In this document: positions 1-64,000 of the stretch, piece after piece
Numbering within the stretch: position 1 is the first letter of the stretch
Layout of the letters: each line of letters opens with the position of its first letter
NCBI RefSeq assembly: GCF_003172895.1
Contig: NZ_QGKL01000021.1
Location: 1 to 64,000, forward strand
DNA length: 64,000 bases
Direction of reading: 5' to 3'
DNA from: Leucothrix arctica
Lineage (GTDB): Bacteria; Pseudomonadota; Gammaproteobacteria; Thiotrichales; Thiotrichaceae
The notes under the pieces: model-generated
Told to the model about the DNA's origin: nothing
What the model saw: only the letters and a program-made list of their open reading frames with translations
Database searches by the model: none
Translations under genes and position numbers: made by a program

Positions 1-1053
<1,053 letters not shown>

Positions 1054-1184
1054 AATTTGTTCACAACATAAATGCTGTGTAAATCAGGTCGAAGCGTTTA
1101 AAACTAACTATATACGTATAATCAAAAATTTAACGTTTTGTTAGGTTCTTTGCTTCTTGCAGTATTTTTTGCAAGCTACAAATT

Positions 1185-1221
1185 CCCACACAAGTTATTT
1201 GGTCTATATTGTTAATGTAGC
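1185..1221 (-). promoter_or_regulatory. rRNA leader with boxA-like antitermination element
   Basis: On the minus strand 1221-1209 reads GCTACATTAACAA, close to the enterobacterial rrn boxA (GCTCTTTAACAA). It is followed at 1193-1185 by TTGTGTGGG, which also follows boxA in the E. coli rrn leader. Order and spacing relative to the promoters and the 16S start match an rrn antitermination leader. The centre of boxA differs from the E. coli consensus, so Nus-factor binding is inferred. Confidence 0.6.
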
Positions 1222-1252
1222 GCCTGCGATCTCTACCGCAGGAAGGAGGCGA

Positions 1253-1280
1253 ATTATATATAAGCCTCAGATCTTGTCAA
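1253..1280 (-). promoter_or_regulatory. rrn promoter P2 (proximal sigma70)
   Basis: On the minus strand TTGACA (complement of 1275-1280) and TATAAT (complement of 1253-1258) are both perfect sigma70 hexamers, 16 bp apart. The bases after the -10 are GC-rich (TCGCCTCC), as expected for an rRNA-type discriminator. Confidence 0.85.
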
Positions 1281-1431
1281 CGTTTTTTTGAACTTTAATT
1301 CGATTAAACACTCAACCGAACCGAACAACAAAACACCGACCTAATACTGATGATCAATCGAGGAAAAACCAAGATCTTTCAATCACTTAAGATGCAGTTC
1401 AACTGAACAACTTCCGTCTCAAGAGCGGCGC

Positions 1432-1459
1432 ATTATAGACAGATCTGAGCACCCGTCAA
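1432..1459 (-). promoter_or_regulatory. rrn promoter P1 (distal sigma70, stringent-type discriminator)
   Basis: On the minus strand TTGACG (complement of 1454-1459) and TATAAT (complement of 1432-1437) are 16 bp apart, followed at once by GCGCCGC, the GC-rich discriminator typical of ppGpp/DksA-sensitive rRNA promoters. The DNA above the -35 (1462-1500) is A/T-rich and can serve as an UP element. It lies 179 bp upstream of P2, so the operon has a tandem promoter pair. Confidence 0.85.
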
Positions 1460-1460
1460 C

Positions 1461-1951
1461 ACCTTAATCACGCTTTTATTGAATTAAACTCAACTGGCTT
1501 GAAGTTGTACTTTTTATTGCTATAAATCACTTATTATACTCAACTAACGAACAACCTATACTGTAATTCGTTATTACCTAATAAGCTTACTCAATACGCC
1601 TTAACACTAGTACATAGCTAAAGCATATAATTCTAAAGTACCTAGCACTCTATATGTATTCATCTATCAGCTACGTGACTTACTGTAACCCCCACAACTA
1701 ATACATATACAGCAATGTGCCAACGCCCTGTATGTATGTGGCTTTTTCATGTTACATACTTAGGTAGCCACAAAAGGCTACTACCAGATATCTATAAACA
1801 TCCTTATCTAACCACAGCAAGTTATCCAGCGAGACCTAACCATAGAATACGTAACATCTATAAATAACTAGGTGATAGCAATACTAACTTTCAACGCTTA
1901 CTCTTAATTTAAACTAGCGTGGCTAACCTATGACAAGTACTAACTTTTAGA
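1461..1951. other. Intergenic region without recognised gene
   Basis: About 490 AT-rich bases upstream of the rRNA promoters. No tRNA and no convincing reading frame was seen. A 6-bp stem GTAGCC/GGCTAC (1764-1769 with 1776-1781, loop ACAAAA) and a looser ATACAG/CTGTAT dyad near 1700-1740 are the only structures noticed. Neither has a terminator-like T tract. Confidence 0.5.
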
Positions 1952-2380
1952 TTATGGCTTACAGCTTTCCTCTTCCACCTCAATACTACAACCGTCCGTT
2001 GCTCGTAATGTAATATCATCTATATCACCCATCTCATGAAATCCAGCATCATCCATATCATCATAGTTTGGGCAGCTATCTTGCTTTATCACGAGCGGGT
2101 CAGCAGGGCCTGTCCAACCTTCGGGCTTTTCGATAACCAATCGCTCGAAAACAGCAGTACAACCTTCACCATAAAAAACGGTGTGCGAGACCAGGTCTAT
2201 AGCCTGTAACCCTGACATAACTGCAGGGTTACCTTGTATGTAACGCAGCATTGTATTGAGATCATCTGAATTTTGGTGCTGAGGGGGTAATGCGGCTTGT
2301 GATAGAGAACTGCAGGACAATACTGCAATCGCTAACCATTTAGCCTTCTTACTAACCATCAAACCTTTTGTAGGTTGCAT
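1952..2380 (-). CDS. Small secreted protein of unknown function
   Basis: A 142-residue protein with an N-terminal signal peptide (basic MVSKK-type start, hydrophobic stretch, SLSQA cleavage-like site) and four cysteines in the mature part, compatible with two disulfides in the periplasm. I chose the ATG at 2380 because AAGGAG lies 8 nt before it. An ATG at 2401 overlaps that Shine-Dalgarno, and an ATG at 2359 has a weaker AAAAGG. The C-terminal half is acidic and ends in a short cysteine-containing tail. I do not recognise the family. It stands alone between the rRNA promoters and a divergent HNH gene, so context gives no function. Confidence 0.6.
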   Translation of the reverse strand: MQPTKGLMVSKKAKWLAIAVLSCSSLSQAALPPQHQNSDDLNTMLRYIQGNPAVMSGLQAIDLVSHTVFYGEGCTAVFERLVIEKPEGWTGPADPLVIKQDSCPNYDDMDDAGFHEMGDIDDITLRATDGCSIEVEEESCKP

Positions 2381-2549
2381 ATAGCAAACTCCTTTTGCCA
2401 ACTAGCGTGTATTACTTAAGATTTAAAATTGTACCCGCTGTTATATCAACATTTCTTTTCAGTTACATGATAAATAAGTATCTTAGCGCTATTTAATTAG
2501 GATATACCACTCACGGTGTGACTTAGGGCTCTAATATTTAAAGGTAACT

Positions 2550-3284
2550 GTGCGATTTATTGACAAGCAAATAGTATGTAAGCCTCTGCAAAGACGACGA
2601 CATAACCCACCACAAACAGACACTGATGCAAAAAAAGCATGGCGCCGTTTTAATAAGCAGGCAATCCGTAAAACCTGCTACAAACAGCAATTCGGGTTAT
2701 GTGCATACACCGAGCTTTCTTTAGATGACGAACAGCTAGGCTGTCACTTAGAACATATCGCCCCTCGCAGCCGATATCCTGAACGTACTTTTGAATCCAC
2801 CAATATCATTTTAGCGTCAATGGATGAGTGCTATTCAGGTCAACTAGAAACACATGAGCAGTTTGGTGGACACTTTAAAAGTGCACTCTATGGCGATGAT
2901 TGGTTTATTGGACCTTTCGATCCGCGCTGTGAGTTATTTTTCCAATACTGCGCGACGACAGGTCGAGTCTTTGCTAACGACAAGATAGACATAAACGATC
3001 AAGCAAACACGGCTAGAACGATTGAAGTACTCAACTTGAATTGTGACTACCTTATCACCAAACGTCGAGACCACTTGCGGGCTTTAACTGAAGCTATTAA
3101 CTCATTGATGAGTAGAGGGTCGCAAAACTTTAATACAGAAGAAACTAATTTCGAATCACTAAGGAGAGTGACGCTAGAGAAAGTAGGGAAGTCGCTACCT
3201 GTCTTTTACAGTGCAAAGAAGCAGCTGTTCGATAAATATAAGAAAGACGGCTTTTCAAAAAACCACCCGCCACTAAATACATAG
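2550..3284 (+). CDS. Orphan HNH-type protein (TIGR02646 / PtuB-like family)
   Basis: The 244-residue protein resembles the HNH nuclease family TIGR02646, known from retron effectors and from PtuB of the Septu defence system. The HNH core is visible as LCAYTE (residues 50-55) and HLEHIAPRS (66-74), followed by the TNI(I)LASMDEC segment (84-94) and a GPFDPRCE segment typical of this family. The family usually has CAYCE at the first motif; here the second Cys of the zinc pair is Thr, so zinc binding may differ. The start is GTG at 2550 with AAGG 5 nt upstream. No ATPase (PtuA), reverse transcriptase or msr/msd-like element lies beside it, so it is either a stand-alone nuclease or a relic of a defence system. 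Function as an active nuclease is inferred. Confidence 0.65.
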   Translation: MRFIDKQIVCKPLQRRRHNPPQTDTDAKKAWRRFNKQAIRKTCYKQQFGLCAYTELSLDDEQLGCHLEHIAPRSRYPERTFESTNIILASMDECYSGQLETHEQFGGHFKSALYGDDWFIGPFDPRCELFFQYCATTGRVFANDKIDINDQANTARTIEVLNLNCDYLITKRRDHLRALTEAINSLMSRGSQNFNTEETNFESLRRVTLEKVGKSLPVFYSAKKQLFDKYKKDGFSKNHPPLNT

Positions 3285-3291
3285 TGGCGGG
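3266..3291. terminator. Hairpin overlapping the HNH stop codon, likely convergent terminator
   Basis: A perfect 10-bp stem: CCCGCCACTA (3266-3275) pairs with TAGTGGCGGG (3282-3291) around an AATACA loop. The TAG stop of the plus-strand HNH gene (3282-3284) is inside the 3' arm. On the minus strand the stem is followed by a T run (complement of 3257-3262), so it best fits a terminator for transcripts arriving from the RIO1 kinase. On the plus strand the T tract is weak. Confidence 0.6.
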
Positions 3292-3645
3292 TCGATTAAA
3301 AACGTGCCAAAGCTAAGATCATGGGCAAATGATAATAGACCAAGGTGGTTCACGCTAAAAAGTTCACACTAGCAATAACGCTATATAGTAAACCTCAGGG
3401 CATCACAGTTATTTTATTTATTGTGTGATTTTGTACCGTTGGTAAACATTGTCACTATTGTTGGATAGTGATTTAATTGTCGTCACAAACTTATTTATAC
3501 CAACCACTGACTGAACAATAAATGAACAAAAACTAACCTAGCTTCAACGGTAGCAAACACAAAAAACTAAGTGTTTGATTCATCTATAATATCTTTATAT
3601 TGTCACATCAAATATTTTACAAAAAACTTTAAGCTAGCATAAACA
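3292..3645. other. Convergent intergenic region
   Basis: About 350 AT-rich bases between the convergent HNH and RIO1 genes. A 7-bp stem TCACTAT/ATAGTGA (3452-3458 with 3465-3471) followed by TTTAATTGT is a weak candidate terminator. Nothing else recognisable. Confidence 0.4.
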
Positions 3646-4500
3646 CTATTCTTCATTTGCTATTGCTATACGCTCCAAACGTTCTTCCTCTTCTCTCGCT
3701 GCTTCTTGAATCTGGAGAACAACATCATCAACATCTGCGGCTTCTTCGTTAGCTTCAAACTCACCCGTTAGAATAGTATCTGGTCGTAGCTCACCGTCTT
3801 CATACAGTTTCCAGATCTCTTCTCCGAAAAAAGTATCCAGCAAATCAGGACAGAACTGTCCGAAGTAATTAGTCATGTTTTCTACATCACGCAACAACAT
3901 AGACTTTGCATTGTTATTCGCTGATGCATCTACTGCTTGAGGAAGATCAATAATGACGGGGCCATACTCATCAAGAAGTACATTAAATTCAGACAAATCA
4001 CCATGTACCAAACCCGCACAGAGCATTCTAACCACGTCTTGCATGATAAATGCATGGTTATGAATGGCTTCATCTTCAGTCATAGTAACGTCGCCTAAAC
4101 GAGGTGCAACACCACCTTCAGCATTTGTCACTAACTCCATAAGCAATACACCGTCTAAACAGCCGTACGGCTCAGGAACACGCACATTAGCATCCGCTAG
4201 GCGATACAAGGCATCGACTTCAGCATTTTGCCAAATCTGCTCTTGCTCCTTACGACCAAACTTAGACCCTTTTTCCATAGCACGGGCACGACGAGAGTTA
4301 CGTACTTTGCGTCCTTCGGTATATTGAGCAGCCTTTTTAAAACTTCGCTTTGCCGCCTCTTTATATACTTTGGCACAACGAAGCTCTTCACCACTACGCA
4401 CGACGTAAACGTCAGCCTCTTTACCACTCATTAACCGACTTACAACTTCATCTACCAAGCCATCTTCAACGAGTGGTTGTATTCTCTTAGGAATTTTCAT
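3646..4500 (-). CDS. RIO1-family serine/threonine protein kinase (PA4780 type)
   Basis: A 284-residue cytoplasmic atypical kinase. The RIO signature is visible: nucleotide loop GKEADVY (26-32), ATP-anchoring Lys in CAKVYK (Lys44), catalytic loop LVHGDLSEFNVLL (164-176, with Asp168 and Asn173) and the metal-binding Asp in IIDLPQAVD (Asp185). A highly basic stretch (45-85) separates the first two motifs, as in RIO1. The C-terminal 40 residues are Glu-rich. Archaeal and eukaryotic RIO1 acts in small-subunit maturation; the bacterial role is not established. It is the last of three minus-strand genes, but a gap of nearly 190 bp to the flippase argues against tight coupling. Confidence 0.9.
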   Translation of the reverse strand: MKIPKRIQPLVEDGLVDEVVSRLMSGKEADVYVVRSGEELRCAKVYKEAAKRSFKKAAQYTEGRKVRNSRRARAMEKGSKFGRKEQEQIWQNAEVDALYRLADANVRVPEPYGCLDGVLLMELVTNAEGGVAPRLGDVTMTEDEAIHNHAFIMQDVVRMLCAGLVHGDLSEFNVLLDEYGPVIIDLPQAVDASANNNAKSMLLRDVENMTNYFGQFCPDLLDTFFGEEIWKLYEDGELRPDTILTGEFEANEEAADVDDVVLQIQEAAREEEERLERIAIANEE

Positions 4501-4685
4501 CGCGTCTTTTTACCTTATTTGTTGCGATGATGGAATACTTTCTAAACATTTTATAATTTTCTCTCCCCTTCATCAGACTTTATGAAAGACAACTTAAAAA
4601 CCATTGTTACCCATATCTACCGCAGCCTATTTATACTTAAAGCATACTAACAAGAGTACTGCGGGAAGCTACCTGTAGTCAAAAC

Positions 4686-6101
4686 CTATCCCTTTAAACG
4701 CTTAGCGACTAGGTTTTTAATATTTCCCGTATTTAGAAGATAACTAACAACAAGGAAAATACCAAGGCCCGATATTATTTGGAGCAGTAACCACGACCAT
4801 CCACGATGATCTTTCAGATAGTACAAGCATACTCCCATTAACACTGCCGCGAGGATAACTTTACTCACCTCTTTAACTGGAAATGGAATTGGAAATACGC
4901 GCCGACCAAATATAAAACCAAGACTGACACTCACCATAAACGACAGTAACGTCGCAATAGCTGCACCTTGCATACCCATTTTAGGGATCAACCAGTAATT
5001 CAGTAGCAGATTTAATACCGCAACCACACCCGCAATCTTAAATATCCCCATATTATTATTGCCCAGCTGAAAAGGTAGATGCGTATAGAAGGCACCCGCT
5101 CCCATAAAGAAAATGGCGCAGGACACCCAAGGTAGTAATAACGTGACTGACTCTCGATACGCATCCCCAATGACCAAGTCGATAATGTTTGGGCCGACCA
5201 ATGACAGACCGACAACCGCAGGAATTGATACACCAAATAGCAAGACTGCATATGTTTTAAAGTACGCCAAGGCAGCCTCTTTGCCTTTTGTATCAAGTAG
5301 CTTAACAATCATAGGATATGCAGCTAAATTAACCGCATTCATGATCATCAATATCGAGTTACCTGCAAGGTCATAACCCACCGCATACTTACCCGCCTCT
5401 GCCTCACCTGATAGCCACGCCAGCATGTAACGGTCTGACACATTCGTCACTTGATCCAATAAAAAGGAAGCCGCTAAAGGCATGCCATAAATAACTAACT
5501 GCTGTGTTAACTCTGGTGAGAAAAGGGCAGGATTGTAACGAAGCCATATTTTAGTTGTTTGCACCATTGAGGGTATGAGCATACCGATCCCAACACCGAG
5601 CAATACTCCAAACGGCCCCCAACCTAAATAGGCAAATAATGCCCCAAAGAATAGTGCCAAAATGGAATAGCTAATAATCATCACTGCATAGCTAGTCGGC
5701 TCCATTTGGGCTGACTTAAGCATCAAACCAAAACGATGAGACACAAAGCCCACTAACAGCATTAACCCTGCCAGCACATAACGAATATTGTCTGACTCAA
5801 CAGTGAAGGTGATGATCACCACCAATAAAATAACAGGCAATGACAGGCAGCGGTACAACATACCCATGGTTGAGATAAACGTATCTTCCGAGTATTTCCC
5901 TCCCGGCCAAAAGCGCACCATGCCGACGGGTAACCAATTAAATAAAGTGGCATTCAGAAACATCGCAGCGGCAAAAATGAGGGTATAAACACCATACTGC
6001 TCGGGCGTCAGTAAGTGTGTGTACACAGAGAGTGCAGTAAACGCTAGTAAACCAGGGATGATTTTAGCGAGCATGTAGATACCGCTACTTTTAAGTAACA
6101 T
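4686..6101 (-). CDS. Polysaccharide flippase (MATE/MVF-type, Wzx-like)
   Basis: A 471-residue integral membrane protein with about 12 to 14 hydrophobic helices from the N-terminus (IYMLAKIIPGLLAFTALSVY) to the C-terminal pair. The PEQYGVYTL segment near residues 33-41 is typical of the oligosaccharide flippase/lipopolysaccharide exporter family. Such proteins move undecaprenyl-linked glycans across the inner membrane. The upstream gene on the same strand (6211-7032) is a sulfotransferase 109 bp away, so the pair may handle a sulfated glycan. No glycosyltransferase is present in the window, so the substrate cannot be named. Confidence 0.8.
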   Translation of the reverse strand: MLLKSSGIYMLAKIIPGLLAFTALSVYTHLLTPEQYGVYTLIFAAAMFLNATLFNWLPVGMVRFWPGGKYSEDTFISTMGMLYRCLSLPVILLVVIITFTVESDNIRYVLAGLMLLVGFVSHRFGLMLKSAQMEPTSYAVMIISYSILALFFGALFAYLGWGPFGVLLGVGIGMLIPSMVQTTKIWLRYNPALFSPELTQQLVIYGMPLAASFLLDQVTNVSDRYMLAWLSGEAEAGKYAVGYDLAGNSILMIMNAVNLAAYPMIVKLLDTKGKEAALAYFKTYAVLLFGVSIPAVVGLSLVGPNIIDLVIGDAYRESVTLLLPWVSCAIFFMGAGAFYTHLPFQLGNNNMGIFKIAGVVAVLNLLLNYWLIPKMGMQGAAIATLLSFMVSVSLGFIFGRRVFPIPFPVKEVSKVILAAVLMGVCLYYLKDHRGWSWLLLQIISGLGIFLVVSYLLNTGNIKNLVAKRLKG

Positions 6102-6210
6102 AGCTTGTTTTATCTCAACTATTTAAGGACGACAGCCAACCATATCCACAAGCATCCATATGTCGCTATAGGTAGCGCTGTAATGGCTGTGTACACCAGA
6201 TAGAGGGATA

Positions 6211-7032
6211 CTAACTTGTTACCTTGAAACGCTCGTTATACCACTTAGTACTGTCCGCAAGGTGAACCTTAGCTTTTTGGATATCTTCTTCAGAAATAGT
6301 CGGTACTTTCCCTTCTTTGAAGAAGAACTTTTTAATACCCAACCCCTTAAGAGTGTCGATAACGCCAGACAAGCCGTTTTTAACTAAAAAGCGTGTCACC
6401 ATGTAAGCACAACGCATAAGTAATGGGTTTCTGCTTGTACTAGTACCCGCAGAGTTCACCTTATGATCAAACTCATAGGTACTACTAAATGGCACACCAA
6501 TAACATCACATGTTTTTTTCATGAACGATCGAGGGTCTTGCTTTAACTCGCTGTAGTCTAGAAAAAACACATTCTCTTCGCCAAAAGCTTCAACCCACTG
6601 ATCAACATATTCATCATACTGACTGCCTTGAATAATGCGCGGGTGTTCTGCAAGTAAGTCACTAAAGCCGGTGTAACGATAGCCGTGTCTAATATGATGT
6701 TTCACGTGCGAACTGAAGCGTTCAATAGGATCACGCAAGGTCATGATGATTTTTACGTTTGGATTATCTTTCTTGATGCGCATCATCGCGACATCACGAA
6801 TCATATATGACGGAGCCACATCAATAGTGACTTGGTGCTCAGTACTTACAGGAAAGTGCCTTAAGTACCAATCTTTACCTTTTTCATAATAGTCATCGTA
6901 ATAAAAAAGCTCTTTGACCGGCTCACTCGTTGCTACATTTGGGTGATGCAAAAAGTAGTCATAGATATAGCTCGTGGCCGTCTTTAAAGGACCAATAAAA
7001 ATAACATCGGGGAATCTTGCTTCATTATCCAT
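6211..7032 (-). CDS. PAPS-dependent sulfotransferase family protein
   Basis: A 273-residue protein with the cytosolic sulfotransferase fold signatures: the 5'-phosphosulfate loop IGPLKTATSYIYDYF (13-27, Lys17), and the 3'-phosphate motif TLRDPIERFSSHVK (98-111, Arg100 and Ser107). No signal peptide or membrane helix, so sulfation would be cytoplasmic, before export. The likely acceptor is a glycan, inferred from the flippase directly downstream. Upstream lies a decayed purU, so the unit begins here. Confidence 0.85.
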   Translation of the reverse strand: MDNEARFPDVIFIGPLKTATSYIYDYFLHHPNVATSEPVKELFYYDDYYEKGKDWYLRHFPVSTEHQVTIDVAPSYMIRDVAMMRIKKDNPNVKIIMTLRDPIERFSSHVKHHIRHGYRYTGFSDLLAEHPRIIQGSQYDEYVDQWVEAFGEENVFFLDYSELKQDPRSFMKKTCDVIGVPFSSTYEFDHKVNSAGTSTSRNPLLMRCAYMVTRFLVKNGLSGVIDTLKGLGIKKFFFKEGKVPTISEEDIQKAKVHLADSTKWYNERFKVTS

Positions 7033-7142
7033 TTCTCTGACCCTTTAAATAGTAACCGACTAGGTTTACTTACAGGGTCATCTTTAAACTTTAGTGTGTG
7101 CTCAATATGAACTGAGTATGGAGATAATGTGGAGACTGAGCG

Positions 7143-7526
7143 TTAGCTAAAAATCACGGTTTTATTACCATCTAAAAACACACGATGTTCAGCATATAGC
7201 TTTACTGCTTTTGCAAATGCCACCGTCTCTGTATCTCGTCAGATCGCCGTTAACTCTTTTGGCTCATAGGTATTGTCAACACTTTGAACTGACTGATAGA
7301 TAATTGGACCTTCATCAAAGCTTCTTCTTGCTCAGGCTTATTCTCTTCATTAACGGGCAAATAGATAAAACGTATATCTTATCGCTCCGCCATAGGACGT
7401 AGGGTCAAATGGTTAGACACAATCGCTGTAATCTCTATCGCTAACTCACTAATCTAACAACCTCGACTAGCCAAATAAGTAGCGACACCCGCTACAACAC
7501 CATTAACCGCGGGAGAGTTATATTTC
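7143..7526 (-). pseudogene. purU: Decayed formyltetrahydrofolate deformylase (purU)
   Basis: Minus-strand translation gives ordered fragments of PurU. Near 7440-7526 there is CPA-like NSPAVNGVVAGVATYLASRG followed by a stop. Near 7345-7420 there is TAIVSNHLTLRPMAERYDI then FIYLPVNEENKPEQEE. A deletion then joins to FDEGPIIYQSVQSVD (about 7275-7320), an in-frame TGA at 7239-7241 where PurU has the Gly of GRD, and finally RDTETVAFAKAV and RVFLDGNKTVIFS ending at TAA 7143-7145. Only about 125 of the usual 280 codons remain. Intact PurU makes formate from 10-formyl-THF for PurT. Frame breaks and deletions leave no functional product. Confidence 0.85.
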
Positions 7527-7855
7527 AAAACAAAGAATGGGCTTTTCAACTTACGCATAACAATCATCAGTTAATGTAAAAATACTATGTTAAACATTTA
7601 TACAAAATGGGATAGGGGGTTTCTTCTGAAATAGTAATTTGGTCTTATTTATAGGCGTTGGTCGGATAGTTACCCTATATAAACTAAAGTTCATCTTTAA
7701 ATACTTGTCCTCTATGCTATCTACCGTATATTCTAAAACTATCTCTTATGTTAAATATTGCCTAAGGAGGTGCCCCACCCAAAAAAGTTACAGCTGCTAT
7801 TGCTCGACAAATAATAAATAGTAAAAAAGCCGGCTCAACATACTAGGGGAATAAA
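7527..7855. other. Intergenic region upstream of the NYN-LOTUS gene
   Basis: About 330 bases. It includes a perfect TAAGGAGGTG (7762-7771) that is not followed by a usable start, next to a short GGTG/CACC dyad. A 60-codon frame at 7639-7821 has no Shine-Dalgarno and no recognisable protein features. No promoter could be assigned with confidence. Confidence 0.4.
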
Positions 7856-9088
7856 ATGAATATTTCAAAAATTGCGATTTTTGTAGATGTAGAAAACTTG
7901 ACCCATTGGGTTAAAAACAGCGGACCTGATGATCTCTTAGATGAATTAAAATCCAAGGGCTCAACGATTGTGCGCAAAGCGTACGGTAACTGGTCACAAC
8001 CAAGTATTAGTTCATTGCAGGTCAGCCTCGACCGTTTAGGCTTTGACCTTGTTCACAGTTTTCACCCAGTCAGTGGTAAAAACTCTGCCGATATACAATT
8101 AACAATTGATGTCATCGAGTGTGCGCTGAGTAGACCTGACATTGACTGCTTCATACTCGCAACGGGCGACTCTGACTTCTCATCGTTATTCCGTAAGCTA
8201 CGCAGTATGGGAAAAAATATAATCGGTGTCGGACCTAAATCACCATTAAGCAAAAGTGTCGCGTCCTCTTGCTCACGCTATATTTTTACAGACACGCCTG
8301 TACGCTCCAACCGCTTAACCAGCAGTGGTTATAACAAAGCCTCTGCACTAGCGCGCAATACACTCCGTAGCTTAAATGGTTATGCCGGATGTGCTGAACT
8401 TAAAAAACGCATGTTAGAGGTCGATCCGACCTTTGATGAAAAAAAACATGGCTTCACAACGTTTCGTAAGTTTCTTGAGCGCATCTCAGCCATCAAAATA
8501 ACACCAGTGACTGGCAGTAGTGACGTCATGGCTTATATCGAGATCAAAGCCACGCCAGCAAAATCGAACGCTACTCAGGTTGACAGCAATACACCGGTAG
8601 TTAGACAGCAGTTACTAGAGAATAAAGAGTCTACGCTTGATATGTATAAGCGCTTTTTGCGCTCACATGAATGGCAAGTCGTCCCTAAGCACCAACTTAT
8701 CCGTGCTTACCATTTGGTTTCAACAATGGAGCCGATGACTCGCTCAGATATTGAATATCAAGTCGCCAATGACTTAGTGCGTGAGTTAGATATCAATACT
8801 GTTCGCCAGTGTATTAATATTTTTGTAAAGTCTGGCCTACTCGATCTAACACTGGAAATAGATGAAGCGGGTAATGACCATAAGTTATTAAGCCTAGAAA
8901 AAAATGTTAACTACCTAAAGGATGTGGATTTTTCTATGCTGACTCGCTTACTGCAATCTATTGAGGATAAACAACAGGAAGTGGATGAGGCTGTTATCGC
9001 CCAATCTTTGTACAACAATTACTCAGATGAAGTACTCAGTAGTTTAATTGCCGATGCACGCACTAGTTTGTCGTTATTACGCGGTTAA
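7856..9088 (+). CDS. NYN-domain nuclease with LOTUS/OST-HTH domain
   Basis: A 410-residue cytoplasmic protein. Residues 5-147 form a NYN (PIN-like) RNase domain: IFVDVEN (8-14, Asp11), KNSADIQL (75-82, Asp79), ILATGDSDF (100-108, Asp105 and Asp107), and an IGVGPKSP segment. Residues about 163-230 match a LOTUS/OST-HTH domain ([12 protein letters not shown]... through [11 protein letters not shown]), an RNA- or protein-binding winged helix. The remaining 180 residues contain a helical domain I do not recognise (around 255-410). AGGGGA precedes the ATG at suitable spacing. The next gene, 95 bp downstream on the same strand, is the DEAD-box helicase dbpA. RNA cleavage is inferred from the conserved acidic residues. 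Confidence 0.88.
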
Positions 9089-9132
9089 TTAAGAACATTT
9101 TTCATCTCTAGTTATTAGTAAAATAATGTAGA

Positions 9133-9175
9133 CTAGGTGGCCGGAGTCGTGAGACTCCTCCCCACCAACCTAGGA
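9133..9175 (+). promoter_or_regulatory. Structured dbpA leader sequestering the Shine-Dalgarno
   Basis: Just before the GTG start the leader can form a nested hairpin. The inner stem GGAGTC (9143-9148) with GACTCC (9153-9158) is closed by the GNRA-type loop GTGA. The outer stem CTAGGTGG (9133-9140) pairs with CCACC (9162-9166) and/or CCTAG (9169-9173). The only Shine-Dalgarno-like sequence, TAGGA (9171-9175), overlaps the 3' arm. Control of translation by opening this structure is inferred. Confidence 0.6.
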
Positions 9176-9183
9176 TACGCCCC

Positions 9184-10569
9184 GTGAGCCAAACCGATTT
9201 TTCATCTCTACAACTTCGCCCTGATTTACTAGAAAACCTAAAATCATTAGAATATCTAGAAATGACACCGATCCAAGCACTAAGCTTGCCGAGTATTTTG
9301 GAAGGTAAAGATGTTATTGGGCAAGGAAAAACGGGCTCTGGTAAAACGGCAGCGTTTGGCTTAGGACTCCTAAATCGCTTAGAAGTGAAGAAATTTCGCA
9401 TTCAAGTATTAGTCATGTGCCCTACACGTGAACTAGCGGATCAGGTTGCCAAGGAAATACGCAAACTAGCACGCGCTATTCATAATATTAAAATACTGAC
9501 GCTATGTGGCGGTATGCCATTTGGCGCTCAAAAAGGCTCCTTGGAGCACGGCGCTCACATCATCATCGGTACGCCTGGGCGTATTGAAGACCACCTACGT
9601 CGAAACACTTTGTCACTAGAACATGTGCATACACTGGTACTAGACGAAGCTGACCGTATGCTTGAGATGGGTTTCCAAGACACGATCGATGCAATCATCG
9701 AAAAAATGCCGTCACAACGTCAAACTATGTTGTTTAGTGCAACGTTCCCTAAGCAAATCAAGAAAATTGCTAACGCGATCATGGTTGACCCGGTGATGGT
9801 TAAAGCACCTGCGCTACATGACAGCACAGTGATCAAACAGCACTTTTACTCTATTACCGAACCTTATCGTCTGACGGGTTTACGTTTGATACTGCAACAC
9901 TTCCGCCCTGAATCTGCGGTAATTTTCTGTAACACCAAGCATGACACTCAACATGTTGCTGATGCATTAGTCGAAAACGGCTTTAGCGCGATAGCACTTC
10001 ACGGCGACTTAGAGCAACGTGATCGCGATAAAATGTTAGTACGCTTTGCGAATAAAAGCGCTTCAATCTTAGTTGCAACCGATGTTGCAGCACGTGGTCT
10101 AGATATCGATGCGATTGACGTCGTGGTTAATTACCATATTGCGCATGACCCTGAAATACATCTACACCGTATCGGCCGAACAGGTCGTGCAGGTAGTAAA
10201 GGTGTCGCTTGCTCACTTTACTCAGATGAAGAAGCGCATCGTGTCGCGATGATTGAAAGTGGCATTGACTCAATAAATGACACCGAAGAATTACCGCCAA
10301 TTAGCTTGCTAAACCAAGCTCCTGTTACGCCTCTAATGACTACCGTGCTTATCGATGGTGGTAAAAAGCAAAAGATCCGTCCTGGTGACATTTTAGGTGC
10401 TTTGACTGGAGACAACGGGATCGAAGGTAAGCAAGTCGGTAAGATTCATATCTTTGATAACTGGTCATATGTTGCTGTCGCTTTAGATGCCGTAAGACCT
10501 GCACTACGCAAATTAAGCACGGGTAAGCTAAAAGGCCGTACCTTCCGAGCACGACAAGTCAGAGACTAG
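9184..10569 (+). CDS. dbpA: ATP-dependent RNA helicase DbpA
   Basis: A 461-residue DEAD-box helicase of normal DbpA length. Motifs in order: Q motif near residues 29-36, motif I GQGKTGSGKTA (47-57), PTRELA, GG/TPGR, motif II DEAD (about 156-159), motif III SAT, and motif VI HRIGRTGRAG (about 325-334). Residues about 385-457 form the DbpA-type RRM that binds hairpin 92 of 23S rRNA (KIRPGDILGALTG, GKIHIFDNWSYVAV, GRTFRAR). It acts in late 50S subunit assembly. The start is GTG at 9184, since no ATG is available near the conserved N-terminus. It follows the NYN-LOTUS gene by 95 bp. Confidence 0.95.
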   Translation: MSQTDFSSLQLRPDLLENLKSLEYLEMTPIQALSLPSILEGKDVIGQGKTGSGKTAAFGLGLLNRLEVKKFRIQVLVMCPTRELADQVAKEIRKLARAIHNIKILTLCGGMPFGAQKGSLEHGAHIIIGTPGRIEDHLRRNTLSLEHVHTLVLDEADRMLEMGFQDTIDAIIEKMPSQRQTMLFSATFPKQIKKIANAIMVDPVMVKAPALHDSTVIKQHFYSITEPYRLTGLRLILQHFRPESAVIFCNTKHDTQHVADALVENGFSAIALHGDLEQRDRDKMLVRFANKSASILVATDVAARGLDIDAIDVVVNYHIAHDPEIHLHRIGRTGRAGSKGVACSLYSDEEAHRVAMIESGIDSINDTEELPPISLLNQAPVTPLMTTVLIDGGKKQKIRPGDILGALTGDNGIEGKQVGKIHIFDNWSYVAVALDAVRPALRKLSTGKLKGRTFRARQVRD

Positions 10570-10586
10570 GAGCTGAGACCCCAACA

Positions 10587-11483
10587 ATGTTTGTGTACGC
10601 AATAAAAATTAGCGGGCTGCCGCTAGAAATTGATGCAAAATCAATCTTAAACCAGCACTTTCCTGACTCCCTAGGTGAATCAGGTGATGCTGTGCTTACT
10701 GGCGATCAGATCACCATTAATTTGCCCGAGCGAGATGGTGAGCTATTCTTTAGCAAAACACTGCGAAAAATGGGTGACTCATTTACTGAGTTGTCCCGCA
10801 GCGGTTGGTGCTTTCTTGTCTTAAGAAAGCGCTTTGACGAGAAATATAAACTTGTCGCTAGCTACGATGAAAGCCTGAAAATTGGTCGTCGAGCATGGCG
10901 TGACGAGCGCCATAGAGTAGAAGCTGCCAGTGAATCGCTTGAGTCGTTTCTGAATAAGAAAGCGACTGCCGAGGACATGGAAGTATTACGCCCGTTATTT
11001 CCAAAAAACATTGGTCAACTCCTTCGCAATAAAGGTAAAAGCATCGATGCAGGTGCAGAGGTATTGCAACAAGCACTGCCGACATTAAAGACCTCGGATG
11101 GCCAACGCATTTTCTCCCAAATGCAGTCTCTGTATGAAAAGCGCGCGGGAAAATGGAAAAATCGTTTTGGCTGTGCATGGGTATCTGTGTATTTCCTCAT
11201 GTCAGTGTTTCTCGCATTCGCCATTTTCGATGGGCTAACGAGTGGTTTTTCTTGGTATGGCTTAATCGCAGCACCTATCGCAATGATTATCGCATTGTTG
11301 CCCATCATCGGCTCTGCAGCAGCCAGTTTTTCAGCGGTTAATGTTTGGAGCTGGTCGACAGGTTTTTCAGTGCTGATCTTTTTTGGATATTACATACCGA
11401 TTGCCTACGTCATTGTTCGTATTGGCTTTGCTGCTTTTAAAGGTGAGGGTATTGCTACATGGAACAAACTACTCAGCAAATAA
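10587..11483 (+). CDS. Conserved membrane protein of unknown function
   Basis: A 298-residue protein. Residues 1-190 are soluble, predicted alpha/beta then helical, with several basic patches. The last 100 residues hold three hydrophobic segments (about 196-217, 223-251 and 255-283). It starts 17 bp after the dbpA stop, so it is probably cotranscribed with dbpA. No catalytic motif or known domain was recognised. A membrane-anchored cytoplasmic domain is the most that can be said. Confidence 0.7.
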   Translation: MFVYAIKISGLPLEIDAKSILNQHFPDSLGESGDAVLTGDQITINLPERDGELFFSKTLRKMGDSFTELSRSGWCFLVLRKRFDEKYKLVASYDESLKIGRRAWRDERHRVEAASESLESFLNKKATAEDMEVLRPLFPKNIGQLLRNKGKSIDAGAEVLQQALPTLKTSDGQRIFSQMQSLYEKRAGKWKNRFGCAWVSVYFLMSVFLAFAIFDGLTSGFSWYGLIAAPIAMIIALLPIIGSAAASFSAVNVWSWSTGFSVLIFFGYYIPIAYVIVRIGFAAFKGEGIATWNKLLSK

Positions 11484-11528
11484 AGTGTCGATGATAAAGA
11501 ATAGTCTTAGCTAAATGGAGTCAGTCCG

Positions 11529-11774
11529 ATGTCAGAAATCAGTCTCACGAATGCGCAAAAAGATGACTTCGTTGATAAGCTACAGAAGTACTTCGACAAA
11601 GAATTAGACCAAGATATTGGTCGTTTTGATGCGGAGTTTTTGGTGGACTTTATTAGTGAGGAGTTTGGCGCTCACTATTATAACCAAGGACTGACTGACG
11701 CTCGTGCTGTCGTTGCTAAGCAAGTCGACAGTATTACTGAAGCCATTTACGAGATTGAAAAACCTATCTCATAA
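11529..11774 (+). CDS. DUF2164 family protein
   Basis: An 81-residue cytoplasmic protein matching DUF2164: LQKYFDKELDQDIGRFDAEF (18-37), FISEEFGAHYYNQGL (41-55) and a C-terminal ITEAIYEIEKP helix. The length is usual for the family. Function is unknown; the fold is expected to be all-helical. It lies 45 bp after the membrane protein gene on the same strand. Confidence 0.85.
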   Translation: MSEISLTNAQKDDFVDKLQKYFDKELDQDIGRFDAEFLVDFISEEFGAHYYNQGLTDARAVVAKQVDSITEAIYEIEKPIS

Positions 11775-11840
11775 GGCTACATTGCCAATTATTCTGTCCT
11801 ATTTTTAACCAAAAAAGCCTTATTTAACATTACTGTAACA

Positions 11841-12308
11841 ATGCACGTATATGGTCTCAGGGATCAAAAACTACCCCCCAATATACTTATGCAAGCTTCT
11901 GTTGAAAAAGAGACTCAATCCATACATGACATCATGGAGCAACTCTCCCGCCACTTAATGAGTTGCCACACCGGCACATTCTTAATAGCGACCAATGATA
12001 ACCACTCCTGTCGAATGTCACTTACAGCGGGCCGCGTCACGCACTGCTCGTTTGGTCGAACTCATGGAGATGAGGCGCTTCAAAAAATTACTAAGATCAG
12101 CGCTGGTAACTGCTCATTCGTAAAGAATGCTAGATATCCTTTCAAAGAACGCTCCGAAGTAAAGAAGAAACATGGGGTTGATCAATTAATTGCCACACTA
12201 AACCAATCCTCACACGGCAAATCAGAGTCTTCAAGAAAGCACAAATTACCGTCTGGTTTGACGGATAGACAGATGGAAGTATTGTTCGGTAAGTTTCACT
12301 TCGAATAA
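11841..12308 (+). CDS. DUF4388-like small protein
   Basis: A 155-residue soluble protein. Residues about 30-100 resemble DUF4388/PatA-N-type domains: a GTFLIAT strand, an RMSLTAGRVTHCSFG segment, GDEALQKI, then a G-x-CSF strand near residue 90. The C-terminal 50 residues are basic and Ser/Lys-rich. DUF4388 proteins occur in signalling and gliding regulators, but none is adjacent here. The start is uncertain: neither the ATG at 11841 nor the one at 11898 has a clear Shine-Dalgarno. Confidence 0.6.
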   Translation: MHVYGLRDQKLPPNILMQASVEKETQSIHDIMEQLSRHLMSCHTGTFLIATNDNHSCRMSLTAGRVTHCSFGRTHGDEALQKITKISAGNCSFVKNARYPFKERSEVKKKHGVDQLIATLNQSSHGKSESSRKHKLPSGLTDRQMEVLFGKFHFE

Positions 12309-12325
12309 ACGCAACTGGCAAAGAT

Positions 12326-12354
12326 GTGCGTGTCAGCACAAGCTTAGGTATAAT
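12326..12354 (+). promoter_or_regulatory. Candidate promoter for the pseudouridine synthase
   Basis: A perfect TATAAT (12349-12354) lies 30 bp before the ATG of the RluA-type gene. The -35 region at 17-bp spacing is poor (GTGCGT), so the call rests mainly on the -10. Confidence 0.35.
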
Positions 12355-12384
12355 GCATACCCCAAACATCAAAAACTATAAGCA

Positions 12385-13248
12385 ATGTCAGAGCCCATCG
12401 AACACCATATCAGCACAGTTACCGATGACCAATTAGCCATCGATTGCCTCGCTGAGGCTACTGGCATTTCCAAACAGAAGCTTAAAATGGCCATGCAGAA
12501 AGGCTGCGTTTGGTTAGAGAAAAAAGGAGCAGGGAAGCATTATACCCAACGTCTTAGACGCGCCAAGCGGCCATTGTCTCTGGGTGAAACACTGCACATT
12601 TATTATGATTTGAAGGTCTTAACCGCAGTGCCACCATCAGCTACTTTAATTAGTGACGAGGGCGCTTATAGTATCTGGAATAAGCCTTCCGGCATGTTAT
12701 CGCAAGGCTCTAAATGGGGTGATCACTGCACTATTTATCGCTGGGCGGAGCAAAATTTACAGCCCGAGCGACCTGCTTTTATTGTTCATCGACTAGATCG
12801 TGCCGCTAATGGACTGATTGTTTTAGCGCATAAAAAACAAGTGGCTGCGCAGTTCTCTAAAATGTTTGAAGAGCATCAGCTTGAGAAGCATTATCGCGCG
12901 ACAGTCACAGGTAACTTCTCCACGGTTATGGATGGTGAAGGTAATATTGATAGCCTCATAGGCAAGACAAAAACGATTCGCGACAATATCGATGATAAGT
13001 CCGCGTGCAGTCACATCACACTACTGAGTTATGATGACGCTCAAGACGAATCAACTGTCGATGTTCTTATCGAGTCAGGTAGAAAACACCAAATTCGTAA
13101 ACACTTATCAGGCGCAGGCTTTCCGATTATTGGTGATCGTTTATATGGCGCCCCTGAAAAATTAGATGAAAGAGACTTACAACTCAGAGCACACTCACTT
13201 GCCTTTAACTGCCCTGTTACGGATGTCGCTAAATACTTTGAGCTATAA
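12385..13248 (+). CDS. RluA-family pseudouridine synthase
   Basis: A 287-residue enzyme that would isomerise uridine to pseudouridine in rRNA or tRNA. The catalytic loop HRLDRAANGLIVLA (135-148) carries the invariant Asp138. The preceding IWNKPSGMLS segment (97-106) and the later GRKHQIRKHL (about residues 237-246) and GDRLYG motifs are the conserved RluA core. Residues 10-75 form an S4-like N-terminal domain. HRLDRxxNG in place of the usual HRLDxxTSG suggests the subgroup of uncharacterised RluA paralogues, so the target base cannot be named. Confidence 0.88.
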   Translation: MSEPIEHHISTVTDDQLAIDCLAEATGISKQKLKMAMQKGCVWLEKKGAGKHYTQRLRRAKRPLSLGETLHIYYDLKVLTAVPPSATLISDEGAYSIWNKPSGMLSQGSKWGDHCTIYRWAEQNLQPERPAFIVHRLDRAANGLIVLAHKKQVAAQFSKMFEEHQLEKHYRATVTGNFSTVMDGEGNIDSLIGKTKTIRDNIDDKSACSHITLLSYDDAQDESTVDVLIESGRKHQIRKHLSGAGFPIIGDRLYGAPEKLDERDLQLRAHSLAFNCPVTDVAKYFEL

Positions 13249-13371
13249 AACAAGAGACTCTAGGCCACCTTTTTGATTACGTTATTAGTGACATGCTTTA
13301 CTGATTACCACTGCTAAGGCAGAATGGTCTTTCATAATACTCACATCAATTAGCAACAATTAGGGATTACT

Positions 13372-13770
13372 ATGGATCGCAAACTGATCTCATCTGGCTC
13401 AGATTTTGAATCAAAAATTGGCTACTCGCGCGCTGTCGTTGACGGCGACTATGTCTTTGTTTCTGGCACAACTGGCTACAACTACGACACGATGTCTATT
13501 TCTAGTGACGTTGTTGAGCAAGCCGAGCAGTGCTTCAAGAATATTGCAAAAGCACTTGAAGAGGCGGGTACAACGTTAGACAAAGCAGTTAGCGTAACTT
13601 ATGTGTTTCCTAATAAAGCTGACTTCGAACCTTGCTGGCCAGTATTCAGTAAGTACCTAGGTGAAGCAAAACCTGCTGCAATGGTATTTATCGCAGGCTT
13701 GCTTGATGACGAGATGAAGCTTGAGATTCAAATCACCGCACGTATTCACGAGTCTGGTTACTCTTACTAA
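13372..13770 (+). CDS. Rid (YjgF/YER057c/UK114) family protein
   Basis: A 132-residue protein of the usual Rid length, with VVDGDYVFVSGTTG (20-33) and QCFKNIAKALEEAG (52-65). The RidA 2-aminoacrylate/imine deaminase motif has Arg at the position reading KPAAMVFIAGL here; that catalytic Arg is absent. The protein therefore belongs to an Arg-less Rid subfamily, and imine hydrolysis should not be assumed. AGGGA precedes the ATG by 6 nt. Confidence 0.85.
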   Translation: MDRKLISSGSDFESKIGYSRAVVDGDYVFVSGTTGYNYDTMSISSDVVEQAEQCFKNIAKALEEAGTTLDKAVSVTYVFPNKADFEPCWPVFSKYLGEAKPAAMVFIAGLLDDEMKLEIQITARIHESGYSY

Positions 13771-13780
13771 ACACTCGTAT

Positions 13781-13814
13781 AACACCTAAAAGTCTCACTG
13801 GCTTCTAGGTGTTT
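13781..13814 (+). terminator. Hairpin after the Rid gene
   Basis: AACACCTA (13781-13788) pairs with TAGGTGTT (13806-13813), with an extra AAG/CTT inside. The following T run is short (TTTC), so it is a moderate candidate terminator 11 bp after the stop. Confidence 0.5.
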
Positions 13815-14011
13815 CAGCACGTCTTAAGTCGCTAGACTACCGCAACACCTCCTCATAACCTCAGTCACGGCAATCTTTCCCTTTTATCAATATCATATGA
13901 CCATTGGTATAAGGCTCTATCTCATTCCTCATCTGCTAAGTTTATAACGTCATCTAAATTATAAAATTAGGCCGCATGGCCAACTCCCCCGAATTGTTGG
14001 ATGACAATGAA

Positions 14012-17000
14012 ATGAATAAGCGACCTTCTTTAGCATGGCCTCGGCTCTTCGCCTGCCTGATCCCCCTATTTTTAGCATGGAGCGCTGTAAGCTCTGCTGC
14101 ACAACCTGATGCATTCAACAATTGGGCAAAGACTGCCAAGATTGGTGGTGCTGCTGTTTCAGTTGGCATGAGCAGTACTGAAATCGAAACCATGCTAGAT
14201 ACGCTCCAAGCACAGCACGTGACTGTCATTGAAGCGGATTCTGACCTTTCTAATTACCAATCTGATGCACAGTTTGATCTTGAGCTAGCGTTGATGCGCC
14301 AGTTTGCAGACGCTGCACACAAACGTGGCTTACGCGTTGTTTGGTATATACCGGCACTGGAAGTCATTACCCTCAACGGTAAAAATATTGCCAACACAAT
14401 GGCGAAAGACCATCCGGACTGGGTTCAAATTGGACTTGATGGTCAGGAAAATGTCTTTTACGGCGGTGGCGGTCAAGTATTCTGGGTAGAAGATGATGCA
14501 GAAAGCGCATGGATGTCTCCTAGCTCGACTGGCTATCGTGAGTACTTTTTTAGCCGTATCAAACAAATGGTTGCGACAGGCATTGATGGCCTGTGGGCTG
14601 ATGTTCCAATCTATGCGGACTTCGGTGGCACAAAATGGAGTGGCTTTAATGCAGAAGCAATCACTCGCTTTCAATCAGATACTGGCTTTGCTAAACCTGT
14701 CGCTGAAAACTGGGATGACCCAGCATGGCGTCGATGGATTCACTGGCGTCACCAAGAGCTTGCACGTTTCCTAACGGACTTAACCACGGAAGCACGCTCA
14801 GTAAACTCTGAGTTTTCAATCTACGCTGAGACACTTCCAACAGACTACAACGGTGGAACAATCTACGGACTAGATGCTGGCTTTATCAAAGGCGTTGAAG
14901 GCTTAACCGAAGTGTGGGAAATAGACACCATGAGCAACAACGTAGGAATGCGTAATGCTCAAAGTGATGACTGGATTTCGTTTATCTCAGCATTAAAGTA
15001 TGCCCGTGGTGCGACAGGCGAAAAACCATCTTGGACATTCACCTATGGTGTTGATGCAGATGATGCTCAGCAGGTTATGGCGCAAGCGATGATTGCGGGT
15101 AACAACCCATACGAGCTGAAAGTACCAGAGATGGCAACGACGGTAGGCGATGCTTTCCGTAAGCGTATGTTTAACTGGAGTAAGGTCAACGCGCCATACT
15201 TGTTTGAAACAGAGTCAGCCGCTACAACCGGTATTTTGTACTCTTCAGCAAGTCGTGACTATGTAGACAAATTCACTGGCCTAGGTATGTTTGCAACTAC
15301 CGATGGTGGAAGTGATGAACTTTGGTGGGCAGAAAGCACGATTGATAGCGTGTACTCACGTGACTACCTTGCTGAACACCGTGGTGTATTGAAAGTACTG
15401 GTCAATGAACACATTCCATTCAACGTGCTGCTTGTACCAGAGCAAGATGAACTGAATAAATACCAAACGATCTTCCTACCGAATATCGAAGCGATTTCTG
15501 ATGCAGAAGCTAGCAAGCTGCGTGCATTTGTAAATCAAGGTGGCCACCTCATCGTCACTGGGCCAAACCCAACAGGTATGGATGAGTACGGTAATAACCG
15601 TAGCAGCTATGCATTGTCAGACCTACTTGGTTTTGATATTGGTGATACGCAGCCAAACTCAAACGTTCAAAGCTACGGTGCTGGTCAAACACATTACTTC
15701 TCAACTCGTTTGGGTAAAGAGTACCTGACTAACAACACGACATCGGCTCGTACACTGCTAGCGAATAAAGTACGCGCCAATAGTAGCGTCAATGTAACAA
15801 CCAATGCTGATGACCGTATCTATGTAGAAAGCTCACGTATCGGCCAACAGGCTGCGCTACAGTTTACTAACTTCATTGGTTTAGACGGCACGTTCTCAGT
15901 TGTCCCTAGTAACATCAATGTCACTTACACTGTACCAACCGGTGAGAGTGTGACTGGCGTTACTTACACGACACCTGATACAACGGATACGTCTAAGACT
16001 GCACTAAGTTTTACTCAGTCAGGTTCGACTATTAACTTTAACTTGCCACTAACTCAGTACGCGTTAGTTGTAGTTTCATTTAATGGCGCACAGACACCGA
16101 GCAGTAACCATGTACCTGCGGCAGGTAATAACTACTTCCAAACTGACACTGGTACCGCACTTACATTCACTAGTGCAACGTTACTAGCAAATGATGGTGA
16201 CTTAGACGGCAATACGGTTTCTGTAGCCAATGTATTTGCGACATCAGCAACTAACGGCACAGTCAGTAACTTAGGGGGCGGAAGTTACCGTTACACTCCG
16301 ACGGCTAACTTTGTGGGTACTGACAACCTGATTTACACCGCGACAGACGGGCAGGGTGGTCAAACGGTTGCTCAGATCAGTATCTATGTTGGTCCTCAGT
16401 CGAGCTTTTCTACGCCAAGCTCAGTCACAATTACTCAAGGTATAGAAGACACTACTGAACTCACCAACTTTGCCTCGGTTGATGAAGCGACCTACGACAT
16501 AACATCTGTCGCATCAGGTTCGCAACACATTGTAGACTGGAATGCGACGACGACAGTCTCTGAAGACATTGCCGATATCAGTGAAATCAAGATAACGCAC
16601 GTCGGACAGTACTCTATCGCGAACATTACTCAAACTTCGTATATTTATAACTACTCAACCACATCATGGGAGTTATTTGATACGGCGGTTGTGGGTGATG
16701 AGTATATGTACCCAGCGGTTAAGCGTATTAATAGTAATATAGATAACTATGTATCAGCGACCAAACAAGTACGTATACGTATTCGTGGCGTAGGAACATC
16801 AGGTACGTTTTATAGTTGGACAGATCAGTTAGTCTGGGAAGTTATCCCAGTTGTTACAACAACTATCCCTGTTAATGATAACACCACCAGTAACCCTGTT
16901 AACGCTAGTCGTTTTAACATAGATGGTAACTTAGCAGACTGGGCTGGGCTCACTTCATTTGGTCTCGATGGCGATGATATAAGTACTTCTGGCGCTCAAG

Positions 17001-17989
17001 TTGACTGGTTAGAAGGCTGGATGGCGCACGATGACCAAAACCTTTACCTAGCGTATGAAAATGACGGTCCAATCAACACCGCTACATGGTGGCCTTGGGC
17101 AGTTTACTTAGACACAGATACCAACACAGGTACTGGTTTTAAGATTAATAACGCAATGGGTGCTGACTACCTGTTTGATGGCTGGAGTATTTACCGTTAC
17201 ACAGGCACAGGCTCAAACTGGTCGTGGGCTTATGTTGCATCTAACATCCAATCAACCGCGCAAGGTAACTTTGCAGAAGCTGCTATTCCGCGTACTGCGA
17301 TTGGTAGTCCGAGCAAAGTACATGCCTTCTTCGTGGGTGACAATACGACTTTCGTTGGTACGCAAGTGGTTGATGTTTACCCGAACAGTTGGAATGAGTT
17401 CCATGCTTACAACCTAAGTACTGCGGCTCCAGCAACAAGTGTCTTCTCAAACTCATTAACACCAACATTAGACAGCGTACTCAGTGATTGGGCATCTGTT
17501 CAATCATTTGGTGATGATGGTGCTGATATGACGGTCGCTGGCGCTCAAGCTGACTGGCGTAATGCGTGGATGGCACACGATAGCAATAATTTTTATCTAG
17601 CTTATGAAAATGAAGGCACGATCAATAATAGTCTGCGCTGGGCATGGCAGGTGTTCTTAGATACTGACGCCAATGCTTCAACGGGCTTTATTGTCAGTCC
17701 TGCAATGGGCGCAAGTTACATGGTGCAGGGCAATAGTCTGTACCAGTACACCGGTTCTGGCTCAGATTGGAGTTGGACTTACCTAAGTTCAGCGAGCGCA
17801 TGGAGCACGAGTAATATTGCGGAACTAAACTTCTCTCGTAGCTTACTTGGCGGAGCGACTGACTTGAGGGTTGTCTTTAGAGCGGCTAACTGGCCGTTTA
17901 ATAACAACTACGACACAGCAGGCTATGACTATTTCCCAAGTAGCGCAGCAACGGATAGCAATAGCTACTTTAGCTATAAAATCCAGTAA
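14012..17989 (+). CDS. Large secreted glycosidase-like multidomain protein
   Basis: About 1325 residues. A signal peptide (MNKRPS then a hydrophobic core ending VSSAA) supports the ATG at 14012, though an upstream ATG at 13976 is open in the same frame. Residues about 35-400 look like a TIM-barrel glycoside hydrolase (RGLRVVWYIPALE, GIDGLWADVPIY, FSIYAETLP). Residues about 460-530 resemble a beta-galactosidase-type trimerisation domain (VLLVPEQDEL, LRAFVNQGGHLIVTGP). Around residue 690-790 is a cadherin-like Ig domain (LLANDGDLDGN, YTATDGQGG). The C-terminus carries two tandem copies of a roughly 170-residue beta domain starting FNIDGNLADW and TPTLDSVLSDW, resembling CBM9/DOMON-like carbohydrate-binding modules. 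Export and polysaccharide action are inferred; no GH family number is assigned. Confidence 0.75.
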   Translation: MNKRPSLAWPRLFACLIPLFLAWSAVSSAAQPDAFNNWAKTAKIGGAAVSVGMSSTEIETMLDTLQAQHVTVIEADSDLSNYQSDAQFDLELALMRQFADAAHKRGLRVVWYIPALEVITLNGKNIANTMAKDHPDWVQIGLDGQENVFYGGGGQVFWVEDDAESAWMSPSSTGYREYFFSRIKQMVATGIDGLWADVPIYADFGGTKWSGFNAEAITRFQSDTGFAKPVAENWDDPAWRRWIHWRHQELARFLTDLTTEARSVNSEFSIYAETLPTDYNGGTIYGLDAGFIKGVEGLTEVWEIDTMSNNVGMRNAQSDDWISFISALKYARGATGEKPSWTFTYGVDADDAQQVMAQAMIAGNNPYELKVPEMATTVGDAFRKRMFNWSKVNAPYLFETESAATTGILYSSASRDYVDKFTGLGMFATTDGGSDELWWAESTIDSVYSRDYLAEHRGVLKVLVNEHIPFNVLLVPEQDELNKYQTIFLPNIEAISDAEASKLRAFVNQGGHLIVTGPNPTGMDEYGNNRSSYALSDLLGFDIGDTQPNSNVQSYGAGQTHYFSTRLGKEYLTNNTTSARTLLANKVRANSSVNVTTNADDRIYVESSRIGQQAALQFTNFIGLDGTFSVVPSNINVTYTVPTGESVTGVTYTTPDTTDTSKTALSFTQSGSTINFNLPLTQYALVVVSFNGAQTPSSNHVPAAGNNYFQTDTGTALTFTSATLLANDGDLDGNTVSVANVFATSATNGTVSNLGGGSYRYTPTANFVGTDNLIYTATDGQGGQTVAQISIYVGPQSSFSTPSSVTITQGIEDTTELTNFASVDEATYDITSVASGSQHIVDWNATTTVSEDIADISEIKITHVGQYSIANITQTSYIYNYSTTSWELFDTAVVGDEYMYPAVKRINSNIDNYVSATKQVRIRIRGVGTSGTFYSWTDQLVWEVIPVVTTTIPVNDNTTSNPVNASRFNIDGNLADWAGLTSFGLDGDDISTSGAQVDWLEGWMAHDDQNLYLAYENDGPINTATWWPWAVYLDTDTNTGTGFKINNAMGADYLFDGWSIYRYTGTGSNWSWAYVASNIQSTAQGNFAEAAIPRTAIGSPSKVHAFFVGDNTTFVGTQVVDVYPNSWNEFHAYNLSTAAPATSVFSNSLTPTLDSVLSDWASVQSFGDDGADMTVAGAQADWRNAWMAHDSNNFYLAYENEGTINNSLRWAWQVFLDTDANASTGFIVSPAMGASYMVQGNSLYQYTGSGSDWSWTYLSSASAWSTSNIAELNFSRSLLGGATDLRVVFRAANWPFNNNYDTAGYDYFPSSAATDSNSYFSYKIQ

Positions 17990-18001
17990 AACGTAAGACC
18001 T

Positions 18002-18040
18002 GCACTAGCGGTGATCTTTATCATCGCTAGTGCTCTTTCC
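18002..18040 (+). terminator. Strong intrinsic terminator after the glycosidase-like gene
   Basis: A 14-bp stem with one G:U pair, GCACTAGCGGTGAT (18002-18015) with ATCATCGCTAGTGC (18020-18033), loop CTTT, followed by TCTTTCCT. Confidence 0.8.
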
Positions 18041-18194
18041 TCTAGCTTCTCTCTCAGTGACTCCTCACTTCTCCCTTACATTACTCCTCGCTCATACTAA
18101 AACTCTTTTCAAGTCACTCCACACGCTATATGCTAGCTAATCACGATGGCCTCATCTTTAGCCTATCGTTTACCTCCTTCCTCATTTCTACGTA

Positions 18195-18208
18195 ATACTA
18201 CGTAGTAT
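18195..18208. promoter_or_regulatory. 14-bp perfect palindrome, candidate operator of the TRAP operon
   Basis: ATACTACGTAGTAT is its own reverse complement and lies 104 bp before the dctP start. A direct repeat CTACGTA (18188-18194) precedes it. Such a dyad fits a dimeric regulator. The LuxR-type response regulator at the end of this operon is the natural candidate, but binding is inferred. The rest of the 320-bp gap (17990-18311) holds the upstream terminator and no gene. Confidence 0.5.
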
Positions 18209-18311
18209 TTTCCTGAAAATAATAAAAACTAAGTGTTATTACGAATAGTTCAATAATACCGATAAAGGCACAATCCTCCTCGTTCCACCAAAAAATCTAT
18301 GAGGAAATCAA

Positions 18312-19382
18312 ATGTCTATACGCACTCGCTTGGCAATCGTTGCCAGTGCTGCAGTTCTACTTATCAGTGGTACAGCAACAGCAGCAGATAAAGTCTACCG
18401 TCTAAAACTTGCAGAAACATGGGGACCTAACTTCCCTATCTTTGGCGACTCCACTAAAAATATGGCAGCTATGGCAAATAAAATGTCAAATGGCCGTCTA
18501 AAAATCACAGTTGATTCAAGCAACAAGCATAAGTCACCGCTTGGTATCTTTGACATGGTAAAAGCAGGTCAGTATGACATGGGTCATTCTGCTTCTTACT
18601 ACTGGAAAGGAAAGGACATCAACACTTTGTTCTTTACGACTATGCCTTTCGGTATGACAACACCTGAGCAGTATGCATGGTTCTACCACGGTGGTGGAAT
18701 GGAGCTAATGAAAGAAGCTTATGACAAGCATGGTATTCTTTCATTCCCAGGTGGTAATACTGGTAACCAAATGGGCGGCTGGTTCCGTAAAGAAATCAAC
18801 ACAGTTGAAGACCTTAAAGGTCTGAAAATGCGTATCCCTGGTTTCGCTGGTGAGATCATGGCTAAGCTTGGCGCAAGCCCAACTAACATTCCTTCAGGCG
18901 AGCTATACACATCACTTGAGCGTAATACAATTGACGCACTAGAGTGGGTTGGTCCTTCTCTTGATCTACGTATGGGCTTCCACAAGATCGCACCTTACTA
19001 CTACACTGGTTGGCACGAGCCTGCAACTGAGTTGCAGTTCATGATTAACCAAAAGAAATGGAACAAGCTACCTGAAGATCTACAAGAGATCCTACGTGTT
19101 GCAATGCGTACAGCGGCTTACGACATGTACATTCAGTCATACCACGAAAGTGCTGTGAACTGGGAAACTATGCTTACTGACTTTCCTAACATCAAAGTTA
19201 AGACTTTCCCTAAGCCAGTAATGGATGCAATGAGAGCAGCAAATGATGAGTTAATCATTGAGCGCGCTAAATCATCACCTCTTGCACAGAAGATTGTTGA
19301 TTCTCAAGCTGCATACCTTAAGAAAGCACGTGTTTGGACGAATATTTCGGACCGCGCATATCTTGATAGCTTAGACAACTAA
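18312..19382 (+). CDS. dctP: TRAP transporter substrate-binding protein (TakP-like)
   Basis: A 356-residue periplasmic protein with signal peptide (hydrophobic VASAAVLLISGTATAA, cleavage near residue 25). The central motif region GGNTGNQMGGWFRKEI, LKGLKMRIPG and LEWVGPSLD matches the DctP branch containing TakP (2-oxo acids) and related monocarboxylate binders; the RIPG Arg is the usual carboxylate ligand. Substrate by class: an organic acid, perhaps a 2-oxo acid. GAGGA lies before the ATG. The gene is followed by a hairpin, then both permease genes and a two-component system. Confidence 0.92.
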   Translation: MSIRTRLAIVASAAVLLISGTATAADKVYRLKLAETWGPNFPIFGDSTKNMAAMANKMSNGRLKITVDSSNKHKSPLGIFDMVKAGQYDMGHSASYYWKGKDINTLFFTTMPFGMTTPEQYAWFYHGGGMELMKEAYDKHGILSFPGGNTGNQMGGWFRKEINTVEDLKGLKMRIPGFAGEIMAKLGASPTNIPSGELYTSLERNTIDALEWVGPSLDLRMGFHKIAPYYYTGWHEPATELQFMINQKKWNKLPEDLQEILRVAMRTAAYDMYIQSYHESAVNWETMLTDFPNIKVKTFPKPVMDAMRAANDELIIERAKSSPLAQKIVDSQAAYLKKARVWTNISDRAYLDSLDN

Positions 19383-19400
19383 GAATCGTCAGCTAACCAA

Positions 19401-19430
19401 AGCAACAACCCTCACCGGTTGTTGCTTTTT
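19401..19430 (+). terminator. Intrinsic terminator/attenuator between dctP and dctQ
   Basis: A 10-bp stem AGCAACAACC (19401-19410) with GGTTGTTGCT (19417-19426), loop CTCACC, followed by TTTT. Placed inside the operon, it would let the binding protein be made in excess over the permease, a common TRAP and ABC arrangement. Confidence 0.8.
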
Positions 19431-19460
19431 CGTTTTCAGGATTTATAAAAGGAGATAACA

Positions 19461-19970
19461 ATGTTGTCACGCCTTGAAACATGGATTAACAAAATATCAG
19501 ATGCTTGCGGTGTAATTGCATCTATATTATTTGTTTTACTGTTATTTAACATCTTTTACGACGTTGTTGCCCGATATTTGTTTAGCCAAGTATCGATTGG
19601 CATGCAAGAAATGGAATGGCACTTATTCGCAGCAATGTTCCTACTCGCCATCCCTTACACTATTCGTACTGACGGCAATGTTCGCGTTGATTTAATTTAC
19701 GAGGGCCGTAGTGATCGAGGCAAAGCATTGATCAACCTTTTTGGTACTCTGGTTTTACTACTACCTTTTGTATTACTCATTGCGTGGTTCGGTATCGACT
19801 TTGCTTACCAAGCTTTTGACCTTGGCGAAGGTTCAGGTGACCCAGGTGGTCTACCTCACCGTTGGATTATTAAGGCAGTTATTCCCCTATCTTTCTTTAT
19901 GATGGCGCTCGCTGGAGTTGCTGTTGTAATACGCTCACTTAAAGTACTCAAACAAGGTGATAACTCATGA
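19461..19970 (+). CDS. dctQ: TRAP transporter small permease DctQ
   Basis: A 169-residue inner-membrane protein with four hydrophobic helices (about 17-37, 55-70, 92-115 and 138-158) and the RYLFSQVSIGMQEMEWHLF segment typical of the Q subunit. AAGGAG lies 7 nt before the ATG. It couples the M subunit to the binding protein. The stop overlaps the dctM start by 4 bp (ATGA). Confidence 0.92.
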   Translation: MLSRLETWINKISDACGVIASILFVLLLFNIFYDVVARYLFSQVSIGMQEMEWHLFAAMFLLAIPYTIRTDGNVRVDLIYEGRSDRGKALINLFGTLVLLLPFVLLIAWFGIDFAYQAFDLGEGSGDPGGLPHRWIIKAVIPLSFFMMALAGVAVVIRSLKVLKQGDNS

Positions 19971-21325
19971 TGGAATATATCGGTGTTATTATGTTTTTTG
20001 TGGCACTTGCCGCATTACTACTTGGCTACCCTGTTGCCTTCACATTTGGTGGCGTAGCATTAATATTTGTTCTTATTGCAAAATTTCCAGAACTCGCTGA
20101 GTTGATGGATGAAGGCGCATCTACTGGTGAAATTGTCAGTGAGGCGTTTAGTACCTTTGCCTTTATGCCCTATCGTATCGAAAGCATTATGCAAGGTACG
20201 ACACTGATGGCAGTTCCACTGTTCATCTTTATGGGTATCGTGTTACAGAAGACACGACTAGCTGCTCAGCTGCTTGAAGCAATGGGACGTTTATTTGGTT
20301 CAGTACCTGGTGGTCTAGCAGTATCAACAATCTTAGTAGGTACACTACTAGCGGCTTCAACAGGTGTTGTTGGTGCGTCGGTTGTTGCGATGGGTCTTAT
20401 CTCTCTACCCGTTATGCTTAAATACCAATACGACAAGTCGCTGGCTTGTGGTGTTATTTGTGCATCTGGAACGCTAGGACAAATCATTCCACCTTCGATC
20501 GTATTGATTATCTTAGGTGATGTATTAGGTATTCCTGTTGGTGACTTGTTTAAAGCTGCTGTTGGGCCAAGCTTAGTACTTGTCGGTCTGTATGTTGCTT
20601 ATGTACTTTTCCGTACATGGAGAAACCCACAAGACGCTCCACCAATGCCTCGTGAAAACGATGGTACAAGTAAAGCGGCTTATATTTGGGAAGCACTGAA
20701 AGCAATTATCCCACCGCTACTTTTGATTCTAATTGTACTAGGTTCTATCTTTGCTGGTATTGCGACACCAACTGAGTCATCTGCACTAGGTGGTGTTGGT
20801 GCTTTAGTACTTGCACTATTATACGGTCAGCTTAACCTAAGAATTCTTTACGATTCATCACAAGAAACGGTCAAGATCACGGCAATGGTATTTGCAATCT
20901 TGTTAGGTGCAACAGCATTCTCTATGGCGTTTAGCTATACGGGTGGTGATGCGATCGTTGAAGAGCTTCTACACGGTTTACCGGGTGGTAAGATGGGCTT
21001 CTTGATCATGTCCATGTTAGTTATTTTGGTATTGGGCTTCTTCATCGACTTCGTTGAAATCAGCTTTATCATCGTACCGATTCTATATCCAGTTGCTGAA
21101 GCAATGGGTATCGCACCGGTTTGGTTTGCTATTTTAGTTGCGATGAACTTACAAAGCTCATTCCTAACCCCTCCGTTTGGATTTGCCTTGTTCTACCTGA
21201 AAGGTGTAGCACCAGACTCTATTGCAACAACTGATATCTATAAAGGTGTTGTGCCCTTTATAGTCATTCAAGTTGCTGTTGTATTGAGTATTCTGTTCTT
21301 CCCAGCATGGTATGGTTTACTGTAA
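19967..21325 (+). CDS. dctM: TRAP transporter large permease DctM
   Basis: A 452-residue polytopic protein with the DctM features: GYPVAFTFGGVAL near the N-terminus, PLFIFMGIVL, GASVVAMGLISLPVML, SGTLGQIIPPSIVLII and ATPTESSALGGVGA. It drives sodium-dependent uptake of the substrate presented by DctP. An extra 20-odd residue loop around position 45-60 precedes the PYRIESIMQG segment. Translation is coupled to dctQ through the 4-bp overlap. Confidence 0.93.
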   Translation: MMEYIGVIMFFVALAALLLGYPVAFTFGGVALIFVLIAKFPELAELMDEGASTGEIVSEAFSTFAFMPYRIESIMQGTTLMAVPLFIFMGIVLQKTRLAAQLLEAMGRLFGSVPGGLAVSTILVGTLLAASTGVVGASVVAMGLISLPVMLKYQYDKSLACGVICASGTLGQIIPPSIVLIILGDVLGIPVGDLFKAAVGPSLVLVGLYVAYVLFRTWRNPQDAPPMPRENDGTSKAAYIWEALKAIIPPLLLILIVLGSIFAGIATPTESSALGGVGALVLALLYGQLNLRILYDSSQETVKITAMVFAILLGATAFSMAFSYTGGDAIVEELLHGLPGGKMGFLIMSMLVILVLGFFIDFVEISFIIVPILYPVAEAMGIAPVWFAILVAMNLQSSFLTPPFGFALFYLKGVAPDSIATTDIYKGVVPFIVIQVAVVLSILFFPAWYGLL

Positions 21326-21350
21326 GAAACTGCATATAGGATACTGAGGA

Positions 21351-22703
21351 ATGAAGTTAAAGATCAAAATATTGCTATTGGCTATCTTGCCAATGTTGCT
21401 GGTCACTATTTTGATCGCATTCCTCAGTACCTATCAGATTCATTCGCTTGCAGAGCAAGAGATAAAGACCTTTGAAATAAACCTCGTCGCATCTAAGCGC
21501 GAGGAACTCAAAAATTACGTAGATCTAGCACATACCTCGATTAAACCCGTGCTAGAAGATACAAGCTTGACCAAACAACAGGTCGAGTCAAAAGTCAGAA
21601 AAACCCTAAACAGCTTAATCTATGACACTGACGGTTACTTTTTTATCTATGATCAAAAAGGGATTAACATCGTCCACCCCATCTCTCCTGAGCTCGTCGG
21701 GCAAAATCTCTATAACATCCAAGACCTAAACGGTAATTACCTGATTAGAGGCCTCATTACACAAGCCCAATCTGGTGGTGGATATCATCGTTACCTGTGG
21801 AATAAACCATCAGGCATTGGCGTTCAAGATAAAATGAGCTACGCCATTTTAGTTGGCCCTTGGCAGTGGATGATGGGTACTGGTTTATACCTAGATGACA
21901 TTGAAACTGAAGTCGCTCATATTCGTGATCAAGTTAAACTCAATGTCCGTCAAACTTTTATCAAAACACTGTTCATTGTATTAGTCGCTATCGTCGTGAT
22001 TACACTCATTGGTTTAGCCATCAACCTGCATGAAACACGACTAGCCGACAAACGCTTGCAGCAACTAGCGCTTAAGTTTGTGCGCTTCCAAGTCAACGAG
22101 CGACGCCGTTTTGCACGTGACTTACACGATGGGATTAATCAGCTTTTAGTGGCCGTCAAGTACAAATTAGAATCCGCGACCAACAAAATTAAACGTAACG
22201 AACTACTCGCGACTAACGACCTTGAAGGTTGTACTGACGTACTCAATGACACCATCCGTGAAATTCGTCGTATATCTCATGACCTTCGCCCAAGTCTCCT
22301 CGATGACCTTGGCCTAGAGCGTGCGATTCTGAATTTACTAGATCAGTTTGAAGAGCGCACCAATATTCATGTGATTGCTGAAATTGACTTGGAAGCAGGG
22401 CAAGTGCCTGAAGATATTGAGATCACGCTGTACCGTTTAATTCATGAAGCACTGACCAATATCGAGCGTCATTCACAAGCAACACGCGTTCAATTAATCA
22501 TGTGGATGGAAAGAAAAAGACTTAAATTTACCCTCTCAGATAACGGTATTGGCTTCTCTCCTAAGAGCATAGAATCAAGCCCATCAGGAATTGGACTCAA
22601 AAATATGCAAGAACGTGTAGAATTGATAGGTGGTCACTTCACCATTCGCTCTAAAGAAAACGAGGGGACGACCATTCGTACGGTATTTTTAATCGAGGAA
22701 TAG
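21351..22703 (+). CDS. Cache-domain histidine kinase (NarX/DegS-type core)
   Basis: A 450-residue membrane sensor. TM1 is at about 6-26, a single Cache periplasmic domain at 30-195 (DGYFFIYDQKGINIVHP and WQWMMGTGLYLDDIE), and TM2 at about 205-225. The HisKA_3 dimerisation helix RRRFARDLHDGINQ carries the phosphoacceptor His259; the HATPase domain shows HEALTNIERH, SDNGIGF and GIGLKNMQER. It starts 25 bp after dctM and sits in front of its response regulator, so it probably senses an organic acid related to the TRAP substrate. Confidence 0.92.
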   Translation: MKLKIKILLLAILPMLLVTILIAFLSTYQIHSLAEQEIKTFEINLVASKREELKNYVDLAHTSIKPVLEDTSLTKQQVESKVRKTLNSLIYDTDGYFFIYDQKGINIVHPISPELVGQNLYNIQDLNGNYLIRGLITQAQSGGGYHRYLWNKPSGIGVQDKMSYAILVGPWQWMMGTGLYLDDIETEVAHIRDQVKLNVRQTFIKTLFIVLVAIVVITLIGLAINLHETRLADKRLQQLALKFVRFQVNERRRFARDLHDGINQLLVAVKYKLESATNKIKRNELLATNDLEGCTDVLNDTIREIRRISHDLRPSLLDDLGLERAILNLLDQFEERTNIHVIAEIDLEAGQVPEDIEITLYRLIHEALTNIERHSQATRVQLIMWMERKRLKFTLSDNGIGFSPKSIESSPSGIGLKNMQERVELIGGHFTIRSKENEGTTIRTVFLIEE

Positions 22704-22707
22704 GGCT

Positions 22708-23349
22708 ATGCCAGACATTATTCGCATTGTATTAGTTGATGATCATCCACTAGTGCTAGAAGGTATCAGCGCCCGCCTCAGTGAAGAAGAAAACCTCGAA
22801 ATAGTCGGACAAGCCTGCAATGGTTTAGAAGCGCTCAACGTTGTCAAAGACACACAACCAGATGTTGTCTTGATGGATGTATCGATGCCCGTCATGGATG
22901 GCATTGAAGCCATGGAACGAATGGCTCAGGACTACCCAAACATCCGTGTGCTTATCTTAAGCATGCACGACAACCAAGAATACATCATGCGTTTAATGCG
23001 TCTAGGCGCATCGGGTTACGTACTGAAAGATGTCCCTTCAAGAGAATTGGTAAGAGCGGTTCGCACTGTTTATAGTGGTAGTACTTATATTAGTTCTCGT
23101 GCTTCGAAGCTATTGTTTAGGGATAGGGGCGTCGAACAAACACAGACCAAAAGCATACTTACCAAGCGTGAAATTACAGTGTTAACCATGCTGGCTGAAG
23201 GACTTTGTAATAAAGAGATTGCTCACTTTTTAGAGTTATCGGTCAGAACGGTTGAGGCTCATCGCCAAAATATCAAAAGTAAGTTGGGGATTCATACGCC
23301 TGCAGGACTGACAAAATATGCGATCGAACATCGTTTTGTGAAAGTCTAA
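22708..23349 (+). CDS. LuxR/NarL-family response regulator
   Basis: A 213-residue regulator. The receiver has the acidic pair in LVDDHP (9-14), phosphoacceptor Asp57 in LMDVSMPVMDG and Lys in YVLKDV. The C-terminal LuxR HTH (LTKREITVLTMLAEGLCNKEIA through TVEAHRQNIKSKLGI) is intact and of usual spacing. The start is 4 bp after the kinase stop, so the two are cotranslated. The palindrome at 18195-18208 upstream of the operon is a plausible site for it (inference). Confidence 0.93.
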   Translation: MPDIIRIVLVDDHPLVLEGISARLSEEENLEIVGQACNGLEALNVVKDTQPDVVLMDVSMPVMDGIEAMERMAQDYPNIRVLILSMHDNQEYIMRLMRLGASGYVLKDVPSRELVRAVRTVYSGSTYISSRASKLLFRDRGVEQTQTKSILTKREITVLTMLAEGLCNKEIAHFLELSVRTVEAHRQNIKSKLGIHTPAGLTKYAIEHRFVKV

Positions 23350-23667
23350 AACGGCCTCACCAGAATCCACACATCCGCCAAAACACCGCCTATCTGTTAT
23401 CTATAGAATTCCCATGCATTTCCGGACTAGCCGATAGAAGGCTCTATCAAACCTCCCCTATATTTCATTACAATCCTTTCATTAATTAAATTTTATTAAC
23501 TAATAAAAATATTTTAGATTAAAAAACACACTAAAAGTAATTATAAACCACCAAATAACTCCTTTTTTCGACATTAAATGGAGTAGTAGGGTGCTAGAAT
23601 TTCTATCACATGGATTATTTTTTAAACAAAAATATATTAAAAATCTAACCAACTGAATGAGGTACCG
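23350..23667. other. Intergenic region before the DUF1800 cluster
   Basis: About 320 bases, with a strongly AT-rich middle (23480-23540). No gene, no clear terminator for the response regulator and no promoter with two good hexamers were seen. Confidence 0.4.
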
Positions 23668-24132
23668 ATGCTTAAAGCAATCAAACCATCTCGTTTCATT
23701 GTCGTTATAGTCATCGCAAGCTTTTGCGCTGCCTGTGACTCAAAAGTAGATGTTAGCAATAACTCAGTGGAAAAAAGTACGCAAGAGAGCCCTTTAGCTT
23801 CAGGAGCTGCTGATTCCACTCCCCCACCTGAAACAATCTCGGTTGAACAATTAGAACAACAATTATCACCGTTTAGAGCACGTATTCTAGCACTAGAAAA
23901 TGAGCTCGAAGTAGCCCAACAAGCCACAACAGATACTACTAATAAAAAAGAAGATAAATTATTTGAGCAAAGTTTGATGGAACAAAAGCTCAGTAATTTG
24001 TTGGACGAGAATCAAGAACTCACCGATCAGTTAACCGCTCAAGAAGAAACCATTCAGCAGCTGCAAGACGAACTATCAGCAATGAATATCCAGCATCAAG
24101 AAGAACTCGCAAAACAAACGATTACCCAATAA
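23668..24132 (+). CDS. Small lipoprotein with coiled coil
   Basis: A 154-residue protein. A hydrophobic signal (10-20) ends in FCAACD, a lipobox with Cys23 as the likely lipidated residue; Cys at -3 is less usual than Leu. The +2 residue is Asp24, which in enterobacteria keeps lipoproteins in the inner membrane. Residues 60-154 are Glu/Gln/Leu-rich and read as a long coiled coil. It lies 43 bp upstream of the DUF1800 gene. Function unknown; a scaffold or tether role for the exported DUF1800/DUF1501 pair is only a guess. Confidence 0.7.
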   Translation: MLKAIKPSRFIVVIVIASFCAACDSKVDVSNNSVEKSTQESPLASGAADSTPPPETISVEQLEQQLSPFRARILALENELEVAQQATTDTTNKKEDKLFEQSLMEQKLSNLLDENQELTDQLTAQEETIQQLQDELSAMNIQHQEELAKQTITQ

Positions 24133-24175
24133 ACCAACTAATTCACAGAACTGAGTTAATACCTTGGGATTTACA

Positions 24176-27100
24176 ATGAGACCCTCAATGAACTGCGTAA
24201 CAGTGAACACCCCACGATCACTCGTTAGCCAGTGGCTGATGTTGCTATTTTTAGCCCTACTGAGCTTCCTCCCCTTTTCGCTCCATGCTGATGAAAATAA
24301 TATTAGTATTACACTGATTGACGGAACAGCGAATAATGCACCGATGCCAGAAACACGCATCGATATTCGAGAGGTATTAGAGGATGGTACAACGGCATGG
24401 CGCAAGCGCCTAACAACTGATTCATTGGGTCAAGCATCAACTTTCCTTGAAGGTATTGCAACAAACAGAAAATATCAACTATCAGCACGTAGCAGTTTCA
24501 ACAACCGCTCTAAAACACTGACCATCAGCACAGAAGGTGACCATACTTTTCAAGTTGGAACACCCTTATTAAATGTAACGGTGCGTAATAGTCACAGTGG
24601 TGAGGTCTTTGCTAATACTCGCGTGTATGCATACCAAGTTCAGAGCGATGGCAGTTACAACTACTTAAGTCGTGCAGATAGCGATGAAAATGGTCAATTA
24701 ACCTTAGACCTACCTGTACTGAGTGACGGTGGCAAGGTACAACTCAAAATAAATAAGCCACTAAGTGATATTGATGCATACAGCGAACTCATCACAACAG
24801 CAGGTGACATTAATTTTGATATTGGAAAGCTACAAGTCTCTGTCTTAAATAGTGATAACGAAGAAGCACTCGCTAACCAAGATATCTACATCTACACCCA
24901 AGAAGGCGAGACAAGTAAGTGGTATGGCCGTGCTAAAACAGATGATTCAGGTCAATTACACCTTAATTTGAAAGGTCTTTATGACGGCACTAGCAGCCCT
25001 CAAGCGTATATGTTCAAAACGCGAAGCCCGTTCAATAATAAATATAAACAAAGCCAAAATATTAATACGTTAGGTGAACATAAATTCCTAGTTGGCACGC
25101 CACTGCTACATGTCACACTAAGCAATCAAAATACACAAGCATTCCTCGCCAACACCCGTATCACTGCCTACCAAATTTTAGACGATAACAGTACTAAATA
25201 CCTTGATCGCGCCACGACTGATACAAACGGACAGCTATCTCTAGACCTTCCCACTCTAAGTGACGGTGGTTCTGTACAGCTAGTGGCAACCAAACCACTT
25301 AGTAATATCGATGCTTACAGTAGTATTATCTCTAACTCAGGAAAGATTGATTTCAAGGTTGGTGTACTACAAGTTAAAGTGCTTAATAACGACACTCAAC
25401 AAGCGATTGCCGACCAAGATGTCTACATCTACTCACAGTCAGCTGAAGGGGAAAATAAGTGGTACGGAAAGTCTAAAACAGATGCCGATGGGCGACTGCA
25501 ACTTAACTTGAAAGGGTTAAATAGCAACGCTGATACTGCAGATACTGCGCAATCGTATGTACTACGCACTCGCAGCCCATTTAACAACCAGTATAAATAC
25601 AGTCAACTCATTGAAAAAAATGGTGAGTATATATTTTCAGTGGGTGAGCCACTGCTACATGCCACACTTAAAGACGCATCCAACGACAATGCCATCATCG
25701 CTGATGCCGAAGTAAGAGCCTACCAACTTGTTGATGGCAAACTTAAAGGCCTTGGAAAAGCAACAACAGATGAACAAGGTATGGTGTCATTTGATATCCC
25801 TGCACTTGCTGAAGAAGACACCGTTGTCCAGCTATGGACGAAAGTATTTAACTCAAAGATGTGGGCTAAGAGTCAATATATTAGCTCATCAGGGTCAGTC
25901 GACTTTCCTCTAGGAACAACCACAGTAACTGTCATTGATGGCTCTGTTATAGATGGTGAAGCACTAGCAGACCTTCGCGTTAATATCCGTGAGATAACAG
26001 GTGATGACACAACCAAATATGTTAGCTATACAACCACCGATAGCGAAGGACTTTTACGCTTGACCCTACCGGAACTAAGCCAAGGTAAGTCATACAAACT
26101 AGACGCAAGCAATCCAAGTGCATTGGTTCGCCAACGTAAATACAGCCAAGCGATCACTACAACTGGGGAGCATACCTTTGTACTTGGTACACAGCTACTT
26201 CAAATCACACTGAAAAATGCACTTAACCAGCTACCTGTCACCGATAAAAAAGTGACTGTTTATCAAAACACTGATGATGGCGCGCAATGGCGTGGCTCTA
26301 TTACCACTGACAGCAATGGTCAAGCTTCCTTAGACCTGCCTCAACTAGCTGATGCCGGAAACTCCTTCTACCTTCGTGCTAGAAAGCCTTATGATGCCAA
26401 TGACACTTTCAGTGAAGACTTCGCTACAGGTACATTTACCTTTGATTTTCCCGTTGGTAAAACTCCCGTCACTTTAACGGATAAAAACACAGGCTCGCCT
26501 ATTGCCAACATCAAAATCCATAGCTATGAGATACTTTCAACAGGCTCTCGAAAGTGGCAAGGATGGGGACTAACAGACGCTAATGGTACAGCACATTTTG
26601 ACTTACCTAGCTTAGCCGAAGGCAACCGCCATACATTTAGAGCAATTAACCCTTTTGCTAATAACAAACATCATTACAGTGAAATTGTCACTGCTGAAGG
26701 TCCTGTTAACTTTGCCGTTGGTATTGGTGAAGATGGCTCACTGGACCTTGTTGCGCCTGAACTCGTTGTTACTTCACCTGCCGATAGCAGTGACGTTGGT
26801 AATTTAGGGTTTATGCTGATAGGTACAGCTAGTGATAACAAACAGCTAGGCTCCATTAGTGTCTCATACGGTGGTAACAACTACCCTACTAGCATAGATA
26901 CGACAACCTCAATTTGGCAGTTAAGTGTTCCTGCTGAGCATTTGACAGCTGATAGTGAGTTAGCAGTAACTATTACTGCTACTGACGCCATGAATAACCA
27001 AACAGTCGTCGAGGCACGCTATAACGTTATCGCTGATGCAAGCGCTCCAACAATTGTAATCAGTTCGCCTAGTGACAATGGCTTTGTTCCAAAAACAGGT

Positions 27101-28669
27101 TTCCTCGCCACAGGAACGGTCACTGACGATACTGGCATCAAAATGCTATTTGCGACCTTAGAAGACAGTAATTTAGGTACGGTTATGGAGCGAGAGATCG
27201 ATGTTTCAAGCAGTGGCAACTGGGCACTTGCTGTTAATAACGGCCAGCTGACTGAATCTGGTACGGCTAAGTTAACCTTAGTCGCGACAGATATCGCCGA
27301 GCGTCAAAGCACTATTGAGGTTACCGTCAATATTACCGCCGCAGAGTATGAACTGCGACATATGATCAATCGCATTACTTTCGGTGCAAACGATGCCTTA
27401 ATTAATGATGTGAGATCAATCGGCGCTAGCGCATTCCTTGAGCAACAACTCGCACCTGATGAGATTGATGATGAAGCGCTAGCGATCAAACTTACTGAAG
27501 TAGGCACTCCTAGCAGTATCAGCGAGTTACAACGCTATCAGCTCAACCATATGATTTATTCAAAACGTCAGCTGCGTGAAGTCATGGCATGGTTCTGGGA
27601 AAATCACTTCAACACCTTTATCAAGAAGTCTGGAAATACGGTTGCTTACGAACTTGCAGAGCACGACTCTTTCAGAGCAAACGCACTGGGTAACTTCCGA
27701 ACGTTATTAAACATTAGTGCTAAAAGCCCAGCAATGCTGATTTACCTCGACAATATTCTTAACGTAAGTGATGACGCTAACGAGAACTACGCACGTGAAG
27801 TAATGGAGTTATCCACCTGTGGTGTCGATGCTTGTTATACGCAAACTGACGTAGAAGAACTTGCGGAGATATTGACCGGTTGGCAGGTAAAAGATGATAC
27901 TTTCTTCTTTAATGATGATCAGCACACCAAAGGTTCAAAGCTATTCCAAGGTGTAACAATTGCTGAAGCAGGTGTAGAAGAGGGTAATCAAGCACTCGAC
28001 ATGCTGGCAACTCATGAAGCTACCGCAAACTATATTTGCGGCAAACTGATCAATGTCTTTATTAGCGATGAAGCCATACCGAGCTTAAATGAGCGCTGTA
28101 CCAACACCTTCCAAGCAGCCGCTTATGATGATGACCAGATGTCTCAGGTCGTTCGAGGCTTATTGACCTCTCCAGAGTTCAATGATTCTGAAAACTTCAA
28201 CAACAAGATCAAAACGCCGGTGGAATTTGCAGTAGCAGTGACAAGAGCATTGGACGCACAAGGTACTCATGCTGACATCCCCAGCTACACTGACCGCATG
28301 GGTCTTAGCCTCTTCTTCAACCCAGTCCCTACGGGCTGGAGTGAGTTAGGTAGCACCTGGATTAACTCGGGCACATTACTTGAACGCACTCGTTTTGCTA
28401 ACCAAATCGCTGCTGCTGATATTGGGAGTCAAACCTATATTGACCCAGTGACCTTTTTCAAAGACAAAAATATCGAAACGCCTGAAGGCATTACAGCCTA
28501 TCTATTTGACTTATTAGGTGGCGACATCTGGAGTGACCTAGAGCGTGCAATTGCACTAGAAATCCTAAACGATGAAGACACCTTTGATATGGAAGCAGAG
28601 AATGCAGATGCAAAGCTACGTGAGCTCATCGGCACCATTCAAAGCTATCCTGAATATCACTACCAATAA
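24176..28669 (+). CDS. Giant secreted DUF1800 protein with repeat domains
   Basis: About 1497 residues. I chose ATG 24176 (GGGA upstream) over TTG 24164. A signal sequence spans about residues 18-38 (LMLLFLALLSFLPFSLHA). From about 45 to 860 are roughly ten degenerate beta-sandwich repeats of 80-90 residues, each with a TDxxGQxxLDLP-type strand and a (F)xVG(T/K)xLLxVT-type junction, like carboxypeptidase-regulatory/Cna_B modules. Two Ig-like domains follow (about 865-1060). The C-terminal 440 residues are the DUF1800 domain (LRHMINRITFGAND, MAWFWENHFNTF, ENYAREVMELSTCG). DUF1800 and DUF1501 genes occur as pairs in many bacteria, with no proven activity. The next gene is the DUF1501 partner. 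Confidence 0.9.
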   Translation: MRPSMNCVTVNTPRSLVSQWLMLLFLALLSFLPFSLHADENNISITLIDGTANNAPMPETRIDIREVLEDGTTAWRKRLTTDSLGQASTFLEGIATNRKYQLSARSSFNNRSKTLTISTEGDHTFQVGTPLLNVTVRNSHSGEVFANTRVYAYQVQSDGSYNYLSRADSDENGQLTLDLPVLSDGGKVQLKINKPLSDIDAYSELITTAGDINFDIGKLQVSVLNSDNEEALANQDIYIYTQEGETSKWYGRAKTDDSGQLHLNLKGLYDGTSSPQAYMFKTRSPFNNKYKQSQNINTLGEHKFLVGTPLLHVTLSNQNTQAFLANTRITAYQILDDNSTKYLDRATTDTNGQLSLDLPTLSDGGSVQLVATKPLSNIDAYSSIISNSGKIDFKVGVLQVKVLNNDTQQAIADQDVYIYSQSAEGENKWYGKSKTDADGRLQLNLKGLNSNADTADTAQSYVLRTRSPFNNQYKYSQLIEKNGEYIFSVGEPLLHATLKDASNDNAIIADAEVRAYQLVDGKLKGLGKATTDEQGMVSFDIPALAEEDTVVQLWTKVFNSKMWAKSQYISSSGSVDFPLGTTTVTVIDGSVIDGEALADLRVNIREITGDDTTKYVSYTTTDSEGLLRLTLPELSQGKSYKLDASNPSALVRQRKYSQAITTTGEHTFVLGTQLLQITLKNALNQLPVTDKKVTVYQNTDDGAQWRGSITTDSNGQASLDLPQLADAGNSFYLRARKPYDANDTFSEDFATGTFTFDFPVGKTPVTLTDKNTGSPIANIKIHSYEILSTGSRKWQGWGLTDANGTAHFDLPSLAEGNRHTFRAINPFANNKHHYSEIVTAEGPVNFAVGIGEDGSLDLVAPELVVTSPADSSDVGNLGFMLIGTASDNKQLGSISVSYGGNNYPTSIDTTTSIWQLSVPAEHLTADSELAVTITATDAMNNQTVVEARYNVIADASAPTIVISSPSDNGFVPKTGFLATGTVTDDTGIKMLFATLEDSNLGTVMEREIDVSSSGNWALAVNNGQLTESGTAKLTLVATDIAERQSTIEVTVNITAAEYELRHMINRITFGANDALINDVRSIGASAFLEQQLAPDEIDDEALAIKLTEVGTPSSISELQRYQLNHMIYSKRQLREVMAWFWENHFNTFIKKSGNTVAYELAEHDSFRANALGNFRTLLNISAKSPAMLIYLDNILNVSDDANENYAREVMELSTCGVDACYTQTDVEELAEILTGWQVKDDTFFFNDDQHTKGSKLFQGVTIAEAGVEEGNQALDMLATHEATANYICGKLINVFISDEAIPSLNERCTNTFQAAAYDDDQMSQVVRGLLTSPEFNDSENFNNKIKTPVEFAVAVTRALDAQGTHADIPSYTDRMGLSLFFNPVPTGWSELGSTWINSGTLLERTRFANQIAAADIGSQTYIDPVTFFKDKNIETPEGITAYLFDLLGGDIWSDLERAIALEILNDEDTFDMEAENADAKLRELIGTIQSYPEYHYQ

Positions 28670-28684
28670 AGCGTGGATATAACT

Positions 28685-29878
28685 ATGAAAAGACGTGATT
28701 TTTTAAAGTTCATGCTGGCAGGTACAGCAGCTGGAATATATGCAGGCCCTGCAATGGCAGCTGCGCCTAAAAGGCTCATCGTGATTTTCCAACGCGGAGG
28801 CTGTGACGGATTAAATGTAGCAGTACCTTATGGCGATGATGAGTATTACAACCTCAGGCCCACCATTGCTATTCCAAAACCAGGAAATGACGGTGGCGCA
28901 CTTGCGCTAGACGATTTCTTTGGCTTACACCCCTCCATGTCAGCACTGCATGATATTTATCAAGCGGGTAATGTTGCCGTATTCCCCGCAGTGCATTACA
29001 CAGGGGCTTCTCGGTCTCACTTTGACAGCCAACAATATATCGAAAGTGCTCAAATTAGCCGTAATGCCGATGGCTGGCTAAACCGTCATCTAGCTACACA
29101 ATGGAACGACTTGGCAATGCGCGGTGTTAGCTTTGGAAGCAGCGTCGCTCACTCTCTCACAGGCTTGGTGCCCGTTTCCTCTTTCAGTAAACTGAGTCAA
29201 TTTGATCTAGACCTTGATAGCAGTGCTGAAGATAAACTGGTTAATAGGCTGACAGAGGTTTATAGCGAAACCTCAAATGAGAACATTAACTATGATTCGT
29301 TAATTCGTCAGTCGGGTCACACGCTATTCCAAGACCTACAAGCAACGTCCGAACTAAGTTCCTCTGAAAGTACGGCTAGCTACCCCAATAATACCTATGG
29401 ACAACAACTAGCAAATATCGCGACAATCATCAAAGAAGGCGCTGGTTTAGAGCTTGCGACAGTCTCTATTGGCGGCTGGGACACCCATCAAAATCAAGGT
29501 GGAGCTGAGGGAGCACAGGCCAATAACTTAAAGAATTTTTCTGATGGTATCGCCGCTTTCTATCAAGACATGGGTAGCCATATGCAAGACACCATGATCC
29601 TAACCATGACTGAGTTTGGTCGTACCGCCCAAGAAAATGGTAGTTTTGGTACCGACCATGGCCATGCTTCAACATGGTTTGCGCTAGGTGGAGGCGTGCA
29701 ACAGGGCATTTATGGCGAATGGCCTGGGTTGCAGGAGTCTCAACTTGAAAATGGTCGGTATCTTGCACAAGCAACGGACTTTAGAGATATTTTCTCTGAA
29801 ATAGTCACTCAGCACTTAGGGAATAATGATGAGTCCATTATTCCTAACTATGCTGCTAACGCTATCGGCTTTTTGTAA
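28685..29878 (+). CDS. DUF1501 family protein with Tat signal
   Basis: A 397-residue protein. The N-terminus MKRRDFLKFMLAGTAAG is a twin-arginine signal, so it is probably exported folded. I chose ATG 28685; a GTG at 28673 in frame overlaps the Shine-Dalgarno-like GTGGAT. DUF1501 belongs to the alkaline phosphatase/sulfatase-like superfamily; FQRGGCDGLNVAVPYGD, HYTGASRSHFDSQ and MTEFGRTAQENGSFGTDHGHA are the conserved stretches. It follows the DUF1800 gene by 15 bp, the usual pairing. Confidence 0.92.
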   Translation: MKRRDFLKFMLAGTAAGIYAGPAMAAAPKRLIVIFQRGGCDGLNVAVPYGDDEYYNLRPTIAIPKPGNDGGALALDDFFGLHPSMSALHDIYQAGNVAVFPAVHYTGASRSHFDSQQYIESAQISRNADGWLNRHLATQWNDLAMRGVSFGSSVAHSLTGLVPVSSFSKLSQFDLDLDSSAEDKLVNRLTEVYSETSNENINYDSLIRQSGHTLFQDLQATSELSSSESTASYPNNTYGQQLANIATIIKEGAGLELATVSIGGWDTHQNQGGAEGAQANNLKNFSDGIAAFYQDMGSHMQDTMILTMTEFGRTAQENGSFGTDHGHASTWFALGGGVQQGIYGEWPGLQESQLENGRYLAQATDFRDIFSEIVTQHLGNNDESIIPNYAANAIGFL

Positions 29879-30029
29879 AAGCAAATATCCGTGTCAGGCC
29901 AGAAGCTATTATTACATCTGGTCTGACCTTTCAAAATACCCGTTAAATTTACTCAATTGGCGGCAACCGCTACACTGGTATCAGAATCTAACTCTAATCG
30001 TCACCTACCTTATTGCCATAGGATTTAAT

Positions 30030-30914
30030 ATGCCTTTTCACGGAATCCGCGCTGACAGGCGTTACTTGTTCAGCCCTGAGCCTATTACCAATATTGGTGT
30101 AAATGACACAAATACTTGGCGTTTAAACCCTGATCACCGCCATGTTTATAACAAACTCCACATAGCCTTATCCCAAGGTCTTATCGCCGCACCCAGCGGT
30201 GTCAGCCCACTAGCAATGCAACTTTCACCGGAACAAGCTTGTTTTGTAAAACCCATTACCAACCTTGGTGGTATGTCCCTCAATAGCTTTGCCAGCACCG
30301 CTCAAAAAATTGCAGATGCCAGCATCAATTCAGCGGAAAACAACAATGAAAACTGCGCAGCAGGCAGCTTTTGGTGTGAGTTTTTAGAAGGCTCGCAAAC
30401 CAGTACCGACATACTTATATTAAACGGCCAACCAAAATGGTATGGGCATACCAAAGCAGCAGATGAGAAAAACAAGAACCGCCCTATCTACTGGAAATTA
30501 GGTTATAATTGTCAGCAATTAGAACCACTTATTGAAAGTTTCATTCATCGCGAACTGAAAGGTTACACGGGACTGTGTAACGTAGAAATGATTGGCGATT
30601 TTATTATCGAAGCCCACTTGCGAGGCTCAAACGCATTTTTTGACTACTACCCAAAGCAGTTCATACAAACATGGGTTAATGTAGTCGATCTAAAACAATG
30701 GACAACAATCACCCCGCTAAAACAAGGCTGCGTCTACTCAATGTTTGGGGGTTGGTCACTCAATGATGGCTCCGAGCAACTGGTTGAGTCACTCGGCGCT
30801 AAGTTATATCGCGATGGCATGATTGAGGACCGTGTTGCCATCTTATTTACCGATACCGTTGAGCAAGCAAAATCAATCGAAATGCTGCTCAAAGCCAAGA
30901 CTAGCGCTATTTAA
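30030..30914 (+). CDS. ATP-grasp-like protein
   Basis: A 294-residue soluble protein. The frame is open from 29826, inside the DUF1501 gene, but AGGAT lies just before ATG 30030 and the compositional signal begins there. Features of an ATP-grasp fold: Lys in CFVKPITNLGG, a WCEFLEGSQTSTDILI segment (the usual EEF-G-E-S/D strand), and GLCNVEMIGDFIIEAHLR, which supplies the Glu/Asn metal ligands. It would join a carboxylate to a nucleophile using ATP; the substrate is unknown. It ends 8 bp into the convergent STAS gene. Confidence 0.6.
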   Translation: MPFHGIRADRRYLFSPEPITNIGVNDTNTWRLNPDHRHVYNKLHIALSQGLIAAPSGVSPLAMQLSPEQACFVKPITNLGGMSLNSFASTAQKIADASINSAENNNENCAAGSFWCEFLEGSQTSTDILILNGQPKWYGHTKAADEKNKNRPIYWKLGYNCQQLEPLIESFIHRELKGYTGLCNVEMIGDFIIEAHLRGSNAFFDYYPKQFIQTWVNVVDLKQWTTITPLKQGCVYSMFGGWSLNDGSEQLVESLGAKLYRDGMIEDRVAILFTDTVEQAKSIEMLLKAKTSAI

Positions 30915-32148
30915 CGTAGCGTCCATAGAGCATTTGCAACATAGCGATTTCATCGTCTTCTGGCTTACACCACGACTCCATACCTAAGTCTTTAAGTACG
31001 CGTGAGCCTTGTGCATCATCTTGCAAATTAAAGAACTCATTGGTTAGCTGTGTTTGCAGGTCAGCAAAGCGTGGCGACAGTAGCAGCATATGATATGCAA
31101 TCCCCGTTTCACTCTCTTCCAATACATTCGTTCCGGCACGACTCAGCTCTAATAGCAGGTGATAATTCTCTTTCAACATAAACAGCATATCGACGTCTTT
31201 CTCAAGCAAACGTCGCATCGCAGTCAGCTGGTTACCGGTAAACTGATAACTCAACGCTGACGAGTCTAATTCATACTCATCACAAAAGAAGCGCCCTAAT
31301 AAAAATACAAAGCTCTCTTTTGCCGATGTTGCAACGGCGGCACCTTCAAAGTCTTTAATCGACTTTTCACTGTCCTCAGTACGCACCACAATACTCACTT
31401 CAACGCTGTCATTCGCTGGTCGAGCAATCGGAATATAATTGTGGTTTGCAATCAACGAACACGCATCGAATGGTTTAGCAAAGACAATCGCATTTTCATG
31501 TAGTGCAACCTCTTGCCCAAACTGGGTAATATCCATTGAAATAGTGCGATCAAGACGGCGCTGCAACAAGGTATTTAAAAAGTACCATCCCGTCAGTTGC
31601 TGGTTATTTTGTAAGCTCACTGAAAATGTCATTTTATCCGTATCAGAAGCCAACTCAACCGGCTTAGCAGCAGGCTTTTCACTAGCCGCTGAAGCTACTG
31701 GCGTTTCCTCAGTGTCTGCATCAGTGCCACGGTTACGCTTCACTCGCCTAAACTGTGGCGAGCGATTACGAGCAGGCTTACCGCCTTTAGCAGGCACAGC
31801 CTCTGCAGGTTCTACATCCGCGATATCTTGTCCCGCACCACCAAAATAACGATTCAAACCGGTCATTTTGAACAGCATACTCACCATACGATTTAGGTTA
31901 ATCGCTTCAGTTGCTGTGCCACTCTTCTTCCAACTTTCTAGGCAACGCATCAACTGCGCTAGCCCCATCGAGTTAACGCGAACCACTTCTTCAAAGTTAA
32001 GAATCACCTTATGGTCAGCGAGCACCTCAGGCAAAGTATCAAACACCTCACCTGCGGTAACATCAATATCGCCCTTTAATAGTAAAGTCAGTGTTTTCGC
32101 TTCACTATCGACAACATTATCGATGTATAAATTGGCCTTTCCGGTCAT
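30907..32148 (-). CDS. STAS-domain protein fused to a PhnD-like binding domain
   Basis: A 413-residue cytoplasmic protein without signal peptide. Residues 5-105 are a STAS domain (LLLKGDIDVTAGEVF, VILNFEEVVRVNSMGLAQLM), with Ser in VNSMG at the position phosphorylated in anti-sigma antagonists. A Pro/Ala/basic linker (110-170) follows. Residues 175-400 resemble a type 2 periplasmic binding protein of the PhnD class (WYFLNTLLQRRL, AIVFAKPFDACSLI, GAAVATSAKESFVFLLGRFF). It overlaps the upstream PP2C gene by 4 bp, so it is the likely substrate of that phosphatase/kinase. The binding-domain ligand is unknown. Confidence 0.8.
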   Translation of the reverse strand: MTGKANLYIDNVVDSEAKTLTLLLKGDIDVTAGEVFDTLPEVLADHKVILNFEEVVRVNSMGLAQLMRCLESWKKSGTATEAINLNRMVSMLFKMTGLNRYFGGAGQDIADVEPAEAVPAKGGKPARNRSPQFRRVKRNRGTDADTEETPVASAASEKPAAKPVELASDTDKMTFSVSLQNNQQLTGWYFLNTLLQRRLDRTISMDITQFGQEVALHENAIVFAKPFDACSLIANHNYIPIARPANDSVEVSIVVRTEDSEKSIKDFEGAAVATSAKESFVFLLGRFFCDEYELDSSALSYQFTGNQLTAMRRLLEKDVDMLFMLKENYHLLLELSRAGTNVLEESETGIAYHMLLLSPRFADLQTQLTNEFFNLQDDAQGSRVLKDLGMESWCKPEDDEIAMLQMLYGRYVK

Positions 32149-34967
32149 GCAGCAACCTCGTCAGACAATATCTGATTGTCGATAATCGTTTCGTTGAACT
32201 CTGAGTGATACAAGAACTGGAAACCACTGTCAGAGTCAAAATCTTGCTCTTGTGTGAGCGACCAAAGCAACGTGACCTGCGTTTTGCTATTCGGTAAAAC
32301 ACGCACCTGAAGGTAATCACTGATGCGCCACATTAAGTACATCCCTGTTCCACCTACACCCGCTTCCATGCCCCCTTCAGGGTTAACCGTGTTTAGGTAC
32401 AAACGGTTAAGGAATGTAGATGGTGTAAAGGTACCCCAATGATCCGTAATGGAGATACCAAGAACATCTTTATTCTGCTTTACGCGCATGCTGATATTTT
32501 CGTAACAGGCAACAATACGCTCATCACCTTTCTTAAATAACGCGTTATTACGACGGCCTCTAGGCGCACCATAGAAGCTATTTTCAATCAGCTCATCCGC
32601 CATCAAGCAAACAACATCCTGCAAGCCTTCACCCAAGTCAGACATACCCGACAAAGCTTCATTTAACTGAGCCATCGCCGTGATTTTTTCATCGCTATGG
32701 TGAAAGTCCCAAGTCTGATCAACTGTAGGTTGAGTAACCCACTGGTCAATATCATCGCCCTCAGGTATGAGATGCTGATTAAGTAAACCCTGCCAACCCA
32801 AGTCATGTAAGAACGCTTGATCATTGAGTAGTACACGACGAATACCCTGCTGACATAAGAATGGTAGCAATGCAGCCACCTCATTATCTTCACAGGTAAC
32901 CACACTAAACTGACGTGAGACATAGCTATCAATTTGGCGCTCACCTGACAGCAAGTTTTCCGCTTTAAGCTGAATGACTTGGCTCTTGGCTAGAATATCT
33001 TTTGGCAGCCTCGTCACTGAGAAGTTGTTCACCACTCGCTCTGTATGAGACACCATCATCAGTGTCACATCATCACTAAACACCTGCTTACCACAATGTG
33101 CTTCCAAGCTCGCAAACATTGCCGTATTTGCCTCATCAACAGACAACTTTGACACCTCGTACAACAAATTTTCCAACCGATCAAAACCAAACTGCTCACC
33201 CGTGGATGACTCTTCTTCGATGATACCGTCCGTATAAACAAACAGCTTGTCATCAATCTCAAGATCAAAACTAATCGCCTCGTACTCCGGCGTTTCCACT
33301 TTACCCAGCGGCACACCTTCACACTCGATCATGCACCAATCCCCTTCATCTGCAATCCAGATATAAGGGAAAACATGGCCCGCATTAGCCACTTGTACAT
33401 GACCTGTTCGACTGTCGATACTGAAACAAATCATCGTCATGAACATACTTTCGTGACTCGCCGTTAGTAGCGACTCATTAATATGCTCCAACATCACTGC
33501 AGGATCAGTCTCTTTTAAATTTTCTAGCTGGTGAACAGCCATTTTAGCGGCACTTACCAAGGTACCAGACGCAACACCATGACCACTCACATCACCCACT
33601 AAGAACACCGAGTGGTACTCTCCAACCTTATAGTAGTCGTAGTAATCACCACCCACTTCAGTAGAGGTAGTCAGACGCGCCATTCCTTCAATACCCGGTA
33701 ATTTAAACGCTGGTTCAGGCAATAACGCCTTCTGAAGAATAGCGGCGTGAGACACTTCATCCTGCAAACGAGTGCTCAGTGCTTCCGTCTTAGACAAAGC
33801 ATTCGCTAATGCAGTCGTTGATTTTTTACGCTCAGTAATATCAACACCTGTCGCGATCAACATCGACGGTTCACCGGTGATTGGGTCCAACAACATGGTG
33901 TTTGACCACTCAATACTCAGCATCTCACCTGTTTTAGTGCTCAGGTTTGTTTCAAGCTTTTTCGCAGCCTTACCTTCAAACAAGCCGTTATAGGTCTCGA
34001 CCAAAGACAGTCTTTCATTTTCAGGGATAAACGCGCCCATAAAGTTCTGCCCCAAAATCTGATCTTTACTCCAACCTGTCAGATCTTCACTATGCTTATT
34101 AAACATCTGCACCTCACCCGCTTTATCAATACCGATGATAAGTGCCTGAGAGGTGTTAATAATCCCGTCACTGAACTGCTGTTGGCCCAGTAAGTTAGTT
34201 GCAAAGCGTTTGATCATATTCACCAGTGGGCGATAGATCAGAAAACCCTCCAAAACCAATACAAGCAAGGTAAGGAAATAGATGATGTTTTCACGCTGGA
34301 CGTTATTTTTTGCCGCTATTTCAGCATCCATCTCATACTGTCTAACCGCAGTATCCAGAGAGCGCAACAACGGCAACTGAGAGGCTGCTAAGACTTGCTG
34401 CAAATGGTAATCATCCGCTGAAATAGGGCCAATATCACCTTTACTCAACAGCAAGTTAATGTTGTCTACAAACAAGCGAACATTAGCATCTAGCTCATGC
34501 GGCTTATCATAGTAAATAGCTCTAGCCGCTTCAGACATTGTGCTGGGGAGCTTACGTTTTTCATCACCTTCCGTTAAACCAACGTGAGAGTTAAAAATCT
34601 CATCAGCCACCGCTTTTAATGAAGCCTGTGCAGCTTTACGCTCCTCAGTGGTTTGCGCAGCACGCATGGCTAACGCAAAACGTCCCGCACGCTGCGACAA
34701 CATACGCTGCTTACCACTGATATTAATCACGATGTGACTACTCTCATTAATAGATAACATGTGCGAACCCAGTAGGAACGCCGCTGTCGACAGCAAGGCA
34801 ATAAGAAGAAGTGCAACAATAGAACGCGTCCACACTCCACGTGTCAGCGAAGCAACATTGATTGAACCTTCCTGTTTATCAGTCGTGTTAGATACATTTT
34901 TTTTCGACTCAGCCGAGGCACCAGCAGTCGAACTCGCAAAAGAATATGTTTGGGTCCTGTCGATCAT
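32145..34967 (-). CDS. Membrane PP2C phosphatase with PilJ-type sensor, PAS and HATPase domains
   Basis: A 940-residue protein. TM1 is at about 49-69; a PilJ/NarX-type four-helix sensor (HIVINISGKQRMLSQRAGRFAL near 78-99) spans to TM2 at about 228-247. A PAS domain covers about 265-380 (FNKHSEDLTGWSKDQILG, ATGVDITERKK). An RsbU/SpoIIE PP2C domain is at about 405-630 (TEVGGDYYDYY, GDVSGHGVASGTLV, YTDGIIE, DDVTLMMV). The C-terminus (about 775-900) is an RsbW-type HATPase (LMADELIENSFYG, ITDHWG, GVGGTGMYLMWRIS). It thus carries both the kinase and the phosphatase expected to act on the STAS partner encoded next. AAGGATG precedes the ATG. Confidence 0.88.
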   Translation of the reverse strand: MIDRTQTYSFASSTAGASAESKKNVSNTTDKQEGSINVASLTRGVWTRSIVALLLIALLSTAAFLLGSHMLSINESSHIVINISGKQRMLSQRAGRFALAMRAAQTTEERKAAQASLKAVADEIFNSHVGLTEGDEKRKLPSTMSEAARAIYYDKPHELDANVRLFVDNINLLLSKGDIGPISADDYHLQQVLAASQLPLLRSLDTAVRQYEMDAEIAAKNNVQRENIIYFLTLLVLVLEGFLIYRPLVNMIKRFATNLLGQQQFSDGIINTSQALIIGIDKAGEVQMFNKHSEDLTGWSKDQILGQNFMGAFIPENERLSLVETYNGLFEGKAAKKLETNLSTKTGEMLSIEWSNTMLLDPITGEPSMLIATGVDITERKKSTTALANALSKTEALSTRLQDEVSHAAILQKALLPEPAFKLPGIEGMARLTTSTEVGGDYYDYYKVGEYHSVFLVGDVSGHGVASGTLVSAAKMAVHQLENLKETDPAVMLEHINESLLTASHESMFMTMICFSIDSRTGHVQVANAGHVFPYIWIADEGDWCMIECEGVPLGKVETPEYEAISFDLEIDDKLFVYTDGIIEEESSTGEQFGFDRLENLLYEVSKLSVDEANTAMFASLEAHCGKQVFSDDVTLMMVSHTERVVNNFSVTRLPKDILAKSQVIQLKAENLLSGERQIDSYVSRQFSVVTCEDNEVAALLPFLCQQGIRRVLLNDQAFLHDLGWQGLLNQHLIPEGDDIDQWVTQPTVDQTWDFHHSDEKITAMAQLNEALSGMSDLGEGLQDVVCLMADELIENSFYGAPRGRRNNALFKKGDERIVACYENISMRVKQNKDVLGISITDHWGTFTPSTFLNRLYLNTVNPEGGMEAGVGGTGMYLMWRISDYLQVRVLPNSKTQVTLLWSLTQEQDFDSDSGFQFLYHSEFNETIIDNQILSDEVAA

Positions 34968-35304
34968 GTTTCATCCTTAAACACACGATTCAGTTTGTTA
35001 CCCCTATTACAAACGAGAAACCTCGGGGGAGGCATTTAGGCGAAGCTACAAGTATGGAATAGCCTTTATACTCTATTAAAATCGACCCCATAACATAAGG
35101 GGGTACGTTATGAAGTGTTTTTATGGCCTGATTTTATTGAATATCCATACCAGTCTCCATACTTACAGAACTATAAGTTTCAATAAAGTACTTTTTATGA
35201 ATTTTTTATGATCATTTATGATGCAAACTAATTATCACCACTCTGGTGAGAGAAAATTTGCATTTCGCGGCCTTGCGCACCAAGAGTATGCGCAAGGGGA
35301 CCGC
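34968..35304. other. Intergenic region with nested hairpins
   Basis: About 340 bases between two minus-strand genes. Just after the GntR stop, CCTTGCGCA (35271-35279) pairs with TGCGCAAGG (35289-35297); there is no T tract. Further on, TGCAAA/TTTGCA (about 35222-35262) encloses TCACC/GGTGA. These may end the GntR transcript. The promoter of the PP2C gene should lie at 34980-35100 but no clear hexamer pair was found. Confidence 0.4.
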
Positions 35305-36060
35305 TTAATCGGTAATGAAATACTCTGGTGTATGGCCTAGCTCACAAACAACACTCATCTGAAGACGCTCTAAATCCATATGAACATTCATAGCATAGAC
35401 TGCCAATTTAGGGTCTTTAAGCTCAATCGCATCCACGATTTTGGTGTGCTCTACATGCGTTGATCGTAAGTTTTTACGTTCCTGCATGGTCAAATGTCGG
35501 TATCTATCTACCTGCAACTTCACTTGCTGAATTAGCGTCCAAATACCAGGGTAACCCGCTACTTCTGCGATCAATGCATGAAAATTATCATCTTCTTTAT
35601 AGAACGTTGCGTGATCTGCTGACTCAATCGCCCGATGTTGCACTGCCAGTGACTCTCTCAACCGCTCTATATCAGCAGGGGTAGCAAACTCACTTGCCGC
35701 TTTTACATTGACAATTTCAAGTGCTTGGCGCGCTACTCTTGACTCAGGTAGCGTCGATAATGGAATACGACCAACATACGTACCTGATTTAGAAACAACT
35801 TCAACCAATTGATTTTTAGATAGCCTAAGAACCGCTTCACGAACTGGCGTACGACTAACACCTTCAGCTAGCGCAATTTCTTGCTCTGAAATAGGCGTAC
35901 CGGGTTTTAGCTTTACCGAGACGATCTCCTCAAACAGACGCTGATAAATCATGTCGGCTATTGTTCCACTATCCGCGCTGTCAACAAAACGTGGACTACC
36001 TGTTGGTGGAGAATTAGGTGAGCGTTTCTTTCTTTTAACTATTTTCTTATCAATTGTCAT
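35305..36060 (-). CDS. GntR-family regulator (FadR/FCD subfamily)
   Basis: A 251-residue repressor-type protein. The winged HTH is at about 33-97 (IYQRLFEEIVSVKLKPGTPIS, LAEGVSRTPVREAVLRL, VSKSGTYVG). The C-terminal FCD effector domain is about 105-240, with conserved Asp/His metal-site residues (DDNFHALIA, HVEHTKIVDAI). An extra 30 basic, Pro/Ser-rich residues precede the HTH. It is divergent from the KduD/TRAP operon with a 225-bp AT-rich gap, so it probably controls that sugar-acid operon. Confidence 0.92.
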   Translation of the reverse strand: MTIDKKIVKRKKRSPNSPPTGSPRFVDSADSGTIADMIYQRLFEEIVSVKLKPGTPISEQEIALAEGVSRTPVREAVLRLSKNQLVEVVSKSGTYVGRIPLSTLPESRVARQALEIVNVKAASEFATPADIERLRESLAVQHRAIESADHATFYKEDDNFHALIAEVAGYPGIWTLIQQVKLQVDRYRHLTMQERKNLRSTHVEHTKIVDAIELKDPKLAVYAMNVHMDLERLQMSVVCELGHTPEYFITD

Positions 36061-36285
36061 AGGTGTTCATTTATAGAGGTGTAAGGCAAATACGTGTTTT
36101 CACGTCAGTCAGTTTAAAAACATACAACTGAAACGAATAAATAGCAAAAATATTAGTTAATTCGTAATAAAATCGGTCAAAACACTTATAATAATTTAGT
36201 AAAACACGAGTAATTGTAAAATAAAAACCCACTTAGAAACATCAAAGGTATAAATATACCTGACTCTGAGTGCAACGGAGTAGAC

Positions 36286-37050
36286 ATGAAACATACATTT
36301 GACCTAAGTGGTAAGACCGCATTAGTGACTGGCTGCAAACGAGGCATCGGTAAAGCGATGGCCGTTGCATTGGCAGAAGCGGGCGCAGATATTATCGGTG
36401 TGAGCGCAAGCTTAGAAAAAGAAGGTAGCCAAGTCGAAAAAGACGTGATTGCACTGGGTAAAACGTTCTCAAGCTATCAATGTGATTTTTCAAATCGTGA
36501 AGCACTTCACTCGTTTATTCAACAACTTAAAGCTGACGGTCACAAACCAGATATCTTGGTAAATAACGCAGGCACGATCAAACGCGCCCCTGCTGCTGAA
36601 CACCCAGATGACATGTGGGACGAAGTGATTGAGATTAACCTCAACGCACAATTCATACTAAGCCGAGAGATTGGCCGAGGCATGGTTAAACGGGGTAGCG
36701 GCAAGATAGTATTTACGGCATCGCTACTCACATTTCAAGGTGGTATTACCGTTCCGGGTTACGCAGCATCAAAAGGCGGCATCGGTCAGCTAACCAAAGC
36801 ACTGGCCAATGAATGGGCGTCTAAAGGCGTTAACGTCAATGCGATTGCACCAGGTTATATTGCCACTGACAACACAGAAGCATTGCGCAATGACAAAGAG
36901 CGTCACGATGCGATTTTAGGACGTATCCCTGCTGGACGCTGGGGCCAACCTGAAGACTTTGCTGGGCCAGTTTTATTCTTAGCATCTTCTGCATCTGACT
37001 ATGTTCATGGCACAGTGTTGACAGTCGATGGCGGCTGGATGGGTCGATAA
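36286..37050 (+). CDS. kduD: KduD-like 2-dehydro-3-deoxy-D-gluconate 5-dehydrogenase (SDR)
   Basis: A 254-residue short-chain dehydrogenase closely resembling KduD in length and sequence. Cofactor loop TGCKRGIGKAMA (15-26), LVNNAGTIKR, catalytic Ser in TASLLTFQGG and YAASKGG (Tyr/Lys), then VNAIAPGYIATDNT and IPAGRWGQPED typical of KduD. CGGAG lies 6 nt before the ATG. The product would reduce or oxidise a keto-deoxy sugar acid from uronate breakdown. With the TRAP genes downstream and GntR upstream, a uronate or aldonate utilisation locus is likely; no kinase or aldolase is present here. Confidence 0.85.
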   Translation: MKHTFDLSGKTALVTGCKRGIGKAMAVALAEAGADIIGVSASLEKEGSQVEKDVIALGKTFSSYQCDFSNREALHSFIQQLKADGHKPDILVNNAGTIKRAPAAEHPDDMWDEVIEINLNAQFILSREIGRGMVKRGSGKIVFTASLLTFQGGITVPGYAASKGGIGQLTKALANEWASKGVNVNAIAPGYIATDNTEALRNDKERHDAILGRIPAGRWGQPEDFAGPVLFLASSASDYVHGTVLTVDGGWMGR

Positions 37051-37217
37051 TATTTTATAATAAAGATTATTTCTTGCACTAAGGTAGATTTACTAGTTTG
37101 AAAGATCAGCCACAACTAGTATAGTGGTTATTTTTAACGTTCCGTGGCTGGTAAATCCCTAAAGGATAAGCGTTAAAAATAAAATCACTTTTTATTGTAT
37201 TTTCTTGGAGGAAGATC

Positions 37218-38192
37218 ATGTTAAAGAAGTTTATCACGTCAGTAGCGGTCGCTACCTGTGTCAGCGTATTAACAACATCAACTGCACTAGCTGCAGAAAC
37301 TCTAAAATGGGCTCACGTCTACGAGACAGGTTCTAACTACCACAAAGCAGCACTATGGGCTGCAGACGAAGTTAAAAAGCGTACCGAAGGCCGTGTCGAG
37401 ATCAAAGTATTCCCAGCATCATCGCTCGGTAAAGAAGTTGAAATCAACGAAGGTATGGGTATCGGCTCTGTCGACATCATTTACACAGGCCCTAGTTTTG
37501 CTGAACGTTACTATGGCCCTATCGCCATTTCTGACTATCCATTCATCATGCGTGACTATGATCATTGGCAAAAGTACCGTGACAGCGGGCTATTTGCTGA
37601 GCTGTCAGAAGGCTACAAGGGGGCAACAGGTCACACAGTATCAACATTGGGCTACTACGGTCAGCGCCACGTCACATCAAACAAGCCAATCCTAAAGCCT
37701 GCTGATATGAAAGGGTTGAAGATTCGTGTACCAAACTCTCCACTAATGTTGATGTTCCCTCGCGCAGTGGATGCAAACCCAACACCCATGGCATTCTCTG
37801 AAGTATATTTAGCACTACAGCAAGGTGTGGTTGATGCTCAGGAAAATCCACTTCCAACGATCAAGTTCAAGAAGTTCCACGAAGTACAGTCAAACATCAA
37901 CCTAACTGGTCACATTGTTAACTCACTGTTGACGATTGTCTCTGAGACAGCCGTTGGCAAAGTGGGTAAAGACTTCGATACCGTTAATACGGTACTGAAA
38001 GAGTCAGCGGCTAACTACTCAGATGAGATTTATCAAGCAGAACAAGACTTGGTCGCATGGTTTCGCGAGCAGGGTACTAAGGTTAACGAGTTAGACAAAA
38101 AACCATTTAAAGATGCTGTTACACCGATGCTTACGGCAAAAGGCGTTCCATACACATTGGATCACTTCAATCGTTTAGGTGCGATCAAGTAA
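37218..38192 (+). CDS. dctP: TRAP substrate-binding protein (DctP/SiaP-uronate branch)
   Basis: A 324-residue periplasmic protein with signal peptide (TSVAVATCVSVLTTSTALAA, cleavage near residue 25). It has the sugar-acid branch features: GSNYHKAALWAADEVKKRT, LGKEVEINEGMGIG, DMKGLKIRVPNSP with the carboxylate-binding Arg, and VYLALQQGVVDAQENP. GGAGG precedes the ATG. Context with KduD points to a uronic or aldonic acid. Confidence 0.92.
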   Translation: MLKKFITSVAVATCVSVLTTSTALAAETLKWAHVYETGSNYHKAALWAADEVKKRTEGRVEIKVFPASSLGKEVEINEGMGIGSVDIIYTGPSFAERYYGPIAISDYPFIMRDYDHWQKYRDSGLFAELSEGYKGATGHTVSTLGYYGQRHVTSNKPILKPADMKGLKIRVPNSPLMLMFPRAVDANPTPMAFSEVYLALQQGVVDAQENPLPTIKFKKFHEVQSNINLTGHIVNSLLTIVSETAVGKVGKDFDTVNTVLKESAANYSDEIYQAEQDLVAWFREQGTKVNELDKKPFKDAVTPMLTAKGVPYTLDHFNRLGAIK

Positions 38193-38213
38193 TAGGCTTT
38201 AAGGATTCTTTAA

Positions 38214-38765
38214 ATGATGTCTTCAAAAGACAGCCTAGCGGGCGATGCGCATGACGCACCGCCCGTCATAGACTTTAAATGGGTAGACCTACCGGGTTTG
38301 TTAGCACTATGGCTGCTAGCGATCATCGTGTTTACCCAGTTTTTCACCCGCTATGTGTTAAATGACAGCTTGGCGTGGACCGAAGAAATTGCGCGCTATG
38401 TCCTGATTTTAGTCGCGTTTTTAGGTGCCGTTACTGTCAGCCGTAAGGGAACACATATTTTCTTAGAATTTTTTTACCGCTATCTATCCCCCGCCTTAGG
38501 TCGCTATCTGTCGATGTTGATGGACGTGATCAGTGCCGGTTTCTACGGGTATTTGACGATCACGGCTGTTCAACTGGCCCTGAAAACCAGAACCAAAATG
38601 GCGTCCGTCGAAATTCCAAAAAGCTTGTTGTACTGGTGCGTTGCAGTTGGTTTAGCAGCGATTACCGTGTATTCCGTTATTTGGTTAATACGTAAGTATC
38701 GCCAAACACCCGAAGAACTCATCGAAGAGCTAGAAAGACGCGCGCTCTCAGAAGCCATGGAATAG
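38214..38765 (+). CDS. dctQ: TRAP transporter small permease DctQ
   Basis: A 183-residue inner-membrane protein, four helices, with RYVLNDSLAWTEEIARYVLILVAF, the signature of the Q subunit, near residues 44-67. A charged cytoplasmic tail ends the protein. AAGGAT lies upstream. It is 21 bp from dctP and 9 bp from dctM, a tight operon. Confidence 0.92.
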   Translation: MMSSKDSLAGDAHDAPPVIDFKWVDLPGLLALWLLAIIVFTQFFTRYVLNDSLAWTEEIARYVLILVAFLGAVTVSRKGTHIFLEFFYRYLSPALGRYLSMLMDVISAGFYGYLTITAVQLALKTRTKMASVEIPKSLLYWCVAVGLAAITVYSVIWLIRKYRQTPEELIEELERRALSEAME

Positions 38766-38774
38766 GTAGGAACT

Positions 38775-40052
38775 ATGTCAATTTTATACTTATTTCTCGT
38801 TTTATTTATACTGCTGATCGCAGGTGCGCCTGTTGCAGTCGCGCTAGGTCTGGCATCCTTAGTATTTATACTGCTGGATGGTATGCCAAGCCTTGTGGTA
38901 CTGCATAACATGGTAGGAGGGATTAACTCATTCCCGCTCATCGCCGTGCCATTTTTCATCATGGCTGGTCACTTGATGAACACCTCAGGCATCACTACCA
39001 AAATATTCGCCTTTGCACGTGCGGCAGTGGGTTGGATGTATGGTGGTCTGGGTCATGTCAATGTGGGCGCGAGTGTGATTTTTGCAGGGATGTCTGGCGC
39101 AGCAGTTGCTGATGCCGGTGGCCTTGGCAATATCGAAATTCGTGCAATGAAAGATGCCGGGTACGACACCGATTTTTCAGTGGGTATCACCGCCGCCTCA
39201 TCCACCATCGGCCCGATCATTCCACCGTCATTGCCACTGGTTGTTTACGGGGTCATTGCTGATACGTCTATTGGTCAGTTATTTGCCGCAGGGCTGATAC
39301 CAGGCTTGTTAATGGCAACGGCATTGATGATTATGGTCTCAGTGTTCTCGCGCATTCGTAAGTATCCTCGTGACGAGCGCTTCAGCTTGAGCATCTTCAT
39401 CAGCTCATTTGGTCATGCAATATTACCGCTAATGACACCCATCATTATTGTAGGTGGTATTTTAACGGGCGTATTCACACCCACAGAAGCGGCTATCGCT
39501 GCGGTGGCTTACTCATTATGTTTGGGTTTATTTGTTTACCGCACCTTGAGCTGGAAGCAGATTTTGAAAGTGTCGCAAGACACGGTTGAAACGACCGCAT
39601 CGATCATGATGATTGTGGCAGCCTCTTCCATTTTTGCTTGGATTTTAACGGCTAACCAAGTTGCCCAAGCCTTTGCGACCGAGCTACTGAGCTTCACTCA
39701 AGATAAAACTGCGATTTTGCTGATTATTATGCTGATCGTGTTAGTGGTAGGTTGCTTCATGGAAACCATCGCTGCCATCACTATCTTGACGCCGGTGTTA
39801 CTACCTGTTGCCATGCAATTTGGCATCGACCCTGTTCACTTCGGCATTATCTTGATCCTAAACCTAATGATTGGCTTGCTGACGCCACCAGTTGGGATGG
39901 TGCTGTACGTACTCTCCAAAGTCTCCGGCGTGCCCTTTGAGCGTTGCGTGATTGCGACTGCACCCTTTTTAGTGCCTCTCATAATCGTCTTAGTACTACT
40001 GACCTTTATTCCTGCGCTATCCATGTGGTTACCAACACTGATTTACCGCTAG
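38775..40052 (+). CDS. dctM: TRAP transporter large permease DctM
   Basis: A 425-residue polytopic protein of typical DctM length. Motifs include GAPVAVALGLASL, PLIAVPFFIMAGHLMN, SGAAVADAGGLGNIEI, AASSTIGPIIPPSLPLVVYG and FTPTEAAIAAVAYS. It completes the second TRAP system. Base composition is somewhat more GC-rich than that of the first TRAP operon, so the two loci are unlikely to be recent duplicates. Confidence 0.94.
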   Translation: MSILYLFLVLFILLIAGAPVAVALGLASLVFILLDGMPSLVVLHNMVGGINSFPLIAVPFFIMAGHLMNTSGITTKIFAFARAAVGWMYGGLGHVNVGASVIFAGMSGAAVADAGGLGNIEIRAMKDAGYDTDFSVGITAASSTIGPIIPPSLPLVVYGVIADTSIGQLFAAGLIPGLLMATALMIMVSVFSRIRKYPRDERFSLSIFISSFGHAILPLMTPIIIVGGILTGVFTPTEAAIAAVAYSLCLGLFVYRTLSWKQILKVSQDTVETTASIMMIVAASSIFAWILTANQVAQAFATELLSFTQDKTAILLIIMLIVLVVGCFMETIAAITILTPVLLPVAMQFGIDPVHFGIILILNLMIGLLTPPVGMVLYVLSKVSGVPFERCVIATAPFLVPLIIVLVLLTFIPALSMWLPTLIYR

Positions 40053-40058
40053 AAAATG

Positions 40059-40095
40059 GTAGGGTTGAGGTTAGTCTTCCTAGCCTCAACCTACT
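40059..40095. terminator. Bidirectional terminator between dctM and the MATE gene
   Basis: GTAGG-TTGAGG-TAG pairs with CTA-CCTCAA-CCTAC, with one bulged base. On the minus strand it is followed by a TTTTCT run (complement of 40052-40057), serving the MATE transcript. The plus strand has only scattered T residues. Confidence 0.65.
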
Positions 40096-40107
40096 CTGCT
40101 TTGATCC

Positions 40108-41445
40108 TTAGGCATAACTATCCAATTTTTTGTACAAGGTTCGTCTAAACGGATAGAACTTGAGTGCCTCATCCAACAAAATCACACTAAAGACCAATAA
40201 CAGTGGTGCGTTAAAGTAAATCAACAACGCACACATTGGTATCGCAATCACCCATTGTGTGATCAAGTTAATCCGCACAATCAGGTAGCTCTCACCCATC
40301 GCACGAATCATATTGCCGCAGAACATATTATTCACACGGAAGATTGGGATAAGGATGTAAGAGGGCGCAATGATCGCCAATGCCGTGATCGTTTCTGCTG
40401 ATAAGTTTGTATACAACTGCGGGATAAACAGACTGAAAATATAAAAAGTCGTCACCATTACTGCGCACATCATCCATGTCACTAGCTTCGTTTGTCTCAC
40501 TAAGTTCGGAATGGACTTATAGTCTTCTTTACCCAGCGTTTGACTCACCAAAATCGTACTAGAGTGCGTCCAAGAGTTAACAAACATCGAGACTATTTTA
40601 ACCCAAGGCAAAATAAGCGTAATCGCTGCATAAGAGGAAACGGGCAACTGGGCAAACAGCGCCTGAATCATGAGTAGCCCACCAAACATCACCGCGAAGT
40701 TTGCAACTATCGGGAGCACTTCATGAAAGTGCGCCACCACCGACGTACGACTCACCCGCATAAACCCTGCGATATGACCGTTAATGCGCTCTTTATTAAG
40801 CTGAATGGCGAGGTAAACAAAACGCACAATGATTGCTACCGCACTACCCCAAGCAGCTCCGACTAAACCTAGCTCTGGCGCGCCCCATAAACCATAAATA
40901 AGCGCCGCACTGCACACTATATTTAATGGTATTTCAATCATAAAACCGTAGAGTGGGATACGCGTCTTTTTGGAGGAGTTGAAGTACGACACGATGACTT
41001 TAGTCAGTGACGAAAACAGCACTACGATCAGTGAAATGGTGACGTATTCGATCGCTAGTAGCGCGACATTATCATCATGCGTAATCAGGTGAATAAGCGC
41101 ATCTACACCAAACCATAAAGCAATGATGGTAAATAGACCAAAGCCTACGCTAATAATCCAACCCGACGTTGCCTCAAGCCCAACCTTGTTTATATCACCC
41201 GCGCCCACCGCTCGCGATAGCACTAGCTGCGTACCGTTACCAATCGCCATTTGAATACTGACCAAGAAAGCGATTAGCGCACCACCGATACCAAACGCAG
41301 CCACAGGAATGTCGCCTAAGGCCGCTATAAGCAACAGGTCAACAATGGTGATTGATTGCATAAGCACTGCATTTATCGCCATTGGCCATGCGACAGAGGC
41401 AATACCCCACAAGGTTTTTTTATCTAAGTTTTTAAAGATTTGCAT
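40108..41445 (-). CDS. MATE-family efflux transporter
   Basis: A 445-residue membrane protein with about 12 helices in two homologous halves. MATE features: the start SVAWPMAINAVLMQSITIVDLLLIAALG, GNGTQLVLSRAVGAGD near residues 68-83, and SQTLGKEDY in the second half. Sodium- or proton-driven export of small organic compounds is expected; the substrate cannot be inferred. It stands alone, convergent with the TRAP operon. Confidence 0.88.
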   Translation of the reverse strand: MQIFKNLDKKTLWGIASVAWPMAINAVLMQSITIVDLLLIAALGDIPVAAFGIGGALIAFLVSIQMAIGNGTQLVLSRAVGAGDINKVGLEATSGWIISVGFGLFTIIALWFGVDALIHLITHDDNVALLAIEYVTISLIVVLFSSLTKVIVSYFNSSKKTRIPLYGFMIEIPLNIVCSAALIYGLWGAPELGLVGAAWGSAVAIIVRFVYLAIQLNKERINGHIAGFMRVSRTSVVAHFHEVLPIVANFAVMFGGLLMIQALFAQLPVSSYAAITLILPWVKIVSMFVNSWTHSSTILVSQTLGKEDYKSIPNLVRQTKLVTWMMCAVMVTTFYIFSLFIPQLYTNLSAETITALAIIAPSYILIPIFRVNNMFCGNMIRAMGESYLIVRINLITQWVIAIPMCALLIYFNAPLLLVFSVILLDEALKFYPFRRTLYKKLDSYA

Positions 41446-41895
41446 TTGCCACTTCTACAGAAAGGGGTCTGTTCGAGCGTAGTCGCTCCAGATAGAAGGC
41501 GATTATAGCTTATATGCTAGCTATAGTTTGTATTGGGAGTTATTTGCTGGGCTTCCTGTCACTCCAAACATTCCGCAGCATGGCGCCAGTAGCGAACCCA
41601 AAAGGAAACCGCAGAGATAGTTGTACACCCAGCCGACCTATTTGCGATGACTCATCGCGTAGCAAAATTGAACCAATATGGTGCAGCACTGCAGGGGATA
41701 TTTGACTCATCAACGCATTTTGTCCATCATCAGTGGGTGGTCTTGTGTTTACAGGTACAGCACAGGCCTCCGTTAAGCATATCTACGAGTTGTTGAATCT
41801 GGCATGATAAATGTATAAAACCTTGTTGATGATTTAATTTATGTGCAGTATTGGTTAATACTTAGTACGTACATAGCGGGAAAGCGAAAATACTT
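41446..41895. other. Intergenic region with a possible decayed coding fragment
   Basis: About 450 bases. A plus-strand frame open from roughly 41594 to 41805 reads plausibly coding (ETAEIVVHPADLFAMTHRVA, then LNQYGAALQGIF), but it has no Shine-Dalgarno or good start. Its continuation GLVFTGTAQASVKHIYELL is in another frame. It may be a frameshifted remnant; I could not assign a family. The promoter of the ABC operon is expected after 41800. Confidence 0.3.
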
Positions 41896-42663
41896 ATGAC
41901 AGCAATTTTAGATGTTCAGAACATTCATAAACACTTTGGGCAACTTGAAGTATTACGCGGAATATCACTGACAGCGAATGCAGGAGACGTCATTTCAGTG
42001 ATCGGTTCCTCTGGGTCCGGTAAGTCGACATTCTTACGCTGCATTAATTTATTAGAAATGCCAGACCAAGGCTCTGTCAGTTTGCATGGTAAAGCCATCA
42101 CACTGAAAGAGAATAAAAAAGGCGAGCGCATCGCTACCAACGCAAAACAAGTCCAAGAACTACGTACTAAAGTAGGAATGGTGTTCCAGCAATTCAATTT
42201 GTGGGCACACTTAACCATTCTTGAAAATGTCATGGAAGCACCCGTCCGTGTATTAGGCGTATCAAAAGCAGAAGCAAATGATATAGCCATGACCTATCTA
42301 GAGCAGGTAGGAATCGTCGATAAAGCCGATTCCTACCCTTCGTTCCTATCCGGCGGCCAACAGCAACGTGTGGCTATCGCACGCTCTTTAGCGATGCAAC
42401 CAGACGCTATCCTGTTTGATGAGCCAACCTCAGCACTTGACCCTGAGCTAGTGGGCGAAGTACTGGGTGTTATGCGCAAACTTGCCGACGATGGAATGAC
42501 CATGGTCGTGGTTACTCACGAAATGGCGTTTGCCAGAGACGTTTCAAACCGAGCAGTCTTTTTGCACGAAGGACTGATTGAAGAGCAAGGCAACCCTACC
42601 GACCTGTTTGGCTCGCCACAGTCGGAACGTTTACAACAGTTTTTATCAAATACTGTTTATTGA
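41896..42663 (+). CDS. Polar amino acid ABC transporter, ATP-binding protein
   Basis: A 255-residue ATPase of the HisP/ArtP/AotP type. Walker A GSSGSGKST (35-43), Q-loop VFQQFNLWAHLT, signature LSGGQQQRVAIARS, Walker B AILFDEPTSALDPEL and switch His in VVTHEM. It is the first gene of a cluster with binding protein, two permeases and a hydrolase. Substrate class is a basic or polar amino acid by family. Confidence 0.93.
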   Translation: MTAILDVQNIHKHFGQLEVLRGISLTANAGDVISVIGSSGSGKSTFLRCINLLEMPDQGSVSLHGKAITLKENKKGERIATNAKQVQELRTKVGMVFQQFNLWAHLTILENVMEAPVRVLGVSKAEANDIAMTYLEQVGIVDKADSYPSFLSGGQQQRVAIARSLAMQPDAILFDEPTSALDPELVGEVLGVMRKLADDGMTMVVVTHEMAFARDVSNRAVFLHEGLIEEQGNPTDLFGSPQSERLQQFLSNTVY

Positions 42664-42710
42664 TCGCTTATTTACAAAGTAAATATTTAAAAACCAACGG
42701 AGTAGAGAAA

Positions 42711-43469
42711 ATGACTAAAAAATGGTTATTGTCAGTAGCATTAAGCGCAACACTTTTAAGTGGTTCTGTATTAGCAGCGGATACCTTACGTATCGGAACG
42801 GAAGGCGCATATGCACCTTACAACTTCGTCAATGATGACGGCAAGCTAGCAGGTTTTGAGATCGACCTAGGTAACGCGTTGTGTAAAGAAGTTGATATGG
42901 AATGTGAGTTCGTCAAAAATGATTGGGATTCAATCATTCCAAACCTAATCGCAGGTAACTACGACATCATCATGGCAGGTATGTCGATTACTGATGAGCG
43001 TAAAAAGACAATCGCATTTAGTGATGAATACAAAGCGGTAGATCCTTCAATCTACGCAGCACTAAAAGACACTAAAGTCGATTTCGAAAAGCTAGATGGC
43101 AAGAGCATCGGTGTTCAAGGCTCAACTATTCAAGCCTCTTTCCTTGAAGAGAAATATGGCAAAACTAGCACTATCAAGTCATATGGCAAGCCAGACCAAG
43201 CCGTTGCTGATTTAGCCGCTGGTAACGTTGATATTATGCTAGCTGATGGCGAGTTTGTAAGAACAGTCACGGATGGTTCTAATGGCATGTTAGTGGTTGT
43301 TGGCCCAGAAGAAATGATCGGTGGTGGTATCGGTATTGGTATGCGTCAAGATGCAGAAAAGCTGAAAGACACACTAAACGCAGGTATTGCAGCAATGAAA
43401 GCTGACGGCCGTCTAGATGAGATCATGGTTAAATACTTTAAAGATGTTAAGCCTTACAAGACAAACTAA
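42711..43469 (+). CDS. Periplasmic amino acid-binding protein (ArgT/HisJ-like)
   Basis: The mature domain begins after a signal peptide MTKKWLLSVALSATLLSGSVLAA, which fixes the start at ATG 42711 (CGGAG upstream) rather than an earlier in-frame start at 42660. The 252-residue protein has RIGTEGAYAPYNFVNDDGKLAGFEIDL, the binding-site signature of the lysine/arginine/ornithine/histidine family, and the NDWDSIIPNLIAGNYDIIMAGM segment. Ligand probably a basic amino acid or an acylated derivative, given the hydrolase at the end of the operon. Confidence 0.92.
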   Translation: MTKKWLLSVALSATLLSGSVLAADTLRIGTEGAYAPYNFVNDDGKLAGFEIDLGNALCKEVDMECEFVKNDWDSIIPNLIAGNYDIIMAGMSITDERKKTIAFSDEYKAVDPSIYAALKDTKVDFEKLDGKSIGVQGSTIQASFLEEKYGKTSTIKSYGKPDQAVADLAAGNVDIMLADGEFVRTVTDGSNGMLVVVGPEEMIGGGIGIGMRQDAEKLKDTLNAGIAAMKADGRLDEIMVKYFKDVKPYKTN

Positions 43470-43569
43470 TTTACGCTGACACCTAGGTAAATAACTGCCT
43501 TTGCTCTGTTGGTTACACAATAGGGCAAGGGCAGACTAGTTGCATTACTTCCTCTTACAAGGCACACCC

Positions 43570-44409
43570 ATGATAGAACTTATTCCCGATTGGCTGGGTA
43601 ACTGGCTTGGTCAAGATGGTCTAGACACCATCAAATATTTGACCAATGGCAAGCACATGGCTTGGTACAGCAGTGTTAAGTTCACGCTGATTGCGGCTGT
43701 TCTTGGTGGCGTGTTAGCCGTATTCTTCGGTTTAATGGGCGCTGCAATGAAGCAATCTAAAATTGCACCATTGCGTTGGATTGGAAATATTTACACCACC
43801 ATGGTTCGGGGTATTCCCGACGTATTATTCCTACTCTTTTTTCCGCTAGCCCTTGAGCAACTCGCTGAGCTAGTGATGGCCTATATGTACTGCTCACCAG
43901 AACAGTGGAGCAACGCGACAGGCTGGCCCGTGTGCAGAGAAGCACAGTGGCTACTATCCACCAACGAATACTTACTGATGGCCTGTCTATCGTTTGGTAT
44001 CGTGTTTGGCGCGTTTGCCGCCAACGTCATTTATGGCGCAATGCAAGCCGTACCAAAAGGCCAACTCGAAGCTGCAGAAGCGTTTGGCTTTACAGAAAAA
44101 CAAATTTTATGGCGTTTTCAAATCCGTCAAATGTGGGTTTATGCACTTCCCGGACTGTCTAACGTCTGGCTACTATTGCTGAAAGCCACCTCGCTATTGT
44201 CCTTACTACAAATCACCGATATCGTGTCCTGGGCAGATCGCTTAGGCGCACCTAACTACCTTTCGATGGCTGGTTTAGTCCACCCCGATTGGCGTTGGAA
44301 GTACTACTTGGTGTTATTTATATTCTATATTTTACTAACGATGATATCCGAACGCTTCTTTGCCTTTTTGCAAGTGCGCGCGAGTCGCGGCATGGCGAGG
44401 AGTAACTAA
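43570..44409 (+). CDS. Amino acid ABC transporter permease (HisQ-like)
   Basis: About 279 residues from ATG 43570 (AAGG upstream); an earlier TTG at 43540 is less likely. Several hydrophobic helices and the EAA-type loop AKGQLEAAEAFG-like stretch (PKGQLEAAEAFGFTEKQILW) that contacts the ATPase. An extra roughly 30-residue insert with two Cys (YMYCSPEQWSNATGWPVC) lies between helices in the periplasmic part. The stop shares one base with the next permease start. Confidence 0.9.
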   Translation: MIELIPDWLGNWLGQDGLDTIKYLTNGKHMAWYSSVKFTLIAAVLGGVLAVFFGLMGAAMKQSKIAPLRWIGNIYTTMVRGIPDVLFLLFFPLALEQLAELVMAYMYCSPEQWSNATGWPVCREAQWLLSTNEYLLMACLSFGIVFGAFAANVIYGAMQAVPKGQLEAAEAFGFTEKQILWRFQIRQMWVYALPGLSNVWLLLLKATSLLSLLQITDIVSWADRLGAPNYLSMAGLVHPDWRWKYYLVLFIFYILLTMISERFFAFLQVRASRGMARSN

Positions 44410-45158
44410 TGGATTGGTTAATGAGTACGCCGTTTGTACAAGACATTGTCATCCTATTTAAGCCTGCGCTCTATAACATTTACTTTGCGCTGGTATCGAT
44501 CCCGTTTGGCTTTCCTTTAGCTATTTTATTAGCCCTCGGTAAAAACAGCCGCAACCGCCTAATTGCTTCGTTTTCAAAAGTGTATATCTACGCTTTTCGA
44601 GGATCGCCGTTGTTCATCCAGTTCTTTATGTTTTACTCCATATCGCTGGCGTGTAACCAGTCGCTTTGGAAACCATTAGGACTCGATGGGTTGATGTTGA
44701 ACCCACTGTTTATTGGCCCGCTGGTGTTGATTTTAAATACTAGTGCCTACGCCGCTGAAATATTTTACGGTGCACTACAGACGATTCCAAAAGGCGAGAT
44801 TGAAGCATCACGCGCCTTAGGAATGACTAAGTGGCAAGAATTTCGTACCACAACATGGCCCAACATGTTACGACTCGCGTGGCCTGGTTACACCAATGAA
44901 GTGGTGTTTTTATTCCATGCGACAGCCATTGTCTACTTCACACTACCCGTGATTAATGACCAAAAAGACCTATTGAATAAAGCAGGCGAGCTCTTTGAAA
45001 AAGACTACAACTTGTTCCTACACTTCTCCGTGGCGGCGTTGTACTTCCTCGTAATTTCGATGATATTGTTTTACCTGCTTAACTTGGTTAATAAGTACTT
45101 AAACCGACACCTAAAAGTCCGTAGTAACTTAAAAATTAAGCCTAGTTACATTCGTTAA
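44409..45158 (+). CDS. Amino acid ABC transporter permease (HisM-like)
   Basis: A 249-residue inner-membrane protein, about five helices, with the N-terminal YIYAFRGSPLFIQFFMFY segment and the EAA loop PKGEIEASRALGMTKWQEF. It forms a heterodimer with the HisQ-like subunit. The one-base overlap with the previous stop implies translational coupling. Confidence 0.92.
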   Translation: MDWLMSTPFVQDIVILFKPALYNIYFALVSIPFGFPLAILLALGKNSRNRLIASFSKVYIYAFRGSPLFIQFFMFYSISLACNQSLWKPLGLDGLMLNPLFIGPLVLILNTSAYAAEIFYGALQTIPKGEIEASRALGMTKWQEFRTTTWPNMLRLAWPGYTNEVVFLFHATAIVYFTLPVINDQKDLLNKAGELFEKDYNLFLHFSVAALYFLVISMILFYLLNLVNKYLNRHLKVRSNLKIKPSYIR

Positions 45159-45173
45159 ATACTGAGATTTACC

Positions 45174-46316
45174 ATGTCATTTGAAAAGATTACTCACACC
45201 ATTCGTGGTGACGCACCCGGCAACTCCACTGAGTTAACCTACTTTCGAATAGGGCCTGAAAACGCTGAGCGTAAAGTGTTTTTACAAGCGGCACTTCATG
45301 CGGATGAGCAACCGGGTATTTTGGTGCTTCACCACCTACTCAAGCTGCTTAAACAAGCCGACAGTGACGGTCAGTTAGCCGCAGAGTTTGTTGTTTTCCC
45401 GATGGTAAATCCATTGGGTATGACTGATATTGGTTTCCGTCAACACCAAGGTCGTTACGACCGAGCAACAGGCGTTAACTACAACCGCAACTGGCCAGAC
45501 TTGTATCAAGTCATCGAAGATAAAGTCGCTGATGTGCTGAGTGACGACACAACTAAAAACATCCAAGCAGTGCGACAGTTACTGGCTGAATGGTTGGAAA
45601 CGAGTCAGCCTTGTAGTGCCTTAGAACACCAGCGTCATTGCGTTATGCAGCAAGCGTTTAATGCAGACTACGTGCTGGATTTGCACTGTGACAATGATGC
45701 GTTGGCACATATCTTTACCGCACCTCAGTCAGTTGACGTGATGCAGTCGTTATCTGACTGGATGGGCGCGGCAGCAACACTAACGACAGAAGATAGCGGT
45801 GGTGGCTCGTTTGACGAAGTGTGGTCACTGCTTTGGAACAAATTAGCCAAGGCGTATCCTGATAAAAATATCCCGATGGCCTGTCACTCAGCAACACTAG
45901 AGTACCGTGGACTCTCTGATGTATTTGACCCGCTGAATAAAGACGATGCAGAGCGCTTATATGGCTTCTTACAGGGTCAGTCGTTGATCAGTGGCGAGCT
46001 AATACGCCCTTGCCCACCTGCGACAGCTAAAGCGACCGACTTAGCGGCTACGGAGATGACTCGCGTCACTGAAGCAGGTTTACTAGCTTATAAAGTTGAG
46101 CTGGGTGATGTCGTTAAGAAAGGTGACGTGCTGGCTGACTTGATTGCGCTGGATGGTGAAGAAGCTTTTGTGAAGCGTACGCCTATTTTAGCGGGTACTG
46201 ATGGGGTCATTTTATCGCGCAATAATCAGAAATATGTATGGCCGGGAAGCTCTATTGCTAAGGTTGTTGGTACAGAGGTTTTAGACTCTCGTACGGGTAG
46301 TTTGTTGGTTGACTGA
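45174..46316 (+). CDS. Succinylglutamate desuccinylase/aspartoacylase-family hydrolase
   Basis: A 380-residue zinc hydrolase. The metal site is visible as LHADEQPG (His42, Glu45) and DLHCD (His171), with NYNRNWPD (103-110) for substrate carboxylate binding. The C-terminus (about 305-375) carries a lipoyl-like beta domain (GLLAYKVELGDVVKKGDVLADLI). Family members remove acyl groups from amino acids (AstE, aspartoacylase, DoeB). Being last in the ABC operon, 15 bp after the permease, it probably deacylates the imported compound; which one is not decidable. Confidence 0.85.
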   Translation: MSFEKITHTIRGDAPGNSTELTYFRIGPENAERKVFLQAALHADEQPGILVLHHLLKLLKQADSDGQLAAEFVVFPMVNPLGMTDIGFRQHQGRYDRATGVNYNRNWPDLYQVIEDKVADVLSDDTTKNIQAVRQLLAEWLETSQPCSALEHQRHCVMQQAFNADYVLDLHCDNDALAHIFTAPQSVDVMQSLSDWMGAAATLTTEDSGGGSFDEVWSLLWNKLAKAYPDKNIPMACHSATLEYRGLSDVFDPLNKDDAERLYGFLQGQSLISGELIRPCPPATAKATDLAATEMTRVTEAGLLAYKVELGDVVKKGDVLADLIALDGEEAFVKRTPILAGTDGVILSRNNQKYVWPGSSIAKVVGTEVLDSRTGSLLVD

Positions 46317-46494
46317 GTAGTTGCTTCTGAAGCAACTTCATTAAGAACAACAAAAATAGCACCGCCACCTCAAATATCCAGTGACTCCTGACTCAATAGT
46401 AACTTAACGCTGAAAATGTCTTAAAATAAAAAGTTTGCAGACAAATATGTATCAGATTAATAGCTGGAAAATCTATAAACGCCCTTCTTATATT

Positions 46495-46574
46495 GCAATT
46501 AGACGGGGCTGTAGATAGCAATTGGACGCTATACTAGATAGCAATTGGACGCTATACTAGATAGCAATCGGACG
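46495..46574. repeat. 23-bp periodic repeat array upstream of the DUF4143 gene
   Basis: The core GCAATTRGACG occurs four times at exact 23-bp spacing: 46495, 46518, 46541 and 46564 (the last reads GCAATCGGACG). Copies two and three are part of a perfect 23-bp tandem repeat (46512-46534 and 46535-46557). Each full unit contains the dyad ATAGC-N8-GCTAT. The array ends 28 bp before the ATPase start and looks like an operator array. Confidence 0.8.
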
Positions 46575-46602
46575 ACAGTCTGGCAAAAAAATTACCGTAG
46601 CT

Positions 46603-47853
46603 ATGAATTCAAAATTTCTACCTCGATACCTACAATCAAAGCTAAAGATAGCGCTGAGTGACACCCCTGTAGTATGTATATTAGGTGCTAGGCAGTGCGG
46701 TAAAACAACACTCGCACAACAGTTCGACAGCCAAAGGACATACATAAACTTTGACGACAACGCGATTCTTACTGCCGCAAAGCAAGACCCTACAGGCTTC
46801 ATCGCTGGACTTCCTGAGAAAGTTATACTTGATGAAATTCAACGTATACCTGAGTTAATGCCTGCAATAAAAGCCAGTGTTGATCAGCAACGCACACCAG
46901 GTCGTTTCTTGCTAACAGGTTCGGCTAACCTACTTTTATTACCACGAGTGCAAGAGTCACTGGCTGGACGTATGGAAGTTCTCAACCTACAACCTCTCAC
47001 CGAACAAGAAAAACATAGGAGCCAACATAGTTTTCTAGCAAGGCTATTGGATAGACCACTAACGGCTAAAATCATTGGTGAGCAAGCAGGTATCAATGGC
47101 GTTGCAGAAGCCGTTTGTAGAGGCGGTTACCCTGAAGCTAACTCACGTAATGAAGTCCGATCTCGCCAATGGCATACGCAGTACCTTAAAGCCATCATTC
47201 AGCGTGATGTGAAAGACATAGCCAATATTCGTGACGAAAACGAGTTACTCCGTGTCACACAAGTTTTAGCGTTACGTACAGGAACATTGCTAAATATCAG
47301 CAGCCTGTCTAATGAGTTAGATATAAGTAGAGCAACAGTTGATAAGTACATCACCGTACTAGAGCGTCTTTTCTTAGTAAAGCGACTACCAGCATGGCAT
47401 AAAAACCAAGTTAAGCGATTAGTCAAAACACCTAAAATTCATTGGGTGGATAGTGGCTTAGCCTCAACTTTACACTCTGTTAAAACCTCTGACTGGTTCG
47501 ACCACAAAGTTAACTTTGGCGCACTACTGGAAAGCTTTGTTGTTCAACAAATCATTGCACAGGCGGGTTGGCTAGAAGAACCACCACGGTTTAGTCACTA
47601 TCGCGATAAGGATCAGGTAGAAGTTGACCTTGTCATTGAACAAGGAAGAAAGGTTTGGGGAATTGAAGTCAAAAAGGCTGCGAGTATTCAAGCGAAGGAT
47701 GGCCTCGGGCTATATAGACTTGCAGCACAATACGGTGATCAATTTCAGGGTGGTATTTTGTTTTACTGTGGGAATAACTGCTTACCACTTGCGGAGAAGA
47801 ATTGCTTTGCAGTGCCTATAAGTTGGCTTTGGGAATTGCCTACGAATTACTGA
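46603..47853 (+). CDS. AAA ATPase with DUF4143 domain
   Basis: A 416-residue protein. Walker A GARQCGKTTLAQQ (about 28-40), Walker B KVILDEIQRIPEL, and sensor-like LLTGSANLLLLPRVQESLAGR belong to the AAA_14 domain. The C-terminal DUF4143 domain ends with a nuclease-like region KDQVEVDLVIEQGRKVWGIEVKKA, the E-V-D and E-x-K pattern of a PD-(D/E)xK fold. Members occur widely near toxin-antitoxin and mobile genes, with no settled function. No Shine-Dalgarno precedes the ATG, but the repeat array directly upstream suggests regulated expression. Confidence 0.88.
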   Translation: MNSKFLPRYLQSKLKIALSDTPVVCILGARQCGKTTLAQQFDSQRTYINFDDNAILTAAKQDPTGFIAGLPEKVILDEIQRIPELMPAIKASVDQQRTPGRFLLTGSANLLLLPRVQESLAGRMEVLNLQPLTEQEKHRSQHSFLARLLDRPLTAKIIGEQAGINGVAEAVCRGGYPEANSRNEVRSRQWHTQYLKAIIQRDVKDIANIRDENELLRVTQVLALRTGTLLNISSLSNELDISRATVDKYITVLERLFLVKRLPAWHKNQVKRLVKTPKIHWVDSGLASTLHSVKTSDWFDHKVNFGALLESFVVQQIIAQAGWLEEPPRFSHYRDKDQVEVDLVIEQGRKVWGIEVKKAASIQAKDGLGLYRLAAQYGDQFQGGILFYCGNNCLPLAEKNCFAVPISWLWELPTNY

Positions 47854-47960
47854 ATTACATTCATACATCTATTGGTATCAAAAAAGGTTCTATCATATCA
47901 ACAAAACAGCAGCTATACAGTGACAAAAGAAACTCACAGGTTGTTTAAATTAATTAAAAA

Positions 47961-48003
47961 GAAACCTATAGGTTTCTTTTTTGGAATATAATGAAACCTA
48001 TAG
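47961..48003 (+). promoter_or_regulatory. Palindromic operator and promoter of the HTH/Fic pair
   Basis: GAAACCTATAGGTTTC (47961-47976) is a perfect 16-bp palindrome. TATAAT (47987-47992) follows at -10 position, and GAAACCTATAG (47993-48003) repeats the left arm right after it. The palindrome covers the expected -35, as expected for autorepression by the HTH protein encoded next. Confidence 0.65.
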
Positions 48004-48023
48004 CTATCTAAAAAGGTTTTATT

Positions 48024-48485
48024 ATGTCTTCCATATTCCAAGTATTAAAGCGCCAACAGACTGAAAAATCACTTGAAATATGGCGCTCAACACAACTTTC
48101 AAGGACACCTAATCAAGGCTGGGTTCGCACAATAAGAGAAGCACTGGGAATGACAGTGGACTCTTTAGCTGTGCGCCTTGGCATCACTCCTACTGGAGTC
48201 CGAAAGGTTGAGAACTCAGAAGCCGCCAACACCATAACTTTAAAATCTCTAATGAAAGCAGCTGAAGCGCTAGACTGTGAACTACGATACTCCTTAGTAC
48301 CAAAGTATTCATTAGAAGAAATGCGCGATAGGCAAGCCACAAGAAAAGCGAAAGAACAAATACAGTCAATTGGACACTCCATGAAACTGGAAGACCAAGA
48401 AGTCGATAGTGCATCACAAAAATTACTACTAGAAGAACTAAAGAAAAGCTTGCTTGAAGGTAACGGAAAGGAGCTTTGGAAATGA
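48024..48485 (+). CDS. Mobile mystery protein A (XRE-type HTH)
   Basis: A 153-residue protein of the TIGR02612 family. An XRE helix-turn-helix occupies about 35-90 (WVRTIREALGMTVDSLAVRLGITPTGVRKVE). The C-terminal part is helical and charged. AAAAGG lies upstream of the ATG. It overlaps the Fic gene by 4 bp (ATGA), as in other A/B pairs. It probably represses its own promoter through the palindrome at 47961 and may act as antitoxin-like partner of the Fic protein. Confidence 0.88.
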   Translation: MSSIFQVLKRQQTEKSLEIWRSTQLSRTPNQGWVRTIREALGMTVDSLAVRLGITPTGVRKVENSEAANTITLKSLMKAAEALDCELRYSLVPKYSLEEMRDRQATRKAKEQIQSIGHSMKLEDQEVDSASQKLLLEELKKSLLEGNGKELWK

Positions 48486-49066
48486 TATTTGAATACCCTG
48501 AAGGCTCTACACCACTCAACGCTGATGAGTCTGCTGGCTTAATTCCTCAACACATCACCATCCAGAGCGAGTTAAACACTTGGGAAGAAGCCAATATCAT
48601 TGAAGGTGAACGTTGGGCTTTGCGCCAAAAGAAAGCACAGCTATTAACTGAAGGCTTTGTTAGATCGCTTCATAAAAAGATGTTTGATCAAACGTGGGAA
48701 TGGGCAGGCACCTTTCGCTCAAGTAATAAAAATATCGGTGTTGAGTGGTCTCAAGTATCAATGCAGCTACGCAACCTACTAGACAACGCTCAATACCAAC
48801 TTGATAACGACGTTTACCCTGAACACGAATTAGCCGTTCGCCTTCATCACCAACTAGTCTTTATTCACCCTTTTCCAAACGGCAATGGAAGACGTGCCAG
48901 ATTACTTGCTGATTTATTATTGGTTAATCATGGAGAGCCAAGGTTAACTTGGGGAAGTCGCACAACTCTGACTGCATCTGGGGATGTACGGAAACAATAT
49001 ATTGAAGCTTTGCGTGCAGCTGATCGAGGTGATATTACGATGCTATTAGAGTTTTCATCAACTTAA
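48482..49066 (+). CDS. Mobile mystery protein B (Fic-domain protein)
   Basis: A 194-residue protein of the TIGR02613 family. The Fic active-site motif is intact: HPFPNGNGRRAR, with the catalytic His. Fic enzymes transfer AMP or another nucleotide moiety to a target hydroxyl. An ANIIEGE segment near residues 36-42 resembles the inhibitory (S/T)xxxE(G/N) helix, but Ala stands where Ser/Thr is expected. ATG 48482 has AAGGAG 8 nt upstream; a TTG at 48476 is also in frame. It is the toxin-like member of the pair. Confidence 0.9.
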   Translation: MIFEYPEGSTPLNADESAGLIPQHITIQSELNTWEEANIIEGERWALRQKKAQLLTEGFVRSLHKKMFDQTWEWAGTFRSSNKNIGVEWSQVSMQLRNLLDNAQYQLDNDVYPEHELAVRLHHQLVFIHPFPNGNGRRARLLADLLLVNHGEPRLTWGSRTTLTASGDVRKQYIEALRAADRGDITMLLEFSST

Positions 49067-49100
49067 AGTCAGATCCATGTCCGAGCGCTTAACGTCATCA

Positions 49101-49136
49101 AAAAAGCCGCCCCTTGGTTACAAGGAGCGGCTTTTT
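49101..49136. terminator. Bidirectional intrinsic terminator
   Basis: AAAAAGCCGCCCCTTG (49101-49116) pairs with CAAGGAGCGGCTTTTT (49121-49136) around GTTA with one mismatch. T tracts on both sides serve the plus-strand Fic gene and the minus-strand eut/amt operon. Confidence 0.9.
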
Positions 49137-49153
49137 GTTAGCAACAGTCTTTG

Positions 49154-49318
49154 TTACTTATGAGCATCGAATGCTTTGTTTTCATGTTTCATGATAGAGG
49201 CTATCAGCGCTACAACAATAGCGCCGCAGCCAAAAGCAAAGATGGTCAATGCCGCTGGATTATCAGCAAACGTAAAGTAGGCTGAAACATCTTCCCAAGA
49301 GGTAATAGAGGTTCCCAT
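49154..49318 (-). CDS. Uncalled 54-residue single-helix membrane protein of the eut/amt operon
   Basis: The frame encodes 54 residues starting MGTSITSWEDVSAY and ending at TAA 49154-49156. Residues about 22-43 (ALTIFAFGCGAIVVALIASI) form one transmembrane helix, with an acidic N-terminal segment and a Lys/His-rich tail. AAGGAG lies 7 nt before the ATG, inside the end of the amt gene, and the amt stop is 3 bp from its start. A strong terminator follows. Position and Shine-Dalgarno argue for a real gene, cotranscribed with amt; an accessory role for the transporter is inferred. Confidence 0.75.
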   Translation of the reverse strand: MGTSITSWEDVSAYFTFADNPAALTIFAFGCGAIVVALIASIMKHENKAFDAHK

Positions 49319-49320
49319 AA

Positions 49321-50688
49321 TTAAGCTCCTTGTGGTTCTGGGTTAGCGAGTTTGTTTGGTACTTCACCAGCCGCACTTGCTGGTACACCTGCCTCAGGAT
49401 AAGGCTTAGCTAGGATTTCAACTTCATCAATACCGATGTCTTCGCACTTCTCAGGTACACGTAATGCGTTGAATTTCTTCAGTAGGAAAGAAAGCCCATA
49501 TCCCGGAAGGAAACCGACCACTACCATTACTGCTGCTGAGATCAATTGACCGCTAAAGCTGATTGCAGGATGGCCTTCTACATTAGGTGTGCCGCCAGCA
49601 AATACGCCGACTAGAATAACTGCAATAACACCTGTGAAGCCGTGAACTGATACCGCACCCACAGCGTCATCAACGCCCATTTTCTCAAGCATTTTAGCGA
49701 AGTAAACCGCTGCGATACCCATGCACGTTGCGATGATAAATGCTAATCCCGGATCGTAAAGGTCAAGACCTGCAGCAACCGAGATGATACCGACCAGTCC
49801 ACCAGACATCGTCCAGAAAGGATCACGAGAAGCGATGTAGCAACCGATGATTCCACCAGCGAAGCCCATTAACGTATTGAAGGCAAATGCCGATAAGTTA
49901 GTTGGATTACCGTAGATGGTAGTCCAGCCTGTCTCTCCACCGTTGAAGATGATGCAGCCGCCAAGGAAGCCGAAGAAACCAACAATGATCAGCATCAAAC
50001 CGATCAAGGTCATTGGTAAGCTATGTGGTGCAATGGTTTGAGCAACGCCATTAATGAACTTACCTTTACGTGCGCCAAGGTTCAGCAATACACCCAAAGT
50101 AAAGAAGCCTGCGACTGCATGTACCACGCCTGACGCACCTACGTCATGGTAGCCCAGCTTAGTCAGCAACCAACCATCTGGATGCCATCCCCAAGCACCA
50201 GCAAGAATCCATACGCCGCTACCTAAAACAACCGTCAAGATTAGGAAAGCACTTACACGGATACGCTCAATCACTGCGCCAGAAAGAATAGAACCGGTGG
50301 TCGCACCAAACAATGCAAAGGCCGCCCAGAAAACACCCGTGCCTAAGTCTTTTACATCAGGCCCCATGCTTTGTGCCCATGGTAAGGCAGCCGAAGCATC
50401 AACCGGGATAAGACCACCTGGGAATGCGTTATAGATCCACCAGCCAAACAGGTAGAACGTCGGAATAATTACCGCTAGCGCAAGAATGTTTTTGATACCT
50501 GCTGCTAATGCGTTTTTAGCGCGAGATGCGCCCATTTCATAGGCCAGAAAGCCAGCGTGTATTAAAAACATAATGCCAGTACACCACCAATAGAACACTT
50601 CCATGTTCATTGATTGGTGCATTTCAAAAACCTTTTGCTGAGCCTCAAGCGCGGCTTGCAAGGATTCTAGGGTTGGTGTTTCAGTCAT
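49321..50688 (-). CDS. amt: Amt-family ammonium transporter
   Basis: About 455 residues from ATG 50688, chosen because GAGGG lies 8 nt upstream and the longer frame would run back into eutC. About 11 helices. The twin pore histidines are present in GASGVVHAVAGF and GAVSVHGFTG. SGAVIERIRV and the LAGAWGWHPDG segment match the conserved Amt core. An extra N-terminal 30-residue segment (ESLQAALEAQQKVFEMHQ) precedes the first helix. Lying 10 bp after eutC, it may retrieve ammonia released by ethanolamine lyase, or bring in ethanolamine itself. Confidence 0.9.
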   Translation of the reverse strand: MTETPTLESLQAALEAQQKVFEMHQSMNMEVFYWWCTGIMFLIHAGFLAYEMGASRAKNALAAGIKNILALAVIIPTFYLFGWWIYNAFPGGLIPVDASAALPWAQSMGPDVKDLGTGVFWAAFALFGATTGSILSGAVIERIRVSAFLILTVVLGSGVWILAGAWGWHPDGWLLTKLGYHDVGASGVVHAVAGFFTLGVLLNLGARKGKFINGVAQTIAPHSLPMTLIGLMLIIVGFFGFLGGCIIFNGGETGWTTIYGNPTNLSAFAFNTLMGFAGGIIGCYIASRDPFWTMSGGLVGIISVAAGLDLYDPGLAFIIATCMGIAAVYFAKMLEKMGVDDAVGAVSVHGFTGVIAVILVGVFAGGTPNVEGHPAISFSGQLISAAVMVVVGFLPGYGLSFLLKKFNALRVPEKCEDIGIDEVEILAKPYPEAGVPASAAGEVPNKLANPEPQGA

Positions 50689-50698
50689 TTGAATACCC

Positions 50699-51553
50699 TC
50701 AGTGTGTTGGTTTGGTTGGTTTAGGAATAAGGAAGTTGCGGTGTGTTTCTGCTCCATCAATGACGGGGTCTTGGGAGCGTTCTTTCAGCTGCACACCAGA
50801 CAGTTGGCGTGAGCGTGATTCTTTAAGCAGGTAAATTGCCTTGCGCACAGCGTCGGGGTAAATCAGGCCTGCTTTTCGGATATTGGAAATACAGTTGCGG
50901 CTAGCGTCAGTCAGTCCGACACGAGGAGACCACGTCAGGTAGAGTCCTAAGCTATCGGGAGAGCTAAGGCCGGGGCGTTCGCCGATTAATACCAGCACAG
51001 TGCGCGCATTGAGTAGTTCACCGACCTCATCGCCAATGGCAACACGCCCTTGTTGGACGACGGTTAGCGGAGCGATAGACCACTCTTGCTTGTCTTGTTT
51101 TAAGGCGCTGAGTAACTCAGTCAAAAACGGGGAAATATTTTCGCTGATGGCACGTGATGACAATCCATCAACAATCACAATAGCCAAGTCAACGTCACTT
51201 TGAATTTCTGAAACGCGACCTCTTAATAAATCTGCTGATGATGCGTCGAGGCGACGGCCAAAGTCAGGCCGTTGCAAATAAGTTTTTCTATCGCTAGCCT
51301 GACTGTGTATTTGTAGTGTGTCCGCCAATTCAAAGGTTTCAGCGAGCGGCTTTAGCTGTTCTTCTAGTACTTGCACATCCAATGGCGTATGAACCGCATC
51401 TTGCGCTTGAGCATGTGCCAGTTGAAAATCGAGCAAAGCATTAGTTGGCAAGCTCACGCCTGCGCGGCCAAGCCCAATGCGCGCATCGGTATAAACACGC
51501 AAGGACTGCCAAAGGTTGTTGGTGACGATGTCAGGCGTTTTGTTATCACTCAT
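50699..51553 (-). CDS. eutC: Ethanolamine ammonia-lyase small subunit
   Basis: A 284-residue EutC. TDARIGLGRAGVSLPTNALLDFQLAHAQAQDAVH (17-50) is the family signature; AIVIVDGLSSRAI, LIGERPGLSSPDSLGLYLTW and DASRNCISNIRKAGL follow in order. With EutB it forms the B12-dependent enzyme that splits ethanolamine to acetaldehyde and ammonia. Its ATG shares a base with the eutB TGA, so translation is coupled. Confidence 0.95.
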   Translation of the reverse strand: MSDNKTPDIVTNNLWQSLRVYTDARIGLGRAGVSLPTNALLDFQLAHAQAQDAVHTPLDVQVLEEQLKPLAETFELADTLQIHSQASDRKTYLQRPDFGRRLDASSADLLRGRVSEIQSDVDLAIVIVDGLSSRAISENISPFLTELLSALKQDKQEWSIAPLTVVQQGRVAIGDEVGELLNARTVLVLIGERPGLSSPDSLGLYLTWSPRVGLTDASRNCISNIRKAGLIYPDAVRKAIYLLKESRSRQLSGVQLKERSQDPVIDGAETHRNFLIPKPTKPTH

Positions 51554-52989
51554 CAGAGGTTTCCCTCATGTGCTAATTTCAAAGAGCCCGCGAAAGAGGC
51601 GGGTAGCGCGTTATTCAAGGTAAAACGACTGTTCTCTTCGATGATTTGCATTTTTGCTAGCCACTGCTCGAACTCTGGCGCAGGGCTAGACCCCAATGCA
51701 CGACGCAGATAAAGCGCATCGTGAAAGGAGGTGGTTTGGTAGTTGAGCATGATGTCGTCAGAGCCAGGAATGCCCATAATGAAAGTACAGCCAGCAACAC
51801 CTAACAAGGTCAGCAAGTTGTCCATATCATTTTGATCAGCCTCTGCGTGGTTGGTGTAGCAGATGTCACAGCCCATAGGCAGTCCGAGTAGCTTGCCGCA
51901 GAAGTGATCTTCGAGACCTGCACGGATAATTTCTTTACCGTCAAACAAGTATTCAGGGCCAATGAAACCAACCACGGTATTGACCAATAGCGGTGAAAAC
52001 TTCCGTGCGACAGCATAGGCTCTAACTTCGCAGGTTTGTTGGTCTAGTCCGTGGTGTGCATTGGCCGACAACGAGCTACCTTGGCCCGTTTCGAAATACA
52101 TGACGTTATCGCCAACCGTGCCACGCTCTAGCGATAGTGCTGCATCTTGTGCCTCTGCCAGTGTTGAGAGGTTGAAGCCAAAGCTACTATTAGTGGCTTC
52201 AGTACCGCCAATGGATTGGAAAACAAGGTCAACAGGTGCGCCTTGTTCGATCGCTTCTAAGGTGTTGGTGACGTGAGTGAGTACGCAAGATTGTGTTGGT
52301 ATCTCATACTCTTGAATGACTGAGTCCATCAGTTTCATTAGGTTTACTGCTTGCGCGACATTGTCAGTAGCGGGGTTGATACCAATGACCGCATCACCAC
52401 TGCCATAGAGCAAACCATCCAAAATACTAGCGGCAATGCCCGTGACATCATCCGTTGGGTGGTTAGGCTGCAAGCGCGTTGAGAGGTTACCGGGCAAGCC
52501 AAGCGTGTTACGAAATGCGGTGGTGATATGGCATTTTTGCGCGACCAAAATCAAATCCTGATTGCGCATGATTTTGCAGACTGCTGCCACCATTTCTGGA
52601 GTAATACCTGCTCGAATTGACGTTAAACTGTCAGACGTTGCCGCGTCACTGAGTAGCCAGTTACGGAAGTCACCAACTGTCAAATGGGAGATCGGTGAAA
52701 AGGCATCTAGATCGTGTTCGTCCATGATGAGGCGAGTCACCTCATCCTCCTCATAAGGTATTAGCGCTTCGCTTAGGAATGTTTTTAAAGGCACTTCTGC
52801 GAGCACCTGTTGCGCGACAGCGCGTTCCTCTGAAGACTCTGCGGCAACACCTGCAAGATAGTCACCAGAGCGAGCGGGTGTCGCCTTAGCCATTACATCA
52901 GCGAGATTGCTAAAGCTGTAGGTGCGCGTCCCGAGTACGTAGCGGTAACTCGAGCGTCCTGTGCTTGTTTGATGTAATGAATCTTGCAT
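51553..52989 (-). CDS. eutB: Ethanolamine ammonia-lyase large subunit
   Basis: A 478-residue EutB, near the usual length. Features: the TYSFSNLADVMAKATPARSGD start region, LGLPGNLSTRLQPNHPTDD, YGSGDAVIGINPATDN, TNSSFGFNLSTLAEAQDAAL and GFIGPEYLFDGKEI, all conserved in the TIM-barrel catalytic subunit. No microcompartment shell genes, EutA reactivase or aldehyde dehydrogenase lie in the window, so this is the short, nitrogen-acquisition type of eut locus. Confidence 0.95.
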   Translation of the reverse strand: MQDSLHQTSTGRSSYRYVLGTRTYSFSNLADVMAKATPARSGDYLAGVAAESSEERAVAQQVLAEVPLKTFLSEALIPYEEDEVTRLIMDEHDLDAFSPISHLTVGDFRNWLLSDAATSDSLTSIRAGITPEMVAAVCKIMRNQDLILVAQKCHITTAFRNTLGLPGNLSTRLQPNHPTDDVTGIAASILDGLLYGSGDAVIGINPATDNVAQAVNLMKLMDSVIQEYEIPTQSCVLTHVTNTLEAIEQGAPVDLVFQSIGGTEATNSSFGFNLSTLAEAQDAALSLERGTVGDNVMYFETGQGSSLSANAHHGLDQQTCEVRAYAVARKFSPLLVNTVVGFIGPEYLFDGKEIIRAGLEDHFCGKLLGLPMGCDICYTNHAEADQNDMDNLLTLLGVAGCTFIMGIPGSDDIMLNYQTTSFHDALYLRRALGSSPAPEFEQWLAKMQIIEENSRFTLNNALPASFAGSLKLAHEGNL

Positions 52990-53153
52990 AGTTTTCCTTA
53001 TATTCTGGAATGAATATTGCTTGTTAATAAAGTATCAAAGAGCCGTTTTCGGTGGTTATCGAAAATTGGCAAAACTGAATAGTGTAATAAATTCAGTTAT
53101 TTAGGTTATATATTGATGATTTTTTGTTAAATCTGATAATACTAGGCGCACAC

Positions 53154-54122
53154 ATGAAGCACCCCCATTTCACCCCCGATGCACCAATCAAGCGCAACTC
53201 AATGACCACGGCAACAGCCGATGATGCGAATGAACACGCCAGTAATTTGACCAATTGGGAGCAGTGTTACGACCAGATTAGCTCAGGCCAATTTCATGGC
53301 AGCATCACTGAGATAGCGTTTAATGGCTTGCAGGTATTTCATGAATTCACGAGTCATCAGCTACACCAAAACTGTAATGTTTGGCCAGATAGTATTTGGC
53401 TGGGTATCGCGGCAAATAAAGGCTCGGACAGTCGTATTAATGGTATTAGCTTAGGCGATAATGACTTGATGTGCCGTCCGGGTAATCGTGAATTTGAGCT
53501 AATTACACCGCAAAATCATGATATTTACGGGATAGTGGTGCGTAAGGAAGAGATGATGTGTAGCGCTGATAGTCAGGGTATGGATATAAATTGGAGTGAC
53601 TTTGCTACCTATGAGCGCTTGGCGATTCCAGAAAGCTTCATGGCGAATTTACGATTTCTACTTCATCGGTTGCTGCGTGAAACAACGGTATTACCCGGTG
53701 CAAAATTGCAGCAGGACATTATTACCATGGCTTTGCTAGAGATTTTGCAGAGTCAGCAACCTTGTGCAGAAACCGCGCAGAGTTATACGCGACGCAAGCA
53801 GGTGGTAGACAGAATCACTGATTATTTAGAGGCGAATAAAGATAGGCCGATTCAAATTACCGAACTGTGCAAAGCAGTGGGTGCGAGCCGTCGAACGTTG
53901 CAATATAGCTTTGAGTCTATTGTGGGGATTAGTCCGATACAGTACTTACGTGCGACCCGACTTAATGGGGCGCGACGTAGCTTGTTGGTTGCTCGTGCGG
54001 AGACAACTGTGGCGGATGTTGCGGCTGACTGGGGCTTTTTACACTTAAGCCAATTCACTAAAGATTATCGAGAGTTATTTGGTGAGCGGCCTTCTGAAAC
54101 GCGGGAGCGTTGGGCGGCGTAG
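53154..54122 (+). CDS. eutR: AraC-family regulator (EutR-like)
   Basis: About 322 residues from ATG 53154 (TAGGCG upstream). The C-terminal 105 residues are an AraC HTH pair (ITELCKAVGASRRTLQYSFESIVGISPIQYLRATRL and VADVAADWGFLHLSQFTKDYRELFGERPSETR). The N-terminal part is the effector domain seen in EutR. It is divergent from eutB across about 165 bp, so it is the likely activator of the eutBC-amt operon with ethanolamine and B12 as signals (family knowledge). Confidence 0.88.
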   Translation: MKHPHFTPDAPIKRNSMTTATADDANEHASNLTNWEQCYDQISSGQFHGSITEIAFNGLQVFHEFTSHQLHQNCNVWPDSIWLGIAANKGSDSRINGISLGDNDLMCRPGNREFELITPQNHDIYGIVVRKEEMMCSADSQGMDINWSDFATYERLAIPESFMANLRFLLHRLLRETTVLPGAKLQQDIITMALLEILQSQQPCAETAQSYTRRKQVVDRITDYLEANKDRPIQITELCKAVGASRRTLQYSFESIVGISPIQYLRATRLNGARRSLLVARAETTVADVAADWGFLHLSQFTKDYRELFGERPSETRERWAA

Positions 54123-54165
54123 TTTCTTAAAGTGGCGTTTTCTAAGTGATCACTACAAGCCACCT

Positions 54166-54183
54166 ATGTTTCCCATGAAACAT
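54166..54183. repeat. 18-bp near-parS dyad, copy 1
   Basis: ATGTTTCCCATGAAACAT, identical to the copy at 56104-56121. The inner 16 bases TGTTTCCCATGAAACA match the ParB site TGTTTCACGTGAAACA at 14 of 16 positions. Here the flanks extend the dyad by one pair (TATG...CATA). It lies between eutR and the Phd/UPF0175 gene. Confidence 0.7.
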
Positions 54184-54237
54184 ATTTCAGAGATTAAACT
54201 ACGGCTTTTCAGATAATCTATATCCGTTCGTCATCGG

Positions 54238-54564
54238 TTAACCCACCAATTCGTCGATAGCACTCAAGTCTTCTTCTAGGTCATAGTCTGCGATTGCAAC
54301 ACCTAGAAAGCCTAATAGCTTCATGGTCTCCCGCTGACTTTTTCCTAATGAACGACTGAGTTGACCTAAGCTAAGGTCACCGTTTTGGAAGCCTTTTACG
54401 GAGCACCAAGTCTTTAAACCTTGATCCATAACGCTGTCAGTGAAAGGTAGCGCTAACCCTACTGGCTGGCCGTGCTTAGTTATGAGTGCGTAGTCATTTT
54501 GCCTGAAAGTTTTAGAAAGCTTATCGGGATTGGTTTGGAGTTCTTTTATTTCTATGACTTGCAT
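54238..54564 (-). CDS. Phd-type antitoxin fused to UPF0175 domain
   Basis: A 108-residue protein. Residues 1-45 look like a Phd/YefM N-terminus (VIEIKELQTNPDKLSKTF, ALITKHGQPVGLALPF). Residues about 50-108 match UPF0175 (LSLGQLSRSLGKSQRETMKLLGFLGV, DYDLEEDLSAIDEL), a small HTH-like family. AAGGAG lies 8 nt before the ATG. No PIN, RelE or Doc toxin is adjacent; the divergent neighbour is a DUF3037 protein. It may be an orphan antitoxin or a regulator. Confidence 0.8.
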   Translation of the reverse strand: MQVIEIKELQTNPDKLSKTFRQNDYALITKHGQPVGLALPFTDSVMDQGLKTWCSVKGFQNGDLSLGQLSRSLGKSQRETMKLLGFLGVAIADYDLEEDLSAIDELVG

Positions 54565-54640
54565 TGGTTATACTCCTTTTAAGAGGTACAGCTATATCTT
54601 TGGTATGATCACAAAGGTAATATCTGGGAAGGGTTATAAA

Positions 54641-55450
54641 ATGAAATACGCCTGCAAATACAATATCATCCGCTTTCAGCCCTATGCTGAAACGCAAGAG
54701 TTCGCCAATATTGGTGTCGTACTCTTTGTGCCTAAAACTGGCAAATTCATTTTCAAATTACTGCCTCAAAATACTTACGGTAGAGTTACTAGCTTCTTTT
54801 CAAAGCTAGATAAAACAATCCTTCAAAATACCTTAAGCATCCTAAAGGATGAGCTTACACGCATACAAAAAATGGCTAACGACTATCATAACTTCGAACA
54901 AATTTATGATGAGTTGGTTAGATCAAGAGAAGGCGTTATTCAATACAGTGATCATTTTGCACGATTAGCTGAAGACCCTCAAAGCACGACTGATGCCCTA
55001 TTTGAACACTATGTTCATCATGCATTTACCAATGAAACTGGGCATGAAGAAAAAATGCGAGCGAGTATTACTCAGCTTTTGAGAACTCATAAATTAGTGG
55101 GCAGATATAAAAAGGCTTCTTTGGGCTCTGACTACTATGAAGTTAATTTGCCATTTGTTCACGATAATGGTGATAGGCCAGCTGTAATCAAACCTATTCA
55201 TTTTAAACATGCTGACTCAACAAAGCTGTTTGATCATGGCTTACAGTGGCTAACCAAAATGGACCAACTGTTTCGCATGAAGGTGACTACACCTGACAAC
55301 GTGCTATTTACTTTCCAAGCACCAGCTCATAAGAAAGGTAAGATTTACGACGCCTATGAGAAGGTTAGCGAGCAGATCAAAGAGTCTGGTATTACTATGC
55401 TAGATATTGAAGACAAAGCTAATATTGCTGAGTTCGCTCAACATCATTAA
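54641..55450 (+). CDS. DUF3037 domain-containing protein
   Basis: A 269-residue soluble protein. The start MKYACKYNIIRFQPYAETQEFANIGVVLF is the DUF3037 signature; AAGGG precedes ATG 54641, and a longer open frame from 54530 overlaps the divergent antitoxin gene and is rejected. Charged helices fill the middle and a basic region lies near 185-200. DUF3037 genes are often found beside HipA-like kinase genes, none of which is present here. Function unknown. Confidence 0.82.
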   Translation: MKYACKYNIIRFQPYAETQEFANIGVVLFVPKTGKFIFKLLPQNTYGRVTSFFSKLDKTILQNTLSILKDELTRIQKMANDYHNFEQIYDELVRSREGVIQYSDHFARLAEDPQSTTDALFEHYVHHAFTNETGHEEKMRASITQLLRTHKLVGRYKKASLGSDYYEVNLPFVHDNGDRPAVIKPIHFKHADSTKLFDHGLQWLTKMDQLFRMKVTTPDNVLFTFQAPAHKKGKIYDAYEKVSEQIKESGITMLDIEDKANIAEFAQHH

Positions 55451-55504
55451 AACAACTAGCTGTATCACTGACAGTTAGGAGTTTTGCTGAGTTATAGTCT
55501 AGCT

Positions 55505-56091
55505 ATGGATAAAAAACAATTGCCAGCTACGACGCTAACTACCAAGCAGTAGCAAAGCTACACCACTTACTGTCGCCTACTTGGTTGTATGAACTCATCA
55601 CCAAGCACTTCTCAAAAGGCAATGTGGTACTTGATGTCGGTTGTGGTACAGGCAGGGACTGCGATTGGCTATCTCTCAACGGCTATTTAACCACTGGTGT
55701 TGATGCATCGACTGGCATGCTTAACCTAGCCAAAGACAGCTACCCCAACATCAGCTTCATACAAGACTCACTACCCAAGTTAACCACTATAAAAACCGAG
55801 CAGTTCGCGAATGTGTTGTGTTCGGCTGTCATCATGCACTTGCCAGAAGATCAACTAGAAGAAACCGCTACTAACTTGCTTCGTGTTACCGAAATAGGTG
55901 GCTGCGTACTCATTACCTACCGTGGCTCGCCTTCTGACGATAATAGAGAGTCTGGAAAGCTGTATACGCCATTAGCACCCAACACACTCATTCAAACCTT
56001 TGAGCGCCTTGGTGCAACGCTTGTCAGTCATGCGCAAAACACCGAGGAAGAGCGCGGGCATGTTTGGAATAACTTGGTGTTTAGAAAGTAG
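55505..56091 (+). pseudogene. Class I SAM-dependent methyltransferase, frameshifted at its N-terminus
   Basis: The intact part (55585-56091, 168 residues from an internal ATG) has SAM motif I VVLDVGCGTGRDCDWL, acidic TGVDAS, and motif IV-like LCSAVIMHL. Upstream the same frame continues to 55522 with family-like SYDANYQAVAKLHHLL but has no start. An ATG at 55505 would supply one if the A6 run at 55511-55516 were A7, giving MDKKTIASYDAN. So either the gene has lost one A, or expression needs slippage, or the base is an error. Target unknown. Confidence 0.7.
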
Positions 56092-56103
56092 TGGTAACGC
56101 CTA

Positions 56104-56121
56104 ATGTTTCCCATGAAACAT
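56104..56121. repeat. 18-bp near-parS dyad, copy 2
   Basis: ATGTTTCCCATGAAACAT, identical and in the same orientation as 54166-54183, 13 bp after the methyltransferase stop. The two copies bound the antitoxin, DUF3037 and methyltransferase genes (about 1.94 kb). Confidence 0.7.
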
Positions 56122-56203
56122 GCGCACTTGCCATCTATCGCTTTGAGTATTAATCTGACATAACAGCTTGCTAGTTTTCTCTTCGGAAGTATCACTCCAC
56201 ATA

Positions 56204-57382
56204 ATGTCATCATACTCACCACAGCTTCCACAACACTCAAAACTAGACGTCGCAGCACTCTCGCGCTTATTTAAAAGTACCTCGACTTCCTACAAGTTTC
56301 TCTTCTTTTTAGCGATTTTAAACACACTTCAAAGCACACACAGAAAAGAAGGCGAACCTGTTCGCTTTGCTTTGGAAGATCTCGCGGTCGAAATGGCACT
56401 GCTTAGCTGGTATCCAATACAGTTTTATAAGCTCTCATTCGGTTGGCAAGATCAAGTCGCTAAGATCATTAGTCAATTGCAGTTTGACCCGTCGTTTAAA
56501 GCCATCACTAGTACAAGAGGGCAAACGCAGCTAAGAGCGGCAATCAAGGAACAAGCTAAAGACATTGGGCTTTACTCATTACTGAGATTTGTCCCGTACC
56601 GTCTGCTATCACCTTTTTATAGTGCTGAGTTAAGCGGTATTCCTGAGAAGAGAAAGAATGATGCGATTGCTGATCTAGCAAGCCAATACAACACTCAAAC
56701 TATTCCACTCTACAGTTTCGTTCAAGATCAAGACCAAGCCTGTATACAGATACACCCTGAGTGGGTTAACTACCTGCTACAAGCGGGGAACATCACCATA
56801 GTTAAAGACTGGACGCTGATGGGCTGGATTAGCTATCTACAAAAGCGTAACCCAAATACACCTGCCATTATCAACAAAGTATTGCCGCCGATTAAGCGCT
56901 CGTCGTTGAGTTCGCAAACCAGCTTCTGGAAGAAAATCATCGAGGCCGATGCTGGCCAAGACTTACGCTGTATATATTCGAATGAGCCGTTGCTCAATCA
57001 ATCATTCTCGCTAGATCACTTTCTGCCGTGGACTTTTATCTGTCACGACCAGATCTGGAACCTTTGTCCTGTGACTCCATCATCAAATTCGTCAAAAGGG
57101 AATAAGCTGCCTGCGGATGACTATGTTGAGAAGTTTATTCAGCAGCAGATTCAGGCGTTAGAGGTTAGCTCGAAAGTAATGTCAGCTAAGAGTTGGGATA
57201 AGATCACAGAGTCTTATGCGATGGATTTGCGCCTAGATCCTAAGTTGTTGCTGGACGAGAACGCAGTTCGGGATGCTTATACAGGTGTTTTAATGCCGAT
57301 GATGACACTGGCTAAGACGAGTGGGTTTGAGGCGAGTTGGCTTTATAAGAACGAACCTCACTCATCAGAAAATAACATTTAA
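56204..57382 (+). CDS. HNH endonuclease domain protein
   Basis: A 392-residue protein. The first ATG is 56204; a TTG at 56168 is in frame. Residues 1-240 are a helical N-terminal region of unknown fold. The HNH nuclease lies at about 265-315: RCIYSNEPL, SLDHFLPW (His of the first H), HDQIWNLCPV (N) and NSSKGNKLP. Such large HNH proteins occur in defence islands. The next gene, convergent with an end 15 bp away, is the Mrr/STAND protein. Nuclease activity is inferred from intact motif residues. Confidence 0.82.
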   Translation: MSSYSPQLPQHSKLDVAALSRLFKSTSTSYKFLFFLAILNTLQSTHRKEGEPVRFALEDLAVEMALLSWYPIQFYKLSFGWQDQVAKIISQLQFDPSFKAITSTRGQTQLRAAIKEQAKDIGLYSLLRFVPYRLLSPFYSAELSGIPEKRKNDAIADLASQYNTQTIPLYSFVQDQDQACIQIHPEWVNYLLQAGNITIVKDWTLMGWISYLQKRNPNTPAIINKVLPPIKRSSLSSQTSFWKKIIEADAGQDLRCIYSNEPLLNQSFSLDHFLPWTFICHDQIWNLCPVTPSSNSSKGNKLPADDYVEKFIQQQIQALEVSSKVMSAKSWDKITESYAMDLRLDPKLLLDENAVRDAYTGVLMPMMTLAKTSGFEASWLYKNEPHSSENNI

Positions 57383-57396
57383 AAAGACAGCTTATT

Positions 57397-59733
57397 TCAC
57401 ACTGGTACTATCAGGTTTGAAAATAAACTCTTTATTGAATCCTCATTAAATTCAATTTCAGATGATTTATAAGTTGGTACATTTTCAATAATTTCTTCAG
57501 CAACCTCTTCTTCTTCCAAATTATTAATTCGATCTTCAATTACTGTTTCAGCATCATCATATGAGTACTCCGAAACACTAGAAAGAGTTTTTAGTGACTC
57601 CAAATACTCTAATAATTCATCCTTTGTTTCATAGTTATCAATATGACTTTCAACTAATTCAAATTCTTGAGAAATTTGATTATCTATTTTATTGTAAACT
57701 ATACTCTTTATATCATCATACATATGATCATCTATATTACGTTTAAGCGCTATTTTTTCATCAACATCTCTCACCTCAGTAAGAGACAGTTCCAATCTTG
57801 ACTCTACTAATGCCAATAAGCTAAACATCACTGTTTTTACTTCCAACAGCTTTTTAAAGCGTTCCCCCTGAGTATCTTCCGATAACTCAAGCGATTCTGC
57901 TTCCTCAATTATATAATCAAGGCTAGATTTAACCATATAATAAATATACGGTAAATTATTTGCCTCCGAGCCCTCTAATAATATTGAATTATTTTTAAGA
58001 ATATCCGAAATCTTTTTAAGAAATAGCACTTCTTCTGAAGCGTACCACCAATTTAAAAGTAGCTCTAATCTTTTTATAAAACTTAAATTATCATAACTAT
58101 AAGTGTTTTTTCTAATTGAGGGAAGGTTAGAAAAAACTGTATCCAAATCATGAGAAAATTCTAAAAAATTTAACGCCAGTTCACCTCTCTTTTCATTACC
58201 ATAACCCATTACTTGATCTGTATATTTCCATAAATTATTAGCCCAACTCGGACACCATATATCTTTGGTAAGTATAGATAGTAGGTTTAGATCTCTTAAG
58301 TTTTCTTTCAGAAAATCTCTAATAGATGGATTTATAAAATCTATTTTTTTATTCTCAATTTTTATAAACCCAGACTCTAGAATCTGTATGGCCTCTTCAA
58401 AATCATTTAACCCCAAAGGCTGATTGTAATGGATACTAATTACTCTATGCACTTTATCATATGATTTTTTCAAACTATCAATTGAAGCTCCATATTGGTT
58501 ACTAAAATATAATGTTATCAATAAATCTTGAGACTTAGGGCTCAAACCTCTATACGGCTTTTTCCACACTACATCAGGTTTTTTTAATATATTATGTATA
58601 TGTTCTGGGTAGTCAACAGCTTCTATTTCTTCAGGCATATCACTTGAAACATAGGAAATAAGCCGAGGGTTATAGTTTGGATGGTCAATAATAGTTTTTA
58701 ACCAATCTCCTTCAAGCAGAGCCGCAAAGTGTTTCTGGCTTAAATTCGACACATTTAAATGCTGATAAAAAATTGATGCTTTAATACGCCTAGTATAAAT
58801 ACCAACATCTAAAATATACTTAGCAAGCTGAAAACGACTATGGTCAATATAATCCGAAACCAATCTCGCCTCCTCAAATATATGAGACCTCGTAGTGAGA
58901 ATAAACCTAGCATTCTTTGATTTTTTAATTCGATTTACAAAAGTAGCAAGCTCGGAGTCTTGTTCTGATAAAGATCTCTTACGTAACTCTATTCTCCCTA
59001 AAAAATCATCAAAGTAAAAGACTATAGGCTTATCTTTGCCTATTTTTGAAAATCCTTCTTCCAACGATCTGATCGCAAAAAAACTAAAATCGTTACCCAG
59101 GTATTTATATGAGACCATCTTTGCTAAGGTTGTTTTTCCTACTCCTGGTGGTCCCGAGATGATTAAGACTTTTTCACTTTCAAGCTTTGACAAAGCCTCA
59201 TCAAAGCTCTTGTTTGTAACATACATCTTAACCTGATCTAAAATTTCCTCTTTAGTAGCTTTAGTAAACTCCTCTAAACCCGAGTGTAGTACTTTTTCTA
59301 GTATCGCTGTCCCTGACAACCAGAGTTTAAAGTGTGACTTCAATATATCTGGGTGGGTTCTCAAAGCTCCTTCAATATCCTTTTGAGTCCAAAGGTCTTC
59401 GTCATACAGCAAATAAGGATCAAGAATTTTTTTCAGTTTATCCCATTGAGTCTTCGACAGAAGCTGGGATGTAAAAAACAAGTACCTCTTGGGTTTTAGT
59501 CTCTTTAAGTTTTTAACTTCTTTCTTAACAGCAGATACTAAAGAATCAAAACTTGAGCCAACATAATGCTTACATTGAATAACAGTTAAGTCATCCCCTT
59601 TCGAATGACGACCATCTTCACCACCATCCGCACCTGGCCCAAAAGCGGAAAACCTCATACCTGTTTCATATTTCGCAATATCTAAACAAAGGTCTTCGAA
59701 ATCTTCCCAAGAGAGGTTAGTTAAGTCGCTCAT
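57397..59733 (-). CDS. Mrr-like restriction nuclease fused to STAND NTPase (Avs-like)
   Basis: About 778 residues from ATG 59733 (AAGGA upstream). Residues 1-115 form an Mrr_cat nuclease: GPGADGGEDG (Asp36) and VIQCKHYVGS (Gln53/Lys55), a D...QxK form of the PD-(D/E)xK site. Residues about 175-420 are a STAND NTPase: Walker A SGPPGVGKTT (193-202), Walker B IVFYFDD (237-243), sensor ILTTRS. The 350-residue C-terminus is helical and lacks a known motif, in the place where sensor repeats sit in Avs-type defence proteins. It is clearly more AT-rich than nrdB next to it, a sign of transfer. Likely antiphage NTPase-nuclease. Confidence 0.85.
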   Translation of the reverse strand: MSDLTNLSWEDFEDLCLDIAKYETGMRFSAFGPGADGGEDGRHSKGDDLTVIQCKHYVGSSFDSLVSAVKKEVKNLKRLKPKRYLFFTSQLLSKTQWDKLKKILDPYLLYDEDLWTQKDIEGALRTHPDILKSHFKLWLSGTAILEKVLHSGLEEFTKATKEEILDQVKMYVTNKSFDEALSKLESEKVLIISGPPGVGKTTLAKMVSYKYLGNDFSFFAIRSLEEGFSKIGKDKPIVFYFDDFLGRIELRKRSLSEQDSELATFVNRIKKSKNARFILTTRSHIFEEARLVSDYIDHSRFQLAKYILDVGIYTRRIKASIFYQHLNVSNLSQKHFAALLEGDWLKTIIDHPNYNPRLISYVSSDMPEEIEAVDYPEHIHNILKKPDVVWKKPYRGLSPKSQDLLITLYFSNQYGASIDSLKKSYDKVHRVISIHYNQPLGLNDFEEAIQILESGFIKIENKKIDFINPSIRDFLKENLRDLNLLSILTKDIWCPSWANNLWKYTDQVMGYGNEKRGELALNFLEFSHDLDTVFSNLPSIRKNTYSYDNLSFIKRLELLLNWWYASEEVLFLKKISDILKNNSILLEGSEANNLPYIYYMVKSSLDYIIEEAESLELSEDTQGERFKKLLEVKTVMFSLLALVESRLELSLTEVRDVDEKIALKRNIDDHMYDDIKSIVYNKIDNQISQEFELVESHIDNYETKDELLEYLESLKTLSSVSEYSYDDAETVIEDRINNLEEEEVAEEIIENVPTYKSSEIEFNEDSIKSLFSNLIVPV

Positions 59734-59852
59734 AAAAATCCTTAAGTACAAAAAAAGTTAGTTCTTTTGATCGCAAGTTATTGATAAGCATATTAACAGA
59801 GGTTAACTAAGGAGTGTAAAAACTAACCTTAATCCAAACCTTAAACACAAAA

Positions 59853-59874
59853 AAGCCCGACAATCGCCGGGCTT
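59853..59874 (-). terminator. Intrinsic terminator of nrdAB
   Basis: On the minus strand AAGCCCG pairs with CGGGCTT (59853-59859 with 59868-59874), followed by a T run (complement of 59849-59854). It lies 33 bp after the nrdB stop. Confidence 0.85.
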
Positions 59875-59906
59875 AAAATGCACTTCTAGGGGTTCGGATT
59901 AACGAA

Positions 59907-61193
59907 TTAATCCCATTTCAGCGCGCCGCCCGTTTGGTATTCAGTAACACGCGTCTCAAAGAAGTTTTTCTCCTTCTTCATGTTCGCCTGCTCATCCAAC
60001 CAAGGACTGCGATTTTGTGCGCCTGGGAACGGCTCTTCAAGACCTAACTGACGCGCACGACGGTTAGCAATGAATCGGAACTGTTCAATATGGTCATCAG
60101 CGTTATAACCTAAGATAGGCTCGCGTAATATGTAACGTGCGTAGCTAATTTCAGCTGCTTCCGCTTCATCCCACATTTTACGAATCTCTTTAGGATCAAG
60201 CTTCACATCATTCTCAATCAAGATCTGCTTAACAACACGGATACCAAATGATGCGTGCATCACTTCATCACGCATGATGTATTGAAGCTGCTCAGACGTA
60301 CCCTTCATCAATCCACGACGCTGTAGCGAGAAGATTGGTGTAAAGCCGTTGTAGAACCAGCTGCCTTCAAAGATGCCTGAGAAGAACATGTATGACATAA
60401 CAAAGCTGCTTAGGTCATCTTGGTTAGTCAGATCCATGTCAGAGCGCATAACGTCATTCAAACGACGGTTAGCTAGCTGAATCTTCTGGTTGATCTCTGG
60501 CACAACACGGTAACGGTTATAAATCTCAGCCTGATCGATACCAAGGGTCTCGATGCAATGCTGGTATGTCCATGTGTGTAGCGCTTCTTCGTATACCTGA
60601 CGTGCCTGATAAATCTGTAGCTCAGGCGCTGTCATCTTCTCCATCACAGCTAGGCCGATGTTACGCATCGCCATGATGTCAGATGTTGTTAGGTAAGCCA
60701 GTACGTTTTCATAAACGTGTTTTTCAGCATCGGTCAGGGTGTGGTTGTAGTCATGTACATCCTGAGCCATGTTGATGTCTAGCGGTGTCCAATGGTTCTT
60801 GTTGGCGTTAAGGAAATAATCCCAAGCCCAAGGGTATTTGAACGGTGCTAGCTGGTTTATGTCACCTTGACCATTGATTACACGTTTGTCTTCTGAACTC
60901 ACGGCAGTCATGATCTTGCCTGTAACACCAAGCTGCTCTGCTTCCTGTTCCATGCCTAGTACGGCACTTTCAGTCACAGGCTCACTAGCAGGCGTTACCG
61001 CCGGCTTTGGTGCTTCAGGAGCAGCAGCGGCTTTCGCCGCTACTGGTGTAGACGTTACGCTAGACTCCTCGGACAGCACGGAGCTGCTCGAGTAGTTACC
61101 AAATGCTGTCGCAAGCTTTTCGGCAGGAGTCGCGCTAGCGCCTGTATTATTCGCCGGTTTTTTTGGCGCTATCGGATTGTCCCAATTTAGCAT
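59907..61193 (-). CDS. nrdB: Class Ia ribonucleotide reductase beta subunit
   Basis: About 428 residues from ATG 61193 (AAGGAG upstream; the longer frame from 61226 adds 11 residues over the Shine-Dalgarno). It makes the tyrosyl radical for NrdA. EEALHTWTYQHCIE holds a diiron Glu and His and the likely radical Tyr, aligned with E. coli Tyr122. Further metal ligands are in RDEVMHASFGIRV. The C-terminal tail ends TGGALKWD. Between MLNWDNP and the core at about residue 105 lies an 80-90-residue Ala/Pro/Ser-rich segment not in E. coli NrdB, probably disordered. Confidence 0.95.
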   Translation of the reverse strand: MLNWDNPIAPKKPANNTGASATPAEKLATAFGNYSSSSVLSEESSVTSTPVAAKAAAAPEAPKPAVTPASEPVTESAVLGMEQEAEQLGVTGKIMTAVSSEDKRVINGQGDINQLAPFKYPWAWDYFLNANKNHWTPLDINMAQDVHDYNHTLTDAEKHVYENVLAYLTTSDIMAMRNIGLAVMEKMTAPELQIYQARQVYEEALHTWTYQHCIETLGIDQAEIYNRYRVVPEINQKIQLANRRLNDVMRSDMDLTNQDDLSSFVMSYMFFSGIFEGSWFYNGFTPIFSLQRRGLMKGTSEQLQYIMRDEVMHASFGIRVVKQILIENDVKLDPKEIRKMWDEAEAAEISYARYILREPILGYNADDHIEQFRFIANRRARQLGLEEPFPGAQNRSPWLDEQANMKKEKNFFETRVTEYQTGGALKWD

Positions 61194-61280
61194 GGTGCGT
61201 CGTTCTCCTTTTTTGACGGCTCGCATTTAAGCGAGCTGCCGTACTTGTTTTAGTTCGGTTGGTACGAGTCAATTTACGAG

Positions 61281-64000
61281 TTACTGGCATGCATCACACT
61301 CCGGGTCTAGGATAGAACAGGCACTTGGGGCCGCGTTTGGCGCCACAATATCCGTAACTCCACGCGTAGATGCAACAGGCTCGTTACCTGACTTTTCCAT
61401 AGCCGTAGCACCTAACGAACGAAGGTAGTAAGTCGTCTTTAGACCACGGACCCAAGCAAGTTTATACAAGTTGTCCATCTTTACGCCAGAAGGCTCAGCC
61501 ATATAAAGGTTTAATGACTGACCTTGGTCAATCCACTTTTGACGGCGGCTTCCTGCTTCAACCAACCAACGAGGGTCGATTTCAAACGCGCTCGCATACT
61601 TCTCACGTACGTTTGCAGGGATACGATCTATCTGCTGCAAGCTTCCATCGAAGTATTTCAAATCGTTGATCATGACGTCATCCCACAGGCCAAGGCTCTT
61701 TAGCTCTTCAACCATGTATGGGTTAACGACGGTAAATTCACCTGACAAGTTCGACTTAACGAACATGTTTTGGTAAGTCGGTTCGATTGACTGACTCACG
61801 CCACAGATGTTTGAAATTGTTGCTGTTGGTGCAATCGCCATTACGTTTGAGTTACGCATGCCGTGCTCTTGAACACTTGCACGCAACGTATCCCAATCCA
61901 ATGTCTGCGACTTATCAACTTGTAGGTAGTCTTCACCACGCGCTTCTTGTAGTAACTCTAGTGAGTCGATTGGCAAGATGCCTTGATCCCACAAAGAACC
62001 TTTGAAGCTTGGGTATGCGCCACGCTCTTTAGCAAGGTTGTTAGATGCTGTGATTGCGAAGTATGAAATCGCTTCCATGCTGTTGTCAGCAAACGTGACC
62101 GCGTCTTGTGATGCGTATACTAAGTCTTGCTTGTAAAGTGCATCGTGGAAGCCCATCAAGCCCATTCCAACTGGACGATGCTGTAGGTTTGAACGACGCG
62201 CTTGTGGCACGCTGTAGTAGTTGTAGTCGATGACGTTGTCTAACATGCGCATTGCCGTGTTAACTGTCTTCTCCAACATCTTCATATCAATACCGTCAGC
62301 AGTTGTGTGCTTAGCGATGTTGATAGAACCTAGGTTACATACTGCAATCTCGTCTTCGTTTGTGTGAAGCATGATTTCAGTACATAGGTTTGAGCTGTGA
62401 ACCACACCTACGTGTTGGTTGCTGTAACGAATGTTGCATGGGTCTTTGAATGTGATCCAAGGATGACCTGTTTCAAACAACATGCCTAACATTTTACGCC
62501 AAAGGTCTAGTGCCTTCAGTGTCTTTGTTAGTTTGATCTCACCGTTAGCGGCTTTCTCTTCGTATTCTTTGTACTTCGCTTCAAACGCTAAGCCTGAAAG
62601 GTCGTGAAGGTCAGGGCAGTCGTCTGGTGAGAACAGAGTCCAGTTACCTTCTTCTGCTACACGCTTCATGAATAAATCAGGAATCCAGTTTGCGCTGTTC
62701 ATATCGTGCGTACGGCGACGATCATCACCTGTGTTCTTACGTAGCTCGATAAACTCTTCTACGTCGATGTGCCACGTCTCAAGGTATGCACAAACTGCAC
62801 CCTTACGCTTACCACCTTGGTTTACGGCTACAGCAGTGTCATTCGCGACTTTAAGGAACGGTACAACACCTTGTGACTTACCGTTAGTACCCTTGATGTG
62901 TGAGCCAAGACCACGAACTGACGTCCAGTCATTACCCAAACCACCTGCGTACTTAGATAACAATGCGTTATCTTTAATAGCATCGTAGATGCCCGCTAGG
63001 TTGTCAGGCAGTGTCGTTAGGTAGCATGACGACAACTGTGGACGAAGTGTTCCAGAGTTGAATAGTGTCGGCGTACTGCTCATGAAGTTGAAGCTAGACA
63101 GTAGGTCGTAGAACTCAATCGCACGAGTTTCGCGATCAACTTCGTTGATTGCCAAGCCCATTGCTACACGCATAAAGAAGATCTGTGGTAGCTCAAAACG
63201 AACGTCGTCAACGTGTACGAAGTAACGGTCGTATAGTGTTTGTAAGCCAAGGTATGTGAACTGCTGGTCACGCTCTGGCTTCATTGCCGCACCTAACTTA
63301 TTTAGGTCATAACGGCTTAGCTCGTCGTCGATTAGCTCTAACTCAACTGACTTACGAATGTATTTACCCAACATTTCAGGGTAAAGCTTCTTCATTTCAG
63401 CTTGCGTTGCGTCTGTAGGACGACCGTTTAGCAGCGTTAGCGCTTCAGTACGGATAGAGTCCATCAATAGGCGAGCAGCGACTTGTGAGTAGCTAGGATC
63501 TTTTTCGATCATCACACGAGTAGACATAACGAAAGCAGAGATAACGTCTGTCTCTTTGATGCCGTCGAATAGGTTACGCATACTTTCTGCAAGTACCGCG
63601 TCACCGTCAACACCACTCAAACCAGCAACGGCTTCTTTAACCACTTTCTTTAGACGCTTTTCGTCTAATGGCTTACGCTCGCCAGTCACTGTTGTTACGT
63701 GAATAACCGCTTTCTTTACTGCGCCTTTGCCTTTCTTAGGTGCTGCTTTACTTTCTTTCTCAGCACGTAAGCGTGAACGCTCTTCACGATACAGTACATA
63801 ACTACGTGCAACCTTTTGCTCACCCGCACGCATAAGTGCTAGTTCAACTTGGTCTTGTACGTCTTCGATATGCACTACTCCACCATCCAACATACGACGG
63901 AACAGTGAGTCAAATACTTGAGCAGCAAGGTCTTTTACTTCGATGTGTACGCGAGATGAAGCAGCGACTACGCCACCTTCAACTTCTAGGAACGCTTTAG
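61281..64000 (-). CDS. nrdA: Class Ia ribonucleotide reductase alpha subunit (5' end beyond window)
   Basis: The frame is open to the right edge, so the N-terminus is missing; the first in-window ATG (63893) is internal, since upstream codons continue a conserved ATP-cone-linked sequence. About 906 residues are visible. A regulatory ATP-cone is at the start (VTTVTGERKPLDEKRLKKVVKEA). The catalytic barrel shows SSCYLTTLPDN, SSNLCTEIMLHT, VCNLGSINI and the NSNVMAIAPTATISNICG loop. The C-terminus DPECDACQ holds the redox-active CxxC pair that is re-reduced by thioredoxin. It reduces ribonucleoside diphosphates. It is upstream of nrdB in the same operon. Confidence 0.97.
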   Translation of the reverse strand, partial: KAFLEVEGGVVAASSRVHIEVKDLAAQVFDSLFRRMLDGGVVHIEDVQDQVELALMRAGEQKVARSYVLYREERSRLRAEKESKAAPKKGKGAVKKAVIHVTTVTGERKPLDEKRLKKVVKEAVAGLSGVDGDAVLAESMRNLFDGIKETDVISAFVMSTRVMIEKDPSYSQVAARLLMDSIRTEALTLLNGRPTDATQAEMKKLYPEMLGKYIRKSVELELIDDELSRYDLNKLGAAMKPERDQQFTYLGLQTLYDRYFVHVDDVRFELPQIFFMRVAMGLAINEVDRETRAIEFYDLLSSFNFMSSTPTLFNSGTLRPQLSSCYLTTLPDNLAGIYDAIKDNALLSKYAGGLGNDWTSVRGLGSHIKGTNGKSQGVVPFLKVANDTAVAVNQGGKRKGAVCAYLETWHIDVEEFIELRKNTGDDRRRTHDMNSANWIPDLFMKRVAEEGNWTLFSPDDCPDLHDLSGLAFEAKYKEYEEKAANGEIKLTKTLKALDLWRKMLGMLFETGHPWITFKDPCNIRYSNQHVGVVHSSNLCTEIMLHTNEDEIAVCNLGSINIAKHTTADGIDMKMLEKTVNTAMRMLDNVIDYNYYSVPQARRSNLQHRPVGMGLMGFHDALYKQDLVYASQDAVTFADNSMEAISYFAITASNNLAKERGAYPSFKGSLWDQGILPIDSLELLQEARGEDYLQVDKSQTLDWDTLRASVQEHGMRNSNVMAIAPTATISNICGVSQSIEPTYQNMFVKSNLSGEFTVVNPYMVEELKSLGLWDDVMINDLKYFDGSLQQIDRIPANVREKYASAFEIDPRWLVEAGSRRQKWIDQGQSLNLYMAEPSGVKMDNLYKLAWVRGLKTTYYLRSLGATAMEKSGNEPVASTRGVTDIVAPNAAPSACSILDPECDACQ

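Follow-up and report, generated by a model that had tools for sequence, protein, structure and literature searches.

The window analysed here, a 64,000-nucleotide stretch of a Leucothrix arctica contig, encodes, among others, a protein, referred to below as STAND, in which an Mrr-type nuclease, an nSTAND3 NTPase and a helical C-terminal domain follow one another, and which probably acts alone, as an inducible effector against phages (or plasmids), in the manner of Avs and NLR proteins, the HNH nuclease gene that faces it apparently being a separate module. Such effector-STAND-sensor proteins are the bacterial counterparts of NLR immune receptors. The features of the locus are as follows.

54238-54564: antitoxin-like gene, between eutR and the HNH gene
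54530-55450: DUF3037 gene, between eutR and the HNH gene
55585..56091, + strand: small class I SAM methyltransferase (Methyltransf_25 E 5.4e-16), upstream of the HNH gene
56204..57382, + strand: HNH nuclease gene, 392 aa (HNH_4 E 9.8e-9), judged a separate module
56969..57112, + strand: HNH motif region, residues 256-303, with H272, N286 and N295 kept
57397..59733, - strand: STAND gene, 778 aa, Mrr nuclease, nSTAND3 NTPase and helical C-terminal domain (PDC-S73)
57418..57444, - strand: C-terminal tail helix, residues 764-772, with invariant F771
57505..58308, - strand: helical C-terminal domain, residues 476-743, presumed sensor (model pLDDT 89.5)
58309..58752, - strand: helical and winged-helix-like part, residues 328-475, by predicted secondary structure, partly aligned with the plant NLR core
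58753..59223, - strand: nSTAND3 NTPase, residues 171-327, with K200, D242, D243 and R282 invariant
59314..59733, - strand: Mrr-type nuclease region, N-terminal, residues 1-140 (Mrr_cat residues 5-94), with E13, D36, D40, Q53 and K55 invariant

The initial annotation had ascribed to STAND the nuclease-NTPase-sensor layout of Avs with a D...QxK nuclease site, and both are borne out, since Mrr_cat (E 4.6e-7; 30.4 bits against a gathering score of 21), nSTAND3 (PF20720; E 5.6e-47; 159.7 bits against 27.2) and a helical C-terminal part are found in that order. The nuclease residues, and likewise K200 of the Walker A motif, D242 and D243 of Walker B and R282, are identical in 73/73 aligned sequences, the alignment being made up of the window protein and 72 of 89 loci after exclusion of 17 that were near-identical, truncated, frameshifted or of doubtful start. 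Furthermore, a PADLOC search, as had been proposed, places STAND as a full-length member of the candidate defence family PDC-S73 (E 2.1e-125, 418 bits), the match spanning residues 3-772 and model positions 5-750 of 752, and nothing was found that sets STAND apart from this family. Judged by its sequence, it would be an Mrr-nSTAND3 protein of a kind already catalogued, in what is itself a candidate family; a literature search found no paper on PDC-S73 by name, and in the open-licence literature nothing was found on what triggers the Mrr-nSTAND3 branch.

The assignment as an Avs-like STAND nuclease, though not as a member of Avs proper, is supported by the fold of the predicted model, for which the first five Foldseek matches in the PDB are Avs4 (8dgf, 1.2e-7), STAND-TPR (6mfv, 1.6e-6), SAMD9 (9zjs, 1.8e-6), Avs3 (8dgc, 1.0e-5) and an Avs5 filament (9nc9, 1.3e-5). 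Normalised by query length, whole-chain TM-scores against the Avs proteins reach no more than 0.26-0.33, and in the model STAND therefore appears to resemble these proteins in domain order but not to be superposable on them as a chain. Plant NLRs also match, WRR4A with Z 12.8 and RPP1, which aligns with residues 166-522, with Z 12.6, values with which many proteasome ATPases tie. Searched against PDB sequences, STAND alone is matched over the P-loop region only in the best 60 of 105 matches, and the 73-sequence profile gave 36 matches, to P-loop or short NTPase stretches apart from four that cover the C-terminal part and are to designed or repeat proteins; a family missing from these lists is not thereby excluded. 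In a viral fold library 5 matches reach E 1e-3, the top one being a phage contig protein with an NLR-type name (E 2.1e-7). The PADLOC library includes Avs models, and of the 11 families that match STAND at E up to 1 none is named Avs, HMMER filters dropping weak matches.

Avs4 and Avs3, both of which carry a nuclease effector on a STAND core, are thus close in kind, but their chains, solved with portal and terminase, run to 1541 and 2028 residues, whereas STAND has 778 residues with a sensor of about 270. The Aga_TIR-PNTD1-PNTD2 and Aga_REase-TIR-PNTD1-PNTD2 families of PADLOC, which are short-Argonaute partners, match residues 3-168 (E 6.2e-40) and 3-149 (E 1.6e-26), but the common part is the N-terminus only, and the neighbours of STAND are the HNH gene and nrdB, with no Argonaute. 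Avs5 is described in PMC12931631 as combining nSTAND3 with an N-terminal Sir2 effector and a C-terminal helical sensor of TPR/Sel1/PPR repeats. The likeness to STAND lies in the nSTAND3 core, the helical C-terminus and a similar length (Avs5 chains of 767-768 residues), and the difference in the Mrr nuclease and in a helical domain lacking a fold match; indeed no Sir2 family occurs at the N-terminus among the best 25 of 30 Pfam rows, and Mrr_cat is found instead.

The C-terminal sensor had been said to carry no recognisable motif; its main domain is confidently predicted to be helical and, searched alone, has no PDB fold match at E 1e-3. Its top VIA score (Z 9.8) is to a designed helical protein, and the scores of cohesin STAG, TPR and 14-3-3 proteins have the size usual for helical bundles. 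The extreme C-terminus does carry a short, amphipathic helical motif, [ILV]xx[LMI]F, mostly followed by xxL, which stands at the end of nearly all members seen and whose phenylalanine, F771, is identical in all 73 aligned sequences. SSB-tip-like PF ends are present in 7/87 family members, and six of the seven fall in about three places of the tree, from which L035 is absent; the Fisher values of 4e-6 and 5e-6 obtained for the 87-protein set overstate independence, since close relatives are still included. The invariant phenylalanine and the SSB-tip-like ends seem to be a new detail.

Binding to the sliding clamp was considered as the identity of the tail and rejected, since the consensus is QxxLF, whereas the position four residues ahead of F771 holds I, L, V, M, A or N, never Q, in 73/73 sequences. 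Other defence systems are known that have SSB as their trigger or partner, and a study on DinG-like proteins reportedly treats both the SSB C-terminus and phage defence. It seems doubtful that the PDC-S73 C-terminus plugs into the replication-fork protein network and so senses phage replication, in which case the tail would dock on SSB-binding proteins or compete with phage SSB; some lineages do have an SSB-like end such as LDDIPF, but the window protein has the helix only.

The HNH and STAND genes are arranged tail to tail, as initially annotated, with both reading frames at the coordinates listed above and 14 bp between the stop codons, and an HNH relative occurs about 7 kb from a STAND family gene in one further place (L081), so that one defence system made up of both genes, in which a single sensor would govern two nucleases, has to be weighed. 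Such a system is, however, highly improbable, since L081 is the only one of 80 genome loci with an HNH relative in its flanks, none of 9 viral loci has one, and the window's own genome is the only one of 369 class genomes in which both genes are present. Furthermore, the same genome holds a second STAND copy, intact and 48% identical, with no HNH gene alongside, and the two genes are unlike in GC. The low value of the STAND gene (0.329) is matched by just 2/617 sliding stretches of equal length in the window, whereas the HNH gene (0.441) lies at the window mean of 0.438, and the strong AT bias claimed for the locus therefore belongs to STAND alone. Co-occurrence thus rules against the pair that had been implied, and the HNH gene appears to be a neighbouring module in its own right.

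What this module consists of is suggested by the relatives of the HNH gene, which adjoin either a small methyltransferase gene or phosphorothioation genes, the latter in Dnd, Ssp and Type-4 BREX neighbourhoods; H272, N286 and N295 are conserved in 16/16 aligned HNH sequences. Relatives of the methyltransferase upstream of the HNH gene likewise adjoin HNH relatives in L125 and L126, and this methyltransferase is probably the HNH partner, being a likelier one than STAND. Pfam gives only HNH_4 for the window HNH protein among the best 25 of 30 rows, and it has no SRA or ParB-like part. PMC10853773 and PMC12839542 describe HNH genes of several kinds in phosphorothioation neighbourhoods. In contrast to the Dnd, Ssp and Type-4 BREX neighbourhoods, the window genome showed no modification gene and no match to DUF4007/DndC, in searches where the positive controls were silent as well. 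Viral contigs gave 123 pattern matches to the HNH protein, none of them truly related.

The proposal of an acquired defence island between eutR and nrdB finds support for STAND but not for HNH as co-member. STAND is absent from 6/6 other congeners searched (three of them less than 70% complete), the stretch holding it differs in the three congeners with nrdB, and on its other side nrdB does adjoin it, but eutR is separated from HNH by the antitoxin-like, DUF3037 and methyltransferase genes. A repeat scan of 52900-60000 found an 18-bp parS-like repeat at 54166 and 56104 and no pair resembling an insertion scar around STAND and HNH; promoter-like sites are no more numerous than expected by chance (11 against a mean of 12.0 in shuffles), and 54100-59900 had no match in a similarity search against plasmids. 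STAND relatives have a patchy distribution and occur in 54 plasmid records, one of which covers at least 80% of the query, on 9 viral contigs and in 2 phage records.

No constant partner gene accompanies STAND across the family loci, but defence genes keep it company: the recurrent neighbours in 94 loci are OLD/AriA-like AAA-TOPRIM (12), PDC-S06 (7) and PDC-S46 (6), each cluster being identified from one representative. At E 1e-20, 65 PADLOC families match proteins beside STAND (best 25 of 65 viewed) against 25 at 6-10 kb, a contrast that weakly supports a defence role and is no clean control, since defence families also occur at that distance; the counts are of families, distinct proteins not being countable from the tables, and cover 107 of 149 immediate neighbours, from loci up to L092, and 107 of 122 distant ones, both sets being limited to proteins of at most 700 aa.

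If STAND works like Avs and NLR proteins, the helical C-terminal domain would hold it inactive until an invader-associated molecule is met, whereupon ligand binding would change the nucleotide state of the nSTAND3 NTPase and several copies would assemble. Assembly would bring the N-terminal Mrr-type domains together to cut DNA, and the infected cell would be halted or the invading DNA destroyed, by which STAND may confer protection.

The Mrr_cat domain and the presence of family members on plasmids and phage-related contigs would also suit a Type IV restriction enzyme akin to Mrr and dependent on modification, which would read modified or foreign DNA directly instead of sensing a protein of the invader, and in which the NTPase would move or clamp DNA. 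We regard this as unlikely, since the NTPase is of the nSTAND3 type, a STAND switch, Avs, STAND-TPR, SAMD9 and NLR proteins head the matches to solved structures, and no known modified-base reader domain is found among the best 25 of 30 Pfam families. A toxin that senses self or stress, or a factor for plasmid or island maintenance, neither of them antiphage, seems quite unlikely. The plasmid-borne relatives, the resolvase, IS66 and conjugation genes that recur near them and the toxin-antitoxin genes in L010, L012 and, next to DUF3037, in the window do point that way, but defence-type genes recur near the family as well, and no antitoxin-like partner recurs in as many as 4 of 94 loci, a count from which short antitoxins would be missed since clusters were of at least 100 aa. 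That STAND was acquired and is now a functionless gene in decay is hardly credible, for although its GC is low and congeners lack it, the 778-codon frame is intact with every invariant residue present, and the second copy is intact too. An inducible effector therefore remains the reading that we favour.

With HNH set aside as a partner, a spurious two-gene system does not enter the catalogue. For the Mrr-nSTAND3 branch, F771 and the SSB-tip-like ends may offer a cheap mutational handle on sensing or autoinhibition.

The convergent gene pair that the initial annotation had read as a likely antiphage island lies between eutR, which ends at 54122, and nrdB, which starts at 59907 (presumed identities, taken over from that annotation's reading of gene content), and the positions it gave for the pair hold. 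Besides the pair, this stretch holds three genes, for an antitoxin-like protein, a DUF3037 protein and a small SAM methyltransferase:

54238-54564, minus strand: antitoxin-like gene (UPF0175, weak Phd/YefM), divergent from the DUF3037 gene
54530-55450, plus strand: DUF3037 gene (PADLOC PDC-M66B, E 9.6e-19; phrog_5137, E 1.4e-53)
55585-56091, plus strand: SAM methyltransferase gene
56204-57382, plus strand: HNH nuclease gene, 392 aa (HNH_4, E 9.8e-9)
59733-57397, minus strand: STAND gene, 778 aa
L013:10681-12975 (elsewhere in the same genome), minus strand: second STAND copy

The stop codons of HNH and STAND are 14 bp apart, and the AT bias ascribed to the locus is real for STAND (GC 0.329) but absent from HNH (0.441 versus 0.438 for the window). 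In Pfam searches the STAND protein contains Mrr_cat at residues 5-94 (E 4.6e-7) and nSTAND3 at residues 171-327 (E 5.6e-47). Aga proteins are partners of short Argonautes, and the PADLOC match to an Aga protein is confined to the first 168 residues (E 6.2e-40), whereas PDC-S73 matches over the full length (E 2.1e-125). PDC denotes 'phage defence candidate' in the available text of PMC11514479; in the open-licence literature we found neither a mention of the name PDC-S73 nor a tested Mrr-nSTAND3 protein, the nSTAND3 protein linked to defence there being Avs5. The STAND protein, newly added to a catalogued family of candidate defence proteins, is a sound but unremarkable defence candidate.

Relatives occur in genomes (the best 80 of at least 176 confirmed were used, plus 9 viral loci), in 54 plasmid records found by tblastn and in 2 phage records. 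In an alignment of 73 sequences, comprising the window STAND and 72 of these 89 loci, the invariant positions include E13, D36, D40, Q53, K55, K200, D242, D243, R282, H351, P356, R357, P386, W390, P469 and F771, and the nuclease and NTPase sites of the family are therefore both retained.

The full-length STAND protein, as modelled by AlphaFold (mean pLDDT 86.8, pTM 0.74), has 13 Foldseek matches in the PDB at E 1e-3, headed by Avs4 with phage portal (1.2e-7) and followed by a STAND-TPR protein (1.6e-6), human SAMD9 (1.8e-6), Avs3 with terminase (1.0e-5) and an Avs5 filament (1.3e-5). In VIA-align two plant NLRs each align with the model over 276 residues, WRR4A with Z 12.8 (rmsd 4.2) and RPP1 with Z 12.6 (rmsd 4.1), but proteasome ATPases equal them in score. 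The C-terminal half, for which structure prediction had been proposed, is only partly accounted for: residues 476-778 alone are predicted to form a well-folded, entirely helical domain (pLDDT 89.5, pTM 0.82), but it has no Foldseek match at E 1e-3 (best 0.2) and a best VIA Z of 9.8, of a size typical of helical bundles, so that no relative was identified. Read from this anatomy, the likeliest course would begin with the binding of an invader product to the helical sensor, followed by a change of nucleotide state in the nSTAND3 switch, assembly of the copies and DNA cleavage by the Mrr domains, and beyond the domain assignments we infer every one of these steps. The closest worked example is Avs5, which, according to the accessible part of PMC12931631, detects an early protein of a jumbo phage and responds through its Sir2 effector.

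The implied pairing of HNH with STAND does not survive comparison, since the flanks of 80 STAND genome loci contain HNH only once, in L081 at a distance of about 7 kb, and those of 9 viral loci never (flanks of up to 10 kb and 8 kb respectively, often shorter), and since each gene occurs in 6 of the 369 class genomes sampled by both searches, with both present only in the window's own. No HNH was found in the 19.9 kb fetched around the second STAND copy on contig C4 either (53% identity over residues 1-606, 48% overall); we take the genes near it to be rnr- and rlmB-like on one side and, on the other, a KptA-like gene and a short fragment resembling diaminopimelate decarboxylase. No partner gene is constant across 94 STAND loci. 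HNH and STAND are neighbours and no system.

The Cas9-HNH matches of the HNH protein are weak, H272, N286 and N295 are retained in 16/16 aligned sequences, and relatives are found in 18 plasmid records besides the class genomes. Phosphorothioation-type genes occur in 5 of the 10 annotated plasmid loci (L005, L007, L008, L121 and L122, with L007 counted by a cysteine desulfurase only); 11 of the 18 plasmid loci were viewed, one of the 11 being without annotation. The class-genome locus L125 contains DndC and a DndD/PbeC-type gene. Its HNH gene, like that of L126, adjoins a gene for a SAM methyltransferase akin to the window's; next to the remaining three class-genome relatives of HNH, of which two lie on short or interrupted stretches, no such gene was observed. 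In one class genome a transposase gene, presumably IS30-like, lies directly upstream of HNH and overlaps its extended frame (L127:9280-11902). The window methyltransferase has TTG as its only start and is without the N-terminal stretch of the L125 and L126 relatives; near its beginning the frame may be disrupted or the start an unusual one. Neither DUF4007 nor DndC turned up in the window's genome, in searches whose positive controls likewise gave no match. Several HNH types are reported in Dnd and BREX neighbourhoods in the portions available of PMC10853773 and PMC12839542.

Around the 94 STAND loci, which include the near-duplicates L010/L032, L028/L029 and L011/L039, recurrent neighbours (each cluster identified from one representative) are OLD/AriA-like AAA-TOPRIM (12), PDC-S06 (7), PDC-S46 (6), resolvase (6), IS66 transposase (4) and conjugation-coupling genes (4), and such recurring defence-type and mobility genes fit mobile defence islands. 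Neither STAND nor HNH was found in the six other congeners searched, three of them less than 70% complete; eutR was found in 0/6 and nrdB in 3/6, with different genes beyond nrdB in each. One congener has on its nrdB flank, with helix-turn-helix genes nearby, a gene that to us resembles a DUF1016-type nuclease (L020:5492-6538), and the flank may for this reason be a recurring landing place. Elsewhere on the contig, a helix-turn-helix gene is followed by a Fic-like gene (48024-49066, plus strand), presumably akin to the 'mobile mystery' pair. Two identical parS-like 16-mers (54167-54182 and 56105-56120, plus strand) are recorded together with positions 95822 and 103811 of contig C14; with at most one mismatch the motif occurs three times in the genome, always on the window's contig. 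C14:103811, about 40 kb beyond the window, is what we take to be a perfect copy of the parS consensus, beside genes that look to us like dnaA-dnaN-recF.

The STAND family also shares a C-terminal tail. In the model a low-confidence linker (residues 745-758) is followed by a helix (764-772), and around the invariant F771 the residue four positions before is I, L or V in 70/73 sequences, the one directly before L, M or I in 73/73, and the third after L in 59/73. At most 10 residues from the end, 62/87 family proteins carry the pattern [ILV]xx[LMI]FxxL, versus 3/1272 other proteins of at least 150 aa from the fetched sequences. SSB-tip-like PF ends are seen in the STAND relatives of L035, L046, L048, L054, L068, L087 and L088. 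These seven of 87 members compare with 6/1272 others (Fisher 4e-6, relatives not being independent), and five of the seven end in [DE][ILVM]PF versus 1/1272 others (Fisher 5e-6, with the same non-independence), among them LDDIPF (L048), LDDLPF (L054), EDIPF (L046) and NDLPF (L088); six of the seven occupy about three places on the family tree. The SSB C-terminal peptide is given as DDDIPF in the accessible text of PMC11981726. The window STAND ends in LIVPV and is without an SSB-like PF end. We read the family tail as a putative docking or latch element, and as a family-wide feature of these STAND proteins it merits a test.
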